Below are positions 1-64,000 of a stretch of 64,000 nucleotides of DNA, in pieces. The position numbers were made by a program, and so were the translations under genes. The number at the start of each line of letters is the position of its first letter. Position 1 is the stretch's first letter. The DNA comes from Actinomycetota bacterium (GTDB lineage Bacteria; Actinomycetota; Acidimicrobiia; Acidimicrobiales; MedAcidi-G1). The stretch covers positions 1-64,000 of the forward strand of contig JABHCN010000014.1 in the NCBI GenBank assembly GCA_018673475.1. The letters run 5' to 3'. The notes under the pieces were generated by a model, which worked only from the letters and a program-made list of their open reading frames with translations, was not told the DNA's origin and did no database searches.

Positions 1-1055
1 CGGCAGCACCAGCCGCAACGGCTGCGCCCACGACTGCAGCGGCCACCACGGCCGCACCGGCCACCACGGCCGCAGAGGTCGAGGTTGTGCAGGGCGGAAG
101 CCTGCTCGACGCCGTTCAGGCGCGTGGCACGCTCAATTGTGGTGTAAGCGGTAGCGCTGTGGCGTTCTCAGAGACCCAGGCCGATGGTTCGGTCACAGGT
201 TTCGACGCCGACTACTGCCGTGCAGTAGCAGCAGCCGTCCTTGGTGATGCCAACGCCGTCATGTTCATGGCGTTGACCGCAGCAGAGCGGTTCACAGCAG
301 TTCAGACTGGTGATATCGACGTGCTCATGCGCAACTCGACCTGGACCCAGAGCCGTGACACCGATGTGGGCATGGACTTCGGTCCCACCACCTACTACGA
401 CGGACAGCAGCTTATGGGCCGTGTCTCCGACGGGTTCTCCGGTACCTCAGGTATCGCCGACCTTGAGGGCGCAGTCGTCTGCACCAACGCTGGTACCACA
501 ACTGAGAAGAACATCGCAGAGGCAGCCGAGCTTGGCGGCGTGAACATCACGCTCAACTCGTATGAGACCGGCGACGAGGTCTGGCAGCAGTTCCTCGACG
601 GTGGCTGCGACATCTCCACCACCGACGGTTCCGCACTGGTTGGCCGCAAGGTCAAGCAGCAGCCTGCCGACGAAGAGTGGGTAATCTTCCCGCCGACACC
701 CATCTCCAAGGAGCCCCTCGGCCCGGTTTACGGCCAGAACGACTCCGCATGGGCTGACGCCGTCAACTGGACCGTGTACGCCACGATCATCGCCGACGAG
801 TACGGCGTGAACTCGGCAAACGTCGATGACTTCCTGGGTGAGCCCGGCGAGATCGGCCGCCTCCTGGGTGGTGACGGCGAGTTGCAGACCACGATGGGGT
901 TGAGCGCAGATGCTTTCTACAACGTCATCAAGCAGGTCGGTAACTACACCGACATCTACAACTCCAACCTGAACCCGGTGGGCCTCGTCCGCGAGGGTTC
1001 AGCTAACGCCAACTGGAAGGAAGGCGGCCTCATCTACTCGCCGCCTGCACGCTAA
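1..1055 (+). CDS. aapJ: Polar amino-acid ABC transporter substrate-binding protein, 5' partial
   Basis: Binds amino acids outside the membrane and delivers them to the permeases encoded just downstream. The frame is open to the window edge, so the signal peptide and true start lie outside. The first ~28 visible codons encode an Ala/Thr/Pro-rich linker typical of the stretch after a lipoprotein signal in high-GC actinobacteria. The mature domain then begins near GTLNCGVS, with GFDADYCRAVAAAVLGDA and the AERFTAVQTGDIDVL region characteristic of AapJ/BztA-type binding proteins of the polar amino-acid family (PF00497). It is the first gene of a four-gene aapJQMP-like set on the plus strand. The exact substrate range (general L-amino acids or Glu/Asp/Gln/Asn) cannot be read from sequence. 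Confidence 0.9.
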   Translation, partial: AAPAATAAPTTAAATTAAPATTAAEVEVVQGGSLLDAVQARGTLNCGVSGSAVAFSETQADGSVTGFDADYCRAVAAAVLGDANAVMFMALTAAERFTAVQTGDIDVLMRNSTWTQSRDTDVGMDFGPTTYYDGQQLMGRVSDGFSGTSGIADLEGAVVCTNAGTTTEKNIAEAAELGGVNITLNSYETGDEVWQQFLDGGCDISTTDGSALVGRKVKQQPADEEWVIFPPTPISKEPLGPVYGQNDSAWADAVNWTVYATIIADEYGVNSANVDDFLGEPGEIGRLLGGDGELQTTMGLSADAFYNVIKQVGNYTDIYNSNLNPVGLVREGSANANWKEGGLIYSPPAR

Positions 1056-1120
1056 GCGAGCAGTTGGAAAGGTAACCAGGCAACAGCTACCCAGTAGCAG
1101 TTTCCTGAGATACGCGTGAT

Positions 1121-1165
1121 GGTCCCGCTGTCCGGGGGTGCAATGCACCTCCAGGCAGCGGGACC
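1121..1165 (+). promoter_or_regulatory. Strong hairpin between binding-protein and permease genes
   Basis: A perfect 10-bp inverted repeat (GGTCCCGCTG / CAGCGGGACC) encloses a second inverted repeat (GGTGCA/TGCACC), so the transcript can form a branched or extended stem. No T-run follows, so a classical Rho-independent terminator is not supported. The position, 65 bp after the binding-protein stop and 130 bp before aapQ, fits an mRNA-stabilising or partial-termination structure that gives excess binding protein over permease. Confidence 0.6.
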
Positions 1166-1296
1166 TTCCGCATACCGGACCGGTTGCCCCGTTCCGCTGC
1201 CCGATTCCGGCAGAGTCGGTCCGGTACATGTAGTTTCCATCCGGTCCTGATCAACCATCAGGGTTCCTTCCCAGACACCATCACCTTCCGAGAAAC

Positions 1297-2835
1297 ATGA
1301 CCGCACCCACCAACCAGGCCTCAAGCACCCACGAAGCGGTCTCGCAACGCGTGCCGCTCTGGCGTGACGCCGTCGTGGTCAAGTGGACGGCACAGGTCGC
1401 CACGCTCGTTCTGGTGCTCGCCTCTCTCTGGTTTCTGGCAACCCAGGCGGGCGACAACCTGACCGCCCGTAACATCAACATCGGGTTCGACTTCCTGGAG
1501 CGGCCGCCCGACATCCAGCTCAGCGAGGGCATCGACACACACCCGGCCACCGGCGGTCGGGCGCTCTGGGTCGGCATGGTCAACACCCTGAGGATGGCCA
1601 TCGTCGGCATAGTCTTCGCCACCCTGCTCGGTGTCGTCGTGGGCCTTGCCAGGCTCTCCAACAACTGGCTGATCAGGCGTCTCGCCACGATCTGGGTCGA
1701 GACCCTCCGCAACATCCCCCTGCTGGTTCAGATCATCTTCTACTTCTCAGTCCTTGCAGTCCTGCCCCGCGTGGACATGGACACCGGCCCCATCAACGGC
1801 TGGCTTCACATATCCAACAAGGGCCTCGCGATGCCGCGTGTGTTCATCGCCGACGGCTTCTACCAGTGGGCCACGGTGATGCTCGTGGGCGGTCTTGCAG
1901 CCCACTATGTACGGCGACGCCGCGTCGACCTCCACAACGAGTCCGGTGCCAACACCTCACCGGTTCTATGGTCACTTGGAACCCTCGCCGTGTTCGGCAT
2001 GGTCGGCCTGTTCATCCATCCCCTGTTCGGCTTCATCGAACCGATCATGGGCGCAGTTGCAAGCCTGTTGGACAGCCTGCCGATCCTGCTACCTCAGGTA
2101 CTTCTCTCGGCGACAGCCGTACTTCTGGCCGGACGCTGGATACGAGAGTTCCTGGCCGGACGGCGCAGCGCCGTCGGACACCTCGCCCTTTCCGACGACG
2201 ACTACTTCCGGATTATCTTCACGGCAATCGCCGCTCTCATGGCGGTCACAGTGGCCATCTACTGGACAGGTCTCTCCTCGTGGATCCTGAACAGCGGATC
2301 AGACCTCTTCAGGGTGATCGAAACCAAGTTCAACGTGGACGGAGCCGCCCGGCCGTTTGACGCCATGCGGCCTGACATCGTCAAGCCCGGCAAGTTCGCC
2401 AACTACGGGATCAACGGCCTGACAATGACCGTCGGTTTCGCTGCGGTGTTCTTCGGGGTGGTGTTCTACACCTCGGCGTTCATCGGCGAGATCGTCCGCG
2501 GCGGAATCCTGGCTGTTCCAAAGGGGCAGACAGAAGCAGCGAGTGCAGTAGGCCTGCACCGCAGCCAGTCCCTGCGCCACATCATTCTTCCCCAGGCCAT
2601 CCGTGTCATCCTCCCCCCACTGGGTAACCAGTACCTGAACCTCACAAAGAACACCTCGCTGGCCATTGCCGTGGGCTACAGCGACATCGTCCAGGTAGGT
2701 CAGACCGTCTACAACCAGACCGGAAAGACTCTTCCAGTTGTGGCGATATGGATGCTCTTCTACCTGGCTACCTCTCTGACCATCTCTGTCGTCGTCAACT
2801 ACTACAACGTACGGATGAAGTTGGTGGAGCGATGA
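1297..2835 (+). CDS. aapQ: Polar amino-acid ABC transporter permease (AapQ/BztB type)
   Basis: Inner-membrane permease, 512 residues. An N-terminal helix (~28-50) is followed by the first half of the transport domain near 90-160 (GMVNTLRMAIVG, LRNIPLLVQIIFYF). A long insertion with extra membrane helices (~170-340) precedes the C-terminal half, which carries the EAA loop that contacts the ATPase (GGILAVPKGQTEAASAVGLH, then LPQAIRVILPPLGNQYLNL). This split arrangement is typical of the AapQ/BztB/NatG subfamily, though ~100 residues longer than the rhizobial proteins. The ATG at 1297 has only a weak ribosome-binding site. A 28-bp gap separates it from aapM, consistent with one operon. Confidence 0.9.
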   Translation: MTAPTNQASSTHEAVSQRVPLWRDAVVVKWTAQVATLVLVLASLWFLATQAGDNLTARNINIGFDFLERPPDIQLSEGIDTHPATGGRALWVGMVNTLRMAIVGIVFATLLGVVVGLARLSNNWLIRRLATIWVETLRNIPLLVQIIFYFSVLAVLPRVDMDTGPINGWLHISNKGLAMPRVFIADGFYQWATVMLVGGLAAHYVRRRRVDLHNESGANTSPVLWSLGTLAVFGMVGLFIHPLFGFIEPIMGAVASLLDSLPILLPQVLLSATAVLLAGRWIREFLAGRRSAVGHLALSDDDYFRIIFTAIAALMAVTVAIYWTGLSSWILNSGSDLFRVIETKFNVDGAARPFDAMRPDIVKPGKFANYGINGLTMTVGFAAVFFGVVFYTSAFIGEIVRGGILAVPKGQTEAASAVGLHRSQSLRHIILPQAIRVILPPLGNQYLNLTKNTSLAIAVGYSDIVQVGQTVYNQTGKTLPVVAIWMLFYLATSLTISVVVNYYNVRMKLVER

Positions 2836-2863
2836 CCGAGCCTGACCATGGGGAGGTGACCGT

Positions 2864-4687
2864 ATGAGCGAGTTCGCCGGTGCTGGCGCCGAGATCGGCA
2901 GCTTCTACCCCATGCCGCGCCCCGACGCTTCTCCCCCTGTCGAGGAACACCTGCCTCCCCGCGAGTGGCTCAAGAAGAACCTGTTCTCAAACGTGTTCAA
3001 CTCGGCCCTCACGGTGGCTGCGGGCCTTCTGATCATCGTGATGCTGCGCGGCCTGCTGGGGTTCATCTTCAACCCTCTGCGCCAGTGGAATGCGACTGCA
3101 GTGAACCTGCGCCTCCTGATGACCCACGCCTACCCGGCCGACCAGTACCTGCGTGTCTGGTTCAGCGTGGCAGCGTTCCTCATCCTCACGGGCCTTTCCA
3201 TCGCCGTCTGGCGAGCCGGCTCCAGAGTTCCGGTACCAGACGTCGGCAAGCGGGTGACAGCGCTCGGAGTGTTCGTCACGCTGTCCGCGCTGCTGGCTCC
3301 GTTCAGCGGAAGTGCCCGGCTGTCCTGGCTTGCCGTGGCGGTCTTCCTGCTGGCATCAGGCCTCTCCGTCTCCAGGACCTCAAAGGACCGCTCGGTCAGC
3401 TCCCTGTCTCTTCTGGTAGGCGTATGCGGCCTGGCTGCCCTCTCCCTGTGGGTCATCCCCTATGGCCACCACAGCTTCGTTAGCGACCGGACTCCCAAGA
3501 TCCTGGCAGAACCCGGAACGGTGGACCTGACCACCAAACTGCCCTGGACAATCATGTTGCTCATCGCTGTCGCCGCCTACGGAGTCGGCCTGCTCCTCCG
3601 GGACCGCATCCCGGCCAAGGTGGCCCGAACCTCGCTGGTTCTGGCATGGATTCTCACACCGATACTCCTGTTGTTCCTCGTGCTCCGCGACCCCGACTTC
3701 GACATGGGCCACGTGCTCTCGACCGACATACCCATCTTCCTGGTGTTCGCAGTTCTGGGCAGTGCCCTCCTGTTCTGGCTGACCAATCCGGAGACCGGCG
3801 AGGTGGGACGGATAGTCGCCGTGACAGTCCTGTTCCTGGCATTTGGATCATTCCTGATGCCCATGCGCATGGTCATCCGCATCTTCATGCTTCTCCTGGC
3901 GATTTTCTCGCTTGCCGGGCCGACCTTCAGCGGGGACCGCCGAACCCGGCACAACTACGTCGCTATCTGGACAGGCACAGCCGTATTCGTGTCATGGCTG
4001 ATCACAGCGATCAACACCCCCTCAACCGCTCCCGTACCAGGCCAGTTCTTCCTCGGCGGCTTCTCGATGACGCTCATGGTGGCCTTCTTCACCCTGCTGG
4101 TGTCATTCCCGCTGGGCGTGATGCTGGCACTGGCCCGCACCTCCAACATGCCTATCTTCAGGCTTCTGGCGACATGGTTCATCGAGTTCGTGCGGGGTGT
4201 CCCCCTGATCACGATCCTCATCTTCTTCAGCGTGATGGTTCCCCTCTTCCTGCCAGACGGGATGGATCTCTCCGAGGTCGCTGCGGTCACGATCGGCTAC
4301 GCCTTGTTCGCCTCCGCCTACCTGGCCGAAAACGTTCGTGGCGGAATCCAGTCGGTCACCCGCGGACAGCACGAGGCCGCAGAAGCCGTGGGGATGACAA
4401 CCTCGCAAAAGACCGTGTTCATCGTCCTGCCACAGGCCCTCAGGGTGGCTATTCCGCCTCTCGTGGGCCAGGTCATCGGCACATTCAAGGAGACCTCCCT
4501 CCTGATCATCATTGGCCTTTTCGACCTGCTCTTCGTGGCCAAGGCGATCATTCCCAACCAGACCGCGTTCATGGGAAGCACCCGTGAGAACCTCATGGTC
4601 ATATCGCTCATCTACTGGGTGATCTCCTATTCCATGTCCAAGGCCAGCATGCGCATCGAGAAGCGCGTAGGCCTCGGAGAACAGTGA
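2864..4687 (+). CDS. aapM: Polar amino-acid ABC transporter permease (AapM/BztC type), long form
   Basis: Second permease of the transporter, 607 residues, against roughly 380-430 for well-known AapM/BztC proteins. The C-terminal ~220 residues hold the transport domain ([28 protein letters not shown]) and the EAA loop ([19 protein letters not shown], then [20 protein letters not shown]). The first ~380 residues contain about nine hydrophobic segments without a recognised domain. The start is supported by GGGGAGGTG eight bases upstream of the ATG at 2864. It pairs with AapQ as a heterodimer. The enlarged membrane region is the odd feature. Confidence 0.88.
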
Positions 4688-4787
4688 TCGCCGTAATGTT
4701 CCAGAGACCAACACCCGACCCTTCCCAACTGATCCACCAGCCGCCAGTTTCCCGCTGCGGGCTTCGCCAACAAGAGGGCTAACCGAC

Positions 4788-5606
4788 ATGACCGATGTGA
4801 CCGATGTGACCGAAACCGAAACGGGCACTGACTCTGGCGGTGCTGCACGCAGCGGCCGCGATCTGAGCAGCGCGAAGGACATGATCGTCTGCGAGGGCGT
4901 GTCCAAGTGGTATGGCGACTTCCAGGCGCTCGAAGGTGTCTCGGCGACCATCAAGGAACAAGAAGTCGTTGTCGTCCTTGGGCCATCGGGTTCCGGCAAG
5001 TCCACCTGGATCCGCTGCATCAACCGCCTGGAGGAGCACCAGGAGGGTTTGATAGTCGTCGATGGCGTGGAACTCAGCAACGACCTGCGCAACATCGAAA
5101 AGGTCCGGTCCGAGGTGGGCATGGTCTTCCAGCAGTTCAACCTGTTCCCCCACCTGAAGGTCCGCGACAACGTCAGCCTGGCCCCGATCTGGGTACGAAA
5201 GAAGTCCAAGGCCGAGGCCGAGGAACAGGCCCAGGCCCTACTGGAACTTGTCGGAATCCCCGAGCAGGCAGACAAGTTCCCCGGACAGTTGTCGGGTGGT
5301 CAGCAACAGCGGGTGGCTATTGCCAGAGCCCTGGCCATGGAACCCAAGATCATGCTCTTCGACGAACCCACCTCTGCGTTGGACCCTGAGATGATCAAGG
5401 AGGTCCTCGACGTAATGAAGAACCTTGCGCTCTCAGGCATGACAATGATGGTGGTCACCCACGAAATGGGCTTCGCCAAGGAGGTGGCCGACCGGATCAT
5501 CTTCATGGAGGAGGGCCAGATCGTCGAGGTAGGCACACCCGAGCACTTCTTCACCAACCCGACCGAGGACCGCACCAAGCTCTTCCTGTCGCAGATCCTG
5601 GCATAG
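4788..5606 (+). CDS. aapP: Polar amino-acid ABC transporter ATP-binding protein
   Basis: Cytoplasmic ATPase that powers the AapQM permease, 272 residues. Walker A is GPSGSGKST, the Q-loop region reads [13 protein letters not shown], the signature is LSGGQQQR, Walker B is [14 protein letters not shown] and the switch His is in VTHEMGF. These match the HisP/GlnQ/AapP group. The first ~25 residues ([14 protein letters not shown] and following) are a Thr/Asp/Glu-rich extension not present in GlnQ. The true start could therefore be nearer the [12 protein letters not shown] segment, which has an ATG at 4881. It is the last gene of the aap set and converges with the next gene on the other strand. 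Confidence 0.93.
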
Positions 5607-5647
5607 CCACCCGGTCCCGCAACCTGCCTGCCCGAGTTCCCTGCGGC

Positions 5648-6535
5648 TCAGTCCTCGCGCAGGAGCTCTATCACCGCCGAGGTGTCCCACCTGCCGTGGC
5701 CCTGCTCCTGGAGTTGCTCATAGTTCCTGTCAGCCAGTTCGGTGAACGGCAGCGAGGCGCCCAGCCGCTCCGCCTCGTCGAACACGATGCCGAAGTCCTT
5801 GCGCATCCAGTCGATGGCAAACCCGTGGTCGAAGTGGCGCTCCAGCATTGTGCGGGCACGGTTGTCCATCTGCCATGAGCCCGATGCCCCCTTGCTGATA
5901 GCCGCCAGAACCTGTTCAAGGTCGAGGCCGGCCCTGCGGGCAAAGTCGAGTGCCTCGGCAAGACCCTGGATGAGGCCTCCGATGCAGATCTGGTTGACCA
6001 TCTTCGTGAGCTGGCCGTGGCCGACAGGCCCAACCAGAACCGTTGCCCTGGCATAGGCGTCTATTACGGGCCGGATGCCTTCGAACACCTCTGGGTCTCC
6101 GCCGCACATGACGCTGAGCTGCCCGTTCTCTGCACCGGCCTGTCCACCCGAGACCGGAGCATCCACGAAGCCAATACCCATTTCGGAAGCCGCTGCGGCC
6201 ACCTCCCGGGCCACCTCGGCTGACGCCGTGGTGTGATCAACGAGGGTCGCAGGCCTCCCGGAATCGGCCATACCGGTCAGGACACCGGTCTCGCCGAATA
6301 CGACCGACCTGACATCGTCATCGTTGCCAACACACATCATCACCGCATCGGCACCCTCGGCCGCCTCAGCCGCCTCGGCCGGGGTCGCTGCCATCGCCCC
6401 GCCATGCTCCCCAACCCACGCCTCGGCCCTTGATCCCGTGCGGTTGTAGACGGTGACCTCATGGCCAGCCGCCTGAAGGTGGCCAGCCATCGGGTACCCC
6501 ATCACACCAAGCCCAATGAACGCACACCTGACCAT
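5648..6535 (-). CDS. NAD(P)-dependent beta-hydroxyacid dehydrogenase (3-hydroxyisobutyrate dehydrogenase family)
   Basis: Oxidises a 3-hydroxy acid to the semialdehyde, or works in reverse (3-hydroxyisobutyrate, tartronate semialdehyde and related substrates). 295 residues. The Rossmann motif GLGVMGYP is at 7-14, the family substrate-binding signature DAPVSGGQAGAENG near 120, and the catalytic Lys in TKMVNQ near 172. AGGAGAG eight bases upstream decides the start at the ATG at 6535; an in-frame ATG further upstream overlaps that site and is rejected. Which substrate is used cannot be told. The gene is divergent from the SDR at 6778. Confidence 0.88.
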   Translation of the reverse strand: MVRCAFIGLGVMGYPMAGHLQAAGHEVTVYNRTGSRAEAWVGEHGGAMAATPAEAAEAAEGADAVMMCVGNDDDVRSVVFGETGVLTGMADSGRPATLVDHTTASAEVAREVAAAASEMGIGFVDAPVSGGQAGAENGQLSVMCGGDPEVFEGIRPVIDAYARATVLVGPVGHGQLTKMVNQICIGGLIQGLAEALDFARRAGLDLEQVLAAISKGASGSWQMDNRARTMLERHFDHGFAIDWMRKDFGIVFDEAERLGASLPFTELADRNYEQLQEQGHGRWDTSAVIELLRED

Positions 6536-6652
6536 GTTCTTCTCTCCTGTCATCTGGACGGGACTGCCGACCCTACTTCCCACGCATGAGCGCCTTTCGT
6601 ACCTCACCTCATGCTCTCCCCCTCAACGACTCCATCCCTTCCTACACCGGCT

Positions 6653-6693
6653 CTGCCATCTCCGGTTGGTCCGGGCGAGCCGACAGATGGCAG
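6653..6693. promoter_or_regulatory. Inverted repeat in divergent intergenic region
   Basis: The 242-bp gap between the divergent genes at 6535 and 6778 holds a perfect 9-bp inverted repeat, CTGCCATCT and AGATGGCAG, with a 23-bp spacer. It could be an operator or a leader hairpin of the SDR transcript. I see no convincing -10/-35 pair elsewhere in the gap. An AGGAG at 6762-6766 serves the SDR start. Confidence 0.35.
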
Positions 6694-6777
6694 GCTGTCC
6701 GGGCGTGCCCGAGGCGTCTCAGGACCCATCTGTGGCACCATCCTCCATCTCCCCAACAATCAGGAGCGACATCAACC

Positions 6778-7722
6778 ATGGGCAATCTCTGTGAAGGCCG
6801 TGTAGCAATCGTCACCGGTGCAGGCCGGGGCATCGGGCGCGAACACGCCCTCCTCCTCGCCGAGAACGGCGCAAAGGTCGTGGTGAACGACCTCGGGGGC
6901 GATGCCGCCGGCTCGGGAACCGACCTGTCGCCGGCCCAGGAGGTCGTGGCCGAGATCGAGGCCATGGGTGGAGAGGCGGTCGTGAACGGTGCAAACGTTG
7001 CTGACTTCGATGCCGCCGGCGCCATGATCCAACAGGCCATCGACACCTGGGGACGCCTTGACATTCTCGTGAACAACGCAGGAATCCTCCGGGACCGGAT
7101 GGTCTTTTCGATGTCGGAATCCGACTGGGACGCCGTAATCGACGTCCACCTGAAGGGAACATTCGCTCCCGCCCACCACGCAGCCGTCCACTGGAGGGAG
7201 AAGGCCAAGTCGGGTGACTACGCCCCGGAGGAACTCTTCGGTCGGATCATCAACACGTCCTCACCATCGGGCATCTACGGAAACGTCGGGCAGTGCAACT
7301 ACGGCGCTGCCAAGGCTGGGATCGCCGCATTCACGGTCATCAGCGCCATGGAGCTCGTCCGGTACGGGGTGACGGTGAACTGCCTGGCCCCCGGTGCATT
7401 CACACGTATGACCTCAGGTCTGGCGGGCTGGGAATCAATGGACGAGGAGACCAGGGAGGCGATGAGCCCACGCTGGATAGCAGTGCCAACCGTGTGGCTC
7501 TGCAGTGAGGCCGCCCAGAACGTGACCGGCAGGGTGTTTGACGTTCATGGCAGCCAACTTGGCATCGCCGAGCAGTGGCATCTGGGGCCGACGGCAACCC
7601 AACCCGACGACCCGGCAGACCTGACCGACGTGATGGCCGGCCTGATGGCCGACGCCCAACTCAACTCCGACATGAGGGGGGCAGCAGCGGAGGGACCCGG
7701 ACGACCCGGGAAGAGCCTGTAG
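6778..7722 (+). CDS. SDR family 3-hydroxyacyl-CoA dehydrogenase-like oxidoreductase
   Basis: Short-chain dehydrogenase of 314 residues. The cofactor motif TGAGRGIG lies at 12-19, NNAG near 95, the catalytic Ser in INTSSPSG, and Tyr175/Lys179 in YGAAK. The long insertion after the cofactor motif (NDLGGDAAGSGTD) and overall pattern match the (3R)-hydroxyacyl-CoA dehydrogenase domain of multifunctional enzyme type 2 and its actinobacterial single-domain relatives. That suggests a beta-oxidation or steroid-side-chain role. The start ATG is preceded by AGGAG at 6762. An acyl-CoA dehydrogenase follows after 46 bp, so the two probably form an operon for acyl-CoA breakdown. The C-terminal tail is Gly/Pro/Arg-rich. 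Confidence 0.85.
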   Translation: MGNLCEGRVAIVTGAGRGIGREHALLLAENGAKVVVNDLGGDAAGSGTDLSPAQEVVAEIEAMGGEAVVNGANVADFDAAGAMIQQAIDTWGRLDILVNNAGILRDRMVFSMSESDWDAVIDVHLKGTFAPAHHAAVHWREKAKSGDYAPEELFGRIINTSSPSGIYGNVGQCNYGAAKAGIAAFTVISAMELVRYGVTVNCLAPGAFTRMTSGLAGWESMDEETREAMSPRWIAVPTVWLCSEAAQNVTGRVFDVHGSQLGIAEQWHLGPTATQPDDPADLTDVMAGLMADAQLNSDMRGAAAEGPGRPGKSL

Positions 7723-7734
7723 AGAGCCTGTAGA
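7713..7734 (+). repeat. 11-bp tandem duplication across a stop codon
   Basis: Two exact copies of GAGCCTGTAGA follow each other. The first contains the TAG stop of the SDR gene. It belongs to a recurring set of short tandem duplications at gene ends in this window. Confidence 0.85.
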
Positions 7735-7768
7735 GGACCAGGCTGCCAGGCTGTCACGCAGGACCAGC

Positions 7769-9049
7769 ATGAGCATCGACTTCAGCTTCTCTCCTGAACT
7801 TGAGGCTCTGCGCGACCGCGTACGCGGTTTTGTGAATGAGGTGATCAGGCCGGCAGAGGTGGAGTTGGAAGAGCAGGCCAGTAAGCAGGCGACAAGCCAG
7901 ACCAGCGGGCAGGCCACGGGCTCAGACGAGGGCACTTCCGGCAGGACCCGTCTGGAGATCCTCATCTCCCTGAGAAAGCAGGCCCACAAGGCCGGCATCT
8001 GGCTGCCCCACATGCCAGAGGAGTGGGGCGGCATGGGGCTCGGCCACGTCGAGCTCGCCATGGTGCAGGCAGAGGCCGCACGCTCCTACTACGGGCCCTG
8101 GGTGTTCAACTGCCAGGCCCCCGACGAGGGCAACATGCACACCCTCCTCCACTGGGCCACCGATGATCAAAAGAAGCGCTACCTCAGGCCCCTGTGCGAC
8201 GGTCGAACGTGGTCATGTTTCGCCATGACAGAGCCGGAGGTAGCCGGATCAGACCCGACCCTCATCCGGACCACCGGGTACCAGGATGGTGAGGAGTGGG
8301 TGATCAACGGTCACAAGTGGTTCATTTCGAACGCCCACCGGGCCAGCTTCGCCATCCTCATCGCCCGGACCGAGGACGACCCCGACCTGCCCCAGGCTGC
8401 AAACACGGCATTCCTCGTTGACCTGCCCCACGAGGGCTGGAACGAGGTCCGCCAGATCGAGACCATGCACGGCTCAACCGGACACTCCGAGATCCTCATC
8501 GAGGACCTGCGGGTACATGAGTCCCAGATGCTGGGCGGCCGCGGCCAGGGTCACCTACTCGGTCAATACCGCCTTGGCCCGGCCCGTCTGGCCCACTGCA
8601 TGAGGTGGATCGCCCAGGCCGAGACCGCTCTGGACCTGATGGTTGCCCGCTCCCTTGAGCGCTACAGCCACGGATCTGTTCTGGCAGAGAAACAGGGAAT
8701 CCAGTGGATGATCGCCGACTCCGCCATGGAGCTCTACCAGTCGAAGCTGATGGTGCTCCACGCCGCCTACAAGATCGACCGTGGCGACGACTTCAAGTCG
8801 GAGGTCTCGATGGCAAAGCACTTCGTGGCGAACAGCCTGAACCGCATCATCGACCGTTCCATCCAGGTCCACGGCGCCCTCGGCTACTCCACAGACACCC
8901 CCCTAGCCCACATGTACCAGCACGCACGCTGGGCCCGCTTCGCCGACGGTGCCGACGAGATCCACCAGATGCGCATCGCCCAGCGGACCATCGCCGCCTA
9001 CAAGGACCACGGCAGCACGGCATCCGCCACAGGTGGGCTGCCCATCTAG
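7769..9049 (+). CDS. Acyl-CoA dehydrogenase family protein
   Basis: FAD enzyme introducing the alpha-beta double bond in acyl-CoA substrates; 426 residues. The N-terminal helical domain is followed by the FAD segments CFAMTEPEVAGSDPT and NGHKWFISNA, then the C-terminal helical domain with the ending ARWARFADGADEIHQMRIAQRTIAAY. This layout matches the ACAD11-like / long-chain actinobacterial branch. An oddity is a low-complexity insertion at about residues 34-57 (Gln/Ala/Ser/Thr-rich, from imperfect CAGGC-type DNA repeats) inside the first helical domain. It follows the SDR by 46 bp and is probably co-transcribed. The substrate is unknown; I see no evidence that it is DmdC. Confidence 0.88.
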   Translation: MSIDFSFSPELEALRDRVRGFVNEVIRPAEVELEEQASKQATSQTSGQATGSDEGTSGRTRLEILISLRKQAHKAGIWLPHMPEEWGGMGLGHVELAMVQAEAARSYYGPWVFNCQAPDEGNMHTLLHWATDDQKKRYLRPLCDGRTWSCFAMTEPEVAGSDPTLIRTTGYQDGEEWVINGHKWFISNAHRASFAILIARTEDDPDLPQAANTAFLVDLPHEGWNEVRQIETMHGSTGHSEILIEDLRVHESQMLGGRGQGHLLGQYRLGPARLAHCMRWIAQAETALDLMVARSLERYSHGSVLAEKQGIQWMIADSAMELYQSKLMVLHAAYKIDRGDDFKSEVSMAKHFVANSLNRIIDRSIQVHGALGYSTDTPLAHMYQHARWARFADGADEIHQMRIAQRTIAAYKDHGSTASATGGLPI

Positions 9050-9071
9050 CCGAAACGAGCCTGCCCAAGTA

Positions 9072-9093
9072 CTGGTCCTGGTCCTGGTCCTGG
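9072..9093. repeat. 6-bp tandem repeat (CTGGTC)
   Basis: CTGGTC is repeated three times and followed by CTGG, in the 58-bp gap between the convergent acyl-CoA dehydrogenase and cation-efflux genes. There is no coding potential. Confidence 0.85.
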
Positions 9094-9107
9094 AATGAGA
9101 TCCGATC

Positions 9108-10070
9108 TCAGGTCACGCAGTCACCCTGCTCCCAGCTGGTTCTCGAGCCACCATCCACGTCGTGACCCTCGCCACACGGGTGGCATTCAAGCGCCAGGGT
9201 CACATGGGCCGAACCCGATCCCCCGAGGAGACCCTCCAGGCGCCTCTCCAGCTCTGCTCCAACCACCTGCGCGTCGTGGAGGCTGTCGGCGGCCACCACC
9301 ACATGGGCACTCAGTGCAACCATCGTCGAGTCCACCGCCCAGACGTGCAGGTGGTGGACATCATCGACGCTCTCATGGGATGTCATGGCACTGGTCAACT
9401 CATTGTTGTCGACTCCGGCAGGCGTTCCCTCAAACAGGATGCGGGTGGTGTGACTGACGAGCCTCACGCCAGACCACAGAACCAGCCCGGCAATCAGGAA
9501 CGACACTGTGGGATCAACCCAGGCCGCATCCCAGAACACAACGGCAAGACCGGCGATCAGAACTCCGAAGGACCCGGCTGCGTCGCTGAGCAGGTGCAGT
9601 GCCGCTCCAGAGACGTTCAGGCTCCGGTCGCCGCTTCGCTGAAGCATCCATGCACTACCGCCGTTGACGAAGAGCCCGATGACGGCCACCGTGAACACCC
9701 CCCACCCCGACACCTCGGGCGGGTCGCTGATGCGCCGTGACGCCTCCACGAATATCCAGCCTGCGGCAACTACCAGCAACACAGCGTTCAAGAGGGCCGC
9801 CATCACCTCTGCACGCCTCAGACCGAAGCTGTACCTGTCGCTGGGTGCTCGGGCCGAGAGGGACATGGCAACCAAGGCCACCATGAGGGCGAAGACGTCA
9901 GATCCCTGGTGGACCGTGTCGGCAAGCAGGGCGAGGGACCCGAACAGGACCGCTCCGACTACCTGAACGACCAGCAACAACCCGTTTGCCGCCAGCGCCC
10001 AGCGCAGTACCGGGCCGGCGCCGAGCCTCCCGTGGGAGTGGTGGCTGTGGGCGCCTGCGTCAGCACTCAC
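9108..10070 (-). CDS. Cation diffusion facilitator (CzcD/ZitB-like) metal exporter
   Basis: Exports divalent metals (typically Zn, Co or Cd) in exchange for protons; about 320 residues. A short His-rich N-terminus (AHSHHSHG) precedes six membrane helices. Helix II carries the metal-site pair in LADTVHQGSD, and helix V a second His/Asp pair in LHLLSDAAGS. A cytoplasmic domain has HHLHVWAVDS. The chosen start is one of two adjacent GTG codons (10070 or 10073) behind a GGGGTGGGG stretch. The frame stays open further upstream into the opposite thiolase gene but encodes nothing family-like. The gene is divergent from the thiolase at 10255. Confidence 0.85.
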   Translation of the reverse strand: MSADAGAHSHHSHGRLGAGPVLRWALAANGLLLVVQVVGAVLFGSLALLADTVHQGSDVFALMVALVAMSLSARAPSDRYSFGLRRAEVMAALLNAVLLVVAAGWIFVEASRRISDPPEVSGWGVFTVAVIGLFVNGGSAWMLQRSGDRSLNVSGAALHLLSDAAGSFGVLIAGLAVVFWDAAWVDPTVSFLIAGLVLWSGVRLVSHTTRILFEGTPAGVDNNELTSAMTSHESVDDVHHLHVWAVDSTMVALSAHVVVAADSLHDAQVVGAELERRLEGLLGGSGSAHVTLALECHPCGEGHDVDGGSRTSWEQGDCVT

Positions 10071-10108
10071 CACGACCCCACCCCGACGTGGTCTGCACCT
10101 GAGTCTCT

Positions 10109-10144
10109 GCCCGACTCGCTGCCTGACTTGCTGCCTGACTTGCT
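10109..10144. repeat. 12-bp tandem repeat, three copies
   Basis: GCCCGACTCGCT is followed by two exact copies of GCCTGACTTGCT, in the 184-bp gap between the divergent cation exporter and thiolase genes. It may lie in the leader of the exporter. It resembles the other short CCTG-rich tandem repeats in the window. Confidence 0.85.
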
Positions 10145-10254
10145 GGCCAGCGACCTTCCTGCCCACTTCCTGTTCTCCACCCGACCAACTGTAGGGTCCG
10201 GTGCACGCAGGACCAGCCAGCAGGCCTGCCAGACCCGACCCCCAGGAGCACGCA

Positions 10255-11442
10255 GTGACATCTCCAAACCAGGTAGTGATCGCCGAGGCTGTTCGAACCC
10301 CGATCGGCAGGCGCGGTGGTGGCCTCTCCACATGCCACTCCGTTGACGTGCTCGGCACGGTCCAGAGGGCCCTGTTCGACCGTTCCGGTGTCGACCCACT
10401 CGAGGTCGGCCAGGTGGTGGGTGGTTGTGTGGGCCAGGTCGGCATGCAGTCCATGAACGTCACCCGCACGGCATGGCTGACCGCAGGTCTGCCAATTGAT
10501 GTTCCCGCCACCACGGTTGATACGCAGTGCGGCTCCTCCCAGCAGGCCACCAACCTGGCCTATGCACTCGTCGCCTCCGGCACCGTCGATGTCGCCGTTG
10601 GCTGTGGGGTGGAGTTGATGAGCCGGGTCAAGTTCGGTGCAACCACCCCAAAGGATCCGGACTCCGGCCTACCGATCAACCACAACTACTTTGAGCACTA
10701 CGAGTTCACCACCCAGTTCGAAGGCTCCGAGCGAATCGCCGACCAGTGGGGAATCACCCGCGAGGACTGCGATACCTTCGGAAAGATGTCCCAGGACCGG
10801 GCGGCTCGGGCCTGGGAAGAGGACCGTTTCGGAACCCAGATCGTTCCCGTTGAGGCTCCTGTCATGGATGAGGACGGCTCTCCCACCGGCGAGACCACCA
10901 CCATCAGCCGCGACGAGGGCCTCCGCGACACCAGCATGGAAACACTTGCCGGCCTTCGCCCCACCGGCCGTGAAGACGGCGTACACACAGCCGCCACCTC
11001 GTCACAGATCTCTGACGGAGCCGGGGCACTGCTGCTGATGACCGCCGCCAAGGCGGAGGCACTGGGGGTCACTCCCATTGCCCGGTTCGTCGATACATGC
11101 CTGATCGGTTCAGACCCCGAACTCATGTTGACGGGCCCAATCGGCGCCACAGCCAGGCTGCTCGCCGACAACTCGATGTCCATCGACGACATCGACGTGG
11201 TCGAGATCAACGAGGCGTTCGCCTCAGTTGTGCTGGCATGGGAGAAGGAGTTCGGACCCGACATGGAACGGGTGAACCCGAACGGTGGTGCGATCGCCCT
11301 CGGCCACCCGCTCGGCGGTACGGGTGCGATTCTCACCACGAAGGCCGTGCACGAACTGCAGCGAACAGGAGCGGACCACGCCCTGATCACCATGTGCTGC
11401 GGCGGCGGAATCGGAACTGGAACCCTGCTGGCACGGGTGTAG
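10255..11442 (+). CDS. Thiolase family protein (acetyl-CoA C-acyltransferase)
   Basis: Cleaves 3-ketoacyl-CoA with CoA, or condenses acyl-CoAs; 395 residues. The nucleophile Cys92 is in DTQCGSS, then NEAFAS, the His motif GGAIALGHPLGGTGA and the second catalytic Cys in CCGGGIGTG, all in the usual order and spacing. The start is a GTG with AGGAG six bases upstream (10244-10248). An in-frame ATG at 10201 lies upstream of that site and is rejected. It probably works with the acyl-CoA dehydrogenase and SDR about 1-3 kb upstream in fatty-acid or steroid-side-chain oxidation. Biosynthetic and degradative roles cannot be separated by sequence alone. Confidence 0.9.
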   Translation: MTSPNQVVIAEAVRTPIGRRGGGLSTCHSVDVLGTVQRALFDRSGVDPLEVGQVVGGCVGQVGMQSMNVTRTAWLTAGLPIDVPATTVDTQCGSSQQATNLAYALVASGTVDVAVGCGVELMSRVKFGATTPKDPDSGLPINHNYFEHYEFTTQFEGSERIADQWGITREDCDTFGKMSQDRAARAWEEDRFGTQIVPVEAPVMDEDGSPTGETTTISRDEGLRDTSMETLAGLRPTGREDGVHTAATSSQISDGAGALLLMTAAKAEALGVTPIARFVDTCLIGSDPELMLTGPIGATARLLADNSMSIDDIDVVEINEAFASVVLAWEKEFGPDMERVNPNGGAIALGHPLGGTGAILTTKAVHELQRTGADHALITMCCGGGIGTGTLLARV

Positions 11443-11514
11443 CGGCGGGCTGAAGATGTAGCCCTACTCCCAGATCCAACAGGTGCCTGCCTCAACAGGA
11501 GACATGCTCCTGAT

Positions 11515-11585
11515 GTAGGCCGGGGCATGAAGAATGACACCGCCATGAGGCTGGCATTCTGAGAGCGAACGTCCGCCCCGGCTAC
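11515..11585. terminator. Long-loop inverted repeat downstream of thiolase
   Basis: GTAGGCCGGGGC (11515-11526) can pair with GCCCCGGCTAC (11575-11585) with one bulged base and a 48-nt loop, in the 239-bp gap between the convergent thiolase and DUF222 genes. There is no T-run. It could end transcription from either side, but the long loop makes this uncertain. Confidence 0.3.
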
Positions 11586-11681
11586 GTGTCACGCCCATCC
11601 TCCAGGCACCCTCTGGCTACCCGCAGTCTCCAGGGGTACACCTGAACGCCTAGCAGGCCCCGCTACACGCCTCGCACTCCA

Positions 11682-12911
11682 CTACGCGGCTGGGGCCCTT
11701 GGTGGTGACAAGCCCAGCCTGACCTGCCATGGCCCCTGCTCACCGTCGCTTTGCTCCAGTACCCGGCCGCCCTCGTGGACATCGTGGTGGTGGCGGCTGC
11801 ACAGCAGGGCCAGGTTTGCGAGGTCGGTGGGGCCGTCGTCGCGAAGCCACTCATCGAGGTGGTGGGCCTCGCACCAGCCGGGTGGACGGTCGCAGCCCGG
11901 CCACACACAGCCACCGTCGCGGACCACCAGGGCCAGGCGCTGGGCTGGTGTAATGCGGTAGCGCCGACGACCCACATCGAGTGGCTGCGAGGCACCGCCC
12001 ATGACCATCGGAATGATTGCAGCCTCGCAAGCCAACCGGCGGGCGGTAGCGGGTGCCAACTCCCCCATGCCGGGTATCTCACAACGTGGCAGGACACCCT
12101 CGTCTGCTGCAGCGTCGACCTGACCTGTCAGCCACGCGAGGTCTACGGTGACGACCATCTCGGTCCGGGCCGAACCTGAGGACGACCTGCCAGAGACCCC
12201 GCCCGCAGCCCGCCTTGCCATCTCGACAAGCGCATCAGCTGCCCGCTGACCGGCTGTGCTGAAAACCTGAGCACTGCCCCGATGCATCTCGTCTTGGATA
12301 CGGCCCAGCTGGGAAGAGACAACGGCACCGGTCTCAGGAGGAAGAACAGCATCAATGCGAACCATGCCATCATCGTCGGTGAACACAGAGGCCCGGCGAC
12401 GTTCATGTTGACGGCGGGCACGCTCGGCGCCATCAAGGTCACCGGACTGGGCTCGAACGAAGTCGTCGACGGTACGGCGGAAACGGTCGACACTCTGGCC
12501 ACGGGCAGCCTCGATCAGGCCCGGCTCAACTGCTGCCGCCCTGCGGTGCTCTACGGGGAGACAGCGTGCCAGTATGTCTACGTGGCCGGTGGTGATCTCT
12601 CCGGCGGCGAGGGCGTCCTCGGCGGCGGGCACCGCCTTGAGAGCCTCAGCCACCTTCACGGTTGCACGGGCCTCACGGGCCGACACACCCAGCGTGGCCG
12701 AGAGGTGGGCCGCCGAGGCCGGCCGCATGCCCATGTGTTCGACGAGTGTCTCTCCGTGCCGGATGAGGCGGGCCTCGTAGGCAGAGACGGCCGACTTGAG
12801 GTGCTGGCACCTGACCAGACGGGAGTCGACACCGTCTGTCGAGAGGTCACCGAGCTCCTCGTGGGCCATCTCTCCAACCAGCTTCTCGACCTCGCCATCA
12901 AATCTGAACAT
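11682..12911 (-). CDS. DUF222 / HNH endonuclease domain protein (13E12 family)
   Basis: Member of the actinobacterial 13E12 repeat family; 409 residues. The N-terminal ~280 residues form the helical DUF222 region (ARLIRHGETLVEHMG, LSATLGVSAREARATV). The C-terminus has an HNH nuclease module: a CVWPGCDRPP zinc knuckle, CEAHHLDEW, and LCSRHHHDVHEGG. These proteins are multi-copy in many actinobacteria and their biological role is not established; mobile-element or DNA-repair roles have been proposed. The ATG at 12911 has no obvious ribosome-binding site. The gene stands alone between convergent and co-directional neighbours, with no inverted repeats or target duplications visible around it. Confidence 0.88.
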   Translation of the reverse strand: MFRFDGEVEKLVGEMAHEELGDLSTDGVDSRLVRCQHLKSAVSAYEARLIRHGETLVEHMGMRPASAAHLSATLGVSAREARATVKVAEALKAVPAAEDALAAGEITTGHVDILARCLPVEHRRAAAVEPGLIEAARGQSVDRFRRTVDDFVRAQSGDLDGAERARRQHERRRASVFTDDDGMVRIDAVLPPETGAVVSSQLGRIQDEMHRGSAQVFSTAGQRAADALVEMARRAAGGVSGRSSSGSARTEMVVTVDLAWLTGQVDAAADEGVLPRCEIPGMGELAPATARRLACEAAIIPMVMGGASQPLDVGRRRYRITPAQRLALVVRDGGCVWPGCDRPPGWCEAHHLDEWLRDDGPTDLANLALLCSRHHHDVHEGGRVLEQSDGEQGPWQVRLGLSPPRAPAA

Positions 12912-12963
12912 GGCTCAACTGTAGAGAAGGGGTGTGACAGTGGCTGAGACTCCCCACCCGCTG

Positions 12964-12996
12964 CCCGCCTGCTTCCCGCCTGCTTCCCGCCTGCCT
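12964..12996. repeat. 11-bp tandem repeat, three copies, reaching the dmdA-like stop codon
   Basis: CCCGCCTGCTT occurs twice exactly and a third time with one change. The third copy overlaps the TAG stop of the demethylase gene at 12995-12997. Confidence 0.85.
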
Positions 12997-14116
12997 ACTC
13001 CCCGAAGTACGCCAGGTGGCTCGCCTCCAACTCGTCGCCCTCGGGCGTCACCGTCACGAACCCGCCCCCGGCCACCTCAGACGACACCAGAGCCAGCGCC
13101 AGGTTCGAGCTGTGCTTCGGCGACCACACCGCCGACCGCACGGTTCCCACCTGCTTTCCAGGACCGCCGGCACCGCCGGCGTAAACCGGCCACGGGTGCT
13201 CACTCGGCACAGCCAGACGCTCACCCGACAGCAGCACCTTCACCAGCCTCCGCGCCGGGCCCCGCTCACGTTCGGCCAACAGGGCCGACCTACCGACGAA
13301 GTCATCCTCCCGGTCAAGGGACAAGAACCGCCCCAGGCCCACCTCCAGCGGCGTGGCGTCACCCCCGCAGTCGGTCCCATACGAAAACAGCCCCGACTCG
13401 ATTCGCTCATCAGACATCGGGCCACCGGGGTGGATGCCATAGGGCCCACCCGCCTCCCACACGGCCTTCCACAGGTCGTTGCCCCGTGAACCATCGGTCA
13501 GGAACAGTTCGAACCCGCCCTGTCCACTCCACCCCGACCGGCACAGCACGAAGGGAATCCCCTCGTGCTCCACCTCTACGAATCCGAAGAAGGGAACGTC
13601 GCGCACCCACTCGCCCAACATGTCGGCCAGCACGTCGTCGGCCCGCGGTCCCTGCACCCCCAGTGGCGACACGTCGGGCTCAAAGACCCGACAGTCCAGC
13701 CCCCGCTCGGCACCGATAGCCCGTATCCACAACAGCAGGTCGCTGTCTGCGATGGAGAACCAGAAGCGGTCCTCGGCCAACTTCAGGATCATCGGATCAT
13801 TGATCAGCGTTCCCTCGTGGTCACAGATCGGCGCATAGCGCACCCGGCCGACGGCACACCCGGCCATGTCGCGGGCCGAGACGTACTGCACCAGTTCGAA
13901 TGCGTCCGGCCCCACCACCTCAACCTGACGCTCACACGCCACGTCCCACAGGGACACACGCTCTACAAGCGCCGTGTACTCGGCATCGGGGTCCCCGAAC
14001 GACTCCGGCAGGACCATCTTGTTGTAGACGCTCGCATACGTCATCCCGTGAGCGGACATCGCCTCGTAGAACGGCGACTTGCGGATCCTGGCCCCAAGGC
14101 CAATCGTGAAACTCAC
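12995..14116 (-). CDS. dmdA: DMSP demethylase-like aminomethyltransferase (GcvT/DmdA family)
   Basis: 373 residues of the folate-dependent GcvT fold. Segment by segment it follows Pelagibacter DmdA as I recall it rather than glycine-cleavage T protein: VWDV-type [13 protein letters not shown] with the ELVQY...RD continuation, [27 protein letters not shown], and [13 protein letters not shown]. DmdA transfers a methyl group from dimethylsulfoniopropionate to tetrahydrofolate. A related substrate such as glycine betaine or dimethylglycine remains possible, because DmdA-like paralogues exist. The start is a GTG whose last two bases and the next A form the TGA stop of betA (GTGA overlap), so translation is coupled to choline dehydrogenase. 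No dmdB/C/D genes adjoin it. Confidence 0.75.
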
Positions 14117-15777
14117 CGGTCAACCTCGCTCTCACCGTGTCGATACTGCAGCGCCGACGATGGTGGCAGCGGCTCGTTCCCGAGAATTAGGTCGGCGGCC
14201 TTCTCGGCGGTCATCATCACGGGAGCGTAGATGTTGCCGTTTGTGAGGGTCGGCATGACCGAGGCGTCGACCACCCGCAGGCCCTCGGTTCCGTGTACCC
14301 GCATTGACCTCGGGTCGACCACTGCCATCTCGTCGGTCCCCATGCGTGCGGTGCACGAAGGGTGCAACGCTGTTTCGGCGTCGCGGCGTACCCATTCCAG
14401 GATCGCCTCGTCGCCCTGCACCTCTGGCCCCGGTGACAGCTCACCCCCGTTGAACTCGTCGAAGGCCGCCTGGCCCATGATGTTGCGCGCCACTGCGACT
14501 GCCTCGGCCCACTCGCGACGATCCTCGGGAGTGGACAGGTAGTTGAAGAGCATTCTGGGCTTCTCAAACGGATCGTCTGACCTGATCCGGACCCATCCGC
14601 GGGAGTTGGAGAACATGGGGCCGATGTGGAACTGGTATCCGTGACCGGCGGAAGGCACCGAGCCGTCATACCGGATGGCGATAGGCAGGAAGTGGAACAT
14701 CAGGTTGGGCCAGCCCACGTCCTCGTTGCCACGCAGGAAGCCGCCAGCCTCGAAGTGGTTTGTGGCGCCGGGGCCACGCCGGAACAGCCACTGCAGGCCG
14801 ACCCACGGGCGACGCCACATTGCCAGGTACGGCGCCATCGAAACCGGTTTGGTGCATGCGTACTGCACGTAGACCTCAAGGTGGTCCTGAAGGTTCTCGC
14901 CCACACCCGACAGGTCCACCAACTGCTCGACGCCGGCGTCAGCCAGAACCGCAGCCGGACCGATCCCGGAGAGCTGAAGCAACTGCGGCGTGTTGATCGC
15001 CCCGCCACACAGGATCACCTCGGCGGCTCGTGCCACGCTCCTGGTGCGCCTGCCGCGACGCTGGTACTCGACCCCGACTGCACGTGTCCCCTCGAACAGG
15101 ATCCTCGTGGCGTGCGCCCGGGTAACCACCTCAAGGTTCGGGCGGTCCATCACGGGGTGCAGGTAGGCCCTCGCAGCCGACAGACGCCGACCCCGGTGGA
15201 CGTTCCGGTCAAATGCGTTGAAGCCCTCCTGACGGTAGCCGTTGACATCGTCGGTCAGGGGGTGACCTGCCTGTTGCACCGCCTCGAAGAAGGAGCGGAA
15301 CAGCGGGCTGGTGGCGGGTCCACGTTCGAGCACCAGGGGACCCCCACCACCACGCCAGTCGTCCTCTCCGGCCAGACAGGTCTCCATGCGCCGGAAGTAG
15401 GGAAGGCAGTGGGCGTAGTCCCAGTCCTCGCAGCCGGGGGTGTCAGCCCACCGGTCGTAGTCCATCGGGTTGCCCCGCTGGAAGATCATGCCGTTGATGC
15501 TCGACGAACCGCCCAGCACCTTGCCGCGTGCGTGGTAGACGCGGCGGCCGCCCATTTCGGGTTCCGGCTCGGACTCGTACTTCCAGTCGTAGAACCTGTT
15601 CCCGATGCCGAAGGAAAGGGCGGCAGGCATGTGGATGAAGACGTCCCACCGGTAGTCCGGGCGACCGGCCTCGATCACGAGCACCCGGTTCGAGGGGTCT
15701 GCGCTGAGGCGGTTGGCCAGGGCGCAACCGGCTGATCCGCCGCCGACGATCACGAAATCGTGGCTGTCGTTCAACAT
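14113..15777 (-). CDS. betA: Choline dehydrogenase-like GMC oxidoreductase
   Basis: FAD-dependent GMC-family alcohol dehydrogenase of 554 residues, very close in layout to E. coli BetA, which oxidises choline to betaine aldehyde. It shows the FAD motif [17 protein letters not shown] (8-24), [14 protein letters not shown], a BetA-like [38 protein letters not shown], and the catalytic His in [13 protein letters not shown]. At the second active-site position the protein reads GNIYAP where E. coli BetA has GNLNAT, so Tyr replaces Asn. The gene precedes and overlaps the DmdA-like gene by 4 bp. A DddA-type 3-hydroxypropionate dehydrogenase is an alternative in the same family. No betB or betT is in the window. 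Confidence 0.85.
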
Positions 15778-15874
15778 GCCTGCTCACCCACCTGCCAACC
15801 TCCCCCGAACAGCCGTCACGAACCCGCAGAGTCTGCCCGATCCGGGGGCCCGGTGTGCCAATCCAATAACAACA

Positions 15875-15897
15875 AACTGTGTACACAGTTCCGTACA
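15875..15897 (+). promoter_or_regulatory. YefM-type operator of the toxin-antitoxin operon
   Basis: A perfect 16-bp palindrome AACTGTGTACACAGTT (15875-15890) has the core TGTACA. It is followed by a second, partial core CGTACA (15892-15897). The two cores are 12 bp apart centre to centre. A long palindrome followed by a short TGTACA-like repeat at 12-bp spacing is the operator geometry reported for E. coli yefM-yoeB. It lies 32 bp upstream of the antitoxin ATG, in the divergent region shared with betA, so it may also affect betA. Confidence 0.8.
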
Positions 15898-15928
15898 CAT
15901 ACCTAGCAACATCATCTACTCTGGTGGC

Positions 15929-16216
15929 ATGGCAAGAACCGTTTCCGTCCGTCAGTTCAGGGCTGAACTCTCAAGCCTGCTCGACGGTGTCGCACGTAGC
16001 GGCGAACATGTCGTCGTGACCAGAAACGGACGACCCGAGGCGACCCTCATTGGCATCGACGAGTACGAGGCCCTCGAGGAAACAGCCGAGATCCTGTCCG
16101 ATCCCGACACCATGGCTGCAATTGAAGAAAGCCTCGCCGACTTTGCCAGGGGAGACTTCATAACACTCGCCGAGTTCGAGGCCGAAATGGACGCACGACA
16201 ACCCGACGACCAGTGA
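15929..16216 (+). CDS. Type II antitoxin, Phd/YefM family
   Basis: 95-residue antitoxin that binds its toxin and represses its own operon. The N-terminal DNA-binding Phd/YefM fold reads TVSVRQFRAELSSLLDGV, then VVVTRNGRPEATLIGIDEYEALEET. The acidic C-terminal half (EESLADFARGDFITLAEFEAEM) is the toxin-neutralising tail. The ATG at 15929 sits 32 bp after a YefM-type operator. Its TGA overlaps the GTG of the toxin gene (GTGA), the usual antitoxin-first coupling. Confidence 0.92.
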   Translation: MARTVSVRQFRAELSSLLDGVARSGEHVVVTRNGRPEATLIGIDEYEALEETAEILSDPDTMAAIEESLADFARGDFITLAEFEAEMDARQPDDQ

Positions 16217-16476
16217 CCCGCGTCGTGCTCGGCCGCCGGGCACGCAGGGACACCGAGACCCTGCCCTGGCGCCTGGCAGAGATGGTCAGGGAATCCATTG
16301 GACTCCTCGAGCGCGATCCAGGTGCCGGCAAGGCACTTCGGGGGCGCCTCAGGGGTCTCTCCTCTCTTCGAATAGGCGCCTACCGGATCATCTACCAGAT
16401 TGTCGACAACGGTCGCACCGTGAGGATCCTGACGATCCGCCACAGATCGGTCGCCTACGAGACGAACCCCCGCTGA
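16213..16476 (+). CDS. Type II toxin, RelE/ParE superfamily
   Basis: 87-residue basic protein with the RelE/ParE fold pattern: an N-terminal strand, two helices (RDTETLPWRLAEMVRESIGLLE), then LRGLSSLRIGAYRIIYQIVDNGRTVRILTIRHRSVAY. Arg residues in RIGAYRIIY and the IRHRSVAY end correspond to the usual catalytic/RNA-binding end of RelE-type mRNA interferases. ParE-like gyrase poisoning cannot be excluded from sequence. The GTG start overlaps the antitoxin stop by 4 bp. Pairing with a Phd/YefM antitoxin favours ribosome-dependent mRNA cleavage. Confidence 0.88.
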   Translation: MTRVVLGRRARRDTETLPWRLAEMVRESIGLLERDPGAGKALRGRLRGLSSLRIGAYRIIYQIVDNGRTVRILTIRHRSVAYETNPR

Positions 16477-16509
16477 GCCACCCGCCGGGGCCCCTAGGGT
16501 CTAGGTTCC

Positions 16510-17175
16510 GTGAAGAAGCTCTCCGACTACCCCGTGCCTCCCAAGCCGCTCCTGCGGGGCGTCTCACACCGCTCGGCGTTCACCGCTTCACTTACCCTCG
16601 CTCCGATCATGATCGTGATGGCGCCGGGCATCTGGCCCCGGTTCATCACTGCCCTCTACAGCCTCTCGATTGTGGCCCTGTTCGGCGTCTCTGCCCTCTA
16701 CCACCGGATCGACTGGGGTCAGAGGGGGCAGCTCATCATGCAGCGCCTCGACCACATCACGATCTTCGTTGCGATTGCAGCCACCTACACCCCGGTGGCG
16801 GTGTTCGCCCTCTCGCCCTGGGCGATGAAGATCGTGCTGCCGATGGTCTGGGGAGGAGCCCTGATCGGCGCAGTCGTGCGCCTGCGCAACAGGGATGCCC
16901 CTACCCCGCTTGTCGCACTCCCCTACCTGGTGGTCGGCTGGAGCCTCCTGCCAGTGGTTGCCGACGCCTGGCAGAACCTGGGGGTGGCTGGATTCCTGCT
17001 GCTGCTCATCGGCGGACTTCTCTACACCGCCGGCGGAATCGTGTTCGCCCTACGCCGCCCCGATCCATGGCCTGACACCTTCGGCTTCCACGAGGTCTTC
17101 CACGTGCTCACGGTGGCCGCAGCAGTACTCCACTACGTGGCGTTCGCCTTCATTGTCCTTCCGAAGGCCGCCTGA
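16510..17175 (+). CDS. Hemolysin III / TrhA family membrane protein
   Basis: 221-residue integral membrane protein of the hemolysin III / adiponectin-receptor-like family. Seven hydrophobic segments are visible. The conserved metal-site residues of the family are present: SALYHR, MQRLDHITIFV, and the C-terminal FHEVFHVLTVAAAVLHY with two His. Bacterial members (TrhA) are linked to membrane-fluidity or energy homeostasis. The name hemolysin is historical and does not imply virulence. The start is a GTG 33 bp after the toxin gene, possibly as read-through from the toxin-antitoxin operon. Confidence 0.85.
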   Translation: MKKLSDYPVPPKPLLRGVSHRSAFTASLTLAPIMIVMAPGIWPRFITALYSLSIVALFGVSALYHRIDWGQRGQLIMQRLDHITIFVAIAATYTPVAVFALSPWAMKIVLPMVWGGALIGAVVRLRNRDAPTPLVALPYLVVGWSLLPVVADAWQNLGVAGFLLLLIGGLLYTAGGIVFALRRPDPWPDTFGFHEVFHVLTVAAAVLHYVAFAFIVLPKAA

Positions 17176-17216
17176 CGATTCTGTGAGGCACCGCTCAGGT
17201 GACTAGCCATACCGGG

Positions 17217-17894
17217 CTAGACGGCGCCCCGGCTCCACGCTGCCACCTGGTCGGGAACCTCCCTCGGAGGCATCAGCGGGTCTGGCTCCGGAACGCCGGC
17301 TGCCACACCCAGGGGCAGAACACCGGCCCAGACGCCTGCATCCATGTCCTCGGCATCGTCGACCGGTGGCCCCGTCCGCACCTTCATCGAGCACTCCTCG
17401 AGCGACAGGGAGAGAACCGTGGTGCCGCGCACCTCCTTGTCGGTGTGGGGTCGCAGCACGGCCATCCGACCGGGCAGCACGTGGTCGGTCAGCCGGTCCA
17501 GTGCCGCAACCTTGTCGTCCCAGTCGGTGACCTCGGTGGCGGTACCGAACACCACCACCGAGCGGTAGTTCATGGAGTGGTGCATGGCCGAGCGTGCCAG
17601 AACCAGGCCGTCCAACAGGGTCACGGTGACACACACCTCGACACCAGACTTCGCCGTCCGCAGCAGGCGACTTGCCGGCGACCCGTGCAGCAGCAGGCGG
17701 TCACCAAGCCGCGCGTAGAGCATCGGGATGACAACGGGGTGGGCGGCCTCGCCCTCTCCGGCAACCAGGCCGACATGGGCGATCATGCCCTCGTCGAGCA
17801 CAGCCTCAATCGCAGCCCGGTCAACAACACCACGCTCCGGAACACGACCGATGTCCGTCCTGTTTCCGGTCGAGTCTCCCGTCGATTCTCCCAC
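17217..17894 (-). CDS. Pyridoxamine 5'-phosphate oxidase-related flavin-binding protein
   Basis: 225-residue split-barrel protein resembling the Pyridox_ox_2 / NimA group. The core begins near residue 25 with the barrel strand MIAHVGLVAGEGEAAHPVVIPM, then LLLHGSPASRLLR, CVTVTLLDGLVLARSAMHHSMNYRS (a family landmark) and VVFGTATEVTDWDDK. Such proteins bind FMN, F420 or heme-like cofactors, and their substrates are mostly unknown. The GTG start at 17894 is set by GAGGGAG six bases upstream. The gene lies between a convergent hemolysin-III gene and the NYN-LOTUS gene upstream on the same strand. Confidence 0.82.
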   Translation of the reverse strand: MGESTGDSTGNRTDIGRVPERGVVDRAAIEAVLDEGMIAHVGLVAGEGEAAHPVVIPMLYARLGDRLLLHGSPASRLLRTAKSGVEVCVTVTLLDGLVLARSAMHHSMNYRSVVVFGTATEVTDWDDKVAALDRLTDHVLPGRMAVLRPHTDKEVRGTTVLSLSLEECSMKVRTGPPVDDAEDMDAGVWAGVLPLGVAAGVPEPDPLMPPREVPDQVAAWSRGAV

Positions 17895-17934
17895 CTGAAC
17901 TCCCTCGTTTCCGTCTTGTCTGCTGGTTTGCTGA

Positions 17935-17971
17935 CCTGTTGGCCTACCTGTTGGCCTACCTGCTGGACCTA
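17935..17971. repeat. 12-bp tandem repeat downstream of NYN gene
   Basis: CCTGTTGGCCTA occurs twice exactly (17935-17946, 17947-17958), followed by a degenerate third copy and CCTACCTACCTTCCTAC. It fills the gap between the NYN-gene stop (17984) and the next start (17894). Confidence 0.85.
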
Positions 17972-17983
17972 CCTACCTTCCTA

Positions 17984-19033
17984 CTAGCCACTCGGCGAGA
18001 GAAGATAGTCACCCCGCTTGTCGTCCCATTCCATCGCCACAAGGTCCCTGGCGGCGGCCGCCCTGCAGAACTGCAGGAAACCGCTGTAGCCGAGCGCCCG
18101 CTCGCTGAAACCGTCGTCACGCCGGCGCAACTCGGTCTTGAGGCCCGACATTGCCACGCCCTTCTTTCGGCCACCACCGGTATCGGCAACCACCGCTGCC
18201 AACAGGTCAAACGCCACCTGGGCGGGCCCGTCACCTGTGACCAGATCAACCTCGGGGTCACGCTTGGCCCCCACCAGCTCAACTACCCGACGGTCGGCCA
18301 GATGGCGCAGCAACTCGGTGAAGCCGCGGAAGCCATGGTCAGACTCGGTGAAAGTGGGATCGATACGCAGGATCGCCCGCTTGAGGGTCGAGGCACGTAC
18401 ATCCTCATGCGAGCCCTGCATGCCTGCGAGCGTGGATATCACCAGCTCATCAAGGCTGGGATCCTCGACAGACGGGGTGTCGCCGGTCGGCGCCTCGGAC
18501 TTCGTACCCCCGCCGCGGCTGGCCTCCCGGCTGGCCTCTCGACTTGCCTCGACCCCCTCCAGGCGGTCGTAGAACAAGAACTCGTCGCAGGCCGGCGGCA
18601 GCAGGTTCGAGGTGGAATCACGTACCCCGATACCGATTACCCGACGATCCAGCTCACGCAACTTCTGCACCAACGGCGTGAAGTCACTGTCGCCCGTGCA
18701 AAGCACGAAGGTCGTCACGTAGTCACGTTCGAAGGCCAGCTCAAGGGCGTCTACGACCATCTTGATATCGGCGGCGTTCTTCCTGGCGGCACCCATTCGC
18801 TGCGGTATCTCGACCAGCTCAACCTGATGGCGGGTGAGGTGGCGACGGTCCTCGTCGAAACCGGACCAGTCGGCGTAGGCCCGTCGGTAGACGACGCGTC
18901 CCCTCTCGGCCATGGCGCGTGCGATCGGAGCAAAGTCGAAGCTCTTCAGCCCGAGGCTCTCTCTCGCGCCTATCGCCAGGTTCTCGTAGTCGAGAAACAG
19001 GCCCATCCGTTCCTCGTTGGCATCGGTTCTCAT
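17984..19033 (-). CDS. NYN-domain RNase-like protein with tandem LOTUS (OST-HTH) domains
   Basis: 349 residues. The N-terminal NYN/LabA-like PIN-fold domain (~10-160) has the acidic residues expected for a metal-dependent RNase: GLFLDYENLA, AADIKMVVDAL, and LCTGDSDFTPLV. A linker with a tandem repeat (ASREASREASR, ~163-175) leads to two regions of the OST-HTH/LOTUS type: about 190-255 (LKRAILRIDPTFTESDHGFRGF) and about 275-345 (LKTELRRRDDGFSERALGYSGF). LOTUS domains bind RNA, including G-rich RNA. This is likely an RNA-cleaving regulator of unknown target. Its ATG is at 19033. Confidence 0.88.
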   Translation of the reverse strand: MRTDANEERMGLFLDYENLAIGARESLGLKSFDFAPIARAMAERGRVVYRRAYADWSGFDEDRRHLTRHQVELVEIPQRMGAARKNAADIKMVVDALELAFERDYVTTFVLCTGDSDFTPLVQKLRELDRRVIGIGVRDSTSNLLPPACDEFLFYDRLEGVEASREASREASRGGGTKSEAPTGDTPSVEDPSLDELVISTLAGMQGSHEDVRASTLKRAILRIDPTFTESDHGFRGFTELLRHLADRRVVELVGAKRDPEVDLVTGDGPAQVAFDLLAAVVADTGGGRKKGVAMSGLKTELRRRDDGFSERALGYSGFLQFCRAAAARDLVAMEWDDKRGDYLLSPSG

Positions 19034-19100
19034 GGGTCCAGTGTGCCCGCACGGGCACCAGAACCGCGGACAGCCACTGTCTGACCTGCAGCGAGCAGGC

Positions 19101-20258
19101 TCAGAGGCAGGACCTGAGCGCCTCGATCAGGCCGTTGGCGCGCGGGTCTCCGGCGATCCCGCCTCCCATCTGGTTCATCACGTAGGCGAAGCCGACACCG
19201 TTCTCGAGGTCACCGAAGGCGATCGACCCACCAGCCCCGGGGTGACCGTAGGACTCCCCTGTCAGCATCGGGTTCACCTCCAGGTTGCGCATGAAGCCCA
19301 GGCCCCATGCACACTCGGCTACGAGGCTCAGGTCAGGCCCCCTCGATCGCTCGGAGCGGACGTGGCGCACCGTGTCATCTGAGACAAGCCGGATACCGTC
19401 GACGTCACCGACCGTGGCTGCGTAGATGCGGGCCAGGGCACGGGCCTCGCTGATCCCGTTGGCCGCCGGCATCTCGGTGGCGTGCATCTCGCGAGCGTTG
19501 AAGGGGTTCTCGGGGGCTCCGAACGGAATTGCCCCGTCCATGGTTAGCGCTCTGAAGCCCATGGTGCCGGGCCCCATTACAGCCATCATCAACTCGAGTT
19601 CCTCCTGGGTGGCAGGCGGCGGCGAGTTGAGCAGCGTCGCCACGCGACCCTCCTCGGATTCGGGTAGGCCGATGTAGGACTCCGCTCCCAGCGGTCCGGA
19701 CACCTCCTCGGCCAGGAACGCACCCAGGGTGCGGCCGTCTATACGCCGGACGACCTCGCCGACGATCCAGCCGTAGGTGATGGCGTGGTAGCCGTTTGCG
19801 GATCCCGGCTCCCATAGCGGTTCTTGTGCCTCAATGGCCCGCAGCACTGGTTCCACAGCCCATATCTCGTCCAGGGTCAACGGTGTGTCGACTGCCGCCA
19901 GCCCCGAACGGTGACTCATGCACTGGGCGACGGTTATGCCCCCCTTGCCACCGCCGGCGAACTCCGGCCAGTACTGTGACACGGGAGCCTCGTAGTCCAG
20001 CAGGCCACGCTCGTAGAGCATCGCGGCGCAGATGGCTGCCAGCCCCTTGGTGGTCGAAAAGTGCAGTTGCAGCGTGTCGCTCTCCCATGCACGACCCGAT
20101 GCCTGGTCGGCAAGGCCTCCCCAGACGTCAACAACCGGGACACCATCCACGTAGACACAGCAGGCCGCACCCACCTCGCCAAACTCGTCGAAGTTCCGCT
20201 GGAATGCCTCGGTCACCCCCGTGAAGCCCTCTGCCGTGGTGCCGTGTACCTCTGTCAT
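19101..20258 (-). CDS. Serine hydrolase, class C beta-lactamase-related (EstB-like)
   Basis: 385-residue enzyme of the beta-lactamase/penicillin-binding-protein-like esterase family (PF00144). The nucleophile is in the SxxK motif FSTTKGL (~70). The conserved Tyr is in [14 protein letters not shown], where EstB-type esterases have YxN or Yxx. The late HPGAGGS replaces the KTG box. N-terminal [17 protein letters not shown] is typical of the esterase branch. No signal peptide is seen, so it is probably a cytoplasmic esterase rather than a beta-lactamase. The start is the ATG at 20258, behind GAGGAGA. The frame extends upstream without family sequence. The physiological substrate is unknown. Confidence 0.85.
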
Positions 20259-20393
20259 GGTTCTCCTCGCTGGATCCACACATCGCAGGAACGTCTCCAC
20301 GCTCCCCTGAAGGTCGAACCTAGATGGCCACACCCCTACCATCCGTACCGGGCCTTTCGACGCAGTGACCCCTACCGACAGGGGGGTAGCCTT

Positions 20394-20418
20394 CCCGGAC
20401 CGGTGGACCGAGTCCGGG
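20394..20418 (+). promoter_or_regulatory. Hairpin in the leader of ltaE
   Basis: CCCGGAC (20394-20400) pairs with GTCCGGG (20412-20418), and the enclosed CGGTGGACCG extends the stem by three to four more pairs. It ends 33 bp before the GTG of ltaE, ahead of the GAGGAG/AGGGG ribosome-binding region. The 193-bp gap contains no recognised riboswitch consensus. The hairpin could be regulatory or a leftover terminator. Confidence 0.4.
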
Positions 20419-20451
20419 TACACCGGTTCATGAGGAGATAGGGGTCTGACA

Positions 20452-21480
20452 GTGAGCGAACAGGTGCCGACGCTGGCCGACTTCCGCAGCGACACCGTCA
20501 CGAAGGCAACCCCCGGGATGCGTGCAGCCATCGCCTCAGCAGACGTCGGCGACGACGTGTACGGCGAGGACCCGACAGTCAATGCCCTGCAGGACCACAT
20601 GGCCGGCCTGACCGGAAAGGAGGCTGCCCTCTTCTTTCCTGCTGCAACCCAGAGCAACCTCGCAGCGGTCCTCAGCCACTGCCAGCGCGGCGACGAGTAC
20701 ATCATCGGACGCAACTACCACATCCTCATCAACGAGGTGTCCGGCACGGCAGCCCTCGGCGGTGCGGTTCCGTGGCCGATCGAAACCGATGAGAACGGCT
20801 CCTTCACCCCCGAGGCCGTCCGGAGTGCAGTCAAGGAACCTGACCAGCACCACCCGGTAACCCACCTGTTGTGTCTCGAGAACACCGTCAACGGCTCCCC
20901 ACAACCGGTCGACCTGATAGACGACCTGGCCGCGACCGCCCGGGACTGTGGCCTCTCGGTACACCTTGACGGGGCCCGCCTGTTCAACGCCGCCACAGCC
21001 CTCGACGTTCCGGTGGCCGACATCATCCAGAACGTCGACACGGCCTCCATCTGCCTTTCCAAGGGACTTGGAGCCCCCATGGGCGCCATGCTCGTTGGCG
21101 ATGGTGAATCGATCGCACGTGCATTCCGTCTGCGCAAGATGCTCGGAGGCGGCATGCGACAGGTGGGCCACATGGCTGCCGCCTGCCTGTACGCCCTCGA
21201 CCACCACGTGGACCGGCTTGCTGTAGACCACGAGAACGCCGCCCTCATCGCCGACGGGTTCCGCCAGGTTGAGGGACTGGGGGTCAGTCAGGCGACCAAC
21301 ATGGTCTGGCTGACTCCTCCCGCGGATCACCACGACGCCCTTGCAGCCCATCTGGCTGCCGACGGCCTGCTGCTGTGGCCGTGGAAGCCCACCATGCGTA
21401 TCGTTACCCATCTCGATGTCGATGCAGGGCAGGCTCAGGCACTCGTCGACTCGGTGCACAGTTTCTTCAATCAGGTCTGA
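20452..21480 (+). CDS. ltaE: Low-specificity L-threonine aldolase
   Basis: PLP enzyme splitting L-threonine or allo-threonine and other beta-hydroxy amino acids into glycine and an aldehyde; 342 residues. It shows [17 protein letters not shown] at the N-terminus, [14 protein letters not shown], the LENTVNG segment, [11 protein letters not shown], and the PLP-binding Lys204 in [14 protein letters not shown]. It ends in a typical C-terminal small domain. The start is a GTG. The next gene, an SDR, begins 15 bp after the stop, and a FAD oxidoreductase follows. The three form a small operon acting on amino-acid or hydroxy-amino-acid substrates. Confidence 0.92.
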
Positions 21481-21495
21481 CAGGAAGGCAACATC

Positions 21496-22302
21496 ATGGG
21501 CACGGCACACGAAGGTCAGGTGGTCGTGGTCACCGGCGCAGGACGGGGCATCGGCCGGGCAATCGCCGAGCGGTTCGCCGGTGCAGGTGCCCACGTTGTC
21601 GTGAACGACATCGACGCCGATGTGGTCGCAGAGGTGGTCGACCACATTCTCTCCGCCGGAGGCACCGCCGCCGGGGCCGTGGCTGATGTCTCAGACAGCG
21701 CTCAGGTGGCATCCATCTTCGACACGGCACTCGATGCCTACGGAACAGTCGACGTGCTGGTCAACAACGCCGGCATTGTCAGCCCGATGCTCCACTTCTT
21801 CGAGGCCGACGAGGCGTGGTGGCGGCGCATAATCGATGTGAACCTGACCGGGCACTTCCTCTGCTCGCACCGTGCGGCCCGCATCATGGCCGACAAGGGT
21901 GCCGGGGTGATCATCAACATGTCGTCCGGCGGTGCCACCCGGGCCCACCGGGCATTCAGCGCCTACGACGCCTCCAAGGGCGGAATCGAGGCGCTGACCC
22001 GCGCCATGGCCCTCGATCTGGGGCCCTACGGAATCAGGGTGTTCGCCCTCGTCCCCGGCGCCATCGACACCGTCGGCATGTCAGACGAGGAAGCGGCGCT
22101 CCGGGGCGAGAACATCCCGCTCGGACGGCCCGGTTATCCCGACGACATGGCAGGCCCTGCCCTGTTCCTTGCCTCCGACGACGCCCGCTACATGACCGGC
22201 GACGTGTTGAAGGTAGATGGCGGGATGCTCGCACAGCAGCGTTCGGCAACCGTCGACATCATGCCTCCGAGCGATTTCCCCGACCTGGCCGACCTGGACT
22301 GA
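21496..22302 (+). CDS. SDR family oxidoreductase
   Basis: Classical short-chain dehydrogenase of 268 residues. TGAGRGIG lies at 14-21, NNAGIV near 92, the catalytic Ser in INMSSGG, and Tyr157/Lys161 in YDASK. The C-terminal PGAIDT segment and DGG near 240 are also typical. Asp after the second beta strand (VVVNDID) favours NAD over NADP. AGGAAGG precedes the ATG by seven bases. It is coupled to ltaE (15-bp gap) and is followed by the FAD oxidoreductase after 40 bp. The substrate is unknown; oxidation of a beta-hydroxy amino acid or of the aldolase-derived product is a context-based guess. Confidence 0.88.
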   Translation: MGTAHEGQVVVVTGAGRGIGRAIAERFAGAGAHVVVNDIDADVVAEVVDHILSAGGTAAGAVADVSDSAQVASIFDTALDAYGTVDVLVNNAGIVSPMLHFFEADEAWWRRIIDVNLTGHFLCSHRAARIMADKGAGVIINMSSGGATRAHRAFSAYDASKGGIEALTRAMALDLGPYGIRVFALVPGAIDTVGMSDEEAALRGENIPLGRPGYPDDMAGPALFLASDDARYMTGDVLKVDGGMLAQQRSATVDIMPPSDFPDLADLD

Positions 22303-22342
22303 CCCAGGGTCACAGACAGACGCTGCCAGACCGGCAAACCTG

Positions 22343-23527
22343 ATGCCAGCAGATCGCTTCGACACCATCATCGTCGGTGGTGCCGTGATCGGCAGCGCAG
22401 TCGCCTACTTCCTCTCGGAGAACCCCGACTACACGGGCACGGTTCTGGTGGTGGAGCCGGATCCTACCTATGCACTCTCATCGACGACCCTGTCGTGTGC
22501 GAGCATCCGACACCAGTTCTCGAACCCGGTGAACGTGGAGTTGTCGCTTTTCGGCACACAGTTCCTCAACGACTTCAACGATCTTGTCGAGGTCGGTGGC
22601 GAGTCGCCCGACCTCTGCTACAGGGACACCGGTTACCTCTTCCTTGCCCCCGAGTCGGGATGGGCCACACTCGAGGCCAACCACCAGATCCAGTCCGCCT
22701 GTGGTGCCGACATAACCTTGATGGACCGCGAACAACTCGGTCAACGGTTCCCCTATCTGGCTGTAGACGACCTCTCCGGCGGGAGTATCGGGGTGAGCGG
22801 AGAGGGAACCTTCGACGCCTTCGCCCTCATGTGGGGGCTGCGCCAACGTGCCCGACACAACGGGGTCGATTACACGACCGACAGGGTCGTGGACCTGCAG
22901 GTGGAGGACAACCGGGTACTGGCCGTCCAACTGGAGAGCGGCCGAACAGTCCGGTGCAGCCACGTGGTGAATGCCGCTGGCCCACGCTCCGCCACCATTG
23001 CCGACATGGCCGGTATCCCCCTACCTGTAGAGGCCCGCAACCGGTCGGTGTTCGTATTTGACGCTGCCGAACCGGCCGAACGCAACCTGCCGATGATCGT
23101 CGACCCGTCTGGGGTCTACGTGCGCTCAGAACCCCCCTACTTCCTCGCCGGTGCCCCTCCCACAGATGACGTTGCCGTCGATGCCGACGACCTCACGGTC
23201 GTGCACGAGGAGTTCGAGGATCTGATCTGGCCCGTTCTGGCCGAGCGGATACCCAGCTTCGACCGCCTCAGGGTCACGCACTCCTGGGCCGGGCACTATG
23301 CCTACAACGTCATCGACCAGAACGCAGTCGTCGGCCCCGCCCATCCGGTGGAGAACCTCATCCTGGCCAACGGCTTCAGTGGCCACGGGCTGCAACAGGC
23401 TCCCGGAGTTGGACGGGCCGTTGCCGAACTGCTCACCTACGGCGAATACACGAGCATCGACCTGAGCCAGCTGGGCTATGCCCGAATCGCAGCCGGGAAG
23501 CCGTTCCAGGAGTCGGCAATCATCTGA
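22343..23527 (+). CDS. FAD-dependent oxidoreductase, DAO family (FOXRED1/sarcosine-oxidase-like)
   Basis: 394-residue flavoprotein of the D-amino-acid oxidase superfamily. The dinucleotide-binding motif IIVGGAVIGSAVAYFL (9-24) and its acidic partner VVEPDP are present. The segment SCASIRHQFSNPVNVELS resembles the IRQQFS landmark of FOXRED1-like and sarcosine/dimethylglycine-oxidase-like proteins. The C-terminal end LILANGFSGHGLQQAPGVGRAVAELL is typical. Likely substrates are secondary or N-methylated amino acids. The ATG at 22343 has a weak ribosome-binding site. It is the last gene of the ltaE-SDR operon and converges with livF. Confidence 0.85.
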   Translation: MPADRFDTIIVGGAVIGSAVAYFLSENPDYTGTVLVVEPDPTYALSSTTLSCASIRHQFSNPVNVELSLFGTQFLNDFNDLVEVGGESPDLCYRDTGYLFLAPESGWATLEANHQIQSACGADITLMDREQLGQRFPYLAVDDLSGGSIGVSGEGTFDAFALMWGLRQRARHNGVDYTTDRVVDLQVEDNRVLAVQLESGRTVRCSHVVNAAGPRSATIADMAGIPLPVEARNRSVFVFDAAEPAERNLPMIVDPSGVYVRSEPPYFLAGAPPTDDVAVDADDLTVVHEEFEDLIWPVLAERIPSFDRLRVTHSWAGHYAYNVIDQNAVVGPAHPVENLILANGFSGHGLQQAPGVGRAVAELLTYGEYTSIDLSQLGYARIAAGKPFQESAII

Positions 23528-23554
23528 TGGCGATCGCCTGGGGCGACCGGCTGC

Positions 23555-24319
23555 TCAGGTCTCGCCGAGGTAGGCGGCCCTCATCTCGGGGTTGGCAAGC
23601 AGCGACTTTGCGGAGTCGTCCAGCACCACCATGCCGGTCTGGAGCACCCACCCCCGGTCGGCGATGGAGAGGGCCATGTTGGCGTTCTGTTCAACCATGA
23701 ACACCGCCATCCCCTCCTCGTTGATCTGCTGGATGAGATCGAAGTTCTGCTGGACAAGCGCCGGAGCCAGACCCATGGAGGGCTCGTCCATCAACAGGAC
23801 CGTTGGCCTCGACATGAGCGCACGTCCGATGGCGACCATCTGCTGCTCGCCCCCAGAGAGGGTCCCGGCCTTCTGGGAGAGCCGCTCCTCGACCCGTGGG
23901 AACAACTCGAACACGTGCTGCAGGTCAGCCTCGATCCCATCCTTGTCGCTGCGCAGGTAGGCGCCCAGAACGAGGTTCTCCTTGACGCTTAGCCGCTTGA
24001 AGAGGCGACGGTTCTCAGGGACCATCGTCACCCCGTTCTCCACCCGGTAGCTGATCGGCTTGTTGTTGACCACCTCGCCATGGAGCACCACGTCTCCCGA
24101 GGTGGGTGTGACCATCCCCAGAAGCGCTTTGAGCGTTGTGGTCTTTCCGCTGGCGTTTCCCCCCAGCAGGCAGACAAGCTCTCCCGGGTAGATGGCGAGG
24201 TTGACGTCCTTGAGAATGTGGACGGCGCCGTAGTGCGTGTTCACATTGCGGAACTCCAACAGTGCCACCCGGTCGCCTCCAGGCGCCTGACCCATCGCTG
24301 CGTCGTCCGCCACGCTCAT
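23555..24319 (-). CDS. livF: Branched-chain amino-acid ABC transporter ATPase (LivF)
   Basis: 254-residue ATPase. Walker A is GGNASGKTT, the signature LSGGEQQMVAIGRALM, Walker B VLLMDEPSMGLAP and the switch segment FMVEQNANMAL. The last segment and the MVPENRRLF region are typical of LivF. The start ATG overlaps the livG stop (ATGA). The 14-residue N-terminal extension before VALLEFRNVNTHYG leaves an alternative start at the second Met. It is the last gene of the minus-strand livHMGF operon. A GGCGATCGCC palindrome at 23529-23538 lies in the short gap to the convergent oxidoreductase. Confidence 0.92.
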   Translation of the reverse strand: MSVADDAAMGQAPGGDRVALLEFRNVNTHYGAVHILKDVNLAIYPGELVCLLGGNASGKTTTLKALLGMVTPTSGDVVLHGEVVNNKPISYRVENGVTMVPENRRLFKRLSVKENLVLGAYLRSDKDGIEADLQHVFELFPRVEERLSQKAGTLSGGEQQMVAIGRALMSRPTVLLMDEPSMGLAPALVQQNFDLIQQINEEGMAVFMVEQNANMALSIADRGWVLQTGMVVLDDSAKSLLANPEMRAAYLGET

Positions 24320-25104
24320 GCCTCATCCTCTGCTGGTCGTCCGAGGTAGGCCTCGACAACATCGGGGTTGGTCGACACCTCGTCGTAGGAGCCCTGGGCG
24401 ATCGGTACACCGTGGTCCAATACGACCACCCGGTCCGATACGTCTCTCACCACGCGCATGTCGTGTTCGATCATGACGATCGTGAAGCCCCACTCTGAGC
24501 GGAGCCGACCAATGAGGGCGGTCAACTCGGCGGTCTCCATCGGGTTCATTCCAGCGACCGGCTCGTCGAGCAGCATCAGGCGGGGCTGGGTGGCCATTGC
24601 CCGTGCTATCTCCAACCGCCTCCGGTTGGCATAGGAGAGAACGAAGGCCGGCTGGTCGTAGCGGTAACCGACGAGGCGTGAACCAAAGAAGGCCAGGACC
24701 TCCTTGGCATGCTCCTCAATCTCCCTTTCCTCCTGCTTGAAAGCTGCCGTCTGGAGCAGCGCCCCAAAGACCAACTGCGAGGTACGGCAGTGCTGTGCGA
24801 CCATGATGTTTTCGAGAACGGTCATGTTGGGGAACAGCCGCACGTTCTGAAATGTGCGTGCAATCCCAAGGCCGGTTACCTGATGCGGCTCCAACCCCAG
24901 GATCGACTCGTCATCGAAGAGAATGTCGCCCTCTGTTGGATCCACCAGGCCTGTGATGGCATTGAAGAAGGTGGTCTTTCCGGCACCGTTCGGGCCGATC
25001 ACGCTGACGATCTCTCCCTCGTCGACGTGGAAGTTGAGACCCGACAGGGCATCCAGGCCACCGAAGGTGATCTTCAGGTCACGGATCTCCATGAGGTGGC
25101 TCAT
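24316..25104 (-). CDS. livG: Branched-chain amino-acid ABC transporter ATPase (LivG)
   Basis: 262-residue ATPase partner of LivF. Walker A is GPNGAGKTT, the Q-loop region IARTFQNVRLFPNMTVLENIMV is typical of LivG, Walker B is LMLLDEPVAGMNP and the switch His is in IEHDMRVV. The signature reads LSYANRRRLEIARAMA, so Ala stands where most LivG proteins have Gly (LSYGxxRR). It overlaps livM upstream and livF downstream by 4 bp each (ATGA). Confidence 0.92.
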   Translation of the reverse strand: MSHLMEIRDLKITFGGLDALSGLNFHVDEGEIVSVIGPNGAGKTTFFNAITGLVDPTEGDILFDDESILGLEPHQVTGLGIARTFQNVRLFPNMTVLENIMVAQHCRTSQLVFGALLQTAAFKQEEREIEEHAKEVLAFFGSRLVGYRYDQPAFVLSYANRRRLEIARAMATQPRLMLLDEPVAGMNPMETAELTALIGRLRSEWGFTIVMIEHDMRVVRDVSDRVVVLDHGVPIAQGSYDEVSTNPDVVEAYLGRPAEDEA

Positions 25105-26948
25105 GCGTCGCTCCCCTCGTGGGACGCAGCCTCGTGCTCTTCGGCCTCATGTTCCTCTGCCTCGTGCTCCTCGCCCTTGAACCAGACATCCTGGAGGAAC
25201 TCCTCCTGGTGGAGCTCCTGACTGCGTCGGGCGCTCGGTACGAGACCTTCGGGTCGCTGGAGCATCATGAAGACCAGCAGGGCGCCGTAGATCAGCAACT
25301 TGAACGACTGGAACTCGTGGAGCAGACCAGGCTGCCTAGGCCCACCCAGAATGCCGATCAACACGAACGAACCCACGAGGACACCGGCGATATTGCCCAT
25401 TCCACCCACGATCACAACAACCAGGATGATGATCGAAACAAGGATCATGAAGCTGTTCGGGAAAACCGAACCGACCTTGGCAACGAGAATCGCGCCGCTG
25501 AACGACGCCAGGACTGCACCGACCACAAAAGCCAGGAGCTTGGTGTTGACCGTGTTGATACCCATCGCCTCGGCGACCTTCTCGTCCTCACGGATGGCCA
25601 TCCAGGCCCTCCCGAGACGAGATGCCTGAAGGCGCCATGAGATGTAGATGGCCAGGGCACAAAACACCAGTACCAGGTAGAAGACCGATCTGGGGTCAGT
25701 TCCCTTGATGGTGATGAAGCCCAGGTCGACACCGGGAACGTTGGTGATCCCCTGAGCGCCTCCGAAGTAGGGCTTCAACCAGTCAGACATGAACAACAGG
25801 CGGATGATCTCGCCGAAGCCGAGGGTGACGATTGCCAGGTAGTCGCCGCGCATCCTGATCACGGGCGCACCGATGACCAGGCCGACGATTCCGGCGAACA
25901 CGACGACGATCACGAGGGTGATCCCAAAATGGAGTTCAGGGGCAAAGAACGGTGAGTCGGGAGAGGTCAGGACGGCCGTGGTGTAACCCCCGACAGCGAA
26001 GAAGGCCACGTACCCGAGATCCAGAATTCCGGCAAGGCCGACCACGATGTTCAGGCCGAGAGCCAGAAGCAGGAACAAACCGACGTTTGCCAGGAGCTCG
26101 TTCATGATCGTGCCGAGGAAGAGGGGAAGTATGACGATCAGCAGAGCCACCACAACGAAGAGGATTCTGGATGCCCGCTTGCGCTCGGGGCCCTCCAACT
26201 CGCTGTAGTTGGCCTTCGCCGCCTTGAGCCTGCCCTTGGTCAACACCGACACGCCCCCGATGACCACTGCCAACACGATCGACCAGACGATTGTGACGCC
26301 ACCCCTCTTGGCGTAGATGGAATCGGTCAGGAACTCGAGGCCGAATCCCTCAGACAGGTCGGAGATAGCGCCCTCCAACACGGCAAAGGCAAGCAGGCCG
26401 AAGGCGGAAAAGGAGACCACGCGTCGCACATCGGCCGAAACCACATGGATCGCTGACCCCAGCAGCCCCAGGACGCAACACGCCACGATCCACGCCGCTA
26501 CGCCAAAGCCGAGGCCACGGCCATAGTTGAGCAACTCCAGCAGCTGCGGGCTCCAGTTGACCAGCGGATCACGGATGTTGAAGGTGTTGAGGGCCAACAT
26601 GAACACGGCCATACCGACCCCGCCCACGAGCCCCGTCAGGGCACCGGCCACAAGGTCACGACCTCCTGGCTCGGGCGACTCCACGCCCTCCAGTTCCACC
26701 CGCTTTGAGACAACGAAGCCGAGCATCAGCGGTATCCAGAGCAGCGAGAGGTATCCGAGGCTCAGAACCGGATGGATGAGGATGCGGCGGTCAAGACCGA
26801 CGGGCATGCCGATCAGCGACACCAGCACAAGAGCCAGGGTGCAGAGTCCGCCCCACTTTCCGATCTTTCGCCAGTCCTGGTCGGCCACAGACGCCCGATT
26901 GACGGACCCGGATGACGATGCAGTCGATGAGGTCATCGTGGCGCTCAT
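25101..26948 (-). CDS. livM: Branched-chain amino-acid ABC transporter permease (LivM), extended form
   Basis: 615-residue permease. The normal LivM transport domain starts only near residue 270 (LLANVGLFLLLALGLNIVVGLAGILDLG split over the first helices, then MRGDYLAIVTLGFGEIIRLL and the EAA-like WMAIREDEKVAEAMGIN). The first ~265 residues hold about six or seven extra hydrophobic segments not found in E. coli LivM (425 aa). The C-terminus ends in a charged tail with the repeat EEHEA three times, encoded by 15-bp DNA repeats. Such His/Glu tails can bind metal, but this is untested here. ATGA overlaps link it to livH and livG. Confidence 0.9.
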   Translation of the reverse strand: MSATMTSSTASSSGSVNRASVADQDWRKIGKWGGLCTLALVLVSLIGMPVGLDRRILIHPVLSLGYLSLLWIPLMLGFVVSKRVELEGVESPEPGGRDLVAGALTGLVGGVGMAVFMLALNTFNIRDPLVNWSPQLLELLNYGRGLGFGVAAWIVACCVLGLLGSAIHVVSADVRRVVSFSAFGLLAFAVLEGAISDLSEGFGLEFLTDSIYAKRGGVTIVWSIVLAVVIGGVSVLTKGRLKAAKANYSELEGPERKRASRILFVVVALLIVILPLFLGTIMNELLANVGLFLLLALGLNIVVGLAGILDLGYVAFFAVGGYTTAVLTSPDSPFFAPELHFGITLVIVVVFAGIVGLVIGAPVIRMRGDYLAIVTLGFGEIIRLLFMSDWLKPYFGGAQGITNVPGVDLGFITIKGTDPRSVFYLVLVFCALAIYISWRLQASRLGRAWMAIREDEKVAEAMGINTVNTKLLAFVVGAVLASFSGAILVAKVGSVFPNSFMILVSIIILVVVIVGGMGNIAGVLVGSFVLIGILGGPRQPGLLHEFQSFKLLIYGALLVFMMLQRPEGLVPSARRSQELHQEEFLQDVWFKGEEHEAEEHEAEEHEAASHEGSDA

Positions 26949-28072
26949 GCCCTGTCCTCGGCTGAGAGCTGCTCACCGAACAGGCCGGACGGCTTGAACA
27001 GGAGGACCAGCACCAGAACGGTGAACGCCACAGCGTCCTTCAGTTGCGAGACTCCGGGAACCCCGAGGGGTTCGAGGATCACCAGCGGAGCCAGCGACTC
27101 CGCAGATCCCAGCGAGATGCCGCCAACCATTGCTCCGGGCAGGTTGCCTATTCCACCAACAACGGCGGCTGTGAACGCCTTGATTCCCGGAAGGAATCCG
27201 GTCATGTGGGTGACGCTGCGGAACAGCAGCCCCCAGAGGATGCCGGCAATGCCGGCCATGGCCCCACCAACGGCGAACGTCGTGACGATGGTGCGGTTCA
27301 CGTTGATGCCCATGAGGGCGGCGATCTCCTTGTCCTCGGCCACCGCACGCATGGCCTTGCCGGTCTTGGTCCGTTCAACCAGGTACCAGAGTCCGCCCAT
27401 GGACACCGCTGCCACAAGTAGGACCAGCAGCTTTGTGCCGGCGATCTCAAATGTCAGAATGGACCTCTGCTTGGACAACCACTGTGGAAGCTGCGGATAG
27501 CTCTTGGTGGATGGCCCGAACACGCCCATAACCGCATTCTGGATGAAGAAGGACACACCGATAGAGGTGATGAGCGGGATGAGCCGTGGTGAGTCCCGGA
27601 GGGGCCTGTATGCAACCCTTTCCATCAGGACGGCGGCGAGCGTCGAGACCATGATCGCCAGGATGATGATGATGGCCAGCGACAGGAGGAAATTGCTCTC
27701 CCACATGCCACTCTCAGAGAACTTGTCTGATGCGATGAACCCGGTCATGGCACCGGCCATGAAGACCTCGCCGTGGGCGAAGTTGATGAAGCCCAGCACC
27801 CCGTAGACCATCGAGTAGCCGAGGGCGATCAGCCCGTACATGGCTCCCTGTGAGAGCCCGGACATGAGCAGGCCCTTGAACTGGTCGCCGGTCAGGCCGA
27901 CGGCATCGGGATTACGCCAGCGGGCGAAGGGATTGTCGGGCGCCACCTGTTGAGCGATGAAGGCGAGCACCCCGATGACAATCAGGGATACCAGGAAGAC
28001 CCTGATGAGGGTGAGGAACCGGTCGACCTTGGAGACCTGACGGGCCGACTTCCTCTCGATCGTCGCTGTCAA
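26945..28072 (-). CDS. livH: Branched-chain amino-acid ABC transporter permease (LivH)
   Basis: 375-residue permease with the LivH landmarks: GLSQGAMYGLIALGYSMVYGVLGFINFAHGEVFM, then FIQNAVMGVFG, the EAA-like AVAEDKEIAALMGINVN and GIGNLPGAMVGGISLG (each segment quoted in part). I chose the TTG start at 28072, preceded by AGGGGGT about seven bases upstream. The frame continues further upstream to an ATG at 28210, but that extension is Arg/Gly-rich and unlike the family. This is the first gene of livHMGF. No livJ/livK binding-protein gene is in the window. The gene is divergent from the aminotransferase at 28283. Confidence 0.88.
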   Translation of the reverse strand: MTATIERKSARQVSKVDRFLTLIRVFLVSLIVIGVLAFIAQQVAPDNPFARWRNPDAVGLTGDQFKGLLMSGLSQGAMYGLIALGYSMVYGVLGFINFAHGEVFMAGAMTGFIASDKFSESGMWESNFLLSLAIIIILAIMVSTLAAVLMERVAYRPLRDSPRLIPLITSIGVSFFIQNAVMGVFGPSTKSYPQLPQWLSKQRSILTFEIAGTKLLVLLVAAVSMGGLWYLVERTKTGKAMRAVAEDKEIAALMGINVNRTIVTTFAVGGAMAGIAGILWGLLFRSVTHMTGFLPGIKAFTAAVVGGIGNLPGAMVGGISLGSAESLAPLVILEPLGVPGVSQLKDAVAFTVLVLVLLFKPSGLFGEQLSAEDRA

Positions 28073-28203
28073 CCAACTACCCCCTACGAAGCAATGAATG
28101 GTCCCACCGGAACCCCGCCGATTACGCCGACCGTCGCCGCGCACCAGAGGGGCACGACCACAGACGACTGCGAACAGACCCCTGATGCTGCGAGAGGCAC
28201 CGT

Positions 28204-28223
28204 AGCGCACCTACACGTGCGCT
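28204..28223. promoter_or_regulatory. Inverted repeat in livH/aminotransferase divergent region
   Basis: A perfect 7-bp inverted repeat AGCGCAC-N6-GTGCGCT lies between livH (start 28072) and the aminotransferase (start 28283). Its size and spacing fit a dimeric regulator site. There is no other evidence of function. Confidence 0.35.
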
Positions 28224-28282
28224 CCAACACCCCGGCGCACCCCACTATCCCTGCCAGAGGCACCACCGATAGCATCCCGGCC

Positions 28283-29221
28283 ATGAAACAGAACGACCGG
28301 TCGGGTGTAGGCCGCAGCACACATCAGGCACTTCCCGACCCACGTAACGCCACCGTCCAGATCTACATCAACGGGGTCTTCCATCCCAGGCCTGATGCGA
28401 AGATCTCCGTCTTTGACAGCGGCTTCCTGGTGGGCGACGGGGTCTGGGAGGGAATACGACTCCACAATGACAGCTTCGCCTTCCTTGACCGCCACCTCGA
28501 CCGCCTCTTCGCCGGACTGGCTGCAATCGACCTCGACATACGGATGACCCGGGCCGAGGTCGCCGATGCCCTCAGGTCAACCGTCGACGAAAACGACATG
28601 CACGACTCGGTGCACGTGCGGCTGATGGTCACCAGAGGCGACAAGACAACGCCATCTCAGCATCCGGCCAACGTCGTCGACGGACCCAACGTGGTCATCA
28701 TCGCCGAGCACAAGACCGCCGACCCGGCCGTGTCCGACCAGGGCGTTTCGCTCTTCACGGCGACCGTTCGCCGACCACCACCCGACACCCTCGACCAGCG
28801 CCTCAACTCACACTCCAAGCTGCACGAGGTGATCGCCTTGATCCAGGCCACACGCGCCGGAGCCGACGAGGCACTGATGCTTGATCCAACAGGGGCAGTC
28901 GCCACCTGCAACGCAACCAACTTCTTCGTTGTGAGGTCCGGTGAACTCTGGACCTCGACCGGCCACTACAACCTGCACGGCATAACCCGCGCCGTGGTGC
29001 TCGAGGAGGCGGCAGCGGCGGGCATCACCACAAGGGAGCAACCCTTCTCCCTGACCGACGTGTACTCAGCCGACGAGGCGTTCGTCACGGGCACGTTCGG
29101 TGGCCTGACCCCCGTTTCCGAGGTCGACGGGCGCACCATAGGCACCGGAACCCGCGGCCCGGTCACCTCCCGTCTGAACGACCTCTACGGCCGGGCCGTG
29201 GCCGCCTCGGTCGGACTGTGA
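28283..29221 (+). CDS. Class IV aminotransferase (BCAT/D-amino-acid transaminase fold)
   Basis: PLP aminotransferase of 312 residues. FDSGFLVGDGVWEGIRL and FLDRHLDRLFAGL form the N-terminal half, the PLP Lys179 is in NSHSKLHEVIAL, and the second half shows EALMLDPTGAVATCNATNFFVV with HGITRAVVLEEAAAAGI. These are features of the branched-chain/D-amino-acid aminotransferase fold; exact substrates cannot be assigned. The ATG at 28283 lacks a clear ribosome-binding site. A sulfotransferase-like gene starts 13 bp after its stop. Related aminotransferase and sulfotransferase-like modules occur fused in one plant protein family, as I recall, which suggests linked functions. Confidence 0.85.
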   Translation: MKQNDRSGVGRSTHQALPDPRNATVQIYINGVFHPRPDAKISVFDSGFLVGDGVWEGIRLHNDSFAFLDRHLDRLFAGLAAIDLDIRMTRAEVADALRSTVDENDMHDSVHVRLMVTRGDKTTPSQHPANVVDGPNVVIIAEHKTADPAVSDQGVSLFTATVRRPPPDTLDQRLNSHSKLHEVIALIQATRAGADEALMLDPTGAVATCNATNFFVVRSGELWTSTGHYNLHGITRAVVLEEAAAAGITTREQPFSLTDVYSADEAFVTGTFGGLTPVSEVDGRTIGTGTRGPVTSRLNDLYGRAVAASVGL

Positions 29222-29234
29222 GCCAGACGGGCCC

Positions 29235-29954
29235 GTGACGCTGCGCATCAACTGCTGGTCGGGACCGAGGAACATCTCTACGGCCCTCATGTACTCCTTC
29301 AGGCAACGAACCGACACGGTCGTGTTCGACGAGCCCATCTACGCCCACTACCTGAGGGTCAGCGGCAGGGAGCATCCGGGCCGGGTGGAAACACTCGCCA
29401 ACCAGGATCCCGACGGCAACGCGGTCGTCCGTGACCTGATCCTGGGCCCCCACCCCAGGCCGATCGCCTTCTTCAAGATGATGAGCCACCACCTGATCGA
29501 CCTGGAAACGGCATTTCTCCGTGAGTGTCGCAACGTTCTCCTGATCCGAGATCCACGCCATGTGCTCCGCTCGCTGAGCGTGAACATCCCCGACGTCAAC
29601 CTCGGCGATACAGGCCTCGAGTCCCAGGTCGAGTTGCTTGATTCGATTCTCGGCGAGGGCGACGACCCGATAGTCGTCGACTCTGCAGCACTGCTTGCCG
29701 ATCCTGCGGCAATGCTCCGGAAGATGTGCTCGATGCTCGATGTCGACTTCGAGGACGCCATGTTGTCGTGGCCGTCAGGACCCAAACCCGAGGACGGGAC
29801 ATGGGCGGTCCACTGGTACGCCAATGCACACGCCTCCACCGGCTTTCTGGCCGGAATCCCGAGCGACGACCCCATTCCCACAGGTCTGGAACCGGTACTC
29901 GAAGCAGCACGCCCGCTCTACGACAGGCTCCTGGAGCACTCCCTTTCCGTCTGA
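29235..29954 (+). CDS. Sulfotransferase-like P-loop protein
   Basis: 239-residue protein beginning with CWSGPRNISTALMYSF, a P-loop-like phosphosulfate-binding motif of the sulfotransferase superfamily. VLLIRDPRHVLRSLS follows, the usual 3'-phosphate-binding RDPR..LxS element. These support binding of PAPS or a related nucleotide. The acceptor is unknown. The GTG start lies 13 bp after the class-IV aminotransferase stop, so they are almost certainly co-transcribed. True sulfotransferase activity is uncertain, because this subfamily is distant from characterised enzymes. Confidence 0.78.
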   Translation: MTLRINCWSGPRNISTALMYSFRQRTDTVVFDEPIYAHYLRVSGREHPGRVETLANQDPDGNAVVRDLILGPHPRPIAFFKMMSHHLIDLETAFLRECRNVLLIRDPRHVLRSLSVNIPDVNLGDTGLESQVELLDSILGEGDDPIVVDSAALLADPAAMLRKMCSMLDVDFEDAMLSWPSGPKPEDGTWAVHWYANAHASTGFLAGIPSDDPIPTGLEPVLEAARPLYDRLLEHSLSV

Positions 29955-30000
29955 TCCGCTGAGGTCACGCTGACAGGAAACTGTGCGCGAGACTCGTTCC

Positions 30001-30564
30001 ATGGCTTGGATTGAGACGGTTCCAGACGACGACTGGGAACCCGGCGGAGGGCAGCTCGCCGAGTTGTACGGCAGGGTCGTCGACCCCGGTCACGGGCGTG
30101 TCGACCACATCATGGCCGTTCACTCGCTCAACCCACGGGGCCTTGCCGCCCACCAGAGCCTCTACGAATCGGCAATGGCTGGAACAGCCACCCTTCGCAA
30201 GGTCGAGAGGGAGATGATCGCCCTGGTTGTGAGCCTCGAAAACGAGTGCCACTACTGAGTAACCCACCACCGGCGCGGTCTGCGCCGACTGCTCCACGAT
30301 GACGATCTGGCTGCCGCCATCGAGTCCGACTGGTCAACGGCCGACATCTCCCCAGAGAGACAGGCGATGCTTGAGATGGCCACGAAGCTCACACGAGAAC
30401 CGGGCAAGGTCGTCGAATCCGACGTGGGCCGACTTCGCAGGGCCGGCTTCAGCGACCGGGACATCCTCGACATCGTCGAGGTCACCGCCTACTACGCCTA
30501 CGTCAACCGCATCGCGGACGGGCTCGGGGTGGGAGTCGAGGTCTGGATCCCGAAAGAAGCCTGA
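30001..30564 (+). CDS. AhpD-like carboxymuconolactone-decarboxylase-family selenoprotein (in-frame TGA = Sec86)
   Basis: 187 residues when the TGA at 30256-30258 is read as selenocysteine. Before it the frame gives MAWIETVPDDDWEPGG through EMIALVVSLENECHY. After it, in the same frame, come VTHHRRGLRRLL and a C-terminus (ILDIVEVTAYYAYVNRIADGLGVGVEV) typical of peroxidase-related AhpD-like proteins. The family active site is CxxCxxxH; here it reads CHYU-VTHH, so the TGA replaces exactly the second, reactive Cys. A SECIS-like hairpin follows. Activity is probably thiol/selenol-dependent peroxide or disulfide reduction. AGGAAA lies upstream at 29975; a GTG at 29983 is an alternative start six codons earlier. 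Read without recoding, the gene would be a broken 85-residue fragment plus a remnant. Confidence 0.88.
30257..30294 (+). promoter_or_regulatory. Bacterial SECIS element of the selenoprotein gene
   Basis: CGGCGC (30271-30276) and GCGCCG (30282-30287) form a perfect 6-bp stem with the loop GGTCT (30277-30281). The loop begins 18 nt after the TGA. From memory the E. coli fdhF SECIS has the same GGUCU loop at the same 18-nt distance. A short outer stem GAGT/GCTC (30257-30260 with 30291-30294) is possible. It lies wholly within the coding region, as bacterial SECIS elements must, and would be bound by SelB. Confidence 0.82.
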
Positions 30565-30573
30565 GCACGCCCC

Positions 30574-31440
30574 CTAGAGGACAGTCCCCAGATTCTGGTG
30601 CTCAGCGTTCGAGAGCGCCCTGACTGCGGCCGCGATGTCCTGTGACGCTATGCCCACCGACTTGAAGAGGGTGAACGGCTCGCTCGACGGTGCTGCCCTA
30701 CCGGCTATCAGGTCTGCCATGTCGGCGTCTGGTTGACGGCCCACCCTCAAAAGGTCTCCCGCCTCGACCGCAGCGGCCTCCCTGTCATCGACGACGACGA
30801 AGGCCGCCTCGACCACCTCGCCCGGGATCTCGACCATTTCCGGGGTGAAGGCTCCGACAGCGTTCACGTGCGTACCGGGCTGCAGGGAGGAGACCTCAAA
30901 CAGCGGAGACCTTGACGGTGTGGCGGTGCTCACCACATCCGCCCGCGCCACCGCCTCGTCTGCATCAAGCACGACCTGGCCTCCGACCTGGTCGGCGAGG
31001 GCCCGGGCGGACGCCTCAGTACGACTCCAGACGAGCACCTCCCCGATGGGTCGCACCGCCCTGACCGCAGCCACCTGGTCGGCAGCCATGGCTCCCGCCC
31101 CGAGCATCGCCAGAACACATGCATCCGGCGGGGCCATCTGGTCCGTTGCCAGACCGGGTGCCGCAGCCGTGCGGATTGCCGACAACGTGGGGCCGTCGAC
31201 CAGGCCCAGAGGGTGGCCCGACTCGTCGAATACGGCAACGATTCCGGCAGGGTCCCCGGGAATCGACGAGACCACCTTGACCCCCGTGTAGGAGTCGAGG
31301 CGGCCGGGCATGAACAGGGAAACCCCGAGGAGCATCCGGTTCGGCGCCTCACGGTCACCTCCGAAGGCATGGACCATCGACTCGATGGCATCTGGCATCG
31401 GCAGTGCGGCACGCACCTCCTCCGGGTTCAGGTAGCGCAT
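30574..31440 (-). CDS. Ornithine cyclodeaminase/mu-crystallin family reductase (probable pyrroline-2-carboxylate reductase)
   Basis: 288-residue NAD(P)-binding protein. The N-terminal substrate segment shows GVKVVSSIPGDPA (family Lys in GxKxx), then LSAIRTAAAPGLATDQMAP, and the Rossmann motif MLGAGAMAADQV near 115. It ends with FKSVGIASQDIAAA, the conserved FKSVG...D element. The gene starts 2 bp after the aconitase-X small-subunit stop, in one operon with both aconitase-X subunits. In the known cis-3-hydroxy-L-proline pathway, a reductase of this superfamily converts the dehydratase product delta1-pyrroline-2-carboxylate to L-proline. Ornithine cyclodeaminase itself is a less likely alternative given the context. 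Confidence 0.85.
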   Translation of the reverse strand: MRYLNPEEVRAALPMPDAIESMVHAFGGDREAPNRMLLGVSLFMPGRLDSYTGVKVVSSIPGDPAGIVAVFDESGHPLGLVDGPTLSAIRTAAAPGLATDQMAPPDACVLAMLGAGAMAADQVAAVRAVRPIGEVLVWSRTEASARALADQVGGQVVLDADEAVARADVVSTATPSRSPLFEVSSLQPGTHVNAVGAFTPEMVEIPGEVVEAAFVVVDDREAAAVEAGDLLRVGRQPDADMADLIAGRAAPSSEPFTLFKSVGIASQDIAAAVRALSNAEHQNLGTVL

Positions 31441-31442
31441 TG

Positions 31443-31895
31443 TCAGCCTCCGGTCGTGTTGTCCGGACCGTCGTCGACGGAGTCGGATTGTCGGTTCAGC
31501 GACCCATCCTCCCCCACGGCAACCGTCTCGCCCGTCATCAGAGACGAGTAGGTGGCACTATCGAGCACAACGACAGGGAGGGAGCGCCCGTACAACTCGT
31601 CAGCCACAATCGCCCCGAGCGAGAGAATCTCGTCTGCCCGGCGGACAAGAAGCGCCACGGGGGCCGAGCCGTTTCGGATTGCCTCGAGCAGGAGCGAGCT
31701 GGAGGAGCTGGACCCACGCCCCGAGGGCATGACCAGGACCCTCCCGGCGACCGTGCAGCCACGCTGTGGATGGTGCCGGTCGACTATCTCCCCGGTTCGG
31801 GGATCGACACCGCCCCAGAAGCTGAGCGGCTCATCAAGGCAGAGCACCTCACCGGTTGCCGAGCCGGCCACCACGACAACCGGGTGTTCAGACAC
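31443..31895 (-). CDS. Aconitase X swivel-domain (small) subunit, DUF126
   Basis: 150-residue small subunit of the aconitase-X type dehydratase. Features are EVLCLDEPLSFWGGVDPRTGEI, HHPQRGCTVAGRVLVMPSGRGSSSSSSLL (the DUF126 landmark, quoted in part), and a C-terminal ADELYGRSLPVVVLD. The start is a GTG at 31895 that overlaps the large-subunit stop by 8 bp. The frame continues upstream inside the large-subunit gene with unrelated sequence. It forms the swivelling half of the active site with the large subunit. Confidence 0.88.
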   Translation of the reverse strand: MSEHPVVVVAGSATGEVLCLDEPLSFWGGVDPRTGEIVDRHHPQRGCTVAGRVLVMPSGRGSSSSSSLLLEAIRNGSAPVALLVRRADEILSLGAIVADELYGRSLPVVVLDSATYSSLMTGETVAVGEDGSLNRQSDSVDDGPDNTTGG

Positions 31896-33198
31896 CTGAC
31901 CACACCGTCTCATCGAGAAGCACCTTGCCGGCCACAGCCGACTCGACACACTCGGAGGTTCCGGCGAACACGACGTCGACCCCGAGGTTGCCGGGTGCGT
32001 ACCAGGCCCACTTGGCCGAGTCTGTCATAGCCGTCCCGGTCGTGTCAGCGAGCACTGCCGACACGTAGGTGCAGGTGTCGACCACAAGGGTCACACCGGC
32101 AGACCGCAGCAGGTCGGCCCACCCCCGCAGCTCCAGTTCGGCGAGCACCGAGCGTCCCGTCGACACATAGAAGTCCACGTCGGTGTGAACCCGTCTGCCC
32201 GTCAGGAGGGTCACCAGGTTCTGGAACTCGTCGACCGAGTAGTGGGGGGTGCCGAGACAGACGCTTGACAGCGCTGATCCCGAGGCGGTGCAGAGTCGGT
32301 CACGAGCAGCCCGCAGGTCGCTGGCGGTCACCTCCACGACCTCGTGTGGCTCCCGCCCGCCCAGAGCCGCCTCGAGGGTTGGCGCCTCCGGTGTGTTGCC
32401 GACGGAATGGAACATACCGACGCTGCCGGCTGTTGCCGCGCCGGCACCGAGGGCCCGCAACCTCACCTCGCTGAGGGCCGTGGGCAGGCCGTCGATCACG
32501 GGAACCCGGCTACCCGAGGCTGCTCCGACGACCGTCCCGAGTAGCGGATAGACCTGATCAATGTTGAGCAGGTCTGGGGAAATATCTTGGAGTCGAATAA
32601 GGATCGTGGCACGACGGTTCTCATCGAGGTGCAGGCCGGCCGCGGGTACCCGGCCTGTGATAGCTGCGGAAATGTCGATCAGGTCCCCGTAGCGGGCCGT
32701 GCGGGCACCCAGCACCGAGTTGGCAAAGACGATGGCATTCGACTCGGCCCAGGCCACCTGTTCACCCAATGACGGACGGTTCTCAAGGTGGTACGGCGCG
32801 CACGTCCAGGTCGGTTGACAACCCATCTTCTCGTACATCTCCGCCAGCCGTCGAGCGGCTTCGCCCTCGGCCTCATCCCCCCGGTGCAGTTCGGGATGCA
32901 ACAGGTCCAACGAGGAGACGTTGAGCGTGGTCGGTACGGCGACCGAGGCACCACCCTCGACGAGGCGTCCGGCAAAGTCCAGCCCCGACTGCCCGTGGTA
33001 GAGACACGAGTCGACGTGGGCGCCCGTGATGTCGAGCAGTCGGTCGACCCCCATCGACTCGGCCAGGCGCACGACGATCCGCATGGCCAAGCGGGCGGCC
33101 GGGCCCGCATCTCCTGCCAACCGTTGCCTGTCCTCGACGCTCAGGTCCACCCGTTGAGCGTAGGTTGCCGACAACGTGGGTCCTGAACCAGCAGCCAT
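31888..33198 (-). CDS. Aconitase X catalytic (large) subunit, DUF521; probable cis-3-hydroxy-L-proline dehydratase
   Basis: 436-residue catalytic subunit. Landmarks of the DUF521 family are present: DITGAHVDSCLYHGQSGLDFA, PTTLNVSSLDLLHP, EMGC-like YEKMGCQPTWTCAPY (family Cys residues), WAESNAIVFANSVLGART, and the late VDTCTYVSAVL with WAWYAPGNL. Bacterial members dehydrate cis-3-hydroxy-L-proline to delta1-pyrroline-2-carboxylate; archaeal members dehydrate phosphomevalonate. The linked ornithine-cyclodeaminase-family reductase points to the hydroxyproline role. It is first in a three-gene minus-strand operon. The ATG at 33198 has no clear ribosome-binding site, and the first ~17 residues are poorly conserved. 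Confidence 0.86.
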   Translation of the reverse strand: MAAGSGPTLSATYAQRVDLSVEDRQRLAGDAGPAARLAMRIVVRLAESMGVDRLLDITGAHVDSCLYHGQSGLDFAGRLVEGGASVAVPTTLNVSSLDLLHPELHRGDEAEGEAARRLAEMYEKMGCQPTWTCAPYHLENRPSLGEQVAWAESNAIVFANSVLGARTARYGDLIDISAAITGRVPAAGLHLDENRRATILIRLQDISPDLLNIDQVYPLLGTVVGAASGSRVPVIDGLPTALSEVRLRALGAGAATAGSVGMFHSVGNTPEAPTLEAALGGREPHEVVEVTASDLRAARDRLCTASGSALSSVCLGTPHYSVDEFQNLVTLLTGRRVHTDVDFYVSTGRSVLAELELRGWADLLRSAGVTLVVDTCTYVSAVLADTTGTAMTDSAKWAWYAPGNLGVDVVFAGTSECVESAVAGKVLLDETVWSGV

Positions 33199-33210
33199 GA
33201 GGGCCCGGTT

Positions 33211-33621
33211 CTAACGGTCTCCAGGAACGGTCTCGATGCTCGTGTCGAGGTTGTGGTAGTCGCCGGCATCATCGCCGAACAGCGCCAGGTCCGTTGTCAG
33301 ACCTGTCGGCTGGTCGAGGGTTCCAGCGGCGATCGACAGTGACCTGGCCTTGTCGTCGGCCCGCCAGAACAGGGTGGACCCGCAACGGTCGCAGAACCCG
33401 TACTGCACCGTGTCAGTCGGGTGGTACCAGGTGAGGGTCTCGTCGGAGTCGAACAACACGTCTCCGAGTTGGGCGGAAGTTGCCGCCAGAAAATGGCCGG
33501 TGATCCGACGACACGGGTCGCAGTGGCAGTTGACTACTGGGCGCAGCGGGCCGAGGACCCTGTACCGCACCCGACCACAGTGGCATCCACCCGATGCCGT
33601 GACTGAGAACTCCATGCTCAT
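33211..33621 (-). CDS. GFA-family zinc-binding protein (DUF636/CENP-V)
   Basis: 136-residue protein of the glutathione-dependent formaldehyde-activating (GFA) fold. Its zinc cysteines are in GGCHCGRVRY, NCHCDPCRR and FCDRCGSTLF, the last typical of the structural site. Most GFA-family proteins are not formaldehyde enzymes and their role is open. The ATG at 33621 overlaps the ppdK stop (ATGA), so it is translationally coupled to ppdK. The frame extends upstream within ppdK without family-like sequence. Its TAA-type end at 33211 is 12 bp from the aconitase-X gene start. Confidence 0.87.
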   Translation of the reverse strand: MSMEFSVTASGGCHCGRVRYRVLGPLRPVVNCHCDPCRRITGHFLAATSAQLGDVLFDSDETLTWYHPTDTVQYGFCDRCGSTLFWRADDKARSLSIAAGTLDQPTGLTTDLALFGDDAGDYHNLDTSIETVPGDR

Positions 33622-36299
33622 CGCCTCAGACTCCCACGCCCTGGAGTAGCCGTTTCCAGAACGGCGTGGGCAGCTGCAAGGCGTGCCGTAGGCAGTCGGG
33701 CGGGTGAGCACGACAGGTAGTCGACACCAGCCGCCAGCAGGCGTGGAATCGAGCGGGGGTCGCCGGCGTGCTCACCGCAGACCCCCACCTTGAGGCCCGG
33801 CTTGGCGCCCCGCCCGCGTTGCACAGCCAGGTCGACCAACTCCCCGACTGCCGCGTCGTCGAGGTGTTCGAATGGATTGTGGTCGAGCAGCCCCCGGTCC
33901 AGGTATAGGTCCATGAATCGACCCTCGACGTCGTCGCGGGAGAACCCGAAGGTCAACTGGGTCAGGTCGTTGCTGCCAACTGAGAAAAAGTCGGCGTGCC
34001 CGGCGAGGTCTCCGGCGAGCAGGGCTGCTCTGGGTGTCTCGATCATGGTGCCCACCGGGGGTGCCTCTCCCATTCCGACATCTGCTGCCGCCTCCCTGAC
34101 CCACTCGATGGCCAGGGCCAACTCGGGACCGGAGACCGTAAGCGGGATCATGACCTCGACAAGAGGGTCTCCGCCTGCCGCACATCGGGCCATGACCGCT
34201 GAGAACAGGGCCTTCGCCTGCATCCGATAGAGGCCGGGGCGAAGGTGGGCCAGGCGTACCCCCCGGGTTCCCATCATCGGGTTGACCTCGGTCCAGTAAC
34301 GGGCTGACTTGAGCAGCGCCTGTCCTTCCGGGTCGAGGTCGCCCCTGGCCTCGTCGACAACCAGGTCTCCGATGTCGGGCAGGAACTCATGCAGGGGTGG
34401 GTCCAGGAGCCGCACCGTCACCGGCAGACCGTCCATCACATCGAGGATGCCCTCGAAGTCCGCCTGCTGGGCGGTCCCAAGCTGCTCCAGAGCCTCTGTT
34501 TCGGCCTCGGCGGTCTCGGCCAGGATCATCGCCCTGACAAGGGGTAGCCGATCGGGGCTCAGGAACATGTGCTCGGTCCGACACAGGCCGATCCCGACCG
34601 CGCCAGCCTCGCGGGCAGTTGCTGCGTCTTCGGCTGTGTCCGCGTTTGCCCTGACCGCAAGGTTTCCAGAGGCGATCTCGTCGGCCCAGTCCAGGATCAG
34701 GTCGAGTTCGGGCGGCACCACCGACTCGACGACACCCCTGCCGCCCAGGGTCACAGAGCCGGTGGTTCCATCGATCGAGATGGTGTCGCCCTCGGTGACG
34801 ACGACGTCTCCGACCCGGAAGTGGTCATCGGCGACCTCTACCTGCTCGGCCCCACAGACACAGGGAGTTCCCCAACCGCGGGCCACGACGGCAGCGTGGC
34901 TGACCAGACCACCATGGGAGGTCAGGATTCCCTCCACGACGGCCATGGCGGCCACGTCGTCGGGCGAGGTCTCTCGTCTCACGAGGATCACCTGCTCGCC
35001 ACGTTCAACCGCGTCGATTGCGCCTTCGGTGGTCATATAGGCGCGCCCGACGGCCGCTCCCGGAGATGCCCCCAGCCCGTGTGTGACCTCGGGGGTGTCT
35101 GTCTCGGCGAAACCCACGTGCAACACCTGGGACAGGTGGTCGGGGGTGATGCGGGCTACCGCCTCGGCCCTTGTGAGGGAGACACCCGGGTCCTCAACCA
35201 GTTGGCTGGCGATCCGGATGGCGGCGGCTCCGGTGCGCTTGCCGACACGGCACTGGAGGATGTGCAGATGACCCTGTTCGACGGTGAACTCGACATCGCA
35301 CATGTCCCGGTAGTGGTCCTCCAGCAACTCAAGTGCACGATCCAGCTCGGCTCCCTGTTCGGGCATGAGCCTGGAGAAGTCGTCGATCGGGAGTGTGGCG
35401 TGGGTGCCCGACACGACGTCCTCTCCCTGAGCACCGGGCAGGTAGTCGCCGGTGGAGTGGTTCTCGCCGGTTGCCGGGTCACGCGTGAACACGACGCCGC
35501 TGCCTGAGGAGTCGTCGCGGTTGCCGAACACCATGGCCTGGATGGTGCAGGCCGTTCCGATGTCTCCGTCGATCCCCTCGCGCCTCCTGTACTCGACTGC
35601 CCGCTCACCCATCCAGGAGTCGAACACGGCAGCGACGGATGTGCGCAGTTGTTCGAACGGATCGTCGGGAAGCGTTGCCCCGGGCTGGTCCGCCACGATC
35701 TGGCGCAGGTCGGCGATCAGCTCTGAGAGCATTCCGGGCTCGAGGTCGAACTCGTGGTCGACACCTGCCTCCCGGACAGCCGATGCCACCACCTCGGGGA
35801 GGTCGGCTGCGACCCTCAGGACGACCTCGGCGTAGGACTGCACGAACCGACGGTGCGAGTCGAGGGCGAAACGTTCATCGGTGGCTCCCGCCAGGCCCGC
35901 CGTCGTCTCGCTGTTGAGGCCCAGGTTCAAGACGGTGTCCATCATTCCCGGCATCGAGATGGCCGCCCCCGACCTGACACTCAACAAGAGGGGGTTGTCG
36001 GGGTCACCCAGACGGCGTCCGGTGCGTTCCTCAAGACCTGCCACTGCCGCACGAAGACCCTCATCAAGGTCCGGTGGCCAACCTGAGGAGAGGTAGGAAC
36101 GGCACACCTCGGTGGTGATGGTGAAGGCAGGCGGCACCGGGAGCGACAGCGTTGTGGCCATCAGGGCAAGCGAAGCACCCTTGCCCCCCATGAGAGCCCT
36201 CTTCTGGTCGGGCGCAAGGCTGCCGGCCTCGTCGATGAACACGATCGACGGCGCCACAATGCCGCCCGGGTTGTCGTTGTCAGGCTGACCTTGGCCCAT
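33618..36299 (-). CDS. ppdK: Pyruvate, phosphate dikinase
   Basis: Interconverts pyruvate + ATP + Pi and PEP + AMP + PPi; 893 residues, close to the usual ~880. The N-terminal nucleotide-binding domain has LMGGKGASLALM and LLSVRSGAAISMPGMMDTVLNLG. The central swivelling domain has the phosphorylated His in GGLVSHAAVVARGWGTPCVCG. The C-terminal PEP domain has MGTRGVRL, MIETPRAAL, SVGSNDLTQLTFGFSRDDVEG and the catalytic Cys in VGVCGEHAGDP. I chose the ATG at 36299, because the upstream open frame runs into the tRNA-Leu gene. It lies 50 bp after the tRNA. It links pyruvate and PEP pools, working with the PEP carboxylase at 45-48 kb. Confidence 0.94.
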   Translation of the reverse strand: MGQGQPDNDNPGGIVAPSIVFIDEAGSLAPDQKRALMGGKGASLALMATTLSLPVPPAFTITTEVCRSYLSSGWPPDLDEGLRAAVAGLEERTGRRLGDPDNPLLLSVRSGAAISMPGMMDTVLNLGLNSETTAGLAGATDERFALDSHRRFVQSYAEVVLRVAADLPEVVASAVREAGVDHEFDLEPGMLSELIADLRQIVADQPGATLPDDPFEQLRTSVAAVFDSWMGERAVEYRRREGIDGDIGTACTIQAMVFGNRDDSSGSGVVFTRDPATGENHSTGDYLPGAQGEDVVSGTHATLPIDDFSRLMPEQGAELDRALELLEDHYRDMCDVEFTVEQGHLHILQCRVGKRTGAAAIRIASQLVEDPGVSLTRAEAVARITPDHLSQVLHVGFAETDTPEVTHGLGASPGAAVGRAYMTTEGAIDAVERGEQVILVRRETSPDDVAAMAVVEGILTSHGGLVSHAAVVARGWGTPCVCGAEQVEVADDHFRVGDVVVTEGDTISIDGTTGSVTLGGRGVVESVVPPELDLILDWADEIASGNLAVRANADTAEDAATAREAGAVGIGLCRTEHMFLSPDRLPLVRAMILAETAEAETEALEQLGTAQQADFEGILDVMDGLPVTVRLLDPPLHEFLPDIGDLVVDEARGDLDPEGQALLKSARYWTEVNPMMGTRGVRLAHLRPGLYRMQAKALFSAVMARCAAGGDPLVEVMIPLTVSGPELALAIEWVREAAADVGMGEAPPVGTMIETPRAALLAGDLAGHADFFSVGSNDLTQLTFGFSRDDVEGRFMDLYLDRGLLDHNPFEHLDDAAVGELVDLAVQRGRGAKPGLKVGVCGEHAGDPRSIPRLLAAGVDYLSCSPARLPTARLAAAHAVLETATPGRGSLRR

Positions 36300-36348
36300 G
36301 TGGATGAAAGGTAGCCGACCAGTACCGGAAACCGGGGCCCCAAGGCAG

Positions 36349-36435
36349 TGCCCGGGGAGTGACTCGAACACTCACGCCGTCGAAACGGCTGCGGGTTTTA
36401 AGCCCGCTGCGTCTACCAGTTCCGCCACCCGGGCG
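36349..36435 (-). tRNA. tRNA-Leu (anticodon UAA)
   Basis: 87-nt class II tRNA. The acceptor stem GCCCGGG pairs with CCCGGGC, with A as discriminator and no encoded CCA. The anticodon arm GCGGGCTTAAAACCCGC gives anticodon TAA. A long variable arm (AGCCGTTTCGACGGCG) is as expected for tRNA-Leu, and the T arm is GAGTG-TTCGAGT-CACTC. It reads UUA, a rare codon in GC-rich actinobacteria (compare bldA in Streptomyces), so it may serve few genes. Confidence 0.95.
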
Positions 36436-36468
36436 TGCCCGCAACGCTACACACAGCGGGACCATTCG

Positions 36469-36493
36469 GCCCCTGGGACAAGGCCAGGGGCCT
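36469..36493 (-). terminator. Hairpin after the small hypothetical gene
   Basis: GGCCCCTGG and CCAGGGGCC form a 9-bp stem with a 7-nt loop, starting 3 bp after the stop of the minus-strand gene at 36496. There is no T-run. It separates that gene from tRNA-Leu and is a plausible but unproven terminator. Confidence 0.5.
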
Positions 36494-36495
36494 TG

Positions 36496-36798
36496 TCAGG
36501 CTGCCAGGGCCGGGTCCTCTACCGCCAGCCACAGCGCCGAACGGACCGTGTCGGCACGACCATTGTCGAGCCGGTTTGCGACAAGAATGCCCTCGATCAT
36601 GTCGGCCACCACCGCCGCCCACGGTCGGCCCTTGAGCACCACCGCCACGGTGGACGACTGCTCCCTACGCCGAATGGACCTATGGACATCGGCGATTCCC
36701 GGAGGGCTCCTGAACGTGGGCACCTGAAGCCCACGGAGCCTTGCCGCCATGCCCAGTGAACGGGCTGCCTCTGCAAACCTGAGTGTCGTCGTATCCAT
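36496..36798 (-). CDS. Small conserved actinobacterial protein of unknown function
   Basis: 100 residues. No domain is recognised. The pattern RSLGMAARLRGLQVPTFRSPPG, then STVAVVLKGRPWAAVVADMIEGILVANRL (quoted in part), looks conserved: I recall similar FRSPP and RPW...DMIEG segments in other actinobacterial proteins of this size. The ATG at 36798 lies 38 bp from the divergent nuclease start at 36837. A strong hairpin follows the stop. Coding signal is good (third-position GC, no overlap with other genes). No function is proposed. Confidence 0.65.
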   Translation of the reverse strand: MDTTTLRFAEAARSLGMAARLRGLQVPTFRSPPGIADVHRSIRRREQSSTVAVVLKGRPWAAVVADMIEGILVANRLDNGRADTVRSALWLAVEDPALAA

Positions 36799-36836
36799 CG
36801 CCCACGAGTATCACAGGCACCTGTGACAATGCCTGT

Positions 36837-37769
36837 GTGGATGATGATCTGAACCCTGCCCAACAAGACGTGGTGGAACAACTCGGCGCACAACTCGAGG
36901 ACCGCCCGGTCTTCGCCGACGACCTTCGCCATCACCTCCGCGCCGCTCTTGAGACCGCAGCGGCACCCCACCTCGACATCCTTCCCGAGGACGAAGACCT
37001 GTTCCTCCACAAACACCGTCTCGCCCAGGTTCACGGCTGCGAAACCCTGCTTGTCGCAGATGAGGCCGAGGAGTTCGAATGGAAGGTGCCGATCGCAAGG
37101 GGCACCATCGTCCACAAGGCGGTCGAGTTGGCCGTGAACTGGCGCAGGGAGATCGAACCCCCGACCATCATCGACGAGGCCCTCTCCCGCTTCGAACAGG
37201 ACTCAGGCAGCCTCGGCCACTGGTTGCGCGGCTGCGGCGAGGCCGACCGGGCCGAACTGCGGTCGGAGTCCCTCGACTCATTCACCAAGTACCTCGAGTG
37301 CTGGCCTCCCCTCAAGCCGGCATGGAGGCCCGTCACCGAGAGTCGCCTGAGGGCCGAGTTGTGCGACGGCCGTCTGATTCTGGCCGGCAAGGTTGACCTC
37401 ACCCTCGGTGCCGCACAGGGTCGACGGGCCGGCAAGGTCCTCGTCGACTTCAAGACCGGCGGATTCGCCCCAGTCCACCGCGAGGACCTGCGGTTCTACG
37501 CCCTTGTCGAAACGCTCCGCATCGGGGTTCCACCGCGCCTGCTGGCCTCCTACTACCTGGATCAGGCACACTTCGTGCCCGAGGTCGTCACCGAGGAGAC
37601 GCTGATGGCAACCATCGCGAGGGTCGCCGACGGGGTCGGCAGGCTGACATCGCTGCTTCACGGTGGCCGCTCCCCCGACAAGATGGTCGGACCGGCATGT
37701 CGGTGGTGTCCCGTCATCGACACCTGCCACGAGGGAACCAGACACCTCGAGGAACTCGACGACCGCTAG
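36837..37769 (+). CDS. PD-(D/E)XK nuclease family protein, RecB/Cas4-like with probable Fe-S cluster
   Basis: 310 residues. The RecB-type nuclease motifs appear in order: GTIVHKAVEL (motif His), LAGKVDLTLG (catalytic Asp), VLVDFKTGG (D-x-K) and a later EDLRFYALVE (QxxxY-like position). The C-terminus has CRWCPVIDTC, a CxxC-x5-C cluster like that of AddB and Cas4, where a further N-terminal Cys (HGCETLLV, ~62) completes a 4Fe-4S site. No cas genes or repeats are nearby, so a DNA-repair or DNA-end-processing role is more likely. The GTG at 36837 is the first in-frame start after the divergent gene; it has little ribosome-binding signal. Confidence 0.83.
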   Translation: MDDDLNPAQQDVVEQLGAQLEDRPVFADDLRHHLRAALETAAAPHLDILPEDEDLFLHKHRLAQVHGCETLLVADEAEEFEWKVPIARGTIVHKAVELAVNWRREIEPPTIIDEALSRFEQDSGSLGHWLRGCGEADRAELRSESLDSFTKYLECWPPLKPAWRPVTESRLRAELCDGRLILAGKVDLTLGAAQGRRAGKVLVDFKTGGFAPVHREDLRFYALVETLRIGVPPRLLASYYLDQAHFVPEVVTEETLMATIARVADGVGRLTSLLHGGRSPDKMVGPACRWCPVIDTCHEGTRHLEELDDR

Positions 37770-37783
37770 GCGGCACCTTCATG

Positions 37784-39031
37784 TCAGTCGTTGTCGAGAC
37801 GCTGCAGCCGACCGGTTCCAAACAGGACCAGGCCGCCGATGACCATGATCAGGCCCCCGGTTGTCACCACCGGCCTCGGCCCGAATGCCGAGATGAGCCA
37901 ACCCATTGCAAGGTTCGCGAACGGAGTGGTACCGAGAACTCCCATCAGGTAGATCGCCATGACCCGACCGCGCACGGCGTCATCCACCTGCAGCTGCACA
38001 GACGAGTTCAGGTTCGAGGCCGACGTCAGGTGCATGGCGCCGATGGCCCCCAGAGCCAGGAATCCAACCCAGAACACCGGAGCCAGACCAAACAACATCA
38101 CAGCGAGGCCGTAGCCCACCGTGGCCGCCAGTTGCAGGCGGGACCGCCTGACACGTCCCAACTCGCCGGCAACAAGGGGCGCTGCCATGACCGCACCCAG
38201 GCCCTGGGCTGATCCGAGCACGCCGAACCAGAACGGCGACACCTCAAAGACCTCCTCGGCGAACACCACCAGTTGTGTGACGATCGGGTTGGAGATCGTG
38301 GCTATGAGGGTCACCGTCATGATGGCTGTCCTGATTCCGGGCGAAGCAGCCACGTAGCGGATCGACTCCCGGTAGTCGGCCAGAATCGACCTTCCCTCCG
38401 TGGTGCCGGCACCCGGGGGGCCCGATGGCCTGTTGAGGTCGGCCCTGTCCATCATGCCCAGAGCCACGATCACAGGCCCGTTCAGCACAACGGCCAGAAG
38501 CAGCGCCCATCCGGGGCCTGCCAGGCCGATCACCAGCCCGCCGATAGCGGGGCCAAGGGTTCGGGCGGCATTGAACTGCGTTGAGTTGAGCGTTATGGCA
38601 TTGCGGAGGTGCCGGCGCGGCACGCACTCGGACACGAATGCCTGCCAGATCGGCAGCCTCAACCCGGCGACCGCTCCCCGCGCGAAGAACAGGCCCACCC
38701 ATATCCACGGGCTATCGACACCGACCACCCAGGCCACGACCAGGAGCGAAGAGACCGCTGCCGAGGCGGCGCTTGCCCAGAGCAGGGCATTGCGGCGATC
38801 CAGGTTGTCGGACATGTAGCCGGCCACCGGGTTGACCAGAAGCATCGGGATGAACGAGGCAAACCCGGCTGCACCGATCCAGGCGGCGGATCCGGTCATC
38901 TGGAAGATCACGTAGTAGGTGGCTACGAACTGGACCCACCTCCCGTTGTTGGAGATAAGGCCGCCAATCCAGAAGAGCCGGTAGTTGCGTACTCGTAGGG
39001 CGGGGAACCTCCCCAGGGCGACCGGGTCCAT
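37784..39031 (-). CDS. MFS transporter (EntS/Tet-like exporter)
   Basis: 415-residue major-facilitator protein with twelve likely membrane helices. The start region PALRVRNYRLFWIGGLISNNGRWVQ and the loop YMSDNLDRRNALLWA (MFS motif A-like) are typical of the EntS/enterobactin-exporter group (MFS_3). LPIWQAFVSECVPRRHLRNAITLNSTQFNAARTLGPAIGG (quoted in part) is a further landmark. Substrate unknown. The ATG at 39031 has an AGGG about nine bases upstream and is preferred over an upstream in-frame ATG at 39094 that overlaps the divergent crotonase start. It converges with the nuclease gene (14-bp gap). Confidence 0.88.
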   Translation of the reverse strand: MDPVALGRFPALRVRNYRLFWIGGLISNNGRWVQFVATYYVIFQMTGSAAWIGAAGFASFIPMLLVNPVAGYMSDNLDRRNALLWASAASAAVSSLLVVAWVVGVDSPWIWVGLFFARGAVAGLRLPIWQAFVSECVPRRHLRNAITLNSTQFNAARTLGPAIGGLVIGLAGPGWALLLAVVLNGPVIVALGMMDRADLNRPSGPPGAGTTEGRSILADYRESIRYVAASPGIRTAIMTVTLIATISNPIVTQLVVFAEEVFEVSPFWFGVLGSAQGLGAVMAAPLVAGELGRVRRSRLQLAATVGYGLAVMLFGLAPVFWVGFLALGAIGAMHLTSASNLNSSVQLQVDDAVRGRVMAIYLMGVLGTTPFANLAMGWLISAFGPRPVVTTGGLIMVIGGLVLFGTGRLQRLDND

Positions 39032-39087
39032 CACAGCGACCCTACCGACACCCCCCGGCGTGTCGGGAAGCGGAGGCCCGTGCCAGA

Positions 39088-39870
39088 ATGCCACCCATGA
39101 GCATTCTCGAGACCGAGCAGCGTGGCCGGGTGGTCATCCTCACCTTCAACGACCCTGATCGTCGGAACGTCGTTTCCGAGGAGATGAACACCGCTCTGCT
39201 GGCGGCGTTCGACGATATGGAGGCCGACGAGGATGTCGGCGCTGTTGTCCTCACCGGTTCCGGAAGAGCGTTCTGCGCCGGTGCGGTGCTCGACAACCTG
39301 TTGTCTGCCGGCGAGGCCGACCCCGATGGTGGCGGCGACCTGCCCGATATCTACAGCGGCTTCCTCAGGGTCGCCCACTCGACGCTGCCGACGGTCGCTG
39401 CGGTCAACGGGGCCGCCGTGGGTGCCGGGATGAACATGGTCCTGGCCTGCGATCTGGTCGTCGCAGCGCAGTCGGCACGCTTTGACACCAGGTTCCTGTC
39501 CATTGGCCTGCATCCGGGCGGAGGACACACCTGGCGCCTGCGCAACATCACCGACCTGCAGACCGCCAAGGCGATGGTGCTGTTCAAACAGGTGCTCGGT
39601 GGCGAGGAGGCCGCCGCCAGAGGCGTGGCATGGGAGTGCTTGGACGACACCGACCTGGTCGATGCCGCTGTCGGATACGCCGAACTGGCGGCCTCACACC
39701 CGAAGGAACTGGTGGCGAGGACCAAGGCGACCCTGCACTCGACCGCTGCGGTAACTGCTTCTGAGGAGTCCGTCAAATTGGAGATCGGCCCTCAGGTCTG
39801 GTCAATGCACCAGCCGGCGTTCGTGGAGATGGTCGAGGGCCTGAAGTCGCGTATCTCCAGCAAGTCCTGA
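39088..39870 (+). CDS. Enoyl-CoA hydratase/isomerase (crotonase) family protein lacking the usual catalytic glutamates
   Basis: 260 residues with the crotonase fold: NDPDRRNVVSEEMN, the oxyanion-hole segment GRAFCAGAVLDNLL, and NGAAVGAGMNMVLACDL. Aligned by eye to rat enoyl-CoA hydratase, the Glu144 position falls on Phe (ARFDTRFLSIGLHPGGG) and Glu164 on Ala (TAKAMVL), so classical hydration is unlikely. Other crotonase reactions (isomerase, hydrolase, or a binding role) are possible. The ATG at 39088 has GGAGG 11 bases upstream. A second ATG at 39097 is an alternative start. It is divergent from the MFS gene and convergent with the GNAT gene. Confidence 0.85.
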   Translation: MPPMSILETEQRGRVVILTFNDPDRRNVVSEEMNTALLAAFDDMEADEDVGAVVLTGSGRAFCAGAVLDNLLSAGEADPDGGGDLPDIYSGFLRVAHSTLPTVAAVNGAAVGAGMNMVLACDLVVAAQSARFDTRFLSIGLHPGGGHTWRLRNITDLQTAKAMVLFKQVLGGEEAAARGVAWECLDDTDLVDAAVGYAELAASHPKELVARTKATLHSTAAVTASEESVKLEIGPQVWSMHQPAFVEMVEGLKSRISSKS

Positions 39871-39891
39871 TCCTGTTCCGGGATCGACCGG

Positions 39892-40500
39892 TCAGTCCAG
39901 CCAGGCCCGCTTCAGCTCCACCGACCGCTCGCTCCACTCCTCGGTGGTGATGGCGTACCTGAGATGGTCCTCCCAGACTCCGTTGATCTCCAGGTAGCGC
40001 TCAGCCAGCCCCTCACAGCGCAGGCCGACCTTGTCCACGACCCTCCGTGACGCCGCGTTGCGGGGCACGATCGCCACCTGGAGGCGGTGCAGGTCCAGTT
40101 GCTCGAACGCGAATCTGGCGAGCACAACGAGTGCCTCCGGGATGTAGCCGCTCCCAGCCTGCTGCTCATCAATCCAGTACCCGACATGTGCGCTGTGGAA
40201 GGCGCCGCGCACGAGGTTCGAGAGGTTCATCTCTCCCATCAAGGTCTCGCCGAGAAGCACCCCGAAACCCCATCCCGTGCCGAGCTGACGTTCTCTTCGT
40301 CGGGCTCCGCACCGCGAGGAGAACGCCTGACGGTCCTCTGCCGGGTCGGGCTGCCCCGGTACCCGCAGCGGCTCCCAGGTGGCCAGCCGATCCCTGTTGC
40401 GCCGTCTTACCGCCTGCCACGCCTCGAAGTCCTCCGGCTCGATCGGCCTCAGCGTCACCCGCCTGCCGTGCAGCACCGGGGTCTCACCCACCTCACCCAC
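39892..40500 (-). CDS. GNAT-family N-acetyltransferase (RimJ/RimL-like)
   Basis: 202-residue acetyltransferase. It has the RimJ-type N-terminal VLHGRRVTLRPIEPEDFEAWQAVR, then GYWIDEQQAGSGYIPEALVVLARFAFEQLDLHRL (acetyl-CoA-binding motif A, quoted in part) and NAASRRVVDKVGLRCEGLAERYLEINGVWEDHL. RimJ acetylates ribosomal protein S5, but family members vary widely. I chose the GTG at 40500 with GGGGGAG eight bases upstream; it overlaps the ppx stop by 8 bp. GTG at 40506 is the alternative. Confidence 0.85.
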   Translation of the reverse strand: MGEVGETPVLHGRRVTLRPIEPEDFEAWQAVRRRNRDRLATWEPLRVPGQPDPAEDRQAFSSRCGARRRERQLGTGWGFGVLLGETLMGEMNLSNLVRGAFHSAHVGYWIDEQQAGSGYIPEALVVLARFAFEQLDLHRLQVAIVPRNAASRRVVDKVGLRCEGLAERYLEINGVWEDHLRYAITTEEWSERSVELKRAWLD

Positions 40501-41422
40501 CGTCACTGCTCCCCCTGCATGCCAGATCGGCGACAATGCCGTCCAGGATGTCGGACTCGGAGACGAGACATTCGTCGAACCCGAGTTGGCGCATCACCTT
40601 CACCAGGATCGAGAGGCCTGCGACGATCACGTCGGCGCGGTCCTCTTCCATTCCGGGGTTCTGGATGCGCTCTGAGCGGCTCTCGGTCGCAAGGGTCCGG
40701 AACACGTCCTCGACAGCAGCCTTGCTGATCCGGAAGTGGTGGATCTCGTCGCGGTTGTAGTCAGCAAGGCCCAACTCGACTGCGGCTGCGGTCGAGACCG
40801 TTCCGGCGAGTCCCACGAGTGTCCGTGCCCCTGACACGGAGGGCACCTCACGGACAACGTCATCGATGTGGGAACCCACCACGGACAGGCACGCCAGGAG
40901 TTCCTCAGGAAGCGCCGGGTCTGTGGCGATCCACTTCTCGGACAATCTGACGCAGCCGACATTGCACGAGAGGACACCCTCGACATGACTCGAACCCACG
41001 ACGAACTCAGTGGATCCACCTCCGATGTCGAGGACGAGGAACGGACCGTCACTCGGGTCAAGTTCGGCGGTGGCGCCGGCAAAGGAGAGCCGGCCCTCAT
41101 CAATTCCACTGAGCAGTTCGGGGCGCACCCCGAGGGCCCTCTCGGCAGCCTCGAAGAACTCGTCGCTGTTCACGGAGTCCCTTGCGGCCGAGGTTGCTGT
41201 GGCCCTGACCTTTTGCACGTCGTATCGATCAAGCAGCACCCTGAACTCCAACAGGGCCTGCACGACGCGTTCTATCGCCTCAGGTGCAAGGCGCCCTGTG
41301 GCATCTACACCGTCGCCGAGGCGGGTGATGCGCATGATGCGCTCGATGCTCCGGGTGCCGTCGCTGATGAGCATGCGTGTCGAGTTGGTACCGCAGTCAA
41401 CTGCTGCGACGAGGTCAGGCAC
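40493..41422 (-). CDS. ppx: Ppx/GppA family phosphatase (exopolyphosphatase-like)
   Basis: 309-residue protein of the sugar kinase/Hsp70 ATPase fold that hydrolyses polyphosphate or pppGpp. Motifs are VAAVDCGTNSTRMLI (phosphate 1), TSAARDSVNSDEFF, LVLDIGGGSTEFVVG (phosphate 2), CVRLSEKW and LVGLAGTVSTAAAVEL. The length matches the short actinobacterial Ppx form. The GTG start overlaps the DUF501 stop by 8 bp; DUF501-ppx is a common actinobacterial pair, usually beside eno and divIC, which here sit 13 kb away. Confidence 0.92.
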   Translation of the reverse strand: MPDLVAAVDCGTNSTRMLISDGTRSIERIMRITRLGDGVDATGRLAPEAIERVVQALLEFRVLLDRYDVQKVRATATSAARDSVNSDEFFEAAERALGVRPELLSGIDEGRLSFAGATAELDPSDGPFLVLDIGGGSTEFVVGSSHVEGVLSCNVGCVRLSEKWIATDPALPEELLACLSVVGSHIDDVVREVPSVSGARTLVGLAGTVSTAAAVELGLADYNRDEIHHFRISKAAVEDVFRTLATESRSERIQNPGMEEDRADVIVAGLSILVKVMRQLGFDECLVSESDILDGIVADLACRGSSDGG

Positions 41423-41891
41423 GGTCGGTGTCTCCCGGGGCAGTCAACCGGTCATGCACCCAACGACCCACCGGGTCGTCTCCACCTGCCAGAAACCATG
41501 CGTAGTGGGCATGCAGGCACTTCACGCCCGTCCTGGTTCCGCCTACTCCTGCAGAAGGACGTGGTCCGACATGGTCATCTGGAATATCAGCCTCGCGCTC
41601 CGCCGCGTACCTGTCGTGGGCCGCAGCCAACTCAACCGGATCACAGGCCTCCTCGGCCTCGCGTACTCCGCCCGTGGACTCGAGGGTCCCGACCCGCGAG
41701 CGCAACTCTCCACCGACCAGCCAGTAGAGGGTCGGCATCGGGCGGCCGCTGTCAAGCAGGGGGTGGTTGCGAATGACTACAGGCAGGCCGGCATCGTCAC
41801 GTACGACAACTTCGAAGCGCCCGCCAGGTGTGCGTCCCAGAAGTTCTGCGACGAGTTCCCTGTCGGCCTCTGTTGGCCCGGCGTCACTCAC
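41415..41891 (-). CDS. DUF501 domain protein
   Basis: 158 residues of the actinobacterial DUF501 family. Landmarks are FEVVVRDDAGLPVVIRNHPLL, TLYWLVGGELRSRVGTLESTGGV (quoted in part) and GVKCLHAHYAWFLAGGDDPVG near the C-terminus, whose Cys/His pattern is conserved. The function is unknown. In many actinobacteria it lies between divIC and ppx; here only ppx adjoins it. The GTG start at 41891 has weak ribosome-binding signal. Confidence 0.88.
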   Translation of the reverse strand: MSDAGPTEADRELVAELLGRTPGGRFEVVVRDDAGLPVVIRNHPLLDSGRPMPTLYWLVGGELRSRVGTLESTGGVREAEEACDPVELAAAHDRYAAEREADIPDDHVGPRPSAGVGGTRTGVKCLHAHYAWFLAGGDDPVGRWVHDRLTAPGDTDRA

Positions 41892-41924
41892 GGGATCAGG
41901 GGCCGGTGTTGAGTTGTCGACGCA

Positions 41925-42566
41925 CTAGATGACGAGCAGGACCACAACCACGACGACGGCTACCACCACGACAAGTGGGAGCAGGCGCTTGACAACGGAC
42001 GCTCCAGCGGCGTCGAGGAGGTCCAGCGCCTCGACCTCGGGGGCGTCTACGACACGCACCCTCTCGACTTCGTCGGGTGCCTCGATGACGTGCTGAACGA
42101 CCTCATCGGCAGCATCAGGAGCGTCATCGGAAATCAACTCACTCAGGTTGTCAGCGAACTGGCTCATCAGCTTTCGGCTGACATCGGCCATCACACCGCG
42201 ACCGAACTGGGCGACCTTGCCCGTCACCTTCAGGTCGGTTGCTACCTCGACCCTTGTGCCACCTTCGGTTTCCTCGAGCTGCGCCGTTATGTCGGCGGCG
42301 GCGTTGCCTGCTCCCCTGGTGTCACGGCCCTCAGCCCGCAGGACTGCCCTGTAGGAGGAGTCATCGCGCTCTACAAAGGAGGCAGCACCCTTGTACTGGG
42401 CTGTGATCGGGCCAACCTTGATCTTGACGATCCCACGGAACTCGTCGCCCTCGATCTCCTGAAGCTGGGCTCCTGGAAGGCAGGGTGCGATTCGCTCAAC
42501 ATCGGTGAGCACCGCCCAAACCTGTCCAATGGGGGCGTCAACCTCGAACTCGTTGTTCAGTTCCAC
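41925..42566 (-). CDS. coxG: CoxG-like SRPBCC protein with C-terminal membrane anchor
   Basis: 213 residues. The N-terminal ~150 form the CoxG/SRPBCC domain (APIGQVWAVLTDVERIAPCLPGAQL, IVKIKVGPITAQYKGAASF, VATDLKVTGKVAQFGRGVM). The C-terminus is a single hydrophobic helix rich in Val (LPLVVVVAVVVVVVLLVI). CoxG recruits CO dehydrogenase to the membrane and links it to quinones; anchored forms fit that role. The GTG start overlaps the mobA-like stop by 10 bp. It is the last of a xdhC-mobA-coxG operon. Confidence 0.9.
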   Translation of the reverse strand: MELNNEFEVDAPIGQVWAVLTDVERIAPCLPGAQLQEIEGDEFRGIVKIKVGPITAQYKGAASFVERDDSSYRAVLRAEGRDTRGAGNAAADITAQLEETEGGTRVEVATDLKVTGKVAQFGRGVMADVSRKLMSQFADNLSELISDDAPDAADEVVQHVIEAPDEVERVRVVDAPEVEALDLLDAAGASVVKRLLPLVVVVAVVVVVVLLVI

Positions 42567-43114
42567 CTGTCGAGATCCTCCACTGTGTCGATGTCAATGG
42601 CCTGACCTTCGCACGCTACTTCCACGACCAGCGATGGCCTACCAGCCAGAAGGGACCTGGCTCCTCCGTCGCCGCTGACAGGAAGTTCGGGCCAGAGTCT
42701 CTGTGCAACCTTGACGGGTGGCCGGCGCTCCCCTCCGAAGGTCGCCGTCACGAGGTCACCTGGATTGTCGGCGACAGCCCGCCAGGCGGAGGTTGGAACC
42801 ATCGGCGTGTCGGCGAGACCCAACACGATGGCGTCGTGGCCAACCCGGGCGGCATGGGCAAGTGCCACCTGTACCGACCCTGCCTGGCCGGACTCCCAGC
42901 CGTCGTTTCTGAGGAGGGTCGCCCCGTCGGGAAGCAGATCGCTGAGATCCGCAGCACCGCCGACAACTATCAACTCGTCCAGACCTGCGGCGGCTGCGGC
43001 CTCAATGCTCCAGGTAACCAGCGGATGGCCACGGAAGTCGGCCAGCAGCTTGTGGCCCGATCCGGTCCAGCGGGTTCCGCCACCTGCTGCCAGGATCACA
43101 GCGGCGGTACTCAC
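42557..43114 (-). CDS. MobA-like nucleotidyltransferase (MocA type)
   Basis: 185 residues of the MobA-like NTP-transferase family. It has VILAAGGGTRWTGSGHKLLADF with the nucleotide-binding GGGTR and Lys, LVTWSIEAAAAAGLDELIVV, ALGLADTPMV-type VLGLADTPMVP for metal binding, and VEDLDRW at the end. MocA-type enzymes add CMP or GMP to molybdopterin in hydroxylases of the xanthine/CO dehydrogenase family. Position between xdhC/coxF and coxG supports that role. The GTG start has GGAGG five bases upstream. Confidence 0.87.
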   Translation of the reverse strand: MSTAAVILAAGGGTRWTGSGHKLLADFRGHPLVTWSIEAAAAAGLDELIVVGGAADLSDLLPDGATLLRNDGWESGQAGSVQVALAHAARVGHDAIVLGLADTPMVPTSAWRAVADNPGDLVTATFGGERRPPVKVAQRLWPELPVSGDGGARSLLAGRPSLVVEVACEGQAIDIDTVEDLDRWN

Positions 43115-43130
43115 GCCGCCTCCATCCGGC

Positions 43131-44243
43131 TCAATCGTGGATGGGGCCGTCGGTTGCCGACAGCGCCCGGGTTGAGCGACGGGTACGCAGGGCGATTATC
43201 TCGGACACAATCGAGATGGCTGTCTCCTCGGGGGTACGGGCCCCGATGTCGAGGCCGATAGGGGAACGGAGCCGCTCGACCCCGGCATCGTCGACGCCGA
43301 CCTCCCTCAGCCGTTCCAGGCGGTTCTCATGGGTGCGGCGTGAACCCATGACCCCGATGTATCCGACCTCGGTCTCGAGTGCCGAGACGATGGCTGGCAC
43401 GTCGAACTTGTTGTCGTGGGTGAGAACACAGACGGCGTCGCGGGGCCCCAGGCCGGACCCGACCTGATCAAGCAGCCGGTTGGGCCAGTCGACAACCACC
43501 TCGTCGGCAAGGGGGAACCGCTTTCTCGTGGCGAAGACCTCCCGTGCATCACAGACGGTCACGCGGTAGCCGAGGACCTTGGCCACGCGCACCAGCGACG
43601 CGGTGAAGTCAACCGCACCGAAGATCAGCATCTGTGGGGGCGGGGCGAACGACTCGACGAACACCTGCACGGTCTCCTCACGGGCCTCGCCGTGCTCGCC
43701 GTAGTGGCGCACGCCGCTCCTGCCGGCGGCCAGCTCTCCGAGTGCGTCCCGGGCTGCCACCCTGTCCAGTTCGGCCTCGCCCAGGGTTCCCTGGATCTGG
43801 TCGCCTCCATTGACTCCGGGCCGCACGAGCAGCTTGGATCCGGTCCCTGGGCCTTCAACCACCGTCACCAGCGAGCAGGGCGAGTCCTGATCCCAGAGTG
43901 CCTCCAGATCGTCAAGAGCCGCCCAGGTGGGGTCTTCGACCGCCTCGAGAAACAGGTGAATGGTTCCGCCACATGTCAAGCCGACTGCAAAGGCCTCATC
44001 ATCGCTGTAGCCGAACGTGACCATGCGGCCCTCGCCGGAAGCGAGAACCTCGAGGGAAGCAGTTACGACAGCGCCCTCGACGCACCCACCCGACACCGAC
44101 CCGGCCACCTCGCCGTCTTCGGCAACTGCCATGGCCGCCCCGGGGAGACGGGGTCCTGAACCCTCCAGGTCGACTACACGTGCCAGCGCCACACGTCTGC
44201 CCTGGCTGCGCCAGCGCTTCAGGTCATTCAGAATCTCACGCAT
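43131..44243 (-). CDS. XdhC/CoxI family molybdenum-enzyme maturation protein
   Basis: 370 residues. The N-terminal XdhC domain (~10-90) has RVALARVVDLEGSGPRLPGAAM, GSVSGGCVEGAVV and the conserved Cys in AVGLTCGGTIHLF. The C-terminal Rossmann XdhC_C domain (~205-350) has MLIFGAVDFTASLVRVAKVLGYRV, CVLTHDNKFD, VGYIGVMGSRRT and SPIGLDIGARTPEETAISI (segments quoted in part). It inserts and protects the sulfurated Mo cofactor of xanthine- or CO-dehydrogenase-type enzymes. It is the first gene of the minus-strand xdhC-mobA-coxG operon, with its ATG at 44243. Confidence 0.92.
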   Translation of the reverse strand: MREILNDLKRWRSQGRRVALARVVDLEGSGPRLPGAAMAVAEDGEVAGSVSGGCVEGAVVTASLEVLASGEGRMVTFGYSDDEAFAVGLTCGGTIHLFLEAVEDPTWAALDDLEALWDQDSPCSLVTVVEGPGTGSKLLVRPGVNGGDQIQGTLGEAELDRVAARDALGELAAGRSGVRHYGEHGEAREETVQVFVESFAPPPQMLIFGAVDFTASLVRVAKVLGYRVTVCDAREVFATRKRFPLADEVVVDWPNRLLDQVGSGLGPRDAVCVLTHDNKFDVPAIVSALETEVGYIGVMGSRRTHENRLERLREVGVDDAGVERLRSPIGLDIGARTPEETAISIVSEIIALRTRRSTRALSATDGPIHD

Positions 44244-44247
44244 ACAG

Positions 44248-44269
44248 GGGGAAGGCTAGGGGAAGGCTA
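44248..44269. repeat. 11-bp tandem duplication upstream of xdhC-like gene
   Basis: GGGGAAGGCTA occurs twice in exact tandem, just upstream of the minus-strand ATG at 44243. It therefore overlaps the expected ribosome-binding region, which reads CTTCCCC-rich on the minus strand and is a poor site. Confidence 0.85.
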
Positions 44270-44303
44270 GGGCATGGCCCTCGCGCCAACCCGATGCACG
44301 GGC

Positions 44304-45248
44304 TCAATCCGTGTCCCTGGCGGCAATGGCCGCAGCAGCCATGACGTTGTCGGCCATCCGTGCCGACGCTGCGTCGATCATGCGGCCGTCGAGTTGGGCT
44401 GCTCCCCTGCCGTCGGCCTCAGCCTCGGCGAGTGCCGCCAGGATCTGCCTGGCCCGCTCCACCTCTTCGGCCGACGGGGAGAAGACCTCATTGGCAAGGT
44501 CAACCTGTGACGGGTGGATTGCCCACTTGCCCTCGTACCCGAGTGCCGCGGCGCGCCTTGCACCGAGCATGAAGCCGTCAGGGTCGTTGAAGTCACCGAA
44601 GGGACCGTCGATCGGCCGAAGACCATATGCCCTGCACGCAACGAGCATCCGGGAGAGGGCTGCGTGCCACTGGTCGCCGGGGTAGTCGGGGTTGAGGCCA
44701 CCGATGCTGGTGGTTCTGGCACCACAGCTGGCCGCATAGTCGGCCACCCCGAAGTGCATCGCCTCCAGTCGGTCACTTGAGGTGGCAATCGCCTCGACGT
44801 TGGCCATACCCAGCGCTGTCTCGATCATGACCTCGATACCGATCCGGTGCCTCATCCCCATTGCCGTCTCGACCTGAGTTACCAGTGCATCAACCATGTA
44901 GACGTCACCGGGTACACCGACCATTGGGATCATGATCGTGTCGAGGTGCACGCCTGCCTGTTCAACGACCTCGATGACATCGCGGTACATGTACTGCGAG
45001 CTGACTCCGTTGATTCGCACAGAGATCGTCTTGCCGGTCCCCCGCCAGTCGATGTCGCCGAGCGCACCAACGACATTGGCACGTGCCTCCTCCTTTTCAC
45101 CCGGAGCTACGGCGTCCTCAAGGTCCAGGAACACGCAGTCAGCATCGCTCGCCGCCGCCTTTTCGAACATGCCGGGGCTGGAGCCGGGAACGGCCAACTC
45201 GCTGCGCTGCAGGCGCTGACGGACTGGCGTATGGCGGGTGTGGCTCAT
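44304..45248 (-). CDS. mcl1: L-malyl-CoA/beta-methylmalyl-CoA lyase (HpcH/HpaI family)
   Basis: 314 residues, closely following Rhodobacter Mcl1 as I recall it: LAVPGSSPGMFEKAAASDAD, FLDLEDAVAPGEKEEARANV, SVRINGVSSQYMYRDVIEVVEQAG, IMIPMVGVPGDVYMVDALV, EVMIETALGMA, GVADYAAS, PIDGPFGDF and GKWAIHPSQVDLANEVFSPS. It cleaves (3S)-malyl-CoA to acetyl-CoA and glyoxylate and can handle beta-methylmalyl-CoA. That places it in glyoxylate, ethylmalonyl-CoA, serine-cycle or 3-hydroxypropionate-type pathways. CitE-like activity is less likely. The start ATG at 45248 has GAGGGAG six bases upstream. It is divergent from ppc (151-bp gap) and separates two cox blocks. Confidence 0.87.
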   Translation of the reverse strand: MSHTRHTPVRQRLQRSELAVPGSSPGMFEKAAASDADCVFLDLEDAVAPGEKEEARANVVGALGDIDWRGTGKTISVRINGVSSQYMYRDVIEVVEQAGVHLDTIMIPMVGVPGDVYMVDALVTQVETAMGMRHRIGIEVMIETALGMANVEAIATSSDRLEAMHFGVADYAASCGARTTSIGGLNPDYPGDQWHAALSRMLVACRAYGLRPIDGPFGDFNDPDGFMLGARRAAALGYEGKWAIHPSQVDLANEVFSPSAEEVERARQILAALAEAEADGRGAAQLDGRMIDAASARMADNVMAAAAIAARDTD

Positions 45249-45337
45249 GGCTGCTCCCTCTTGTCTGGGGGATATTGGGCCGACCGGGCTGAAGGTTGGC
45301 GGTAGGTTACGACCCCGTCCGGAAAAACCGGAAGCCC

Positions 45338-45366
45338 TGTCACCGTCCTTTCTAGTCCGGGTGACA
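45338..45366. promoter_or_regulatory. Inverted repeat in the mcl/ppc divergent region
   Basis: TGTCACC (45338-45344) and GGTGACA (45360-45366) form a perfect inverted repeat with a 15-bp spacer in the 150-bp gap between malyl-CoA lyase and ppc. A CCGG-AAAAA-CCGG element lies at 45319-45331. Either could be a shared regulator site, but there is no direct support. Confidence 0.35.
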
Positions 45367-45398
45367 CCGAATGGGAGATGCAACGAGGTTTCGTGTAG

Positions 45399-48110
45399 AT
45401 GCGACAACTCCCCACCCACGAGACGACCGATGCCGCCCTGCGCTCAGATATCAGGCGTCTCGGCACCCAGCTCGGCGACACGCTCGTCCGACAGCACGGC
45501 CACGACCTGCTCGACAGCGTGGAGCGCGTGCGGACCCTCGCACGCCGGGTCCGTCAGGACGCCGACGGCACCGACGTTTCACGCGAACTCGCCGACCTGC
45601 TCGGGAGCGCCGACAACGACGAGGCGATTCTGCTGGTTCGGGCGTTCACCGTGTACTTCCATCTGGCCAACGTGGCCGAGCAGGTTCACCGCATCGAGGA
45701 CCTGAACACCGGAATCGGCGGCGTCGAGAAGCACTTCGACGAGACGATCCGGTCCCTCGTCGAAGCGGGTGTTCAACCGTCGGAGATCTCCGACCTGATC
45801 AACCGGACCGAGTTGCGACCCGTGTTCACGGCGCACCCGACCGAGGCGTCTCGTCGGTCGATCCTCAGCAAGTTGGCGACGATCGCCGACCACCTCGAGG
45901 ACCGCAGCGAACACCGCAGGACCGAGGCCGACAGACGTCGTATCGACCGTCGGATCGAGGAACTGATCGAGGCCATCTGGCAGACCGACGAGATACGCCA
46001 CGAGAGGCCCGACCCGTTCGACGAGGCCCGATCGGTTCTGTTCTACCTTGACCAGACGGTGCGCGAGGCCGTACCCGACCTGCTTGACGACATGGCCACC
46101 GCCCTCGAGGCGATTGGCGGGCACATGGAGGTCGGTCACTCCCCGATCAGGTTCGGCACCTGGGTGGGTGGCGACAGGGATGGCAACCCCAACGTGTCAC
46201 CCGAGATGACCGAGGCGGTCCTTGGGCTCCAGCGACAGCGTGCACTTGACCTTCTCATGGCGGCAGTCGTCAACCTTGGCGACGACCTGAGCGTGAGCAC
46301 CAGGGTTCAGGCAATATCTGACGAACTGTCCGAGGCGGTAGGTGACGACCACACCCTGATCCCCGGGCAGGTTGCCGTACGCGGCCCCAGCGAGCCCTAC
46401 CGGGTCAGGTGTGCGGCCATCGGCCGCCGGCTGGCCGACACCGCCAGGGTTCCACCCGGCCCCGCTGCATACGACACCCCGGCCGAACTGGATGCAGACC
46501 TCGCCGTCATGGACACCTCACTCCGCTCAAACGGCGGTGCGCTGTTGGCCGAAGGTCACCTCTCCCGGGTTCGGCGCACGCTCGCTGCGGTCGGATTCCA
46601 CATGGCCACGCTCGACATTCGTGAACACACCGATCGACACCACGAGACCCTCGCCCGACTGTTCTCGGCTGTCGGCGTCGACTACGTGAACGCCACGGCA
46701 GCGGAGAGAACCGACCTGCTGGCCGCCGAACTGGAGAGCAGGCGCCCTCTCGCCCCACCCCATCAGGAGGACCCGGGTGACGCCCTGGCCCTGTTCCGCA
46801 CCCTGCGGTCGATTCTGGACCGCGACGGCGACGAGGTCATCGAGAGCTACATCGTGTCCATGACGCGTGGGGTCGACGACGTCCTGGCACCCGTCCTGCT
46901 GGCCCGCGAGGTGGGCCTTGTCGACCTTGGCCGCGACATGGCACGCCTGGGCTTCGTCCCCCTGTTCGAGACGATCGACGATCTGCGGTCCATCGGCCCG
47001 GTTCTCCGCTCTCTACTGGAGGTCGCGCCATACCGACGCCTCGTCGAGTTGCGGGGCGGCACCCAGGAGGTGATGGTCGGCTACTCCGACTCGAACAAGG
47101 ACGGGGGCATCACCACCTCACAGTGGGAGATCCACAAGGCCCTCCGGCAGATCCGCGAGGTGTCGGCCGAGACCGGGGTGACAATCCGTGTGTTCCACGG
47201 CAGGGGCGGGACCATCGGCAGGGGTGGCGGTCCCACCCATGCGTCGATTCTCAGCCAGCCCAGCGGGGTGCTCGACGGGCAGGTCAAGTTCACCGAGCAG
47301 GGCGAGGTGATCGCTGACAAGTACGCCCTTCCCGAAATCGCCAACAGAAACCTGAACCTGGCACTGGCCGCCCTGACAGAGAGCTCGCTCGCACACCGCA
47401 CGCCACGCCACGACGACGCCACCGTCGTCCGCTGGTACGGGATCATGGACGATGTCTCGGAGACCGCCTACAACGCGTACCGGGGCTTCATCGATGCACC
47501 CGGCCTGGTCGAGTACTTCACCGACTCGACCCCTGTCGAGGAACTCAGCTCGATGAACATCGGTTCGAGGCCGTCGCGCCGCTCTTCGGCGACAACCGGC
47601 ATCGACGGGCTGCGTGCCATCCCGTGGGTGTTCGGGTGGACCCAGTCCCGTCAGATCATCCCCGGTTGGTTCGGTGCCGGCTCAGGCCTCGAGGCCTCCC
47701 GCATTGCCGGACACGGCGACGACCTCTCCGACATGTACCAGAGCTGGAGCTTCTTTCGCACCTTCATCTCAAGCGTCGAGATGACGCTCGCCAAGACCGA
47801 CCTTGCAATCGCGCGCCACTACGTGGAGCGCCTGGTCGACCCCGACCTCCACCCGCTGCTGAACCTGGTGGCCGCCGAGCATGACCGCACCGCCGAACAG
47901 GTGGCTCTCATCACAGGCTCCGACCTGCTCGACGACAAACCTCTCCTGCGCCGCACCCTTGAGGTCCGTGACACCTATCTCGACCCCCTGAACGTCCTGC
48001 AGGTGGAGTTGCTCGCCCGCTTCCGCCAGGGTGACGCCTCACCCGAAGCCCACAGGGCCCTCCTGTTGACCATCAACGGAATAGCAGCAGGCCTGCGCAA
48101 CACCGGCTAG
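45399..48110 (+). CDS. ppc: Phosphoenolpyruvate carboxylase
   Basis: Carboxylates PEP to oxaloacetate; 903 residues, the usual length. Catalytic landmarks are the His in FTAHPTEASRRSILSKL, GGDRDGNPNVSPEMT, EVMVGYSDSNKDGG, FHGRGGTIGRGGGPTH and a C-terminus ending LTINGIAAGLRNTG, the typical effector-site NTG end. The ATG at 45399 has GAGG about ten bases upstream. It lies divergent to malyl-CoA lyase, a neighbour also found in serine-cycle methylotrophs. It supplies oxaloacetate from PEP made by the window's PPDK. Confidence 0.95.
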   Translation: MRQLPTHETTDAALRSDIRRLGTQLGDTLVRQHGHDLLDSVERVRTLARRVRQDADGTDVSRELADLLGSADNDEAILLVRAFTVYFHLANVAEQVHRIEDLNTGIGGVEKHFDETIRSLVEAGVQPSEISDLINRTELRPVFTAHPTEASRRSILSKLATIADHLEDRSEHRRTEADRRRIDRRIEELIEAIWQTDEIRHERPDPFDEARSVLFYLDQTVREAVPDLLDDMATALEAIGGHMEVGHSPIRFGTWVGGDRDGNPNVSPEMTEAVLGLQRQRALDLLMAAVVNLGDDLSVSTRVQAISDELSEAVGDDHTLIPGQVAVRGPSEPYRVRCAAIGRRLADTARVPPGPAAYDTPAELDADLAVMDTSLRSNGGALLAEGHLSRVRRTLAAVGFHMATLDIREHTDRHHETLARLFSAVGVDYVNATAAERTDLLAAELESRRPLAPPHQEDPGDALALFRTLRSILDRDGDEVIESYIVSMTRGVDDVLAPVLLAREVGLVDLGRDMARLGFVPLFETIDDLRSIGPVLRSLLEVAPYRRLVELRGGTQEVMVGYSDSNKDGGITTSQWEIHKALRQIREVSAETGVTIRVFHGRGGTIGRGGGPTHASILSQPSGVLDGQVKFTEQGEVIADKYALPEIANRNLNLALAALTESSLAHRTPRHDDATVVRWYGIMDDVSETAYNAYRGFIDAPGLVEYFTDSTPVEELSSMNIGSRPSRRSSATTGIDGLRAIPWVFGWTQSRQIIPGWFGAGSGLEASRIAGHGDDLSDMYQSWSFFRTFISSVEMTLAKTDLAIARHYVERLVDPDLHPLLNLVAAEHDRTAEQVALITGSDLLDDKPLLRRTLEVRDTYLDPLNVLQVELLARFRQGDASPEAHRALLLTINGIAAGLRNTG

Positions 48111-48126
48111 GTGGACACCGGCTAGG
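48100..48126. repeat. 12-bp direct duplication carrying both convergent stop codons
   Basis: ACACCGGCTAGG occurs at 48100-48111 and again at 48115-48126. The first copy holds the TAG stop of ppc. The second holds the CTA that is the TAG stop of coxE on the other strand. A local duplication seems to have created the boundary between these convergent genes. Confidence 0.85.
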
Positions 48127-49237
48127 CGTCGATGGCCTCCGCGAGGGCCTTCAGGGAGTTGAGGCTGTGGCCCTCGAGAAACGTGTCGACGTGGGGCAGG
48201 GCTGCCGACATTCCACGTGCCAGGGGCTCGTAGCCGGGTGATGCCTTCAGCGGGTTCACCCAGACCACCTGATGGGCGACCCTCGCCAGCCTTGCCATCT
48301 GCTCCTCCATGACCTCGGGGTCACCACGATCCCAGCCATCGGACAACACGACAACGGTCGCCCCACGGGCCATACCCCGCACACCCCAGGAGTCGTTGAA
48401 CTCCCTCAGCCCTTCGCCGAGCCGCGTACCTCCGGACCAGTCGGTTACCGCCAACGCCGCTGCAGCGAGGGCAGCATCCGGGTCCCTGGTGGAGAGCTCG
48501 CGGGTCAGACGGGTCAGACGGGTTCCCAACGCAAAGGCCTCAACGTCACGACGGCCGACCATGGCTGCGTGTACGAACCTCACCAGCGCACGGGCGTAGG
48601 GCTCCATCGAGCCGCTCACGTCCAGCAGAAGAACCAGCCGGCGTGGCCGCTCTCCGGCCTCTGTAAACCTCCGGCGCACAGGCTCTCCGCCGGTGCGTAA
48701 CGCCTCGCGCACGGTTCGACGAAGGTCAGGGCGACCTCGTCGGGCAGAAGGCTTCCGACGCCTGCACGGTCGTCGGGCACCGCCTACACGCATTCGCATG
48801 ATCAGCTCATACAACTCGGCGAGTTCATCGTCGGTGCACTGTGCAAAGTCTCTTGCTCCCAGGACCTCGGCCCTGGAGTAGCGCACGCTGATTACGTCAC
48901 GCTCAGCATCCGTTTCGTCGTCGGCCTCGTCCGCACCAGGTGCATCGTCGAGCAGAAGGGTGAGCGGGGCTGGGTCCGCAGTCATCCCGAGATCAACGAT
49001 GCCCCCCAGCCAGTGGAGGCGGAACACCTCGTCGTAGACGGCGATGTCCTCGGGTCTGGTCAAAAGGGTCGCCCTACCGGACCAGTAGACCCCACTGTGG
49101 GTGTCGGCTCCCACCTCGGCCAGGGCGCGCCCAAAATCCAGGGTGCTGCCGACAGGCACCGGAAGGCCGGCAGCACGGAGTGCCGTTACGAAGCCGACCA
49201 TGTGTCGGTCAAGCGTCCGCTCGACCGTGGCCTCCAT
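48122..49237 (-). CDS. coxE: CoxE-like VWA-domain protein
   Basis: 371 residues. The N-terminal helical part (MVGFVTALRAAGLPVPVGS, then DIAVYDEVFRLHWLGG) is typical of CoxE. The C-terminal von Willebrand A domain has the MIDAS motif LLLDVSGSMEPYA near 225, GTRLGEGLREFND and VVVLSDGWDRGDP. CoxE works with the MoxR-type ATPase CoxD to assemble the Cu-S-Mo site of CO dehydrogenase. The ATG at 49237 lies 4 bp after the coxD stop. The frame continues upstream inside coxD with unrelated sequence. Confidence 0.92.
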   Translation of the reverse strand: MEATVERTLDRHMVGFVTALRAAGLPVPVGSTLDFGRALAEVGADTHSGVYWSGRATLLTRPEDIAVYDEVFRLHWLGGIVDLGMTADPAPLTLLLDDAPGADEADDETDAERDVISVRYSRAEVLGARDFAQCTDDELAELYELIMRMRVGGARRPCRRRKPSARRGRPDLRRTVREALRTGGEPVRRRFTEAGERPRRLVLLLDVSGSMEPYARALVRFVHAAMVGRRDVEAFALGTRLTRLTRELSTRDPDAALAAAALAVTDWSGGTRLGEGLREFNDSWGVRGMARGATVVVLSDGWDRGDPEVMEEQMARLARVAHQVVWVNPLKASPGYEPLARGMSAALPHVDTFLEGHSLNSLKALAEAIDA

Positions 49238-49241
49238 CTGG

Positions 49242-50153
49242 TCAGGCTCCGCGTGCAGAGCTGAGCAGGTCGCCGAACCCCCGGGAACGGACCCGATCCT
49301 GGTCTTCGCGGTACTTGAGGAGCGTTCCGATGGTGGTGTCGATGGCTGCCGCGTCGAGGTCGTCGACCCCGACCAGCACGAGAGCCTCTGCCCAGTCGAG
49401 GCTCTCTGCCACACCCGGTGGCTTGTACAGGCCCATTTCCCTCAACTGGGCTGCTACAAGCGCCACGTCCCTGGCGAGCGAGACGGGAACGTGTGGTGCC
49501 CGGACCCGCAGGATCTCGACCTCTCGGTCGACGCCGGGGTGCTCGACCCAGTGGTAGATGCAGCGGCGCTTGAGAGCATCGTGCACGTCGCGTGTTCGGT
49601 TGGAGGTGATCACCACCACGGGCGGCACCTCAGCCGTGAACGTTCCAAGCTCTGGAACCGTTATCGCGTAGTCGGAGAGAATCTCGAGCAGGAACGCCTC
49701 GAACTCGTCGTCGGCCCTGTCGACCTCGTCGATGAGCAGGACAGGTGGTGGGCCTTCGGTGGTGGCCAGTGCGCGCAGGAGGGGGCGGCGAACTAGAAAG
49801 CGCTCCTGGTAGAGCTCGTCTTCGAGGTCGGCCACATCTGCCCCTGAGGCTGTTCCTGCAGCCTCGGCTGCCCGCAGGTGGAGGAGCTGTTTCGCGTAGT
49901 CCCACTCGTAGACCGCCTGGGCAGAGTCGAGGCCCTCGTAACACTGCAGGCGGATCAGGTCGCCACCCGCCCAAGAGGCCAGGGCCTTTCCGACCTCGGT
50001 CTTGCCGACCCCGGCCTCGCCCTCGAGCAGCAGGGGGCGCTGCAGCCTGAGTGCCAGGAAAATGGCCGTGGCAAGTCCCTCGTCGGCCAGGTAGTCCCGG
50101 CCTGCCAGTGCCTCGACCACGTCGTCGACGGCTGCTACATCGTGAACGCCCAT
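49242..50153 (-). CDS. coxD: CoxD-like MoxR-family AAA+ ATPase
   Basis: 303 residues. Walker A is LEGEAGVGKTEVGKAL near 44, LQCYEGLD follows as in MoxR/CoxD, Walker B is VLLIDEVDRADDEFEAFLLEIL, and sensor 1 is VVITSNRTRDVHDALKRRC. CoxD is the ATP-dependent chaperone for cofactor assembly in CO dehydrogenase. The ATG at 50153 follows coxM after a 68-bp gap, the largest within this block. Confidence 0.93.
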   Translation of the reverse strand: MGVHDVAAVDDVVEALAGRDYLADEGLATAIFLALRLQRPLLLEGEAGVGKTEVGKALASWAGGDLIRLQCYEGLDSAQAVYEWDYAKQLLHLRAAEAAGTASGADVADLEDELYQERFLVRRPLLRALATTEGPPPVLLIDEVDRADDEFEAFLLEILSDYAITVPELGTFTAEVPPVVVITSNRTRDVHDALKRRCIYHWVEHPGVDREVEILRVRAPHVPVSLARDVALVAAQLREMGLYKPPGVAESLDWAEALVLVGVDDLDAAAIDTTIGTLLKYREDQDRVRSRGFGDLLSSARGA

Positions 50154-50221
50154 CAGGTCAGGCTAGCGAGGCGTGGACGTACACCATTTGCCGGCAACCG
50201 GGCTACCGCAACCGGTTCGGC

Positions 50222-51042
50222 TCAGCGACCTGACTCTTCCAGACCGCGGCGGGTGAGCACACGGGCCAGATGGCAGCGGTAGTCGACCGAGGCGTTCAGG
50301 TCGGCAGTGGGCTCGAGCCCGTCGGCGGCCAGTGCTGCGGCATCCTCGGCTGAGGCCCCCGAGGCGACCGCAGCCTCGACGGCGGCGGCCCTTACAGGGC
50401 GTGCATCCATGTTGACGAGACCCACACCGCAGGTTCCACCATCGACAACGACTGCGGCGCCGACGATCGCCCAGTCCTGGGCACGGCGGTTGAACTTCTG
50501 GAAGGACCAGGTCGCGTCGGGCCTTCTGGGGATGCGCACCTCGGTGAGCATCTCGTCGTCGGCGAGGTCTGTCTCTAGAAAGCCGGTGAAGAAGTCGTCT
50601 GCCTGGACCTCGCGGCTGCCGCCGGGCCCGCTGATCACCAGGCTGCCGCGGAGGGCGATGACGGTGGCGGGCAGGTCCGATGCTGGATCTCCATGGGCCA
50701 GCGAACCACCGAGGGTTCCCCTGTGACGTACCTGTGGGTCTCCCACCTTGGCGGTCGCCGCAGCCAGCAGCCCGGCCTCGGCGATCACCAGGTCGCTGAC
50801 CTCGACGTCACGATGGCGCGTCAGGGCACCGATGGCGATGTGGTCACCGTCTTGCCGGACATAGGAGAGGTCAGACACTCGGCCAATGTCGATGACCATG
50901 GAAGGTGCAGCCAACCGGTACTTCATCAGTGGAAGCAGGGAGTGGCCACCGGCAAGCAACTTTGCCTCGTCGCCGTGCTCTGCGAGCAGGGTCAGGGCAT
51001 GGTCGACCGAGTCAGCCCGCTCGTAGTCGAACGCAACCGGGA

Positions 51043-51046
<4 letters not shown>
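50222..51046 (-). CDS. coxM: FAD-binding medium subunit of a CO dehydrogenase/xanthine-dehydrogenase-family enzyme
   Basis: 274 residues. The FAD-binding landmarks are present: LLAGGHSLLPLMKYRLAAPS (pyrophosphate loop), ALTRHRDVEVSDLVIAEAGLL, and TLGGSLAHGDPASDLPATVIAL with the CO-dehydrogenase-type TLGGSLAHADP-like element. The C-terminal domain has FQKFNRRAQDWAIVGAA. It transfers electrons from the Fe-S subunit to FAD. The ATG at 51046 overlaps the coxS stop by 4 bp (ATGA). It is followed directly by coxD, with no large-subunit gene on either side. Confidence 0.9.
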
Positions 51047-51504
<458 letters not shown>

Positions 51505-51604
51505 CGGTGGTCTCCTCTCATCTCATCGTTCGGGTCCGTCGACCGCCCCAGAAACCGGTACGACGGTGTGCAACTCTAGCCCCGGTGCGCCCTCTGGTCG
51601 GCAT

Positions 51605-52399
51605 TCACGGAGCCAGCCTTGTAAGCGCCCTCAGCGCCGCAAGGCCACCGACCACGGTCATGGCGAGGAGCGCCACGAGCCCCGGCCAGGTCAGGTCCCA
51701 TGACATCTCGCCGACGAAACCCTGGCGGGACAGCCGCAGCACGTTCGTGAGCGGGTTCAGGCGTGCGGCGTCGTGGAGCCATCCGTCCAGGAAGTCGATG
51801 GGCACCTGCCCGATGGACAGGAACATGCTGGAGAACCCGATCACCTGGACGATCATCATCGAGCGCAGGGAGCGGAGGCGGTAGGCCACCGTCAGGCCCA
51901 TCAGGCAGAACACGACCGCCATTCCAGCCGTTGCCACGTACAGGCTCACGAGCCCAGGGACCCCACCGGGCAACTCCAGGCCGCCCAGGGCGGCCACGAG
52001 GAGGACACCGGTGGTCGGGATGAACGAACGCACCGCGCTGTAGCCGATTGTGCCGACGAGAATCGGAAGCCGGCTACCCGGGGTGAGGAGCAGTCGATCA
52101 AAGAAGCCGTTCTCGATGTCGTCGGCCGCCGACATTGCCCCGCCTACGCCGGCGAACACGGCACCCTGAAGCGCCGCGTACGGAGCCATCCAGTTGAAGA
52201 TGTTGGAGGTGCCGTAACCCTCAATTCGGGTCAGCGAGCTGAACGCCCCGGTGAAGCTGACCACGAAGAAGACCGGCATGACGACTGTCGGTATGAGCAG
52301 CACGGGGCGCGCCCGTAGACGCTGCATGCCCCGTACACATATTGCGAGGCTCACGTTCAACCCGTGGCCGGCGCCGGTGGCAACGGTTGCAGTGCTCAT
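51605..52399 (-). CDS. ABC-2 type exporter permease
   Basis: 264-residue membrane protein with six hydrophobic segments of the ABC-2/DrrB type. Features are RPVLLIPTVVMPVFFVVSF at the first helix and AADDIENGFFDRLLLTPGSRLPIL, the conserved cytoplasmic loop of drug-exporter permeases. The ATG at 52399 overlaps the stop of the upstream permease (ATGA); an upstream in-frame ATG at 52579 lies inside that gene and is rejected. It is the last gene of an ATPase-permease-permease operon. Substrate unknown. Confidence 0.87.
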   Translation of the reverse strand: MSTATVATGAGHGLNVSLAICVRGMQRLRARPVLLIPTVVMPVFFVVSFTGAFSSLTRIEGYGTSNIFNWMAPYAALQGAVFAGVGGAMSAADDIENGFFDRLLLTPGSRLPILVGTIGYSAVRSFIPTTGVLLVAALGGLELPGGVPGLVSLYVATAGMAVVFCLMGLTVAYRLRSLRSMMIVQVIGFSSMFLSIGQVPIDFLDGWLHDAARLNPLTNVLRLSRQGFVGEMSWDLTWPGLVALLAMTVVGGLAALRALTRLAP

Positions 52400-53196
52400 G
52401 GTGTCGCAAGCCTCCGGTTCAGCGCCATGACCGCAGCTGAAATCGTCACCGCCGCCAGGGCTGCCGGCAGGCCGAGGGCCTGGATGGCATCTGCCGAGGA
52501 CCAGCCGTTGATGACCAGCCGGCGGACGGGGTTGATGATCCACGAGAGCGGGTTGTTCTCGGCTACCACCTTGAACCATCCGGTCATGAGGTTTGTCGGG
52601 AAGAACGCCGAGCTCATGAATATGGAGACGAAGATGAGCGGGAACGTCGCACCGACCGCCTCCTGGGAACCGGTCCGAAACGCCATGACCTGTGCCAGGC
52701 CGCCTATGACGAGCACCAGCAGGGCCGCCACCACCACGAGCACGAGCATCGCAGCCGGACCGCCGGCCACCCTGGCACCAAACAAGAGGAACAGGGCCAG
52801 GATCACGATGGTCTTGACCGAGGCCACAACTGCTGCCCCGGCCAGACGCCCCAGGAGAATCGGCCAGCGGGCCACCGGCGATGCCAGAAGTCGGTCAAGG
52901 AAACCGTTCTCAATGTCGAGGGCCAGCTCGGAACCTGCTGCGGTGGCTCCGAACGAGACCGCCTGGACAATGCAGGCCGGAAGGATGAAGTCCAGGAACG
53001 AGTCGACCTCGGGGAACCCCGGCATGTCGAGGACCCGGCTGAACTGCTTGGTGTAGACCGCTGCCAGCAACAGCGGAAAGATGAGCCCCGGCATGACCGA
53101 GAGCAGTTGCCGCCTCTCGCCCACCACAGACCGACGTGTCAACTCCCATGTCTGGGAGCCGGCGGTCAGGACTCCCGACATTCCCGAGCCTGTCAC
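52396..53196 (-). CDS. ABC-2 type exporter permease
   Basis: 266 residues with six hydrophobic segments. The conserved loop here reads ALDIENGFLDRLLASPVARWPILLG, matching the loop of the partner permease, so the pair are diverged duplicates forming a heterodimer. FPLIFVSIFMSSAFFPTNLM and NPLSWIINPVRRLV are further ABC-2 landmarks. The GTG start overlaps the ATPase stop by 4 bp (GTGA); an ATG five codons later is an alternative. Confidence 0.88.
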   Translation of the reverse strand: MTGSGMSGVLTAGSQTWELTRRSVVGERRQLLSVMPGLIFPLLLAAVYTKQFSRVLDMPGFPEVDSFLDFILPACIVQAVSFGATAAGSELALDIENGFLDRLLASPVARWPILLGRLAGAAVVASVKTIVILALFLLFGARVAGGPAAMLVLVVVAALLVLVIGGLAQVMAFRTGSQEAVGATFPLIFVSIFMSSAFFPTNLMTGWFKVVAENNPLSWIINPVRRLVINGWSSADAIQALGLPAALAAVTISAAVMALNRRLATP

Positions 53197-54143
53197 TGCT
53201 CGTCTCCGGAGCCCTCCAGGCGACGTCCCGTGGCATGTGCAAAGACGTCGTCGAGGCTGGGAGCATCCAGCTCGAGGTGGATGACGGTCACCCCCGCTGT
53301 GTCCAGCGCCCGGACGACAGCGGCGACCTGGGCGGCACCCTCGGAAAGGCCGATGGCGACGCGTCCCTCCCTGGATGGCCGCTCCTCGCCGAAGCCCGTC
53401 ATGACGTCTCGGGTTGTCGCCACATGCTCCTGGTCGACCTCAACCCGGAGGGTCGGTGCACCCACGGTGGCCTTCAGTTCCGTGGGCGTTCCCTCGCGTA
53501 CAAGCCTGCCCTCGTCGATGATGGCGACCCGACCCGCCAACTGGTCGGCCTCCTCGAGGTACTGCGTGGTGAGGAAGACCGTTGTTCCCAAGTCTGTGTT
53601 GAGGCGCCTGACCTCTGCCCAGAGCGCCTGACGGCTGGTCGGGTCCAGCCCCGTGGTCGGCTCGTCGAGAAACAGGATCTGCGGTTCGTGCACGAGCGAG
53701 AGTGCAAGGTCGAGGCGTCTGCGCATCCCGCCTGAGTAGGTTCCGACCCGCCTGTCGACTGCCGCTGTCAGACCGACCCTCTCGAGCAGTTCGGGGCCAC
53801 GTCTGCGGATCACCGAGCGCGGTATTCCGTGCAGGACCGCCTGCAGTCGGATCAACTCGCTGCCCGTCATGAGCGGATCGATGGCGGCGTCCTGGAGGGC
53901 CACGCCGATCATCCTCCGGATGTCGCCGGCCTGGGTCCTGATATCGCAACCGCCGACCCTGGCCGAACCCGATGTGGGGTGGAGGAGGGTCGTCAACATC
54001 CTGACGACGGTGGACTTGCCGGCTCCGTTGGGGCCGAGGAATCCGAAGACCTCACCCTCATCGATACTCAGGTCCACGCCATCGACGGCAACGATGTCGC
54101 CGAAGTGCCTTACGAGGCCCGATGCCTCGATAACGACCGTCAT
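53193..54143 (-). CDS. ABC exporter ATPase (DrrA-like)
   Basis: 316 residues. Walker A is GPNGAGKST, the Q-loop is GVALQDAAIDPLMTG (a DrrA-type feature), the signature YSGGMRRRLDLAL, Walker B ILFLDEPTTGLDP and the switch region FLTTQYLEEADQLAGRVAII, where Gln-Tyr replaces the usual His, as is common in DrrA homologues. The C-terminal DUF4162-like tail ends ELDAPSLDDVFAHATGR. It drives the two ABC-2 permeases downstream. The family exports drugs, lipids or cell-envelope components; the substrate is unknown. Confidence 0.9.
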   Translation of the reverse strand: MTVVIEASGLVRHFGDIVAVDGVDLSIDEGEVFGFLGPNGAGKSTVVRMLTTLLHPTSGSARVGGCDIRTQAGDIRRMIGVALQDAAIDPLMTGSELIRLQAVLHGIPRSVIRRRGPELLERVGLTAAVDRRVGTYSGGMRRRLDLALSLVHEPQILFLDEPTTGLDPTSRQALWAEVRRLNTDLGTTVFLTTQYLEEADQLAGRVAIIDEGRLVREGTPTELKATVGAPTLRVEVDQEHVATTRDVMTGFGEERPSREGRVAIGLSEGAAQVAAVVRALDTAGVTVIHLELDAPSLDDVFAHATGRRLEGSGDEQ

Positions 54144-54302
54144 GCTCTCACCGCCGCGAATCCTCGTCTGCCTAGATCTGCCTTCATCGGTTCAGTCGGC
54201 GATGACCGCATGCCGCCGGTTACCTACGAAGTGGAACGTCGGTGACGCTAGCCCCGACACCTCCGAGGCCCCGAGTCCGGCCAGGACCGGACGGGTGCCA
54301 GG

Positions 54303-57362
<3,060 letters not shown>

Positions 57363-57368
57363 GACGGG

Positions 57369-58259
57369 TCAGGAACCCCCGCCGACGCCATCAGGGGATG
57401 CTGGCCCGGCGGGCGGTACGACCCGTCCGACAGCATTGTCCCACGTGCCGTACCGGGGGTCGACGGTGATGTCGCGGGTAAGCGTGGCCATGTGGAGAAT
57501 CACGCCCGGGAGGCGTTCGCCGAGGGTGTCGAACGGAGCGGGCTCGATTGCCCCCGGTTGGTCGATGCGGATCACATGGAACCCGAACTGGCTGGGAACC
57601 GGGCCGACGAGATCGTCGCCCTCGCTCAGGGCACCGAGTGCCGCCCGCTCATAGGTAGGTACGAAGGACCCGATCGGCGCACAACCCAACTCGCCGCCCC
57701 TGGCGGCCGAACCGGGGTCCTGGGAGAGTTCACCAGCCAGGTCGGCGAAGTCCTCGCCAGACCCGAGGCGATCCATCACCATCAGGGCCTCAACCTCGTC
57801 TGCAACCAGTATGTGGCTGGTGCACAGGTCGTGGCCGACAACCTCTGCGCCGGCCTCGTATGCGTCCCTGACGGAATCACCGCCGGCCACTACCAGGTCC
57901 AGGGCAGCCTGCCAGCGCATGAGCGTTGAGAGGGCCGGTGCCTCGGGGTCGAGTCCGGCAACGATCAGCCTGTCGCGTGCTGCATCAAGGTCGTCGGCGC
58001 CAGCCTCGAGACCGTGCTCGGCGAGCATGTCGACTACAGCCTCGTAGCGGACCATCTGGTCGAGCACCTCGACCACGCCGTCGGTGCTCATTGTGGCACC
58101 CACCGAATCGGGCCCGTAGCTGTCCTCGACCAGTTGGGTAAGGGCCGTGCGGTCGATGGTCGTGGCACCCACCTCGAGGGCAACATCGGAGGCGCCACAC
58201 GCTGCGGCGACCATTGCGGTCACGAGCAGCAGAGGGGTCAGGCGGGAAAAGAGCATCAC
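57369..58259 (-). CDS. PpiC/SurA-like peptidyl-prolyl isomerase lipoprotein
   Basis: 296 residues. A signal peptide ends in the lipobox VAAAC (Cys about residue 21), so the protein is an exported lipoprotein. A SurA_N-like helical part (DQMVRYEAVVDMLAEHGLEA) precedes a PpiC parvulin domain (~135-230): CTSHILVADEVEALMVMDRL, DFADLAGELSQDPGSAARGGELG and VPSQFGFHVIRID. It folds exported proteins. The GTG at 58259 overlaps the mfd stop and is followed at once by an ATG at 58256; either may be the start. Confidence 0.88.
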   Translation of the reverse strand: MMLFSRLTPLLLVTAMVAAACGASDVALEVGATTIDRTALTQLVEDSYGPDSVGATMSTDGVVEVLDQMVRYEAVVDMLAEHGLEAGADDLDAARDRLIVAGLDPEAPALSTLMRWQAALDLVVAGGDSVRDAYEAGAEVVGHDLCTSHILVADEVEALMVMDRLGSGEDFADLAGELSQDPGSAARGGELGCAPIGSFVPTYERAALGALSEGDDLVGPVPSQFGFHVIRIDQPGAIEPAPFDTLGERLPGVILHMATLTRDITVDPRYGTWDNAVGRVVPPAGPASPDGVGGGS

Positions 58260-61200
58260 GAGCCCGCAATAGTAGGGGACGCCCCGCCCGGTCCGACAGA
58301 CCCGGCCTCAACGGGAATGAGGTCCTCGATCATCGACATCAGGTCAGCCACCAGATCGTCGCCGTCGACCGGCAGGATCAGCTGCCTCGACCCCTCCTTG
58401 TAGATGGCATGCCGGTGAAGACGGGCCAGGCGTGTCTGGCGGCTCAGGGGCAGCACGACAGGTGAACAGCGGGCCACCCGTTCTGGCCCACCGAGGCCCG
58501 GGCCACGCCCCACCGTCACCTCGGTCAGTCCCCTCTCCACACACAGTGCCCGCAGACGGCCTACGGCTATGAGGGCCTCGGCTGCCGGCGGCAGGGGCCC
58601 GTAGCGGTCCTCCCACTCGGAGCGCACCGCGTCGACGTTGGCGGCGTCGGGGGTTGTTCCGGCGGCAGCCAACTTCCTGTAGGCCTCGAGACGCAGGTCG
58701 CTACGGAACACGTAGTCCTCGGGGAGGTGGGCGTCGACGGGAACCTCGACCCTGATCTCGGCTGGCACCTCGGGAACCCGGCCGGCCAGCTCGTCGACGG
58801 CCTCGGTGACCATCTGACAGTAGAGGTCGTAGCCGACGGCTGCCAGGTGGCCGCTCTGACCGGTCCCCAGCAGGTTGCCTGCACCCCTGATCTCGAGGTC
58901 ACGCATGGCAATACGGAATCCGGACCCCAGGTCGGTTGTCTCGCCGATGGTCCTGAGGCGTTCGTAGGCCTCCTCGCTGAGGGACTTGTCCGGCGGGGTG
59001 AACAGGTAGGCGTAGGCACGCTGCCCGGCCCGACCGACCCGGCCGCGCAACTGATGCATCTGCCCGAGGCCGAGCAGGTCTGCCCTGTCCACGACAAGGG
59101 TGTTCACGGTCGGCATGTCGATGCCGGATTCGATGATCGTGGTACAGACCAGCACGTCGTAACGACCCTCCCAGAAGTCCATCACGACGTTCTCGAGGCT
59201 CACCTCGTCCATCTGTCCGTGGGCGACCGCTACCCGGGCCTCAGGTACCAGCTCGCGGATGCCGCCGGCTATCTGGTCAATGTCGTAGACACGATTGTGG
59301 ACAAAGAAGACCTGGCCATCGCGTAGCAACTCGCGGCGGATGGCCTCGGCCACGGCTCTCTCGTCGTATCCGCCAACATATGTGAGTATCGGCTGCCGGT
59401 CGGCCGGTGGTGTGTTCATGAGGCTCAGGTCGCGGATACCGGTGAGCGACATCTCGAGCGTGCGTGGAATGGGCGTTGCCGTAAGTGTCAGCACGTCGAC
59501 GTCTGACCGGAGGGCCTTGATGCTCTCCTTGTGGCTGACACCGAAGTGCTGCTCCTCGTCGATCACCAACAGGCCCAGGTTCTTGAACACGATGTCGCCT
59601 GAGAGGAGCCGGTGGGTGCCGATCACCAAGTCGACAGAACCATCCGCCAGGCCCTCGGCGACACGCCTCGCCTCGGCCGGCGTCAGGAACCTGCTCAGAA
59701 CCTCGACCCTCACCGGGTACGGCGCATAGCGGTCCCGGAAGGTCTGGCCGTGCTGCTGGGCGAGCAGCGTGGTCGGTACGAGGATCGCCGCCTGACGGCC
59801 GTCCTGCACGGCCTTGAAGACCGCACGTACCGCAACCTCGGTCTTGCCGAATCCGACGTCGCCGCACACCAGGCGATCCATGGGCAGAGACCGTTCCATA
59901 TCGGCCTTGACATCCTCGATGGCTCCGAGCTGGTCGGCTGTCTCCTGGTAGGGGAAGGACTGCTCCAGCTCGCGCTGCCACGGGGTGTCAGCAGCAAAGG
60001 CGTGGCCGGCTGCGGCAACGCGCTGTTGGTACAGGAGAACCAGTTCCTGGGCGATCTCGGCTACCGCTGAACGCACCTTCGACTTTGCCTTCTGCCAGTC
60101 GGATCCACCCATCCGGCTGAGGCTCGGCTTCTCTCCGCCGGAATGTGGACGGATCACGTCGATCTGGTCGGTGGGCAGGTAGAGGCGGTCGTCGCCCCTG
60201 TACTCGAGTAGCAGGTAGTCGCGTTCGACACCGCCCAGGGTGCGGGTCACGAGGCCGGCGAACCTGGCGACACCATGGTGTTCGTGCACGACGTAGTCAC
60301 CGGGGGCCAGGTCCTCAAAGACGCGTACTGCTGCTGTGCGCCTGGGCTTCGTTCGACGGCGGGTCCGCCGCCGGCCAGTTATCTCGGCCTCGGTCACGAC
60401 CGCCAGCCCCGAGGATGGAAGAACGAAGCCCCGCTCGAGTGGTGCCACGACCAGATGGGCTCCACCCGCCCGGGGGTCGGTGCCGGAATCGGCCAATGCC
60501 ACCTCGATTCCGGACTCGAGGAGCCGCTGGCTGAGCCGGTCGACGCTCCCCTCTCCATCTGCGACAACAACTACCCGCATGCCATCAGCGAGGAGGTTTG
60601 CCAGGCGGCCTACGGCACCGCCGGAGTCGGCATCGACGGCACCGGGAACGACATGCCAGCCCGAGGCAGAGATGGTCTCGACCCCTGGACCCTCGGGGAC
60701 CGCATCGAGGGTCCACACGGGCGCATTCGTGTGCGCCAACAGCCGGTCCCATCCGGTATGGAGACGTGGAAAGTCGGCAACATCGGCACCCCATGTGACG
60801 GCAAGGGTGTCGGCCAGGGACTCCTCCTCAGCCTGCAGGTCTGCGATCCGGTCTCGCAGGCGCCTGGGCTCCAGCGCCACAACGAGGGCATCGTCGTCGA
60901 GCAGGTCGAAGAGGACCCTCTCGTCGCCGGAGAGCCACGGCAGCCACGACTCCATGCCATCAAAGAGCTCACCGCTGGACAGACGGTCCCACTGCTCGCG
61001 ACCCCACGGCTGCTCTCCCACCAACGCAGCAGCCCGCTCACGTACCTCGCCGTCGAGGATCAACTCCCTGCAGGGCAGGATCTCGACCTCGGCACGGGGA
61101 ATGGTCGCCAACTGGTCAGCGACGCCGAACTCGCAGAGCCGGTCGACCTCGTCACCCCAGAGGTCTATGCGTACCGGTGCCTCCGACGTGGATGGCCAGA

Positions 61201-61750
61201 CATCGACGATCGAACCCCTAACAGCCACCTCGCCACGGTGCTCCACCTGGTACTCACGTCGATAACCCGCAGCCACCAGGTCAGAAACGAGGAGTGTCTG
61301 GTCGACAACGTCACCCGGTCCAATCAAGACCGGCTCAACGTCGCCGGCCCCGGGCCCCAGGCGCTGCACCAGCGCCCTTCCCGATGCGACGACAACCTGT
61401 GGTCGATCGGCGAGGCCCGACAGCCGGTGGAGAACGTGCAGGCGACGCCCCATTGTCTCGACACCCGGGCTAACCCTTTCAAACGGCAGGGTCTCCCACG
61501 CCGGGAACATCTCCACATTGTCGTGGCCCAGGTAGAGACGCAGGTCGGCTGCCAGAAACTCCGCCTCAGTTCCGGTGGGAACGGCCACCACAAGGGGATT
61601 TCGCCCGGCCTGGCGTGCAACTGCGGCGAGCACAATCGCCCTCGCCGGTTCGGGAACCGCGAGGGTTGCGTGCCTTCTACCCAGCACCGACGCAAGGGCC
61701 GGCTCATCTGCCAGCAGGTCGGGAAGGCCGGTGAGGAACTGCCCGCTCAC
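58256..61750 (-). CDS. mfd: Transcription-repair coupling factor
   Basis: 1164 residues, the normal size. Mfd removes RNA polymerase stalled at DNA lesions and recruits UvrA. The N-terminal UvrB-like region has RGSIVDVWPSTSEAPVRIDLWGDEVD (quoted in part). The RNA-polymerase-interacting domain has GDYVVHEHHGVARFAGL. The translocase has Walker A GDVGFGKTEVAVRAVF, Walker B VIDEEQHFGVSHKE, TATPIPRTLEMSLTGIRDLS and VCTTIIESGIDMPTVNTL. The C-terminal TRCF domain follows. The GTG start at 61750 is 4 bp after pth. Confidence 0.97.
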   Translation of the reverse strand: MSGQFLTGLPDLLADEPALASVLGRRHATLAVPEPARAIVLAAVARQAGRNPLVVAVPTGTEAEFLAADLRLYLGHDNVEMFPAWETLPFERVSPGVETMGRRLHVLHRLSGLADRPQVVVASGRALVQRLGPGAGDVEPVLIGPGDVVDQTLLVSDLVAAGYRREYQVEHRGEVAVRGSIVDVWPSTSEAPVRIDLWGDEVDRLCEFGVADQLATIPRAEVEILPCRELILDGEVRERAAALVGEQPWGREQWDRLSSGELFDGMESWLPWLSGDERVLFDLLDDDALVVALEPRRLRDRIADLQAEEESLADTLAVTWGADVADFPRLHTGWDRLLAHTNAPVWTLDAVPEGPGVETISASGWHVVPGAVDADSGGAVGRLANLLADGMRVVVVADGEGSVDRLSQRLLESGIEVALADSGTDPRAGGAHLVVAPLERGFVLPSSGLAVVTEAEITGRRRTRRRTKPRRTAAVRVFEDLAPGDYVVHEHHGVARFAGLVTRTLGGVERDYLLLEYRGDDRLYLPTDQIDVIRPHSGGEKPSLSRMGGSDWQKAKSKVRSAVAEIAQELVLLYQQRVAAAGHAFAADTPWQRELEQSFPYQETADQLGAIEDVKADMERSLPMDRLVCGDVGFGKTEVAVRAVFKAVQDGRQAAILVPTTLLAQQHGQTFRDRYAPYPVRVEVLSRFLTPAEARRVAEGLADGSVDLVIGTHRLLSGDIVFKNLGLLVIDEEQHFGVSHKESIKALRSDVDVLTLTATPIPRTLEMSLTGIRDLSLMNTPPADRQPILTYVGGYDERAVAEAIRRELLRDGQVFFVHNRVYDIDQIAGGIRELVPEARVAVAHGQMDEVSLENVVMDFWEGRYDVLVCTTIIESGIDMPTVNTLVVDRADLLGLGQMHQLRGRVGRAGQRAYAYLFTPPDKSLSEEAYERLRTIGETTDLGSGFRIAMRDLEIRGAGNLLGTGQSGHLAAVGYDLYCQMVTEAVDELAGRVPEVPAEIRVEVPVDAHLPEDYVFRSDLRLEAYRKLAAAGTTPDAANVDAVRSEWEDRYGPLPPAAEALIAVGRLRALCVERGLTEVTVGRGPGLGGPERVARCSPVVLPLSRQTRLARLHRHAIYKEGSRQLILPVDGDDLVADLMSMIEDLIPVEAGSVGPGGASPTIAGS

Positions 61751-61754
61751 GGGG

Positions 61755-62375
61755 TCACGAACGAGAGTTGAAGCGGGACATGGCCTCGGCGACCCCCTCA
61801 GCCAGGATCACCTCGACAGCATCGGCGGCCTCCTGGGCCACGATCTCCAACTCGGTGGCTTCGGCGGCCCCTGGCCTGCGCAGCACGTGGTCTGCACCCG
61901 ACTGCCTGCCGGGGGGCTTGCCTACACCTATGCGAACCCGCAGATAGTCCTGGGTCTTGAGGTGTGCGGTGATCGACCGGAGTCCGTTGTGGCCCGCCAG
62001 ACCGCCTCCTGACTTAACCCTCAGCTCACCCACGGGAAGGTCCAGTTCGTCGTGGACAATCACGATCCTCGCCGGGTCGTCGATTCCGTGACGGTGGACC
62101 AGCTTGGCCACGGCCTGACCGGATTCGTTCATGAAGGTCTGAGGAACCGCAAGGGCCACCCGATCGCCTTCGATGCGGATTTCGGCCACACGGGCCAACT
62201 CCTTGGACTTGCGTAGCGGGGCGGAGTACCTCTGTGCCAGCAGCGCCACGGCCTCGGCGCCGGCGTTGTGGCGGGTGCCCTCGAACCTGGTCCCGGGGTT
62301 GCCCAGCCCAATGACCAGAAGCGACGCGGGCTCGCCACGCCTCTCCTGGCTGGTCCTTCCGGGCCGCCGGATCAT
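61755..62375 (-). CDS. pth: Peptidyl-tRNA hydrolase
   Basis: Recycles peptidyl-tRNA; 206 residues. IGLGNPGTRFEGTRHNAGAEAV carries the catalytic His, then PQTFMNESGQAV with the substrate-binding Asn, IVIVHDELDLPVGELRVKSGGGLAGHNGLRSI with the catalytic Asp, and RVRIGVGKPPG. All core residues are present. The first ~17 residues (Arg-rich) are an extension, and the true start may be nearer LLVIGLGNPG. It lies 15 bp after the ctc stop. Confidence 0.95.
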   Translation of the reverse strand: MIRRPGRTSQERRGEPASLLVIGLGNPGTRFEGTRHNAGAEAVALLAQRYSAPLRKSKELARVAEIRIEGDRVALAVPQTFMNESGQAVAKLVHRHGIDDPARIVIVHDELDLPVGELRVKSGGGLAGHNGLRSITAHLKTQDYLRVRIGVGKPPGRQSGADHVLRRPGAAEATELEIVAQEAADAVEVILAEGVAEAMSRFNSRS

Positions 62376-62390
62376 GCCCGGACCCGCAAC

Positions 62391-63092
62391 CTATTCGGAG
62401 TCGGTGTCGCCGCTGTCCTCGTCTGAGGCCTCGTCGGCGCCCGCCGCTGACTCGCCATCTTCGCCCTCGACACCAAACTCGGCAGCCAGAGCGGCCTCCT
62501 CGGCTGCCTCTTCGGCAGCCATTGCCTCGAGGGTGGAGCGGGTGATCATGCCGACCGCAACCGCTTCGTCGGGATCGACGTCGGTGGTGACACGGTCGGG
62601 GAGCACCAGATCGCCGACACGAACGGAGTCGCCAATGGTGAGGGCCGAAATGTCGACCTCGATCTCGGTGGGAATGTTGTCGGGAGCAGCGTTGATGCTG
62701 AGGGTGAACAGGTTCTGGTCGACCATGCCGTCGTTGTCGGTGACCTCCTTGGCCTCGCCGACCATGACGATCGACACGTCGACGGTGACATCCTGGTCGG
62801 GATCGATCCTGACAAAGTCCACGTGGAGCACGTCGCGGCGGACCGGATGACGCTGGATCTCCTTGACGATCGACATGTGGCGCTCGCCGCCCACCTCGAG
62901 GTGGATGATGGCGTTCAGGCCGGCCTCGGTGGTGATGGCCCTACGCAGCTCGGGCCAGTCGACGGAAACGGTAACCGGCTCCTGCTGGAGTCCGTAGAGG
63001 ACCGCCGGGATCTTGCCGGCCGTGCGACTACGCCGACTGGGTCGGGTACCGGTGCTTCGACCAGTTTCAGCTGTGAGAACAATCTCGTCCAT
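62391..63092 (-). CDS. rplY: Ribosomal protein bL25, long (Ctc) form
   Basis: 233 residues. The N-terminal ~95 form the L25 5S-rRNA-binding domain (RRSRTAGKIPAVLYGLQQEPVTVSVD in part). The TL5/Ctc C-terminal domain (~100-195) has RRDVLHVDFVRIDPDQDVTVDV and IPTEIEVDISALTIGDSVRVGDL. The last ~30 residues are an acidic, Ala/Glu/Ser/Asp-rich tail common in actinobacteria. AGGAAG precedes the ATG at 63092. The prs-ctc-pth order is conserved. Confidence 0.95.
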   Translation of the reverse strand: MDEIVLTAETGRSTGTRPSRRSRTAGKIPAVLYGLQQEPVTVSVDWPELRRAITTEAGLNAIIHLEVGGERHMSIVKEIQRHPVRRDVLHVDFVRIDPDQDVTVDVSIVMVGEAKEVTDNDGMVDQNLFTLSINAAPDNIPTEIEVDISALTIGDSVRVGDLVLPDRVTTDVDPDEAVAVGMITRSTLEAMAAEEAAEEAALAAEFGVEGEDGESAAGADEASDEDSGDTDSE

Positions 63093-63214
63093 TGGAACGC
63101 TTCCTGCAGAAGGGGGCTTGGGACCGGGAGGTCACCGGACCGACGGGCGAGTCTACCGGCGTCTGGGGCGAGGCGGACCTTGACGACACCGGACAGGCCC
63201 GGGGCCGGTCGGGC

Positions 63215-64000
63215 TCAGGCCAGGTTGTTTCCGCCGAAGATCTCACTGACCGAGGCATCGGCGAACACCGCCCCGATGGCCCTCGCGATGAGCGGGGCAA
63301 CGGTCAATACCTCGACGAAGTCGGGATCGGTCCCATCCGGCAGGGGCACGGTGTCGGTGACTATGACCTTTTCAATCGAGGAGGCCGTGAGCCGCTCCAT
63401 GGCCGGCCCTGAGAAGATGCCGTGCGTTGTCGCCGCGATGACCTTTGACGCTCCCCGCTCTGACAACTGGTCGGCGGCTGCGCAGATGGTGCCGGCCGTG
63501 TCGATCATGTCGTCGACAATGATGCAGACCTTGCCGTCAACCTCTCCGACCACCTCTTTGGCCTCGACGGTGTTGAACTCGGAGTGGCTGCGTCGCTTGT
63601 GCACGATGGCCAGGTCTGCGTGAAGCTGCATTGCATAGCGCTCGGCGACCTTCACCCTTCCGGCATCGGGTGACACGATGGTCAGGTCACCATCGAGCGA
63701 GTTGAGCCGCTCGATGAGGACGGGCATTGCCGTGAGGTGGTCGACCGGCCCGTCGAAGAACCCCTGGATCTGTCCGGAGTGCAGGTCGACGCCAACCAGC
63801 CTGGTGGCACCGGCCGCCTTGAACAGGTTGGCTACCAGCTTTGCGGTGATCGGCTCTCGACCCGAGGCCTTGCGGTCCTGGCGGGCGTACCCGTAGTGGG
63901 GGCACACGACGGTGATGCGCTTGGCTGAGGCCCGACGGGCTGCATCGACCATGATGAGCTGCTCCATCAGGGAGTCGTTGATGGTGGTGCCCGGCACGTT
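63215..64000 (-). CDS. prs: Ribose-phosphate pyrophosphokinase, 5' partial
   Basis: Makes PRPP for nucleotide, His and Trp synthesis. The gene continues beyond the window end, so the first ~60-70 residues are missing (frame open at 64000, reading ...NVPGTTINDSLMEQL). Visible landmarks are RITVVCPHYGYARQDRK, the flexible loop KASGREPITAKLVA, VDLHSGQIQGFFDGPVDHL, IVSPDAGRVKVAERYA and the PRPP-binding CIIVDDMIDTAGTI. A 122-bp gap without clear signals separates it from rplY. Confidence 0.96.
   Translation of the reverse strand, partial: NVPGTTINDSLMEQLIMVDAARRASAKRITVVCPHYGYARQDRKASGREPITAKLVANLFKAAGATRLVGVDLHSGQIQGFFDGPVDHLTAMPVLIERLNSLDGDLTIVSPDAGRVKVAERYAMQLHADLAIVHKRRSHSEFNTVEAKEVVGEVDGKVCIIVDDMIDTAGTICAAADQLSERGASKVIAATTHGIFSGPAMERLTASSIEKVIVTDTVPLPDGTDPDFVEVLTVAPLIARAIGAVFADASVSEIFGGNNLA

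Follow-up and report, generated by a model that had tools for sequence, protein, structure and literature searches.

The gene at positions 30001-30564 (forward strand) of the window, the whole 64,000-nt stretch of actinobacterial DNA analysed here, carries an internal in-frame UGA that is very probably decoded as selenocysteine (Sec), which would make it a bacterial selenoprotein gene. The AhpD-like assignment of this gene (TIGR01926/PF02627) is based on profile matches, orthologues and an AlphaFold2 model, and its predicted product has 187 residues, with Sec at residue 86. On re-reading the frame, it was found that TGA at 30256-30258 is the sole internal stop, TAA and TAG being absent, as an earlier note on this DNA had stated; the terminal codon (30562-30564) is TGA too. 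Translation round the internal TGA gives ...ENECHY-U-VTHHRRGLRR..., and both this translation and the homologue column agree with the note in placing the UGA at the second Cys position of the CxxCxxxH motif. The note had also foreseen that automatic annotation would truncate the gene, and a plain ORF listing does end it at 91 residues, so that standard ORF calling shortens this selenoprotein gene.

The earlier note had proposed to align homologues and see whether Cys or TGA occupies this column. The codon was found to be TGA in all 60 close-orthologue loci, which represent 47 distinct sequences (some genomes are present in two collections) from actinobacterial MAGs, chiefly Acidimicrobiia; in 50 distant homologues the codon is TGC or TGT. 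Within a class-wide sample of 247 genomes, the internal TGA was present in 41 of 41 matches of at least 57% identity, one of which carries an additional TAA within the matched stretch. Judged from substitution patterns, purifying selection acts to a similar degree before and after the TGA, with a mean pN/pS of 0.31 upstream and 0.38 downstream over 300 pairs, and the other two frames downstream of it contain 95 and 71 stops per 2561 codons. A single origin of Sec is not shown by the homologue tree, where three label changes are needed and long branches meet. In one distant homologue (L129, G010:C39:102900-104000) the Sec column holds Ala (CDYA) and the His is retained; its two-residue redox centre may be lost.

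Downstream of the UGA lies a predicted bacterial SECIS hairpin (30271-30287, forward strand) with the 6-bp stem CGGCGC/GCGCCG and the loop GGUCU at 30277-30281. The stem begins 12 nt past the UGA and the loop at +19, leaving 18 nt between the TGA and the loop; the perfect stem and the spacing given in the earlier note are thus confirmed. The likeness to the E. coli fdhF element that the note had drawn also holds, since the fdhF record has GGTCT at +19 to +23. The stem sequences of the two elements differ. The E. coli fdhF hairpin has a bulged U, needed by E. coli SelB, whereas the window stem is without it. Counting both strands, the window contains 1811 TGA triplets; a Watson-Crick hairpin of 6 bp whose GGTC loop falls at +16 to +26 follows this one and none of the others. 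A published model of bacterial SECIS elements specifies a spacing of 16-37 nt, a loop of 3-9 nt with G within the first two positions, a stem of 4-16 bp and an MFE of at most -7.5 kcal/mol (PMC13188914); with a spacing of 18 nt, a 5-nt GGUCU loop, 6 bp and -12.2 kcal/mol, the window hairpin lies inside all of these limits. Scanning the window for TGA-hairpin combinations also returned hits at 35724+, 37982-, 14668- and 7924-, and two more at 39431+ and 57927+ were rejected as spurious, their readthrough frames resembling non-coding or antisense translation.

Taken by itself, the folding energy of the hairpin does not reach significance (z -0.8 to -1.5); the support for the SECIS comes from comparative evidence. 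An Rfam scan of 29900-30700 returned zero families, which says nothing against a SECIS. The codons at +6 to +9 past the TGA, encoding R-G-L-R, are nearly frozen at synonymous sites (CGC in 46/47, GGT in 46/47, CTG in 46/47 and CGC or CGT in 47/47), and conserved Arg, Gly and Leu columns outside the hairpin use four to six synonyms, a pattern read here as synonymous constraint. Double changes occur among orthologues at three of the six stem pairs: one pair changes from G-C to A-U, G-U or C-G, another from G-C to A-U, and the pair adjoining the loop shows a compensatory change from C-G to U-A. The covariation score of the stem is 0.157 against 0.087 for shuffled data, with none of 500 shuffles as high; it is based on few events, since two pairs are invariant and the outermost pair is often broken. 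More distant TGA-bearing relatives retain the loop on other stems. A homologue of 41% identity (L132) has GGUC, again at +19, within the stem GGAGAA/UUCUCC, and a second TGA-bearing AhpD-like clade (L139-L144; about 35-44% identity to the window protein), hosted by ~1-Mb genomes of one genus and by others of the class, has the GGUC loop at +26 on a third, unrelated stem sequence. GGTC at +16 to +26 was absent from all seven non-TGA homologues examined beside these.

The earlier note had predicted that selA, selB, selC and selD must be present, and the full set was found in the same genome (78 contigs, 94.6% complete). selA and selB are adjacent (L003), tRNA-Sec has a TCA anticodon (L011), and selD (L019, G000:C3:22669-23589) has an in-frame TGA of its own (GAGUGCK). 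The absence of selB or selC, which the note had named as evidence against Sec, is therefore not the case, selB and tRNA-Sec both being present. Of 61 genomes, 38 carry the TGA gene and 23 lack it; selA is present in 36 of the former and in 10 of the latter (Fisher p 1.2e-5, counting each genome as independent). The two carriers without selA are assemblies of 85% and 69% completeness. TGA also occupies a known Sec position in at least three other genes of this genome, namely a Prx with TPGU (L134, G000:C12:24055-24435), a Prx-like gene with WUGC (L137, G000:C28:8970-9302) and a SelW-like gene with CVPU (L138, G000:C27:33945-34157). This selenoproteome is fairly rich for a 2-Mb genome. Foreign contigs are possible in the assembly; the selenoprotein gene is nonetheless syntenic in relatives. 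In the proposed mechanism, SelB carrying Sec-tRNA(Sec) would bind the GGUCU-loop hairpin, and the UGA would then be decoded as selenocysteine. The insertion of Sec in vivo at residue 86, which the note had also put forward, is supported by the machinery, by the TGA column in 60/60 loci and by the constraint and covariation of the hairpin, and we infer that it takes place.

The profile TIGR01926 ('peroxidase-related enzyme') scores 139.6 bits against a curated cut-off of 81.8, and the protein also matches Pfam CMD (PF02627); by the TIGR01926 score, it is assigned to the TIGR01926/COG2128 AhpD-like family. Another profile, NF041238 (AhpD_rel_CFYUT), stays below its cut-off (41.2 bits versus 175). 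The AlphaFold2 model, built from 48 sequences with Cys substituted for Sec, has a pLDDT of 94.2 and predicts an all-helical AhpD-like protein. Its fold matches include 3c1l, 2prr and 6k40, the nearest solved relatives being AhpD-like with 3c1l first, and the AhpD-fold debrominase Bmp8 (6ohi) appears in the same search with a TM of 0.78. The active-site motif C83-H84-Y85-U86-V-T-H89-H90 (30247-30270, forward strand), identified from translation and alignment, lies in the model on a two-helix hairpin (helices 67-81 and 84-98). In PA0269 and in AhpD of M. tuberculosis, five residues have been described as the proton relay, Glu, Cys, Tyr/His, Cys and His (PMC3141380). All five have counterparts in the window protein (E71, C83, Y85, U86 and H90), and the Glu, Cys, Tyr and His of the relay do not vary among the 47 distinct Sec sequences. 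The C83-x-x-U86 pair would form the redox centre, with E71, Y85 and H90 as the proton relay; by analogy with the Cys family, U86 would act as the attacking selenolate and C83 as the resolving residue, and a thiol system would serve as electron donor and recycle the enzyme. The protein probably reduces peroxides or organic hydroperoxides, or else serves a peroxiredoxin partner. AhpC/TSA-family genes are present in the genome.

The genes upstream on the same strand encode a class IV aminotransferase (PF01063; 28358-29221), whose true start may lie further upstream than 28358, and a Sulfotransfer_5 protein (PF19798; 29235-29954). Co-transcription of both with the selenoprotein gene had been suggested. 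It is plausible locally, with gaps of 13 nt between aminotransferase and sulfotransferase and 46 nt between sulfotransferase and selenoprotein gene, and an operon of the three is possible, but the arrangement is not general: of 30 named loci, 8 have the sulfotransferase in front of Sec-AhpD and 7 have the aminotransferase upstream, and most Sec-AhpD loci are without both. An TGCGCGAGACTC-like element is located at 29983-29995 of the window, and in many close relatives it stands some 12 nt upstream of the start codon; exact GAGACT was found in 13 of 41 upstream regions and near variants in others. The element is possibly a promoter or regulator site. Convergent to the selenoprotein gene on the reverse strand is a gene of the ornithine cyclodeaminase/Delta1-pyrroline-2-carboxylate reductase family (30574-31440), assigned at family level only because its scores fall below the curated NCBIfam cut-offs. 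It is followed, also on the reverse strand, by an aconitase X swivel domain (31443-31949) and AcnX (31888-33198), together cis-3-hydroxy-L-proline dehydratase-like (31443-33198). These last two are separate ORFs that overlap by up to 62 nt. AcnX and Sec-AhpD lie close to each other in 21 of the 30 named loci; owing to its convergent orientation AcnX is not on the selenoprotein transcript, and a functional tie between the two is a matter of speculation.

Several other readings of the gene were weighed. TGA differs from TGC or TGT by one base and the assembly consists of 78 contigs, so the codon might be a miscalled Cys codon or assembly error, or a nonsense mutation in a pseudogene. This is extremely improbable: the occurrence of this TGA at 60/60 close-orthologue loci, which come from many separate assemblies, excludes the sequencing error that the earlier note had named as a ground for refutation, and its conservation, taken with the purifying selection past it, the stops in the other frames, the lack of any other stop in this frame and the conserved SECIS, excludes error and pseudogene alike. 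Purifying selection downstream would also be expected if the TGA were read through with a residue other than Sec, by stop reassignment or generic readthrough. That explanation is very unlikely too, given that the gene uses TGA as its own terminal stop, that the internal TGA falls precisely at the redox Cys column, that the genome has complete Sec machinery and a constrained hairpin, and that its other TGA genes likewise have the codon at known Sec positions.

A further alternative leaves the decoding as Sec untouched and bears solely on the reaction: the selenoprotein could, for example, dehalogenate a substrate reductively, as Bmp8 does, or engage a specific partner in thiol-disulfide exchange. 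The occurrence of this debrominase among AhpD-fold proteins makes the peroxidase activity less than certain, AhpD-like proteins are described as having no known substrates and the peroxidase activity reported for PA0269 is weak (PMC3141380), and the neighbouring genes encode amino-acid enzymes. Among structures and sequence families alike, however, the nearest ones are peroxidase-related proteins of the AhpD-like type, and five of five relay residues are present, which leaves a different reaction as the less favoured, though still appreciable, prospect beside peroxide reduction.

AhpD-like CxxU selenoproteins are a kind already known from marine metagenomes since 2005. In the Sargasso Sea survey, one of the first reports of the family, 27 AhpD-like COG2128 CXXU selenoproteins with predicted SECIS elements were found (PMC1088965), and 299 'AhpD-like 1' COG2128 CxxU sequences were described from GOS (PMC2398784), which bears out the note's statement on such proteins from ocean metagenomes. 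Reviews list AhpD-like COG2128/TIGR01926 CxxU proteins with an example accession (PMC9312934, PMC13188914). As far as published descriptions allow the comparison, the window gene shares with these its family, the CxxU motif, a downstream SECIS-type hairpin and marine origin; what distinguishes it is that it stands in a genome with Sec machinery and in a partly conserved neighbourhood. The AhpD-related CFYUT (seleno)protein of NF041238 likewise has an AhpD-like domain with Sec in CxxU, but it is ~357 residues long and of a different subfamily, in contrast to the 187 residues of the window protein. The solved structures 3c1l (Mlr4105), 2prr, 2oyo, 2pfx and 6k40 have the same fold and similar length at ~26-35% identity to the window protein, and 3c1l has Cys at the column of the window's Sec.

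A partial literature search found no specific report of selenocysteine in marine Acidimicrobiia or of selenoproteins in Actinomarina, and the GOS AhpD-like sequences may come from such Acidimicrobiia. The gene at 30001-30564 adds no new principle. As far as the genomes indicate, the predicted Sec AhpD-like gene occurs widely among Acidimicrobiia, often close to genes resembling those of hydroxyproline catabolism. A bolder proposal starts from the adjoining AcnX-type dehydratase and pyrroline-2-carboxylate reductase and holds that the Sec AhpD is lineage-wide in Acidimicrobiia, tied to hydroxyproline or amino-acid catabolism with a specific by-product as substrate in place of a general peroxidase role, the +19 and +26 SECIS forms existing side by side in the class and being served by the same kind of SelB; this is unlikely. 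What the analysis does provide is a link between a selenoprotein family defined from metagenomes and a named lineage, the Acidimicrobiia, together with the Sec machinery, the SECIS and a neighbourhood that is conserved in part.
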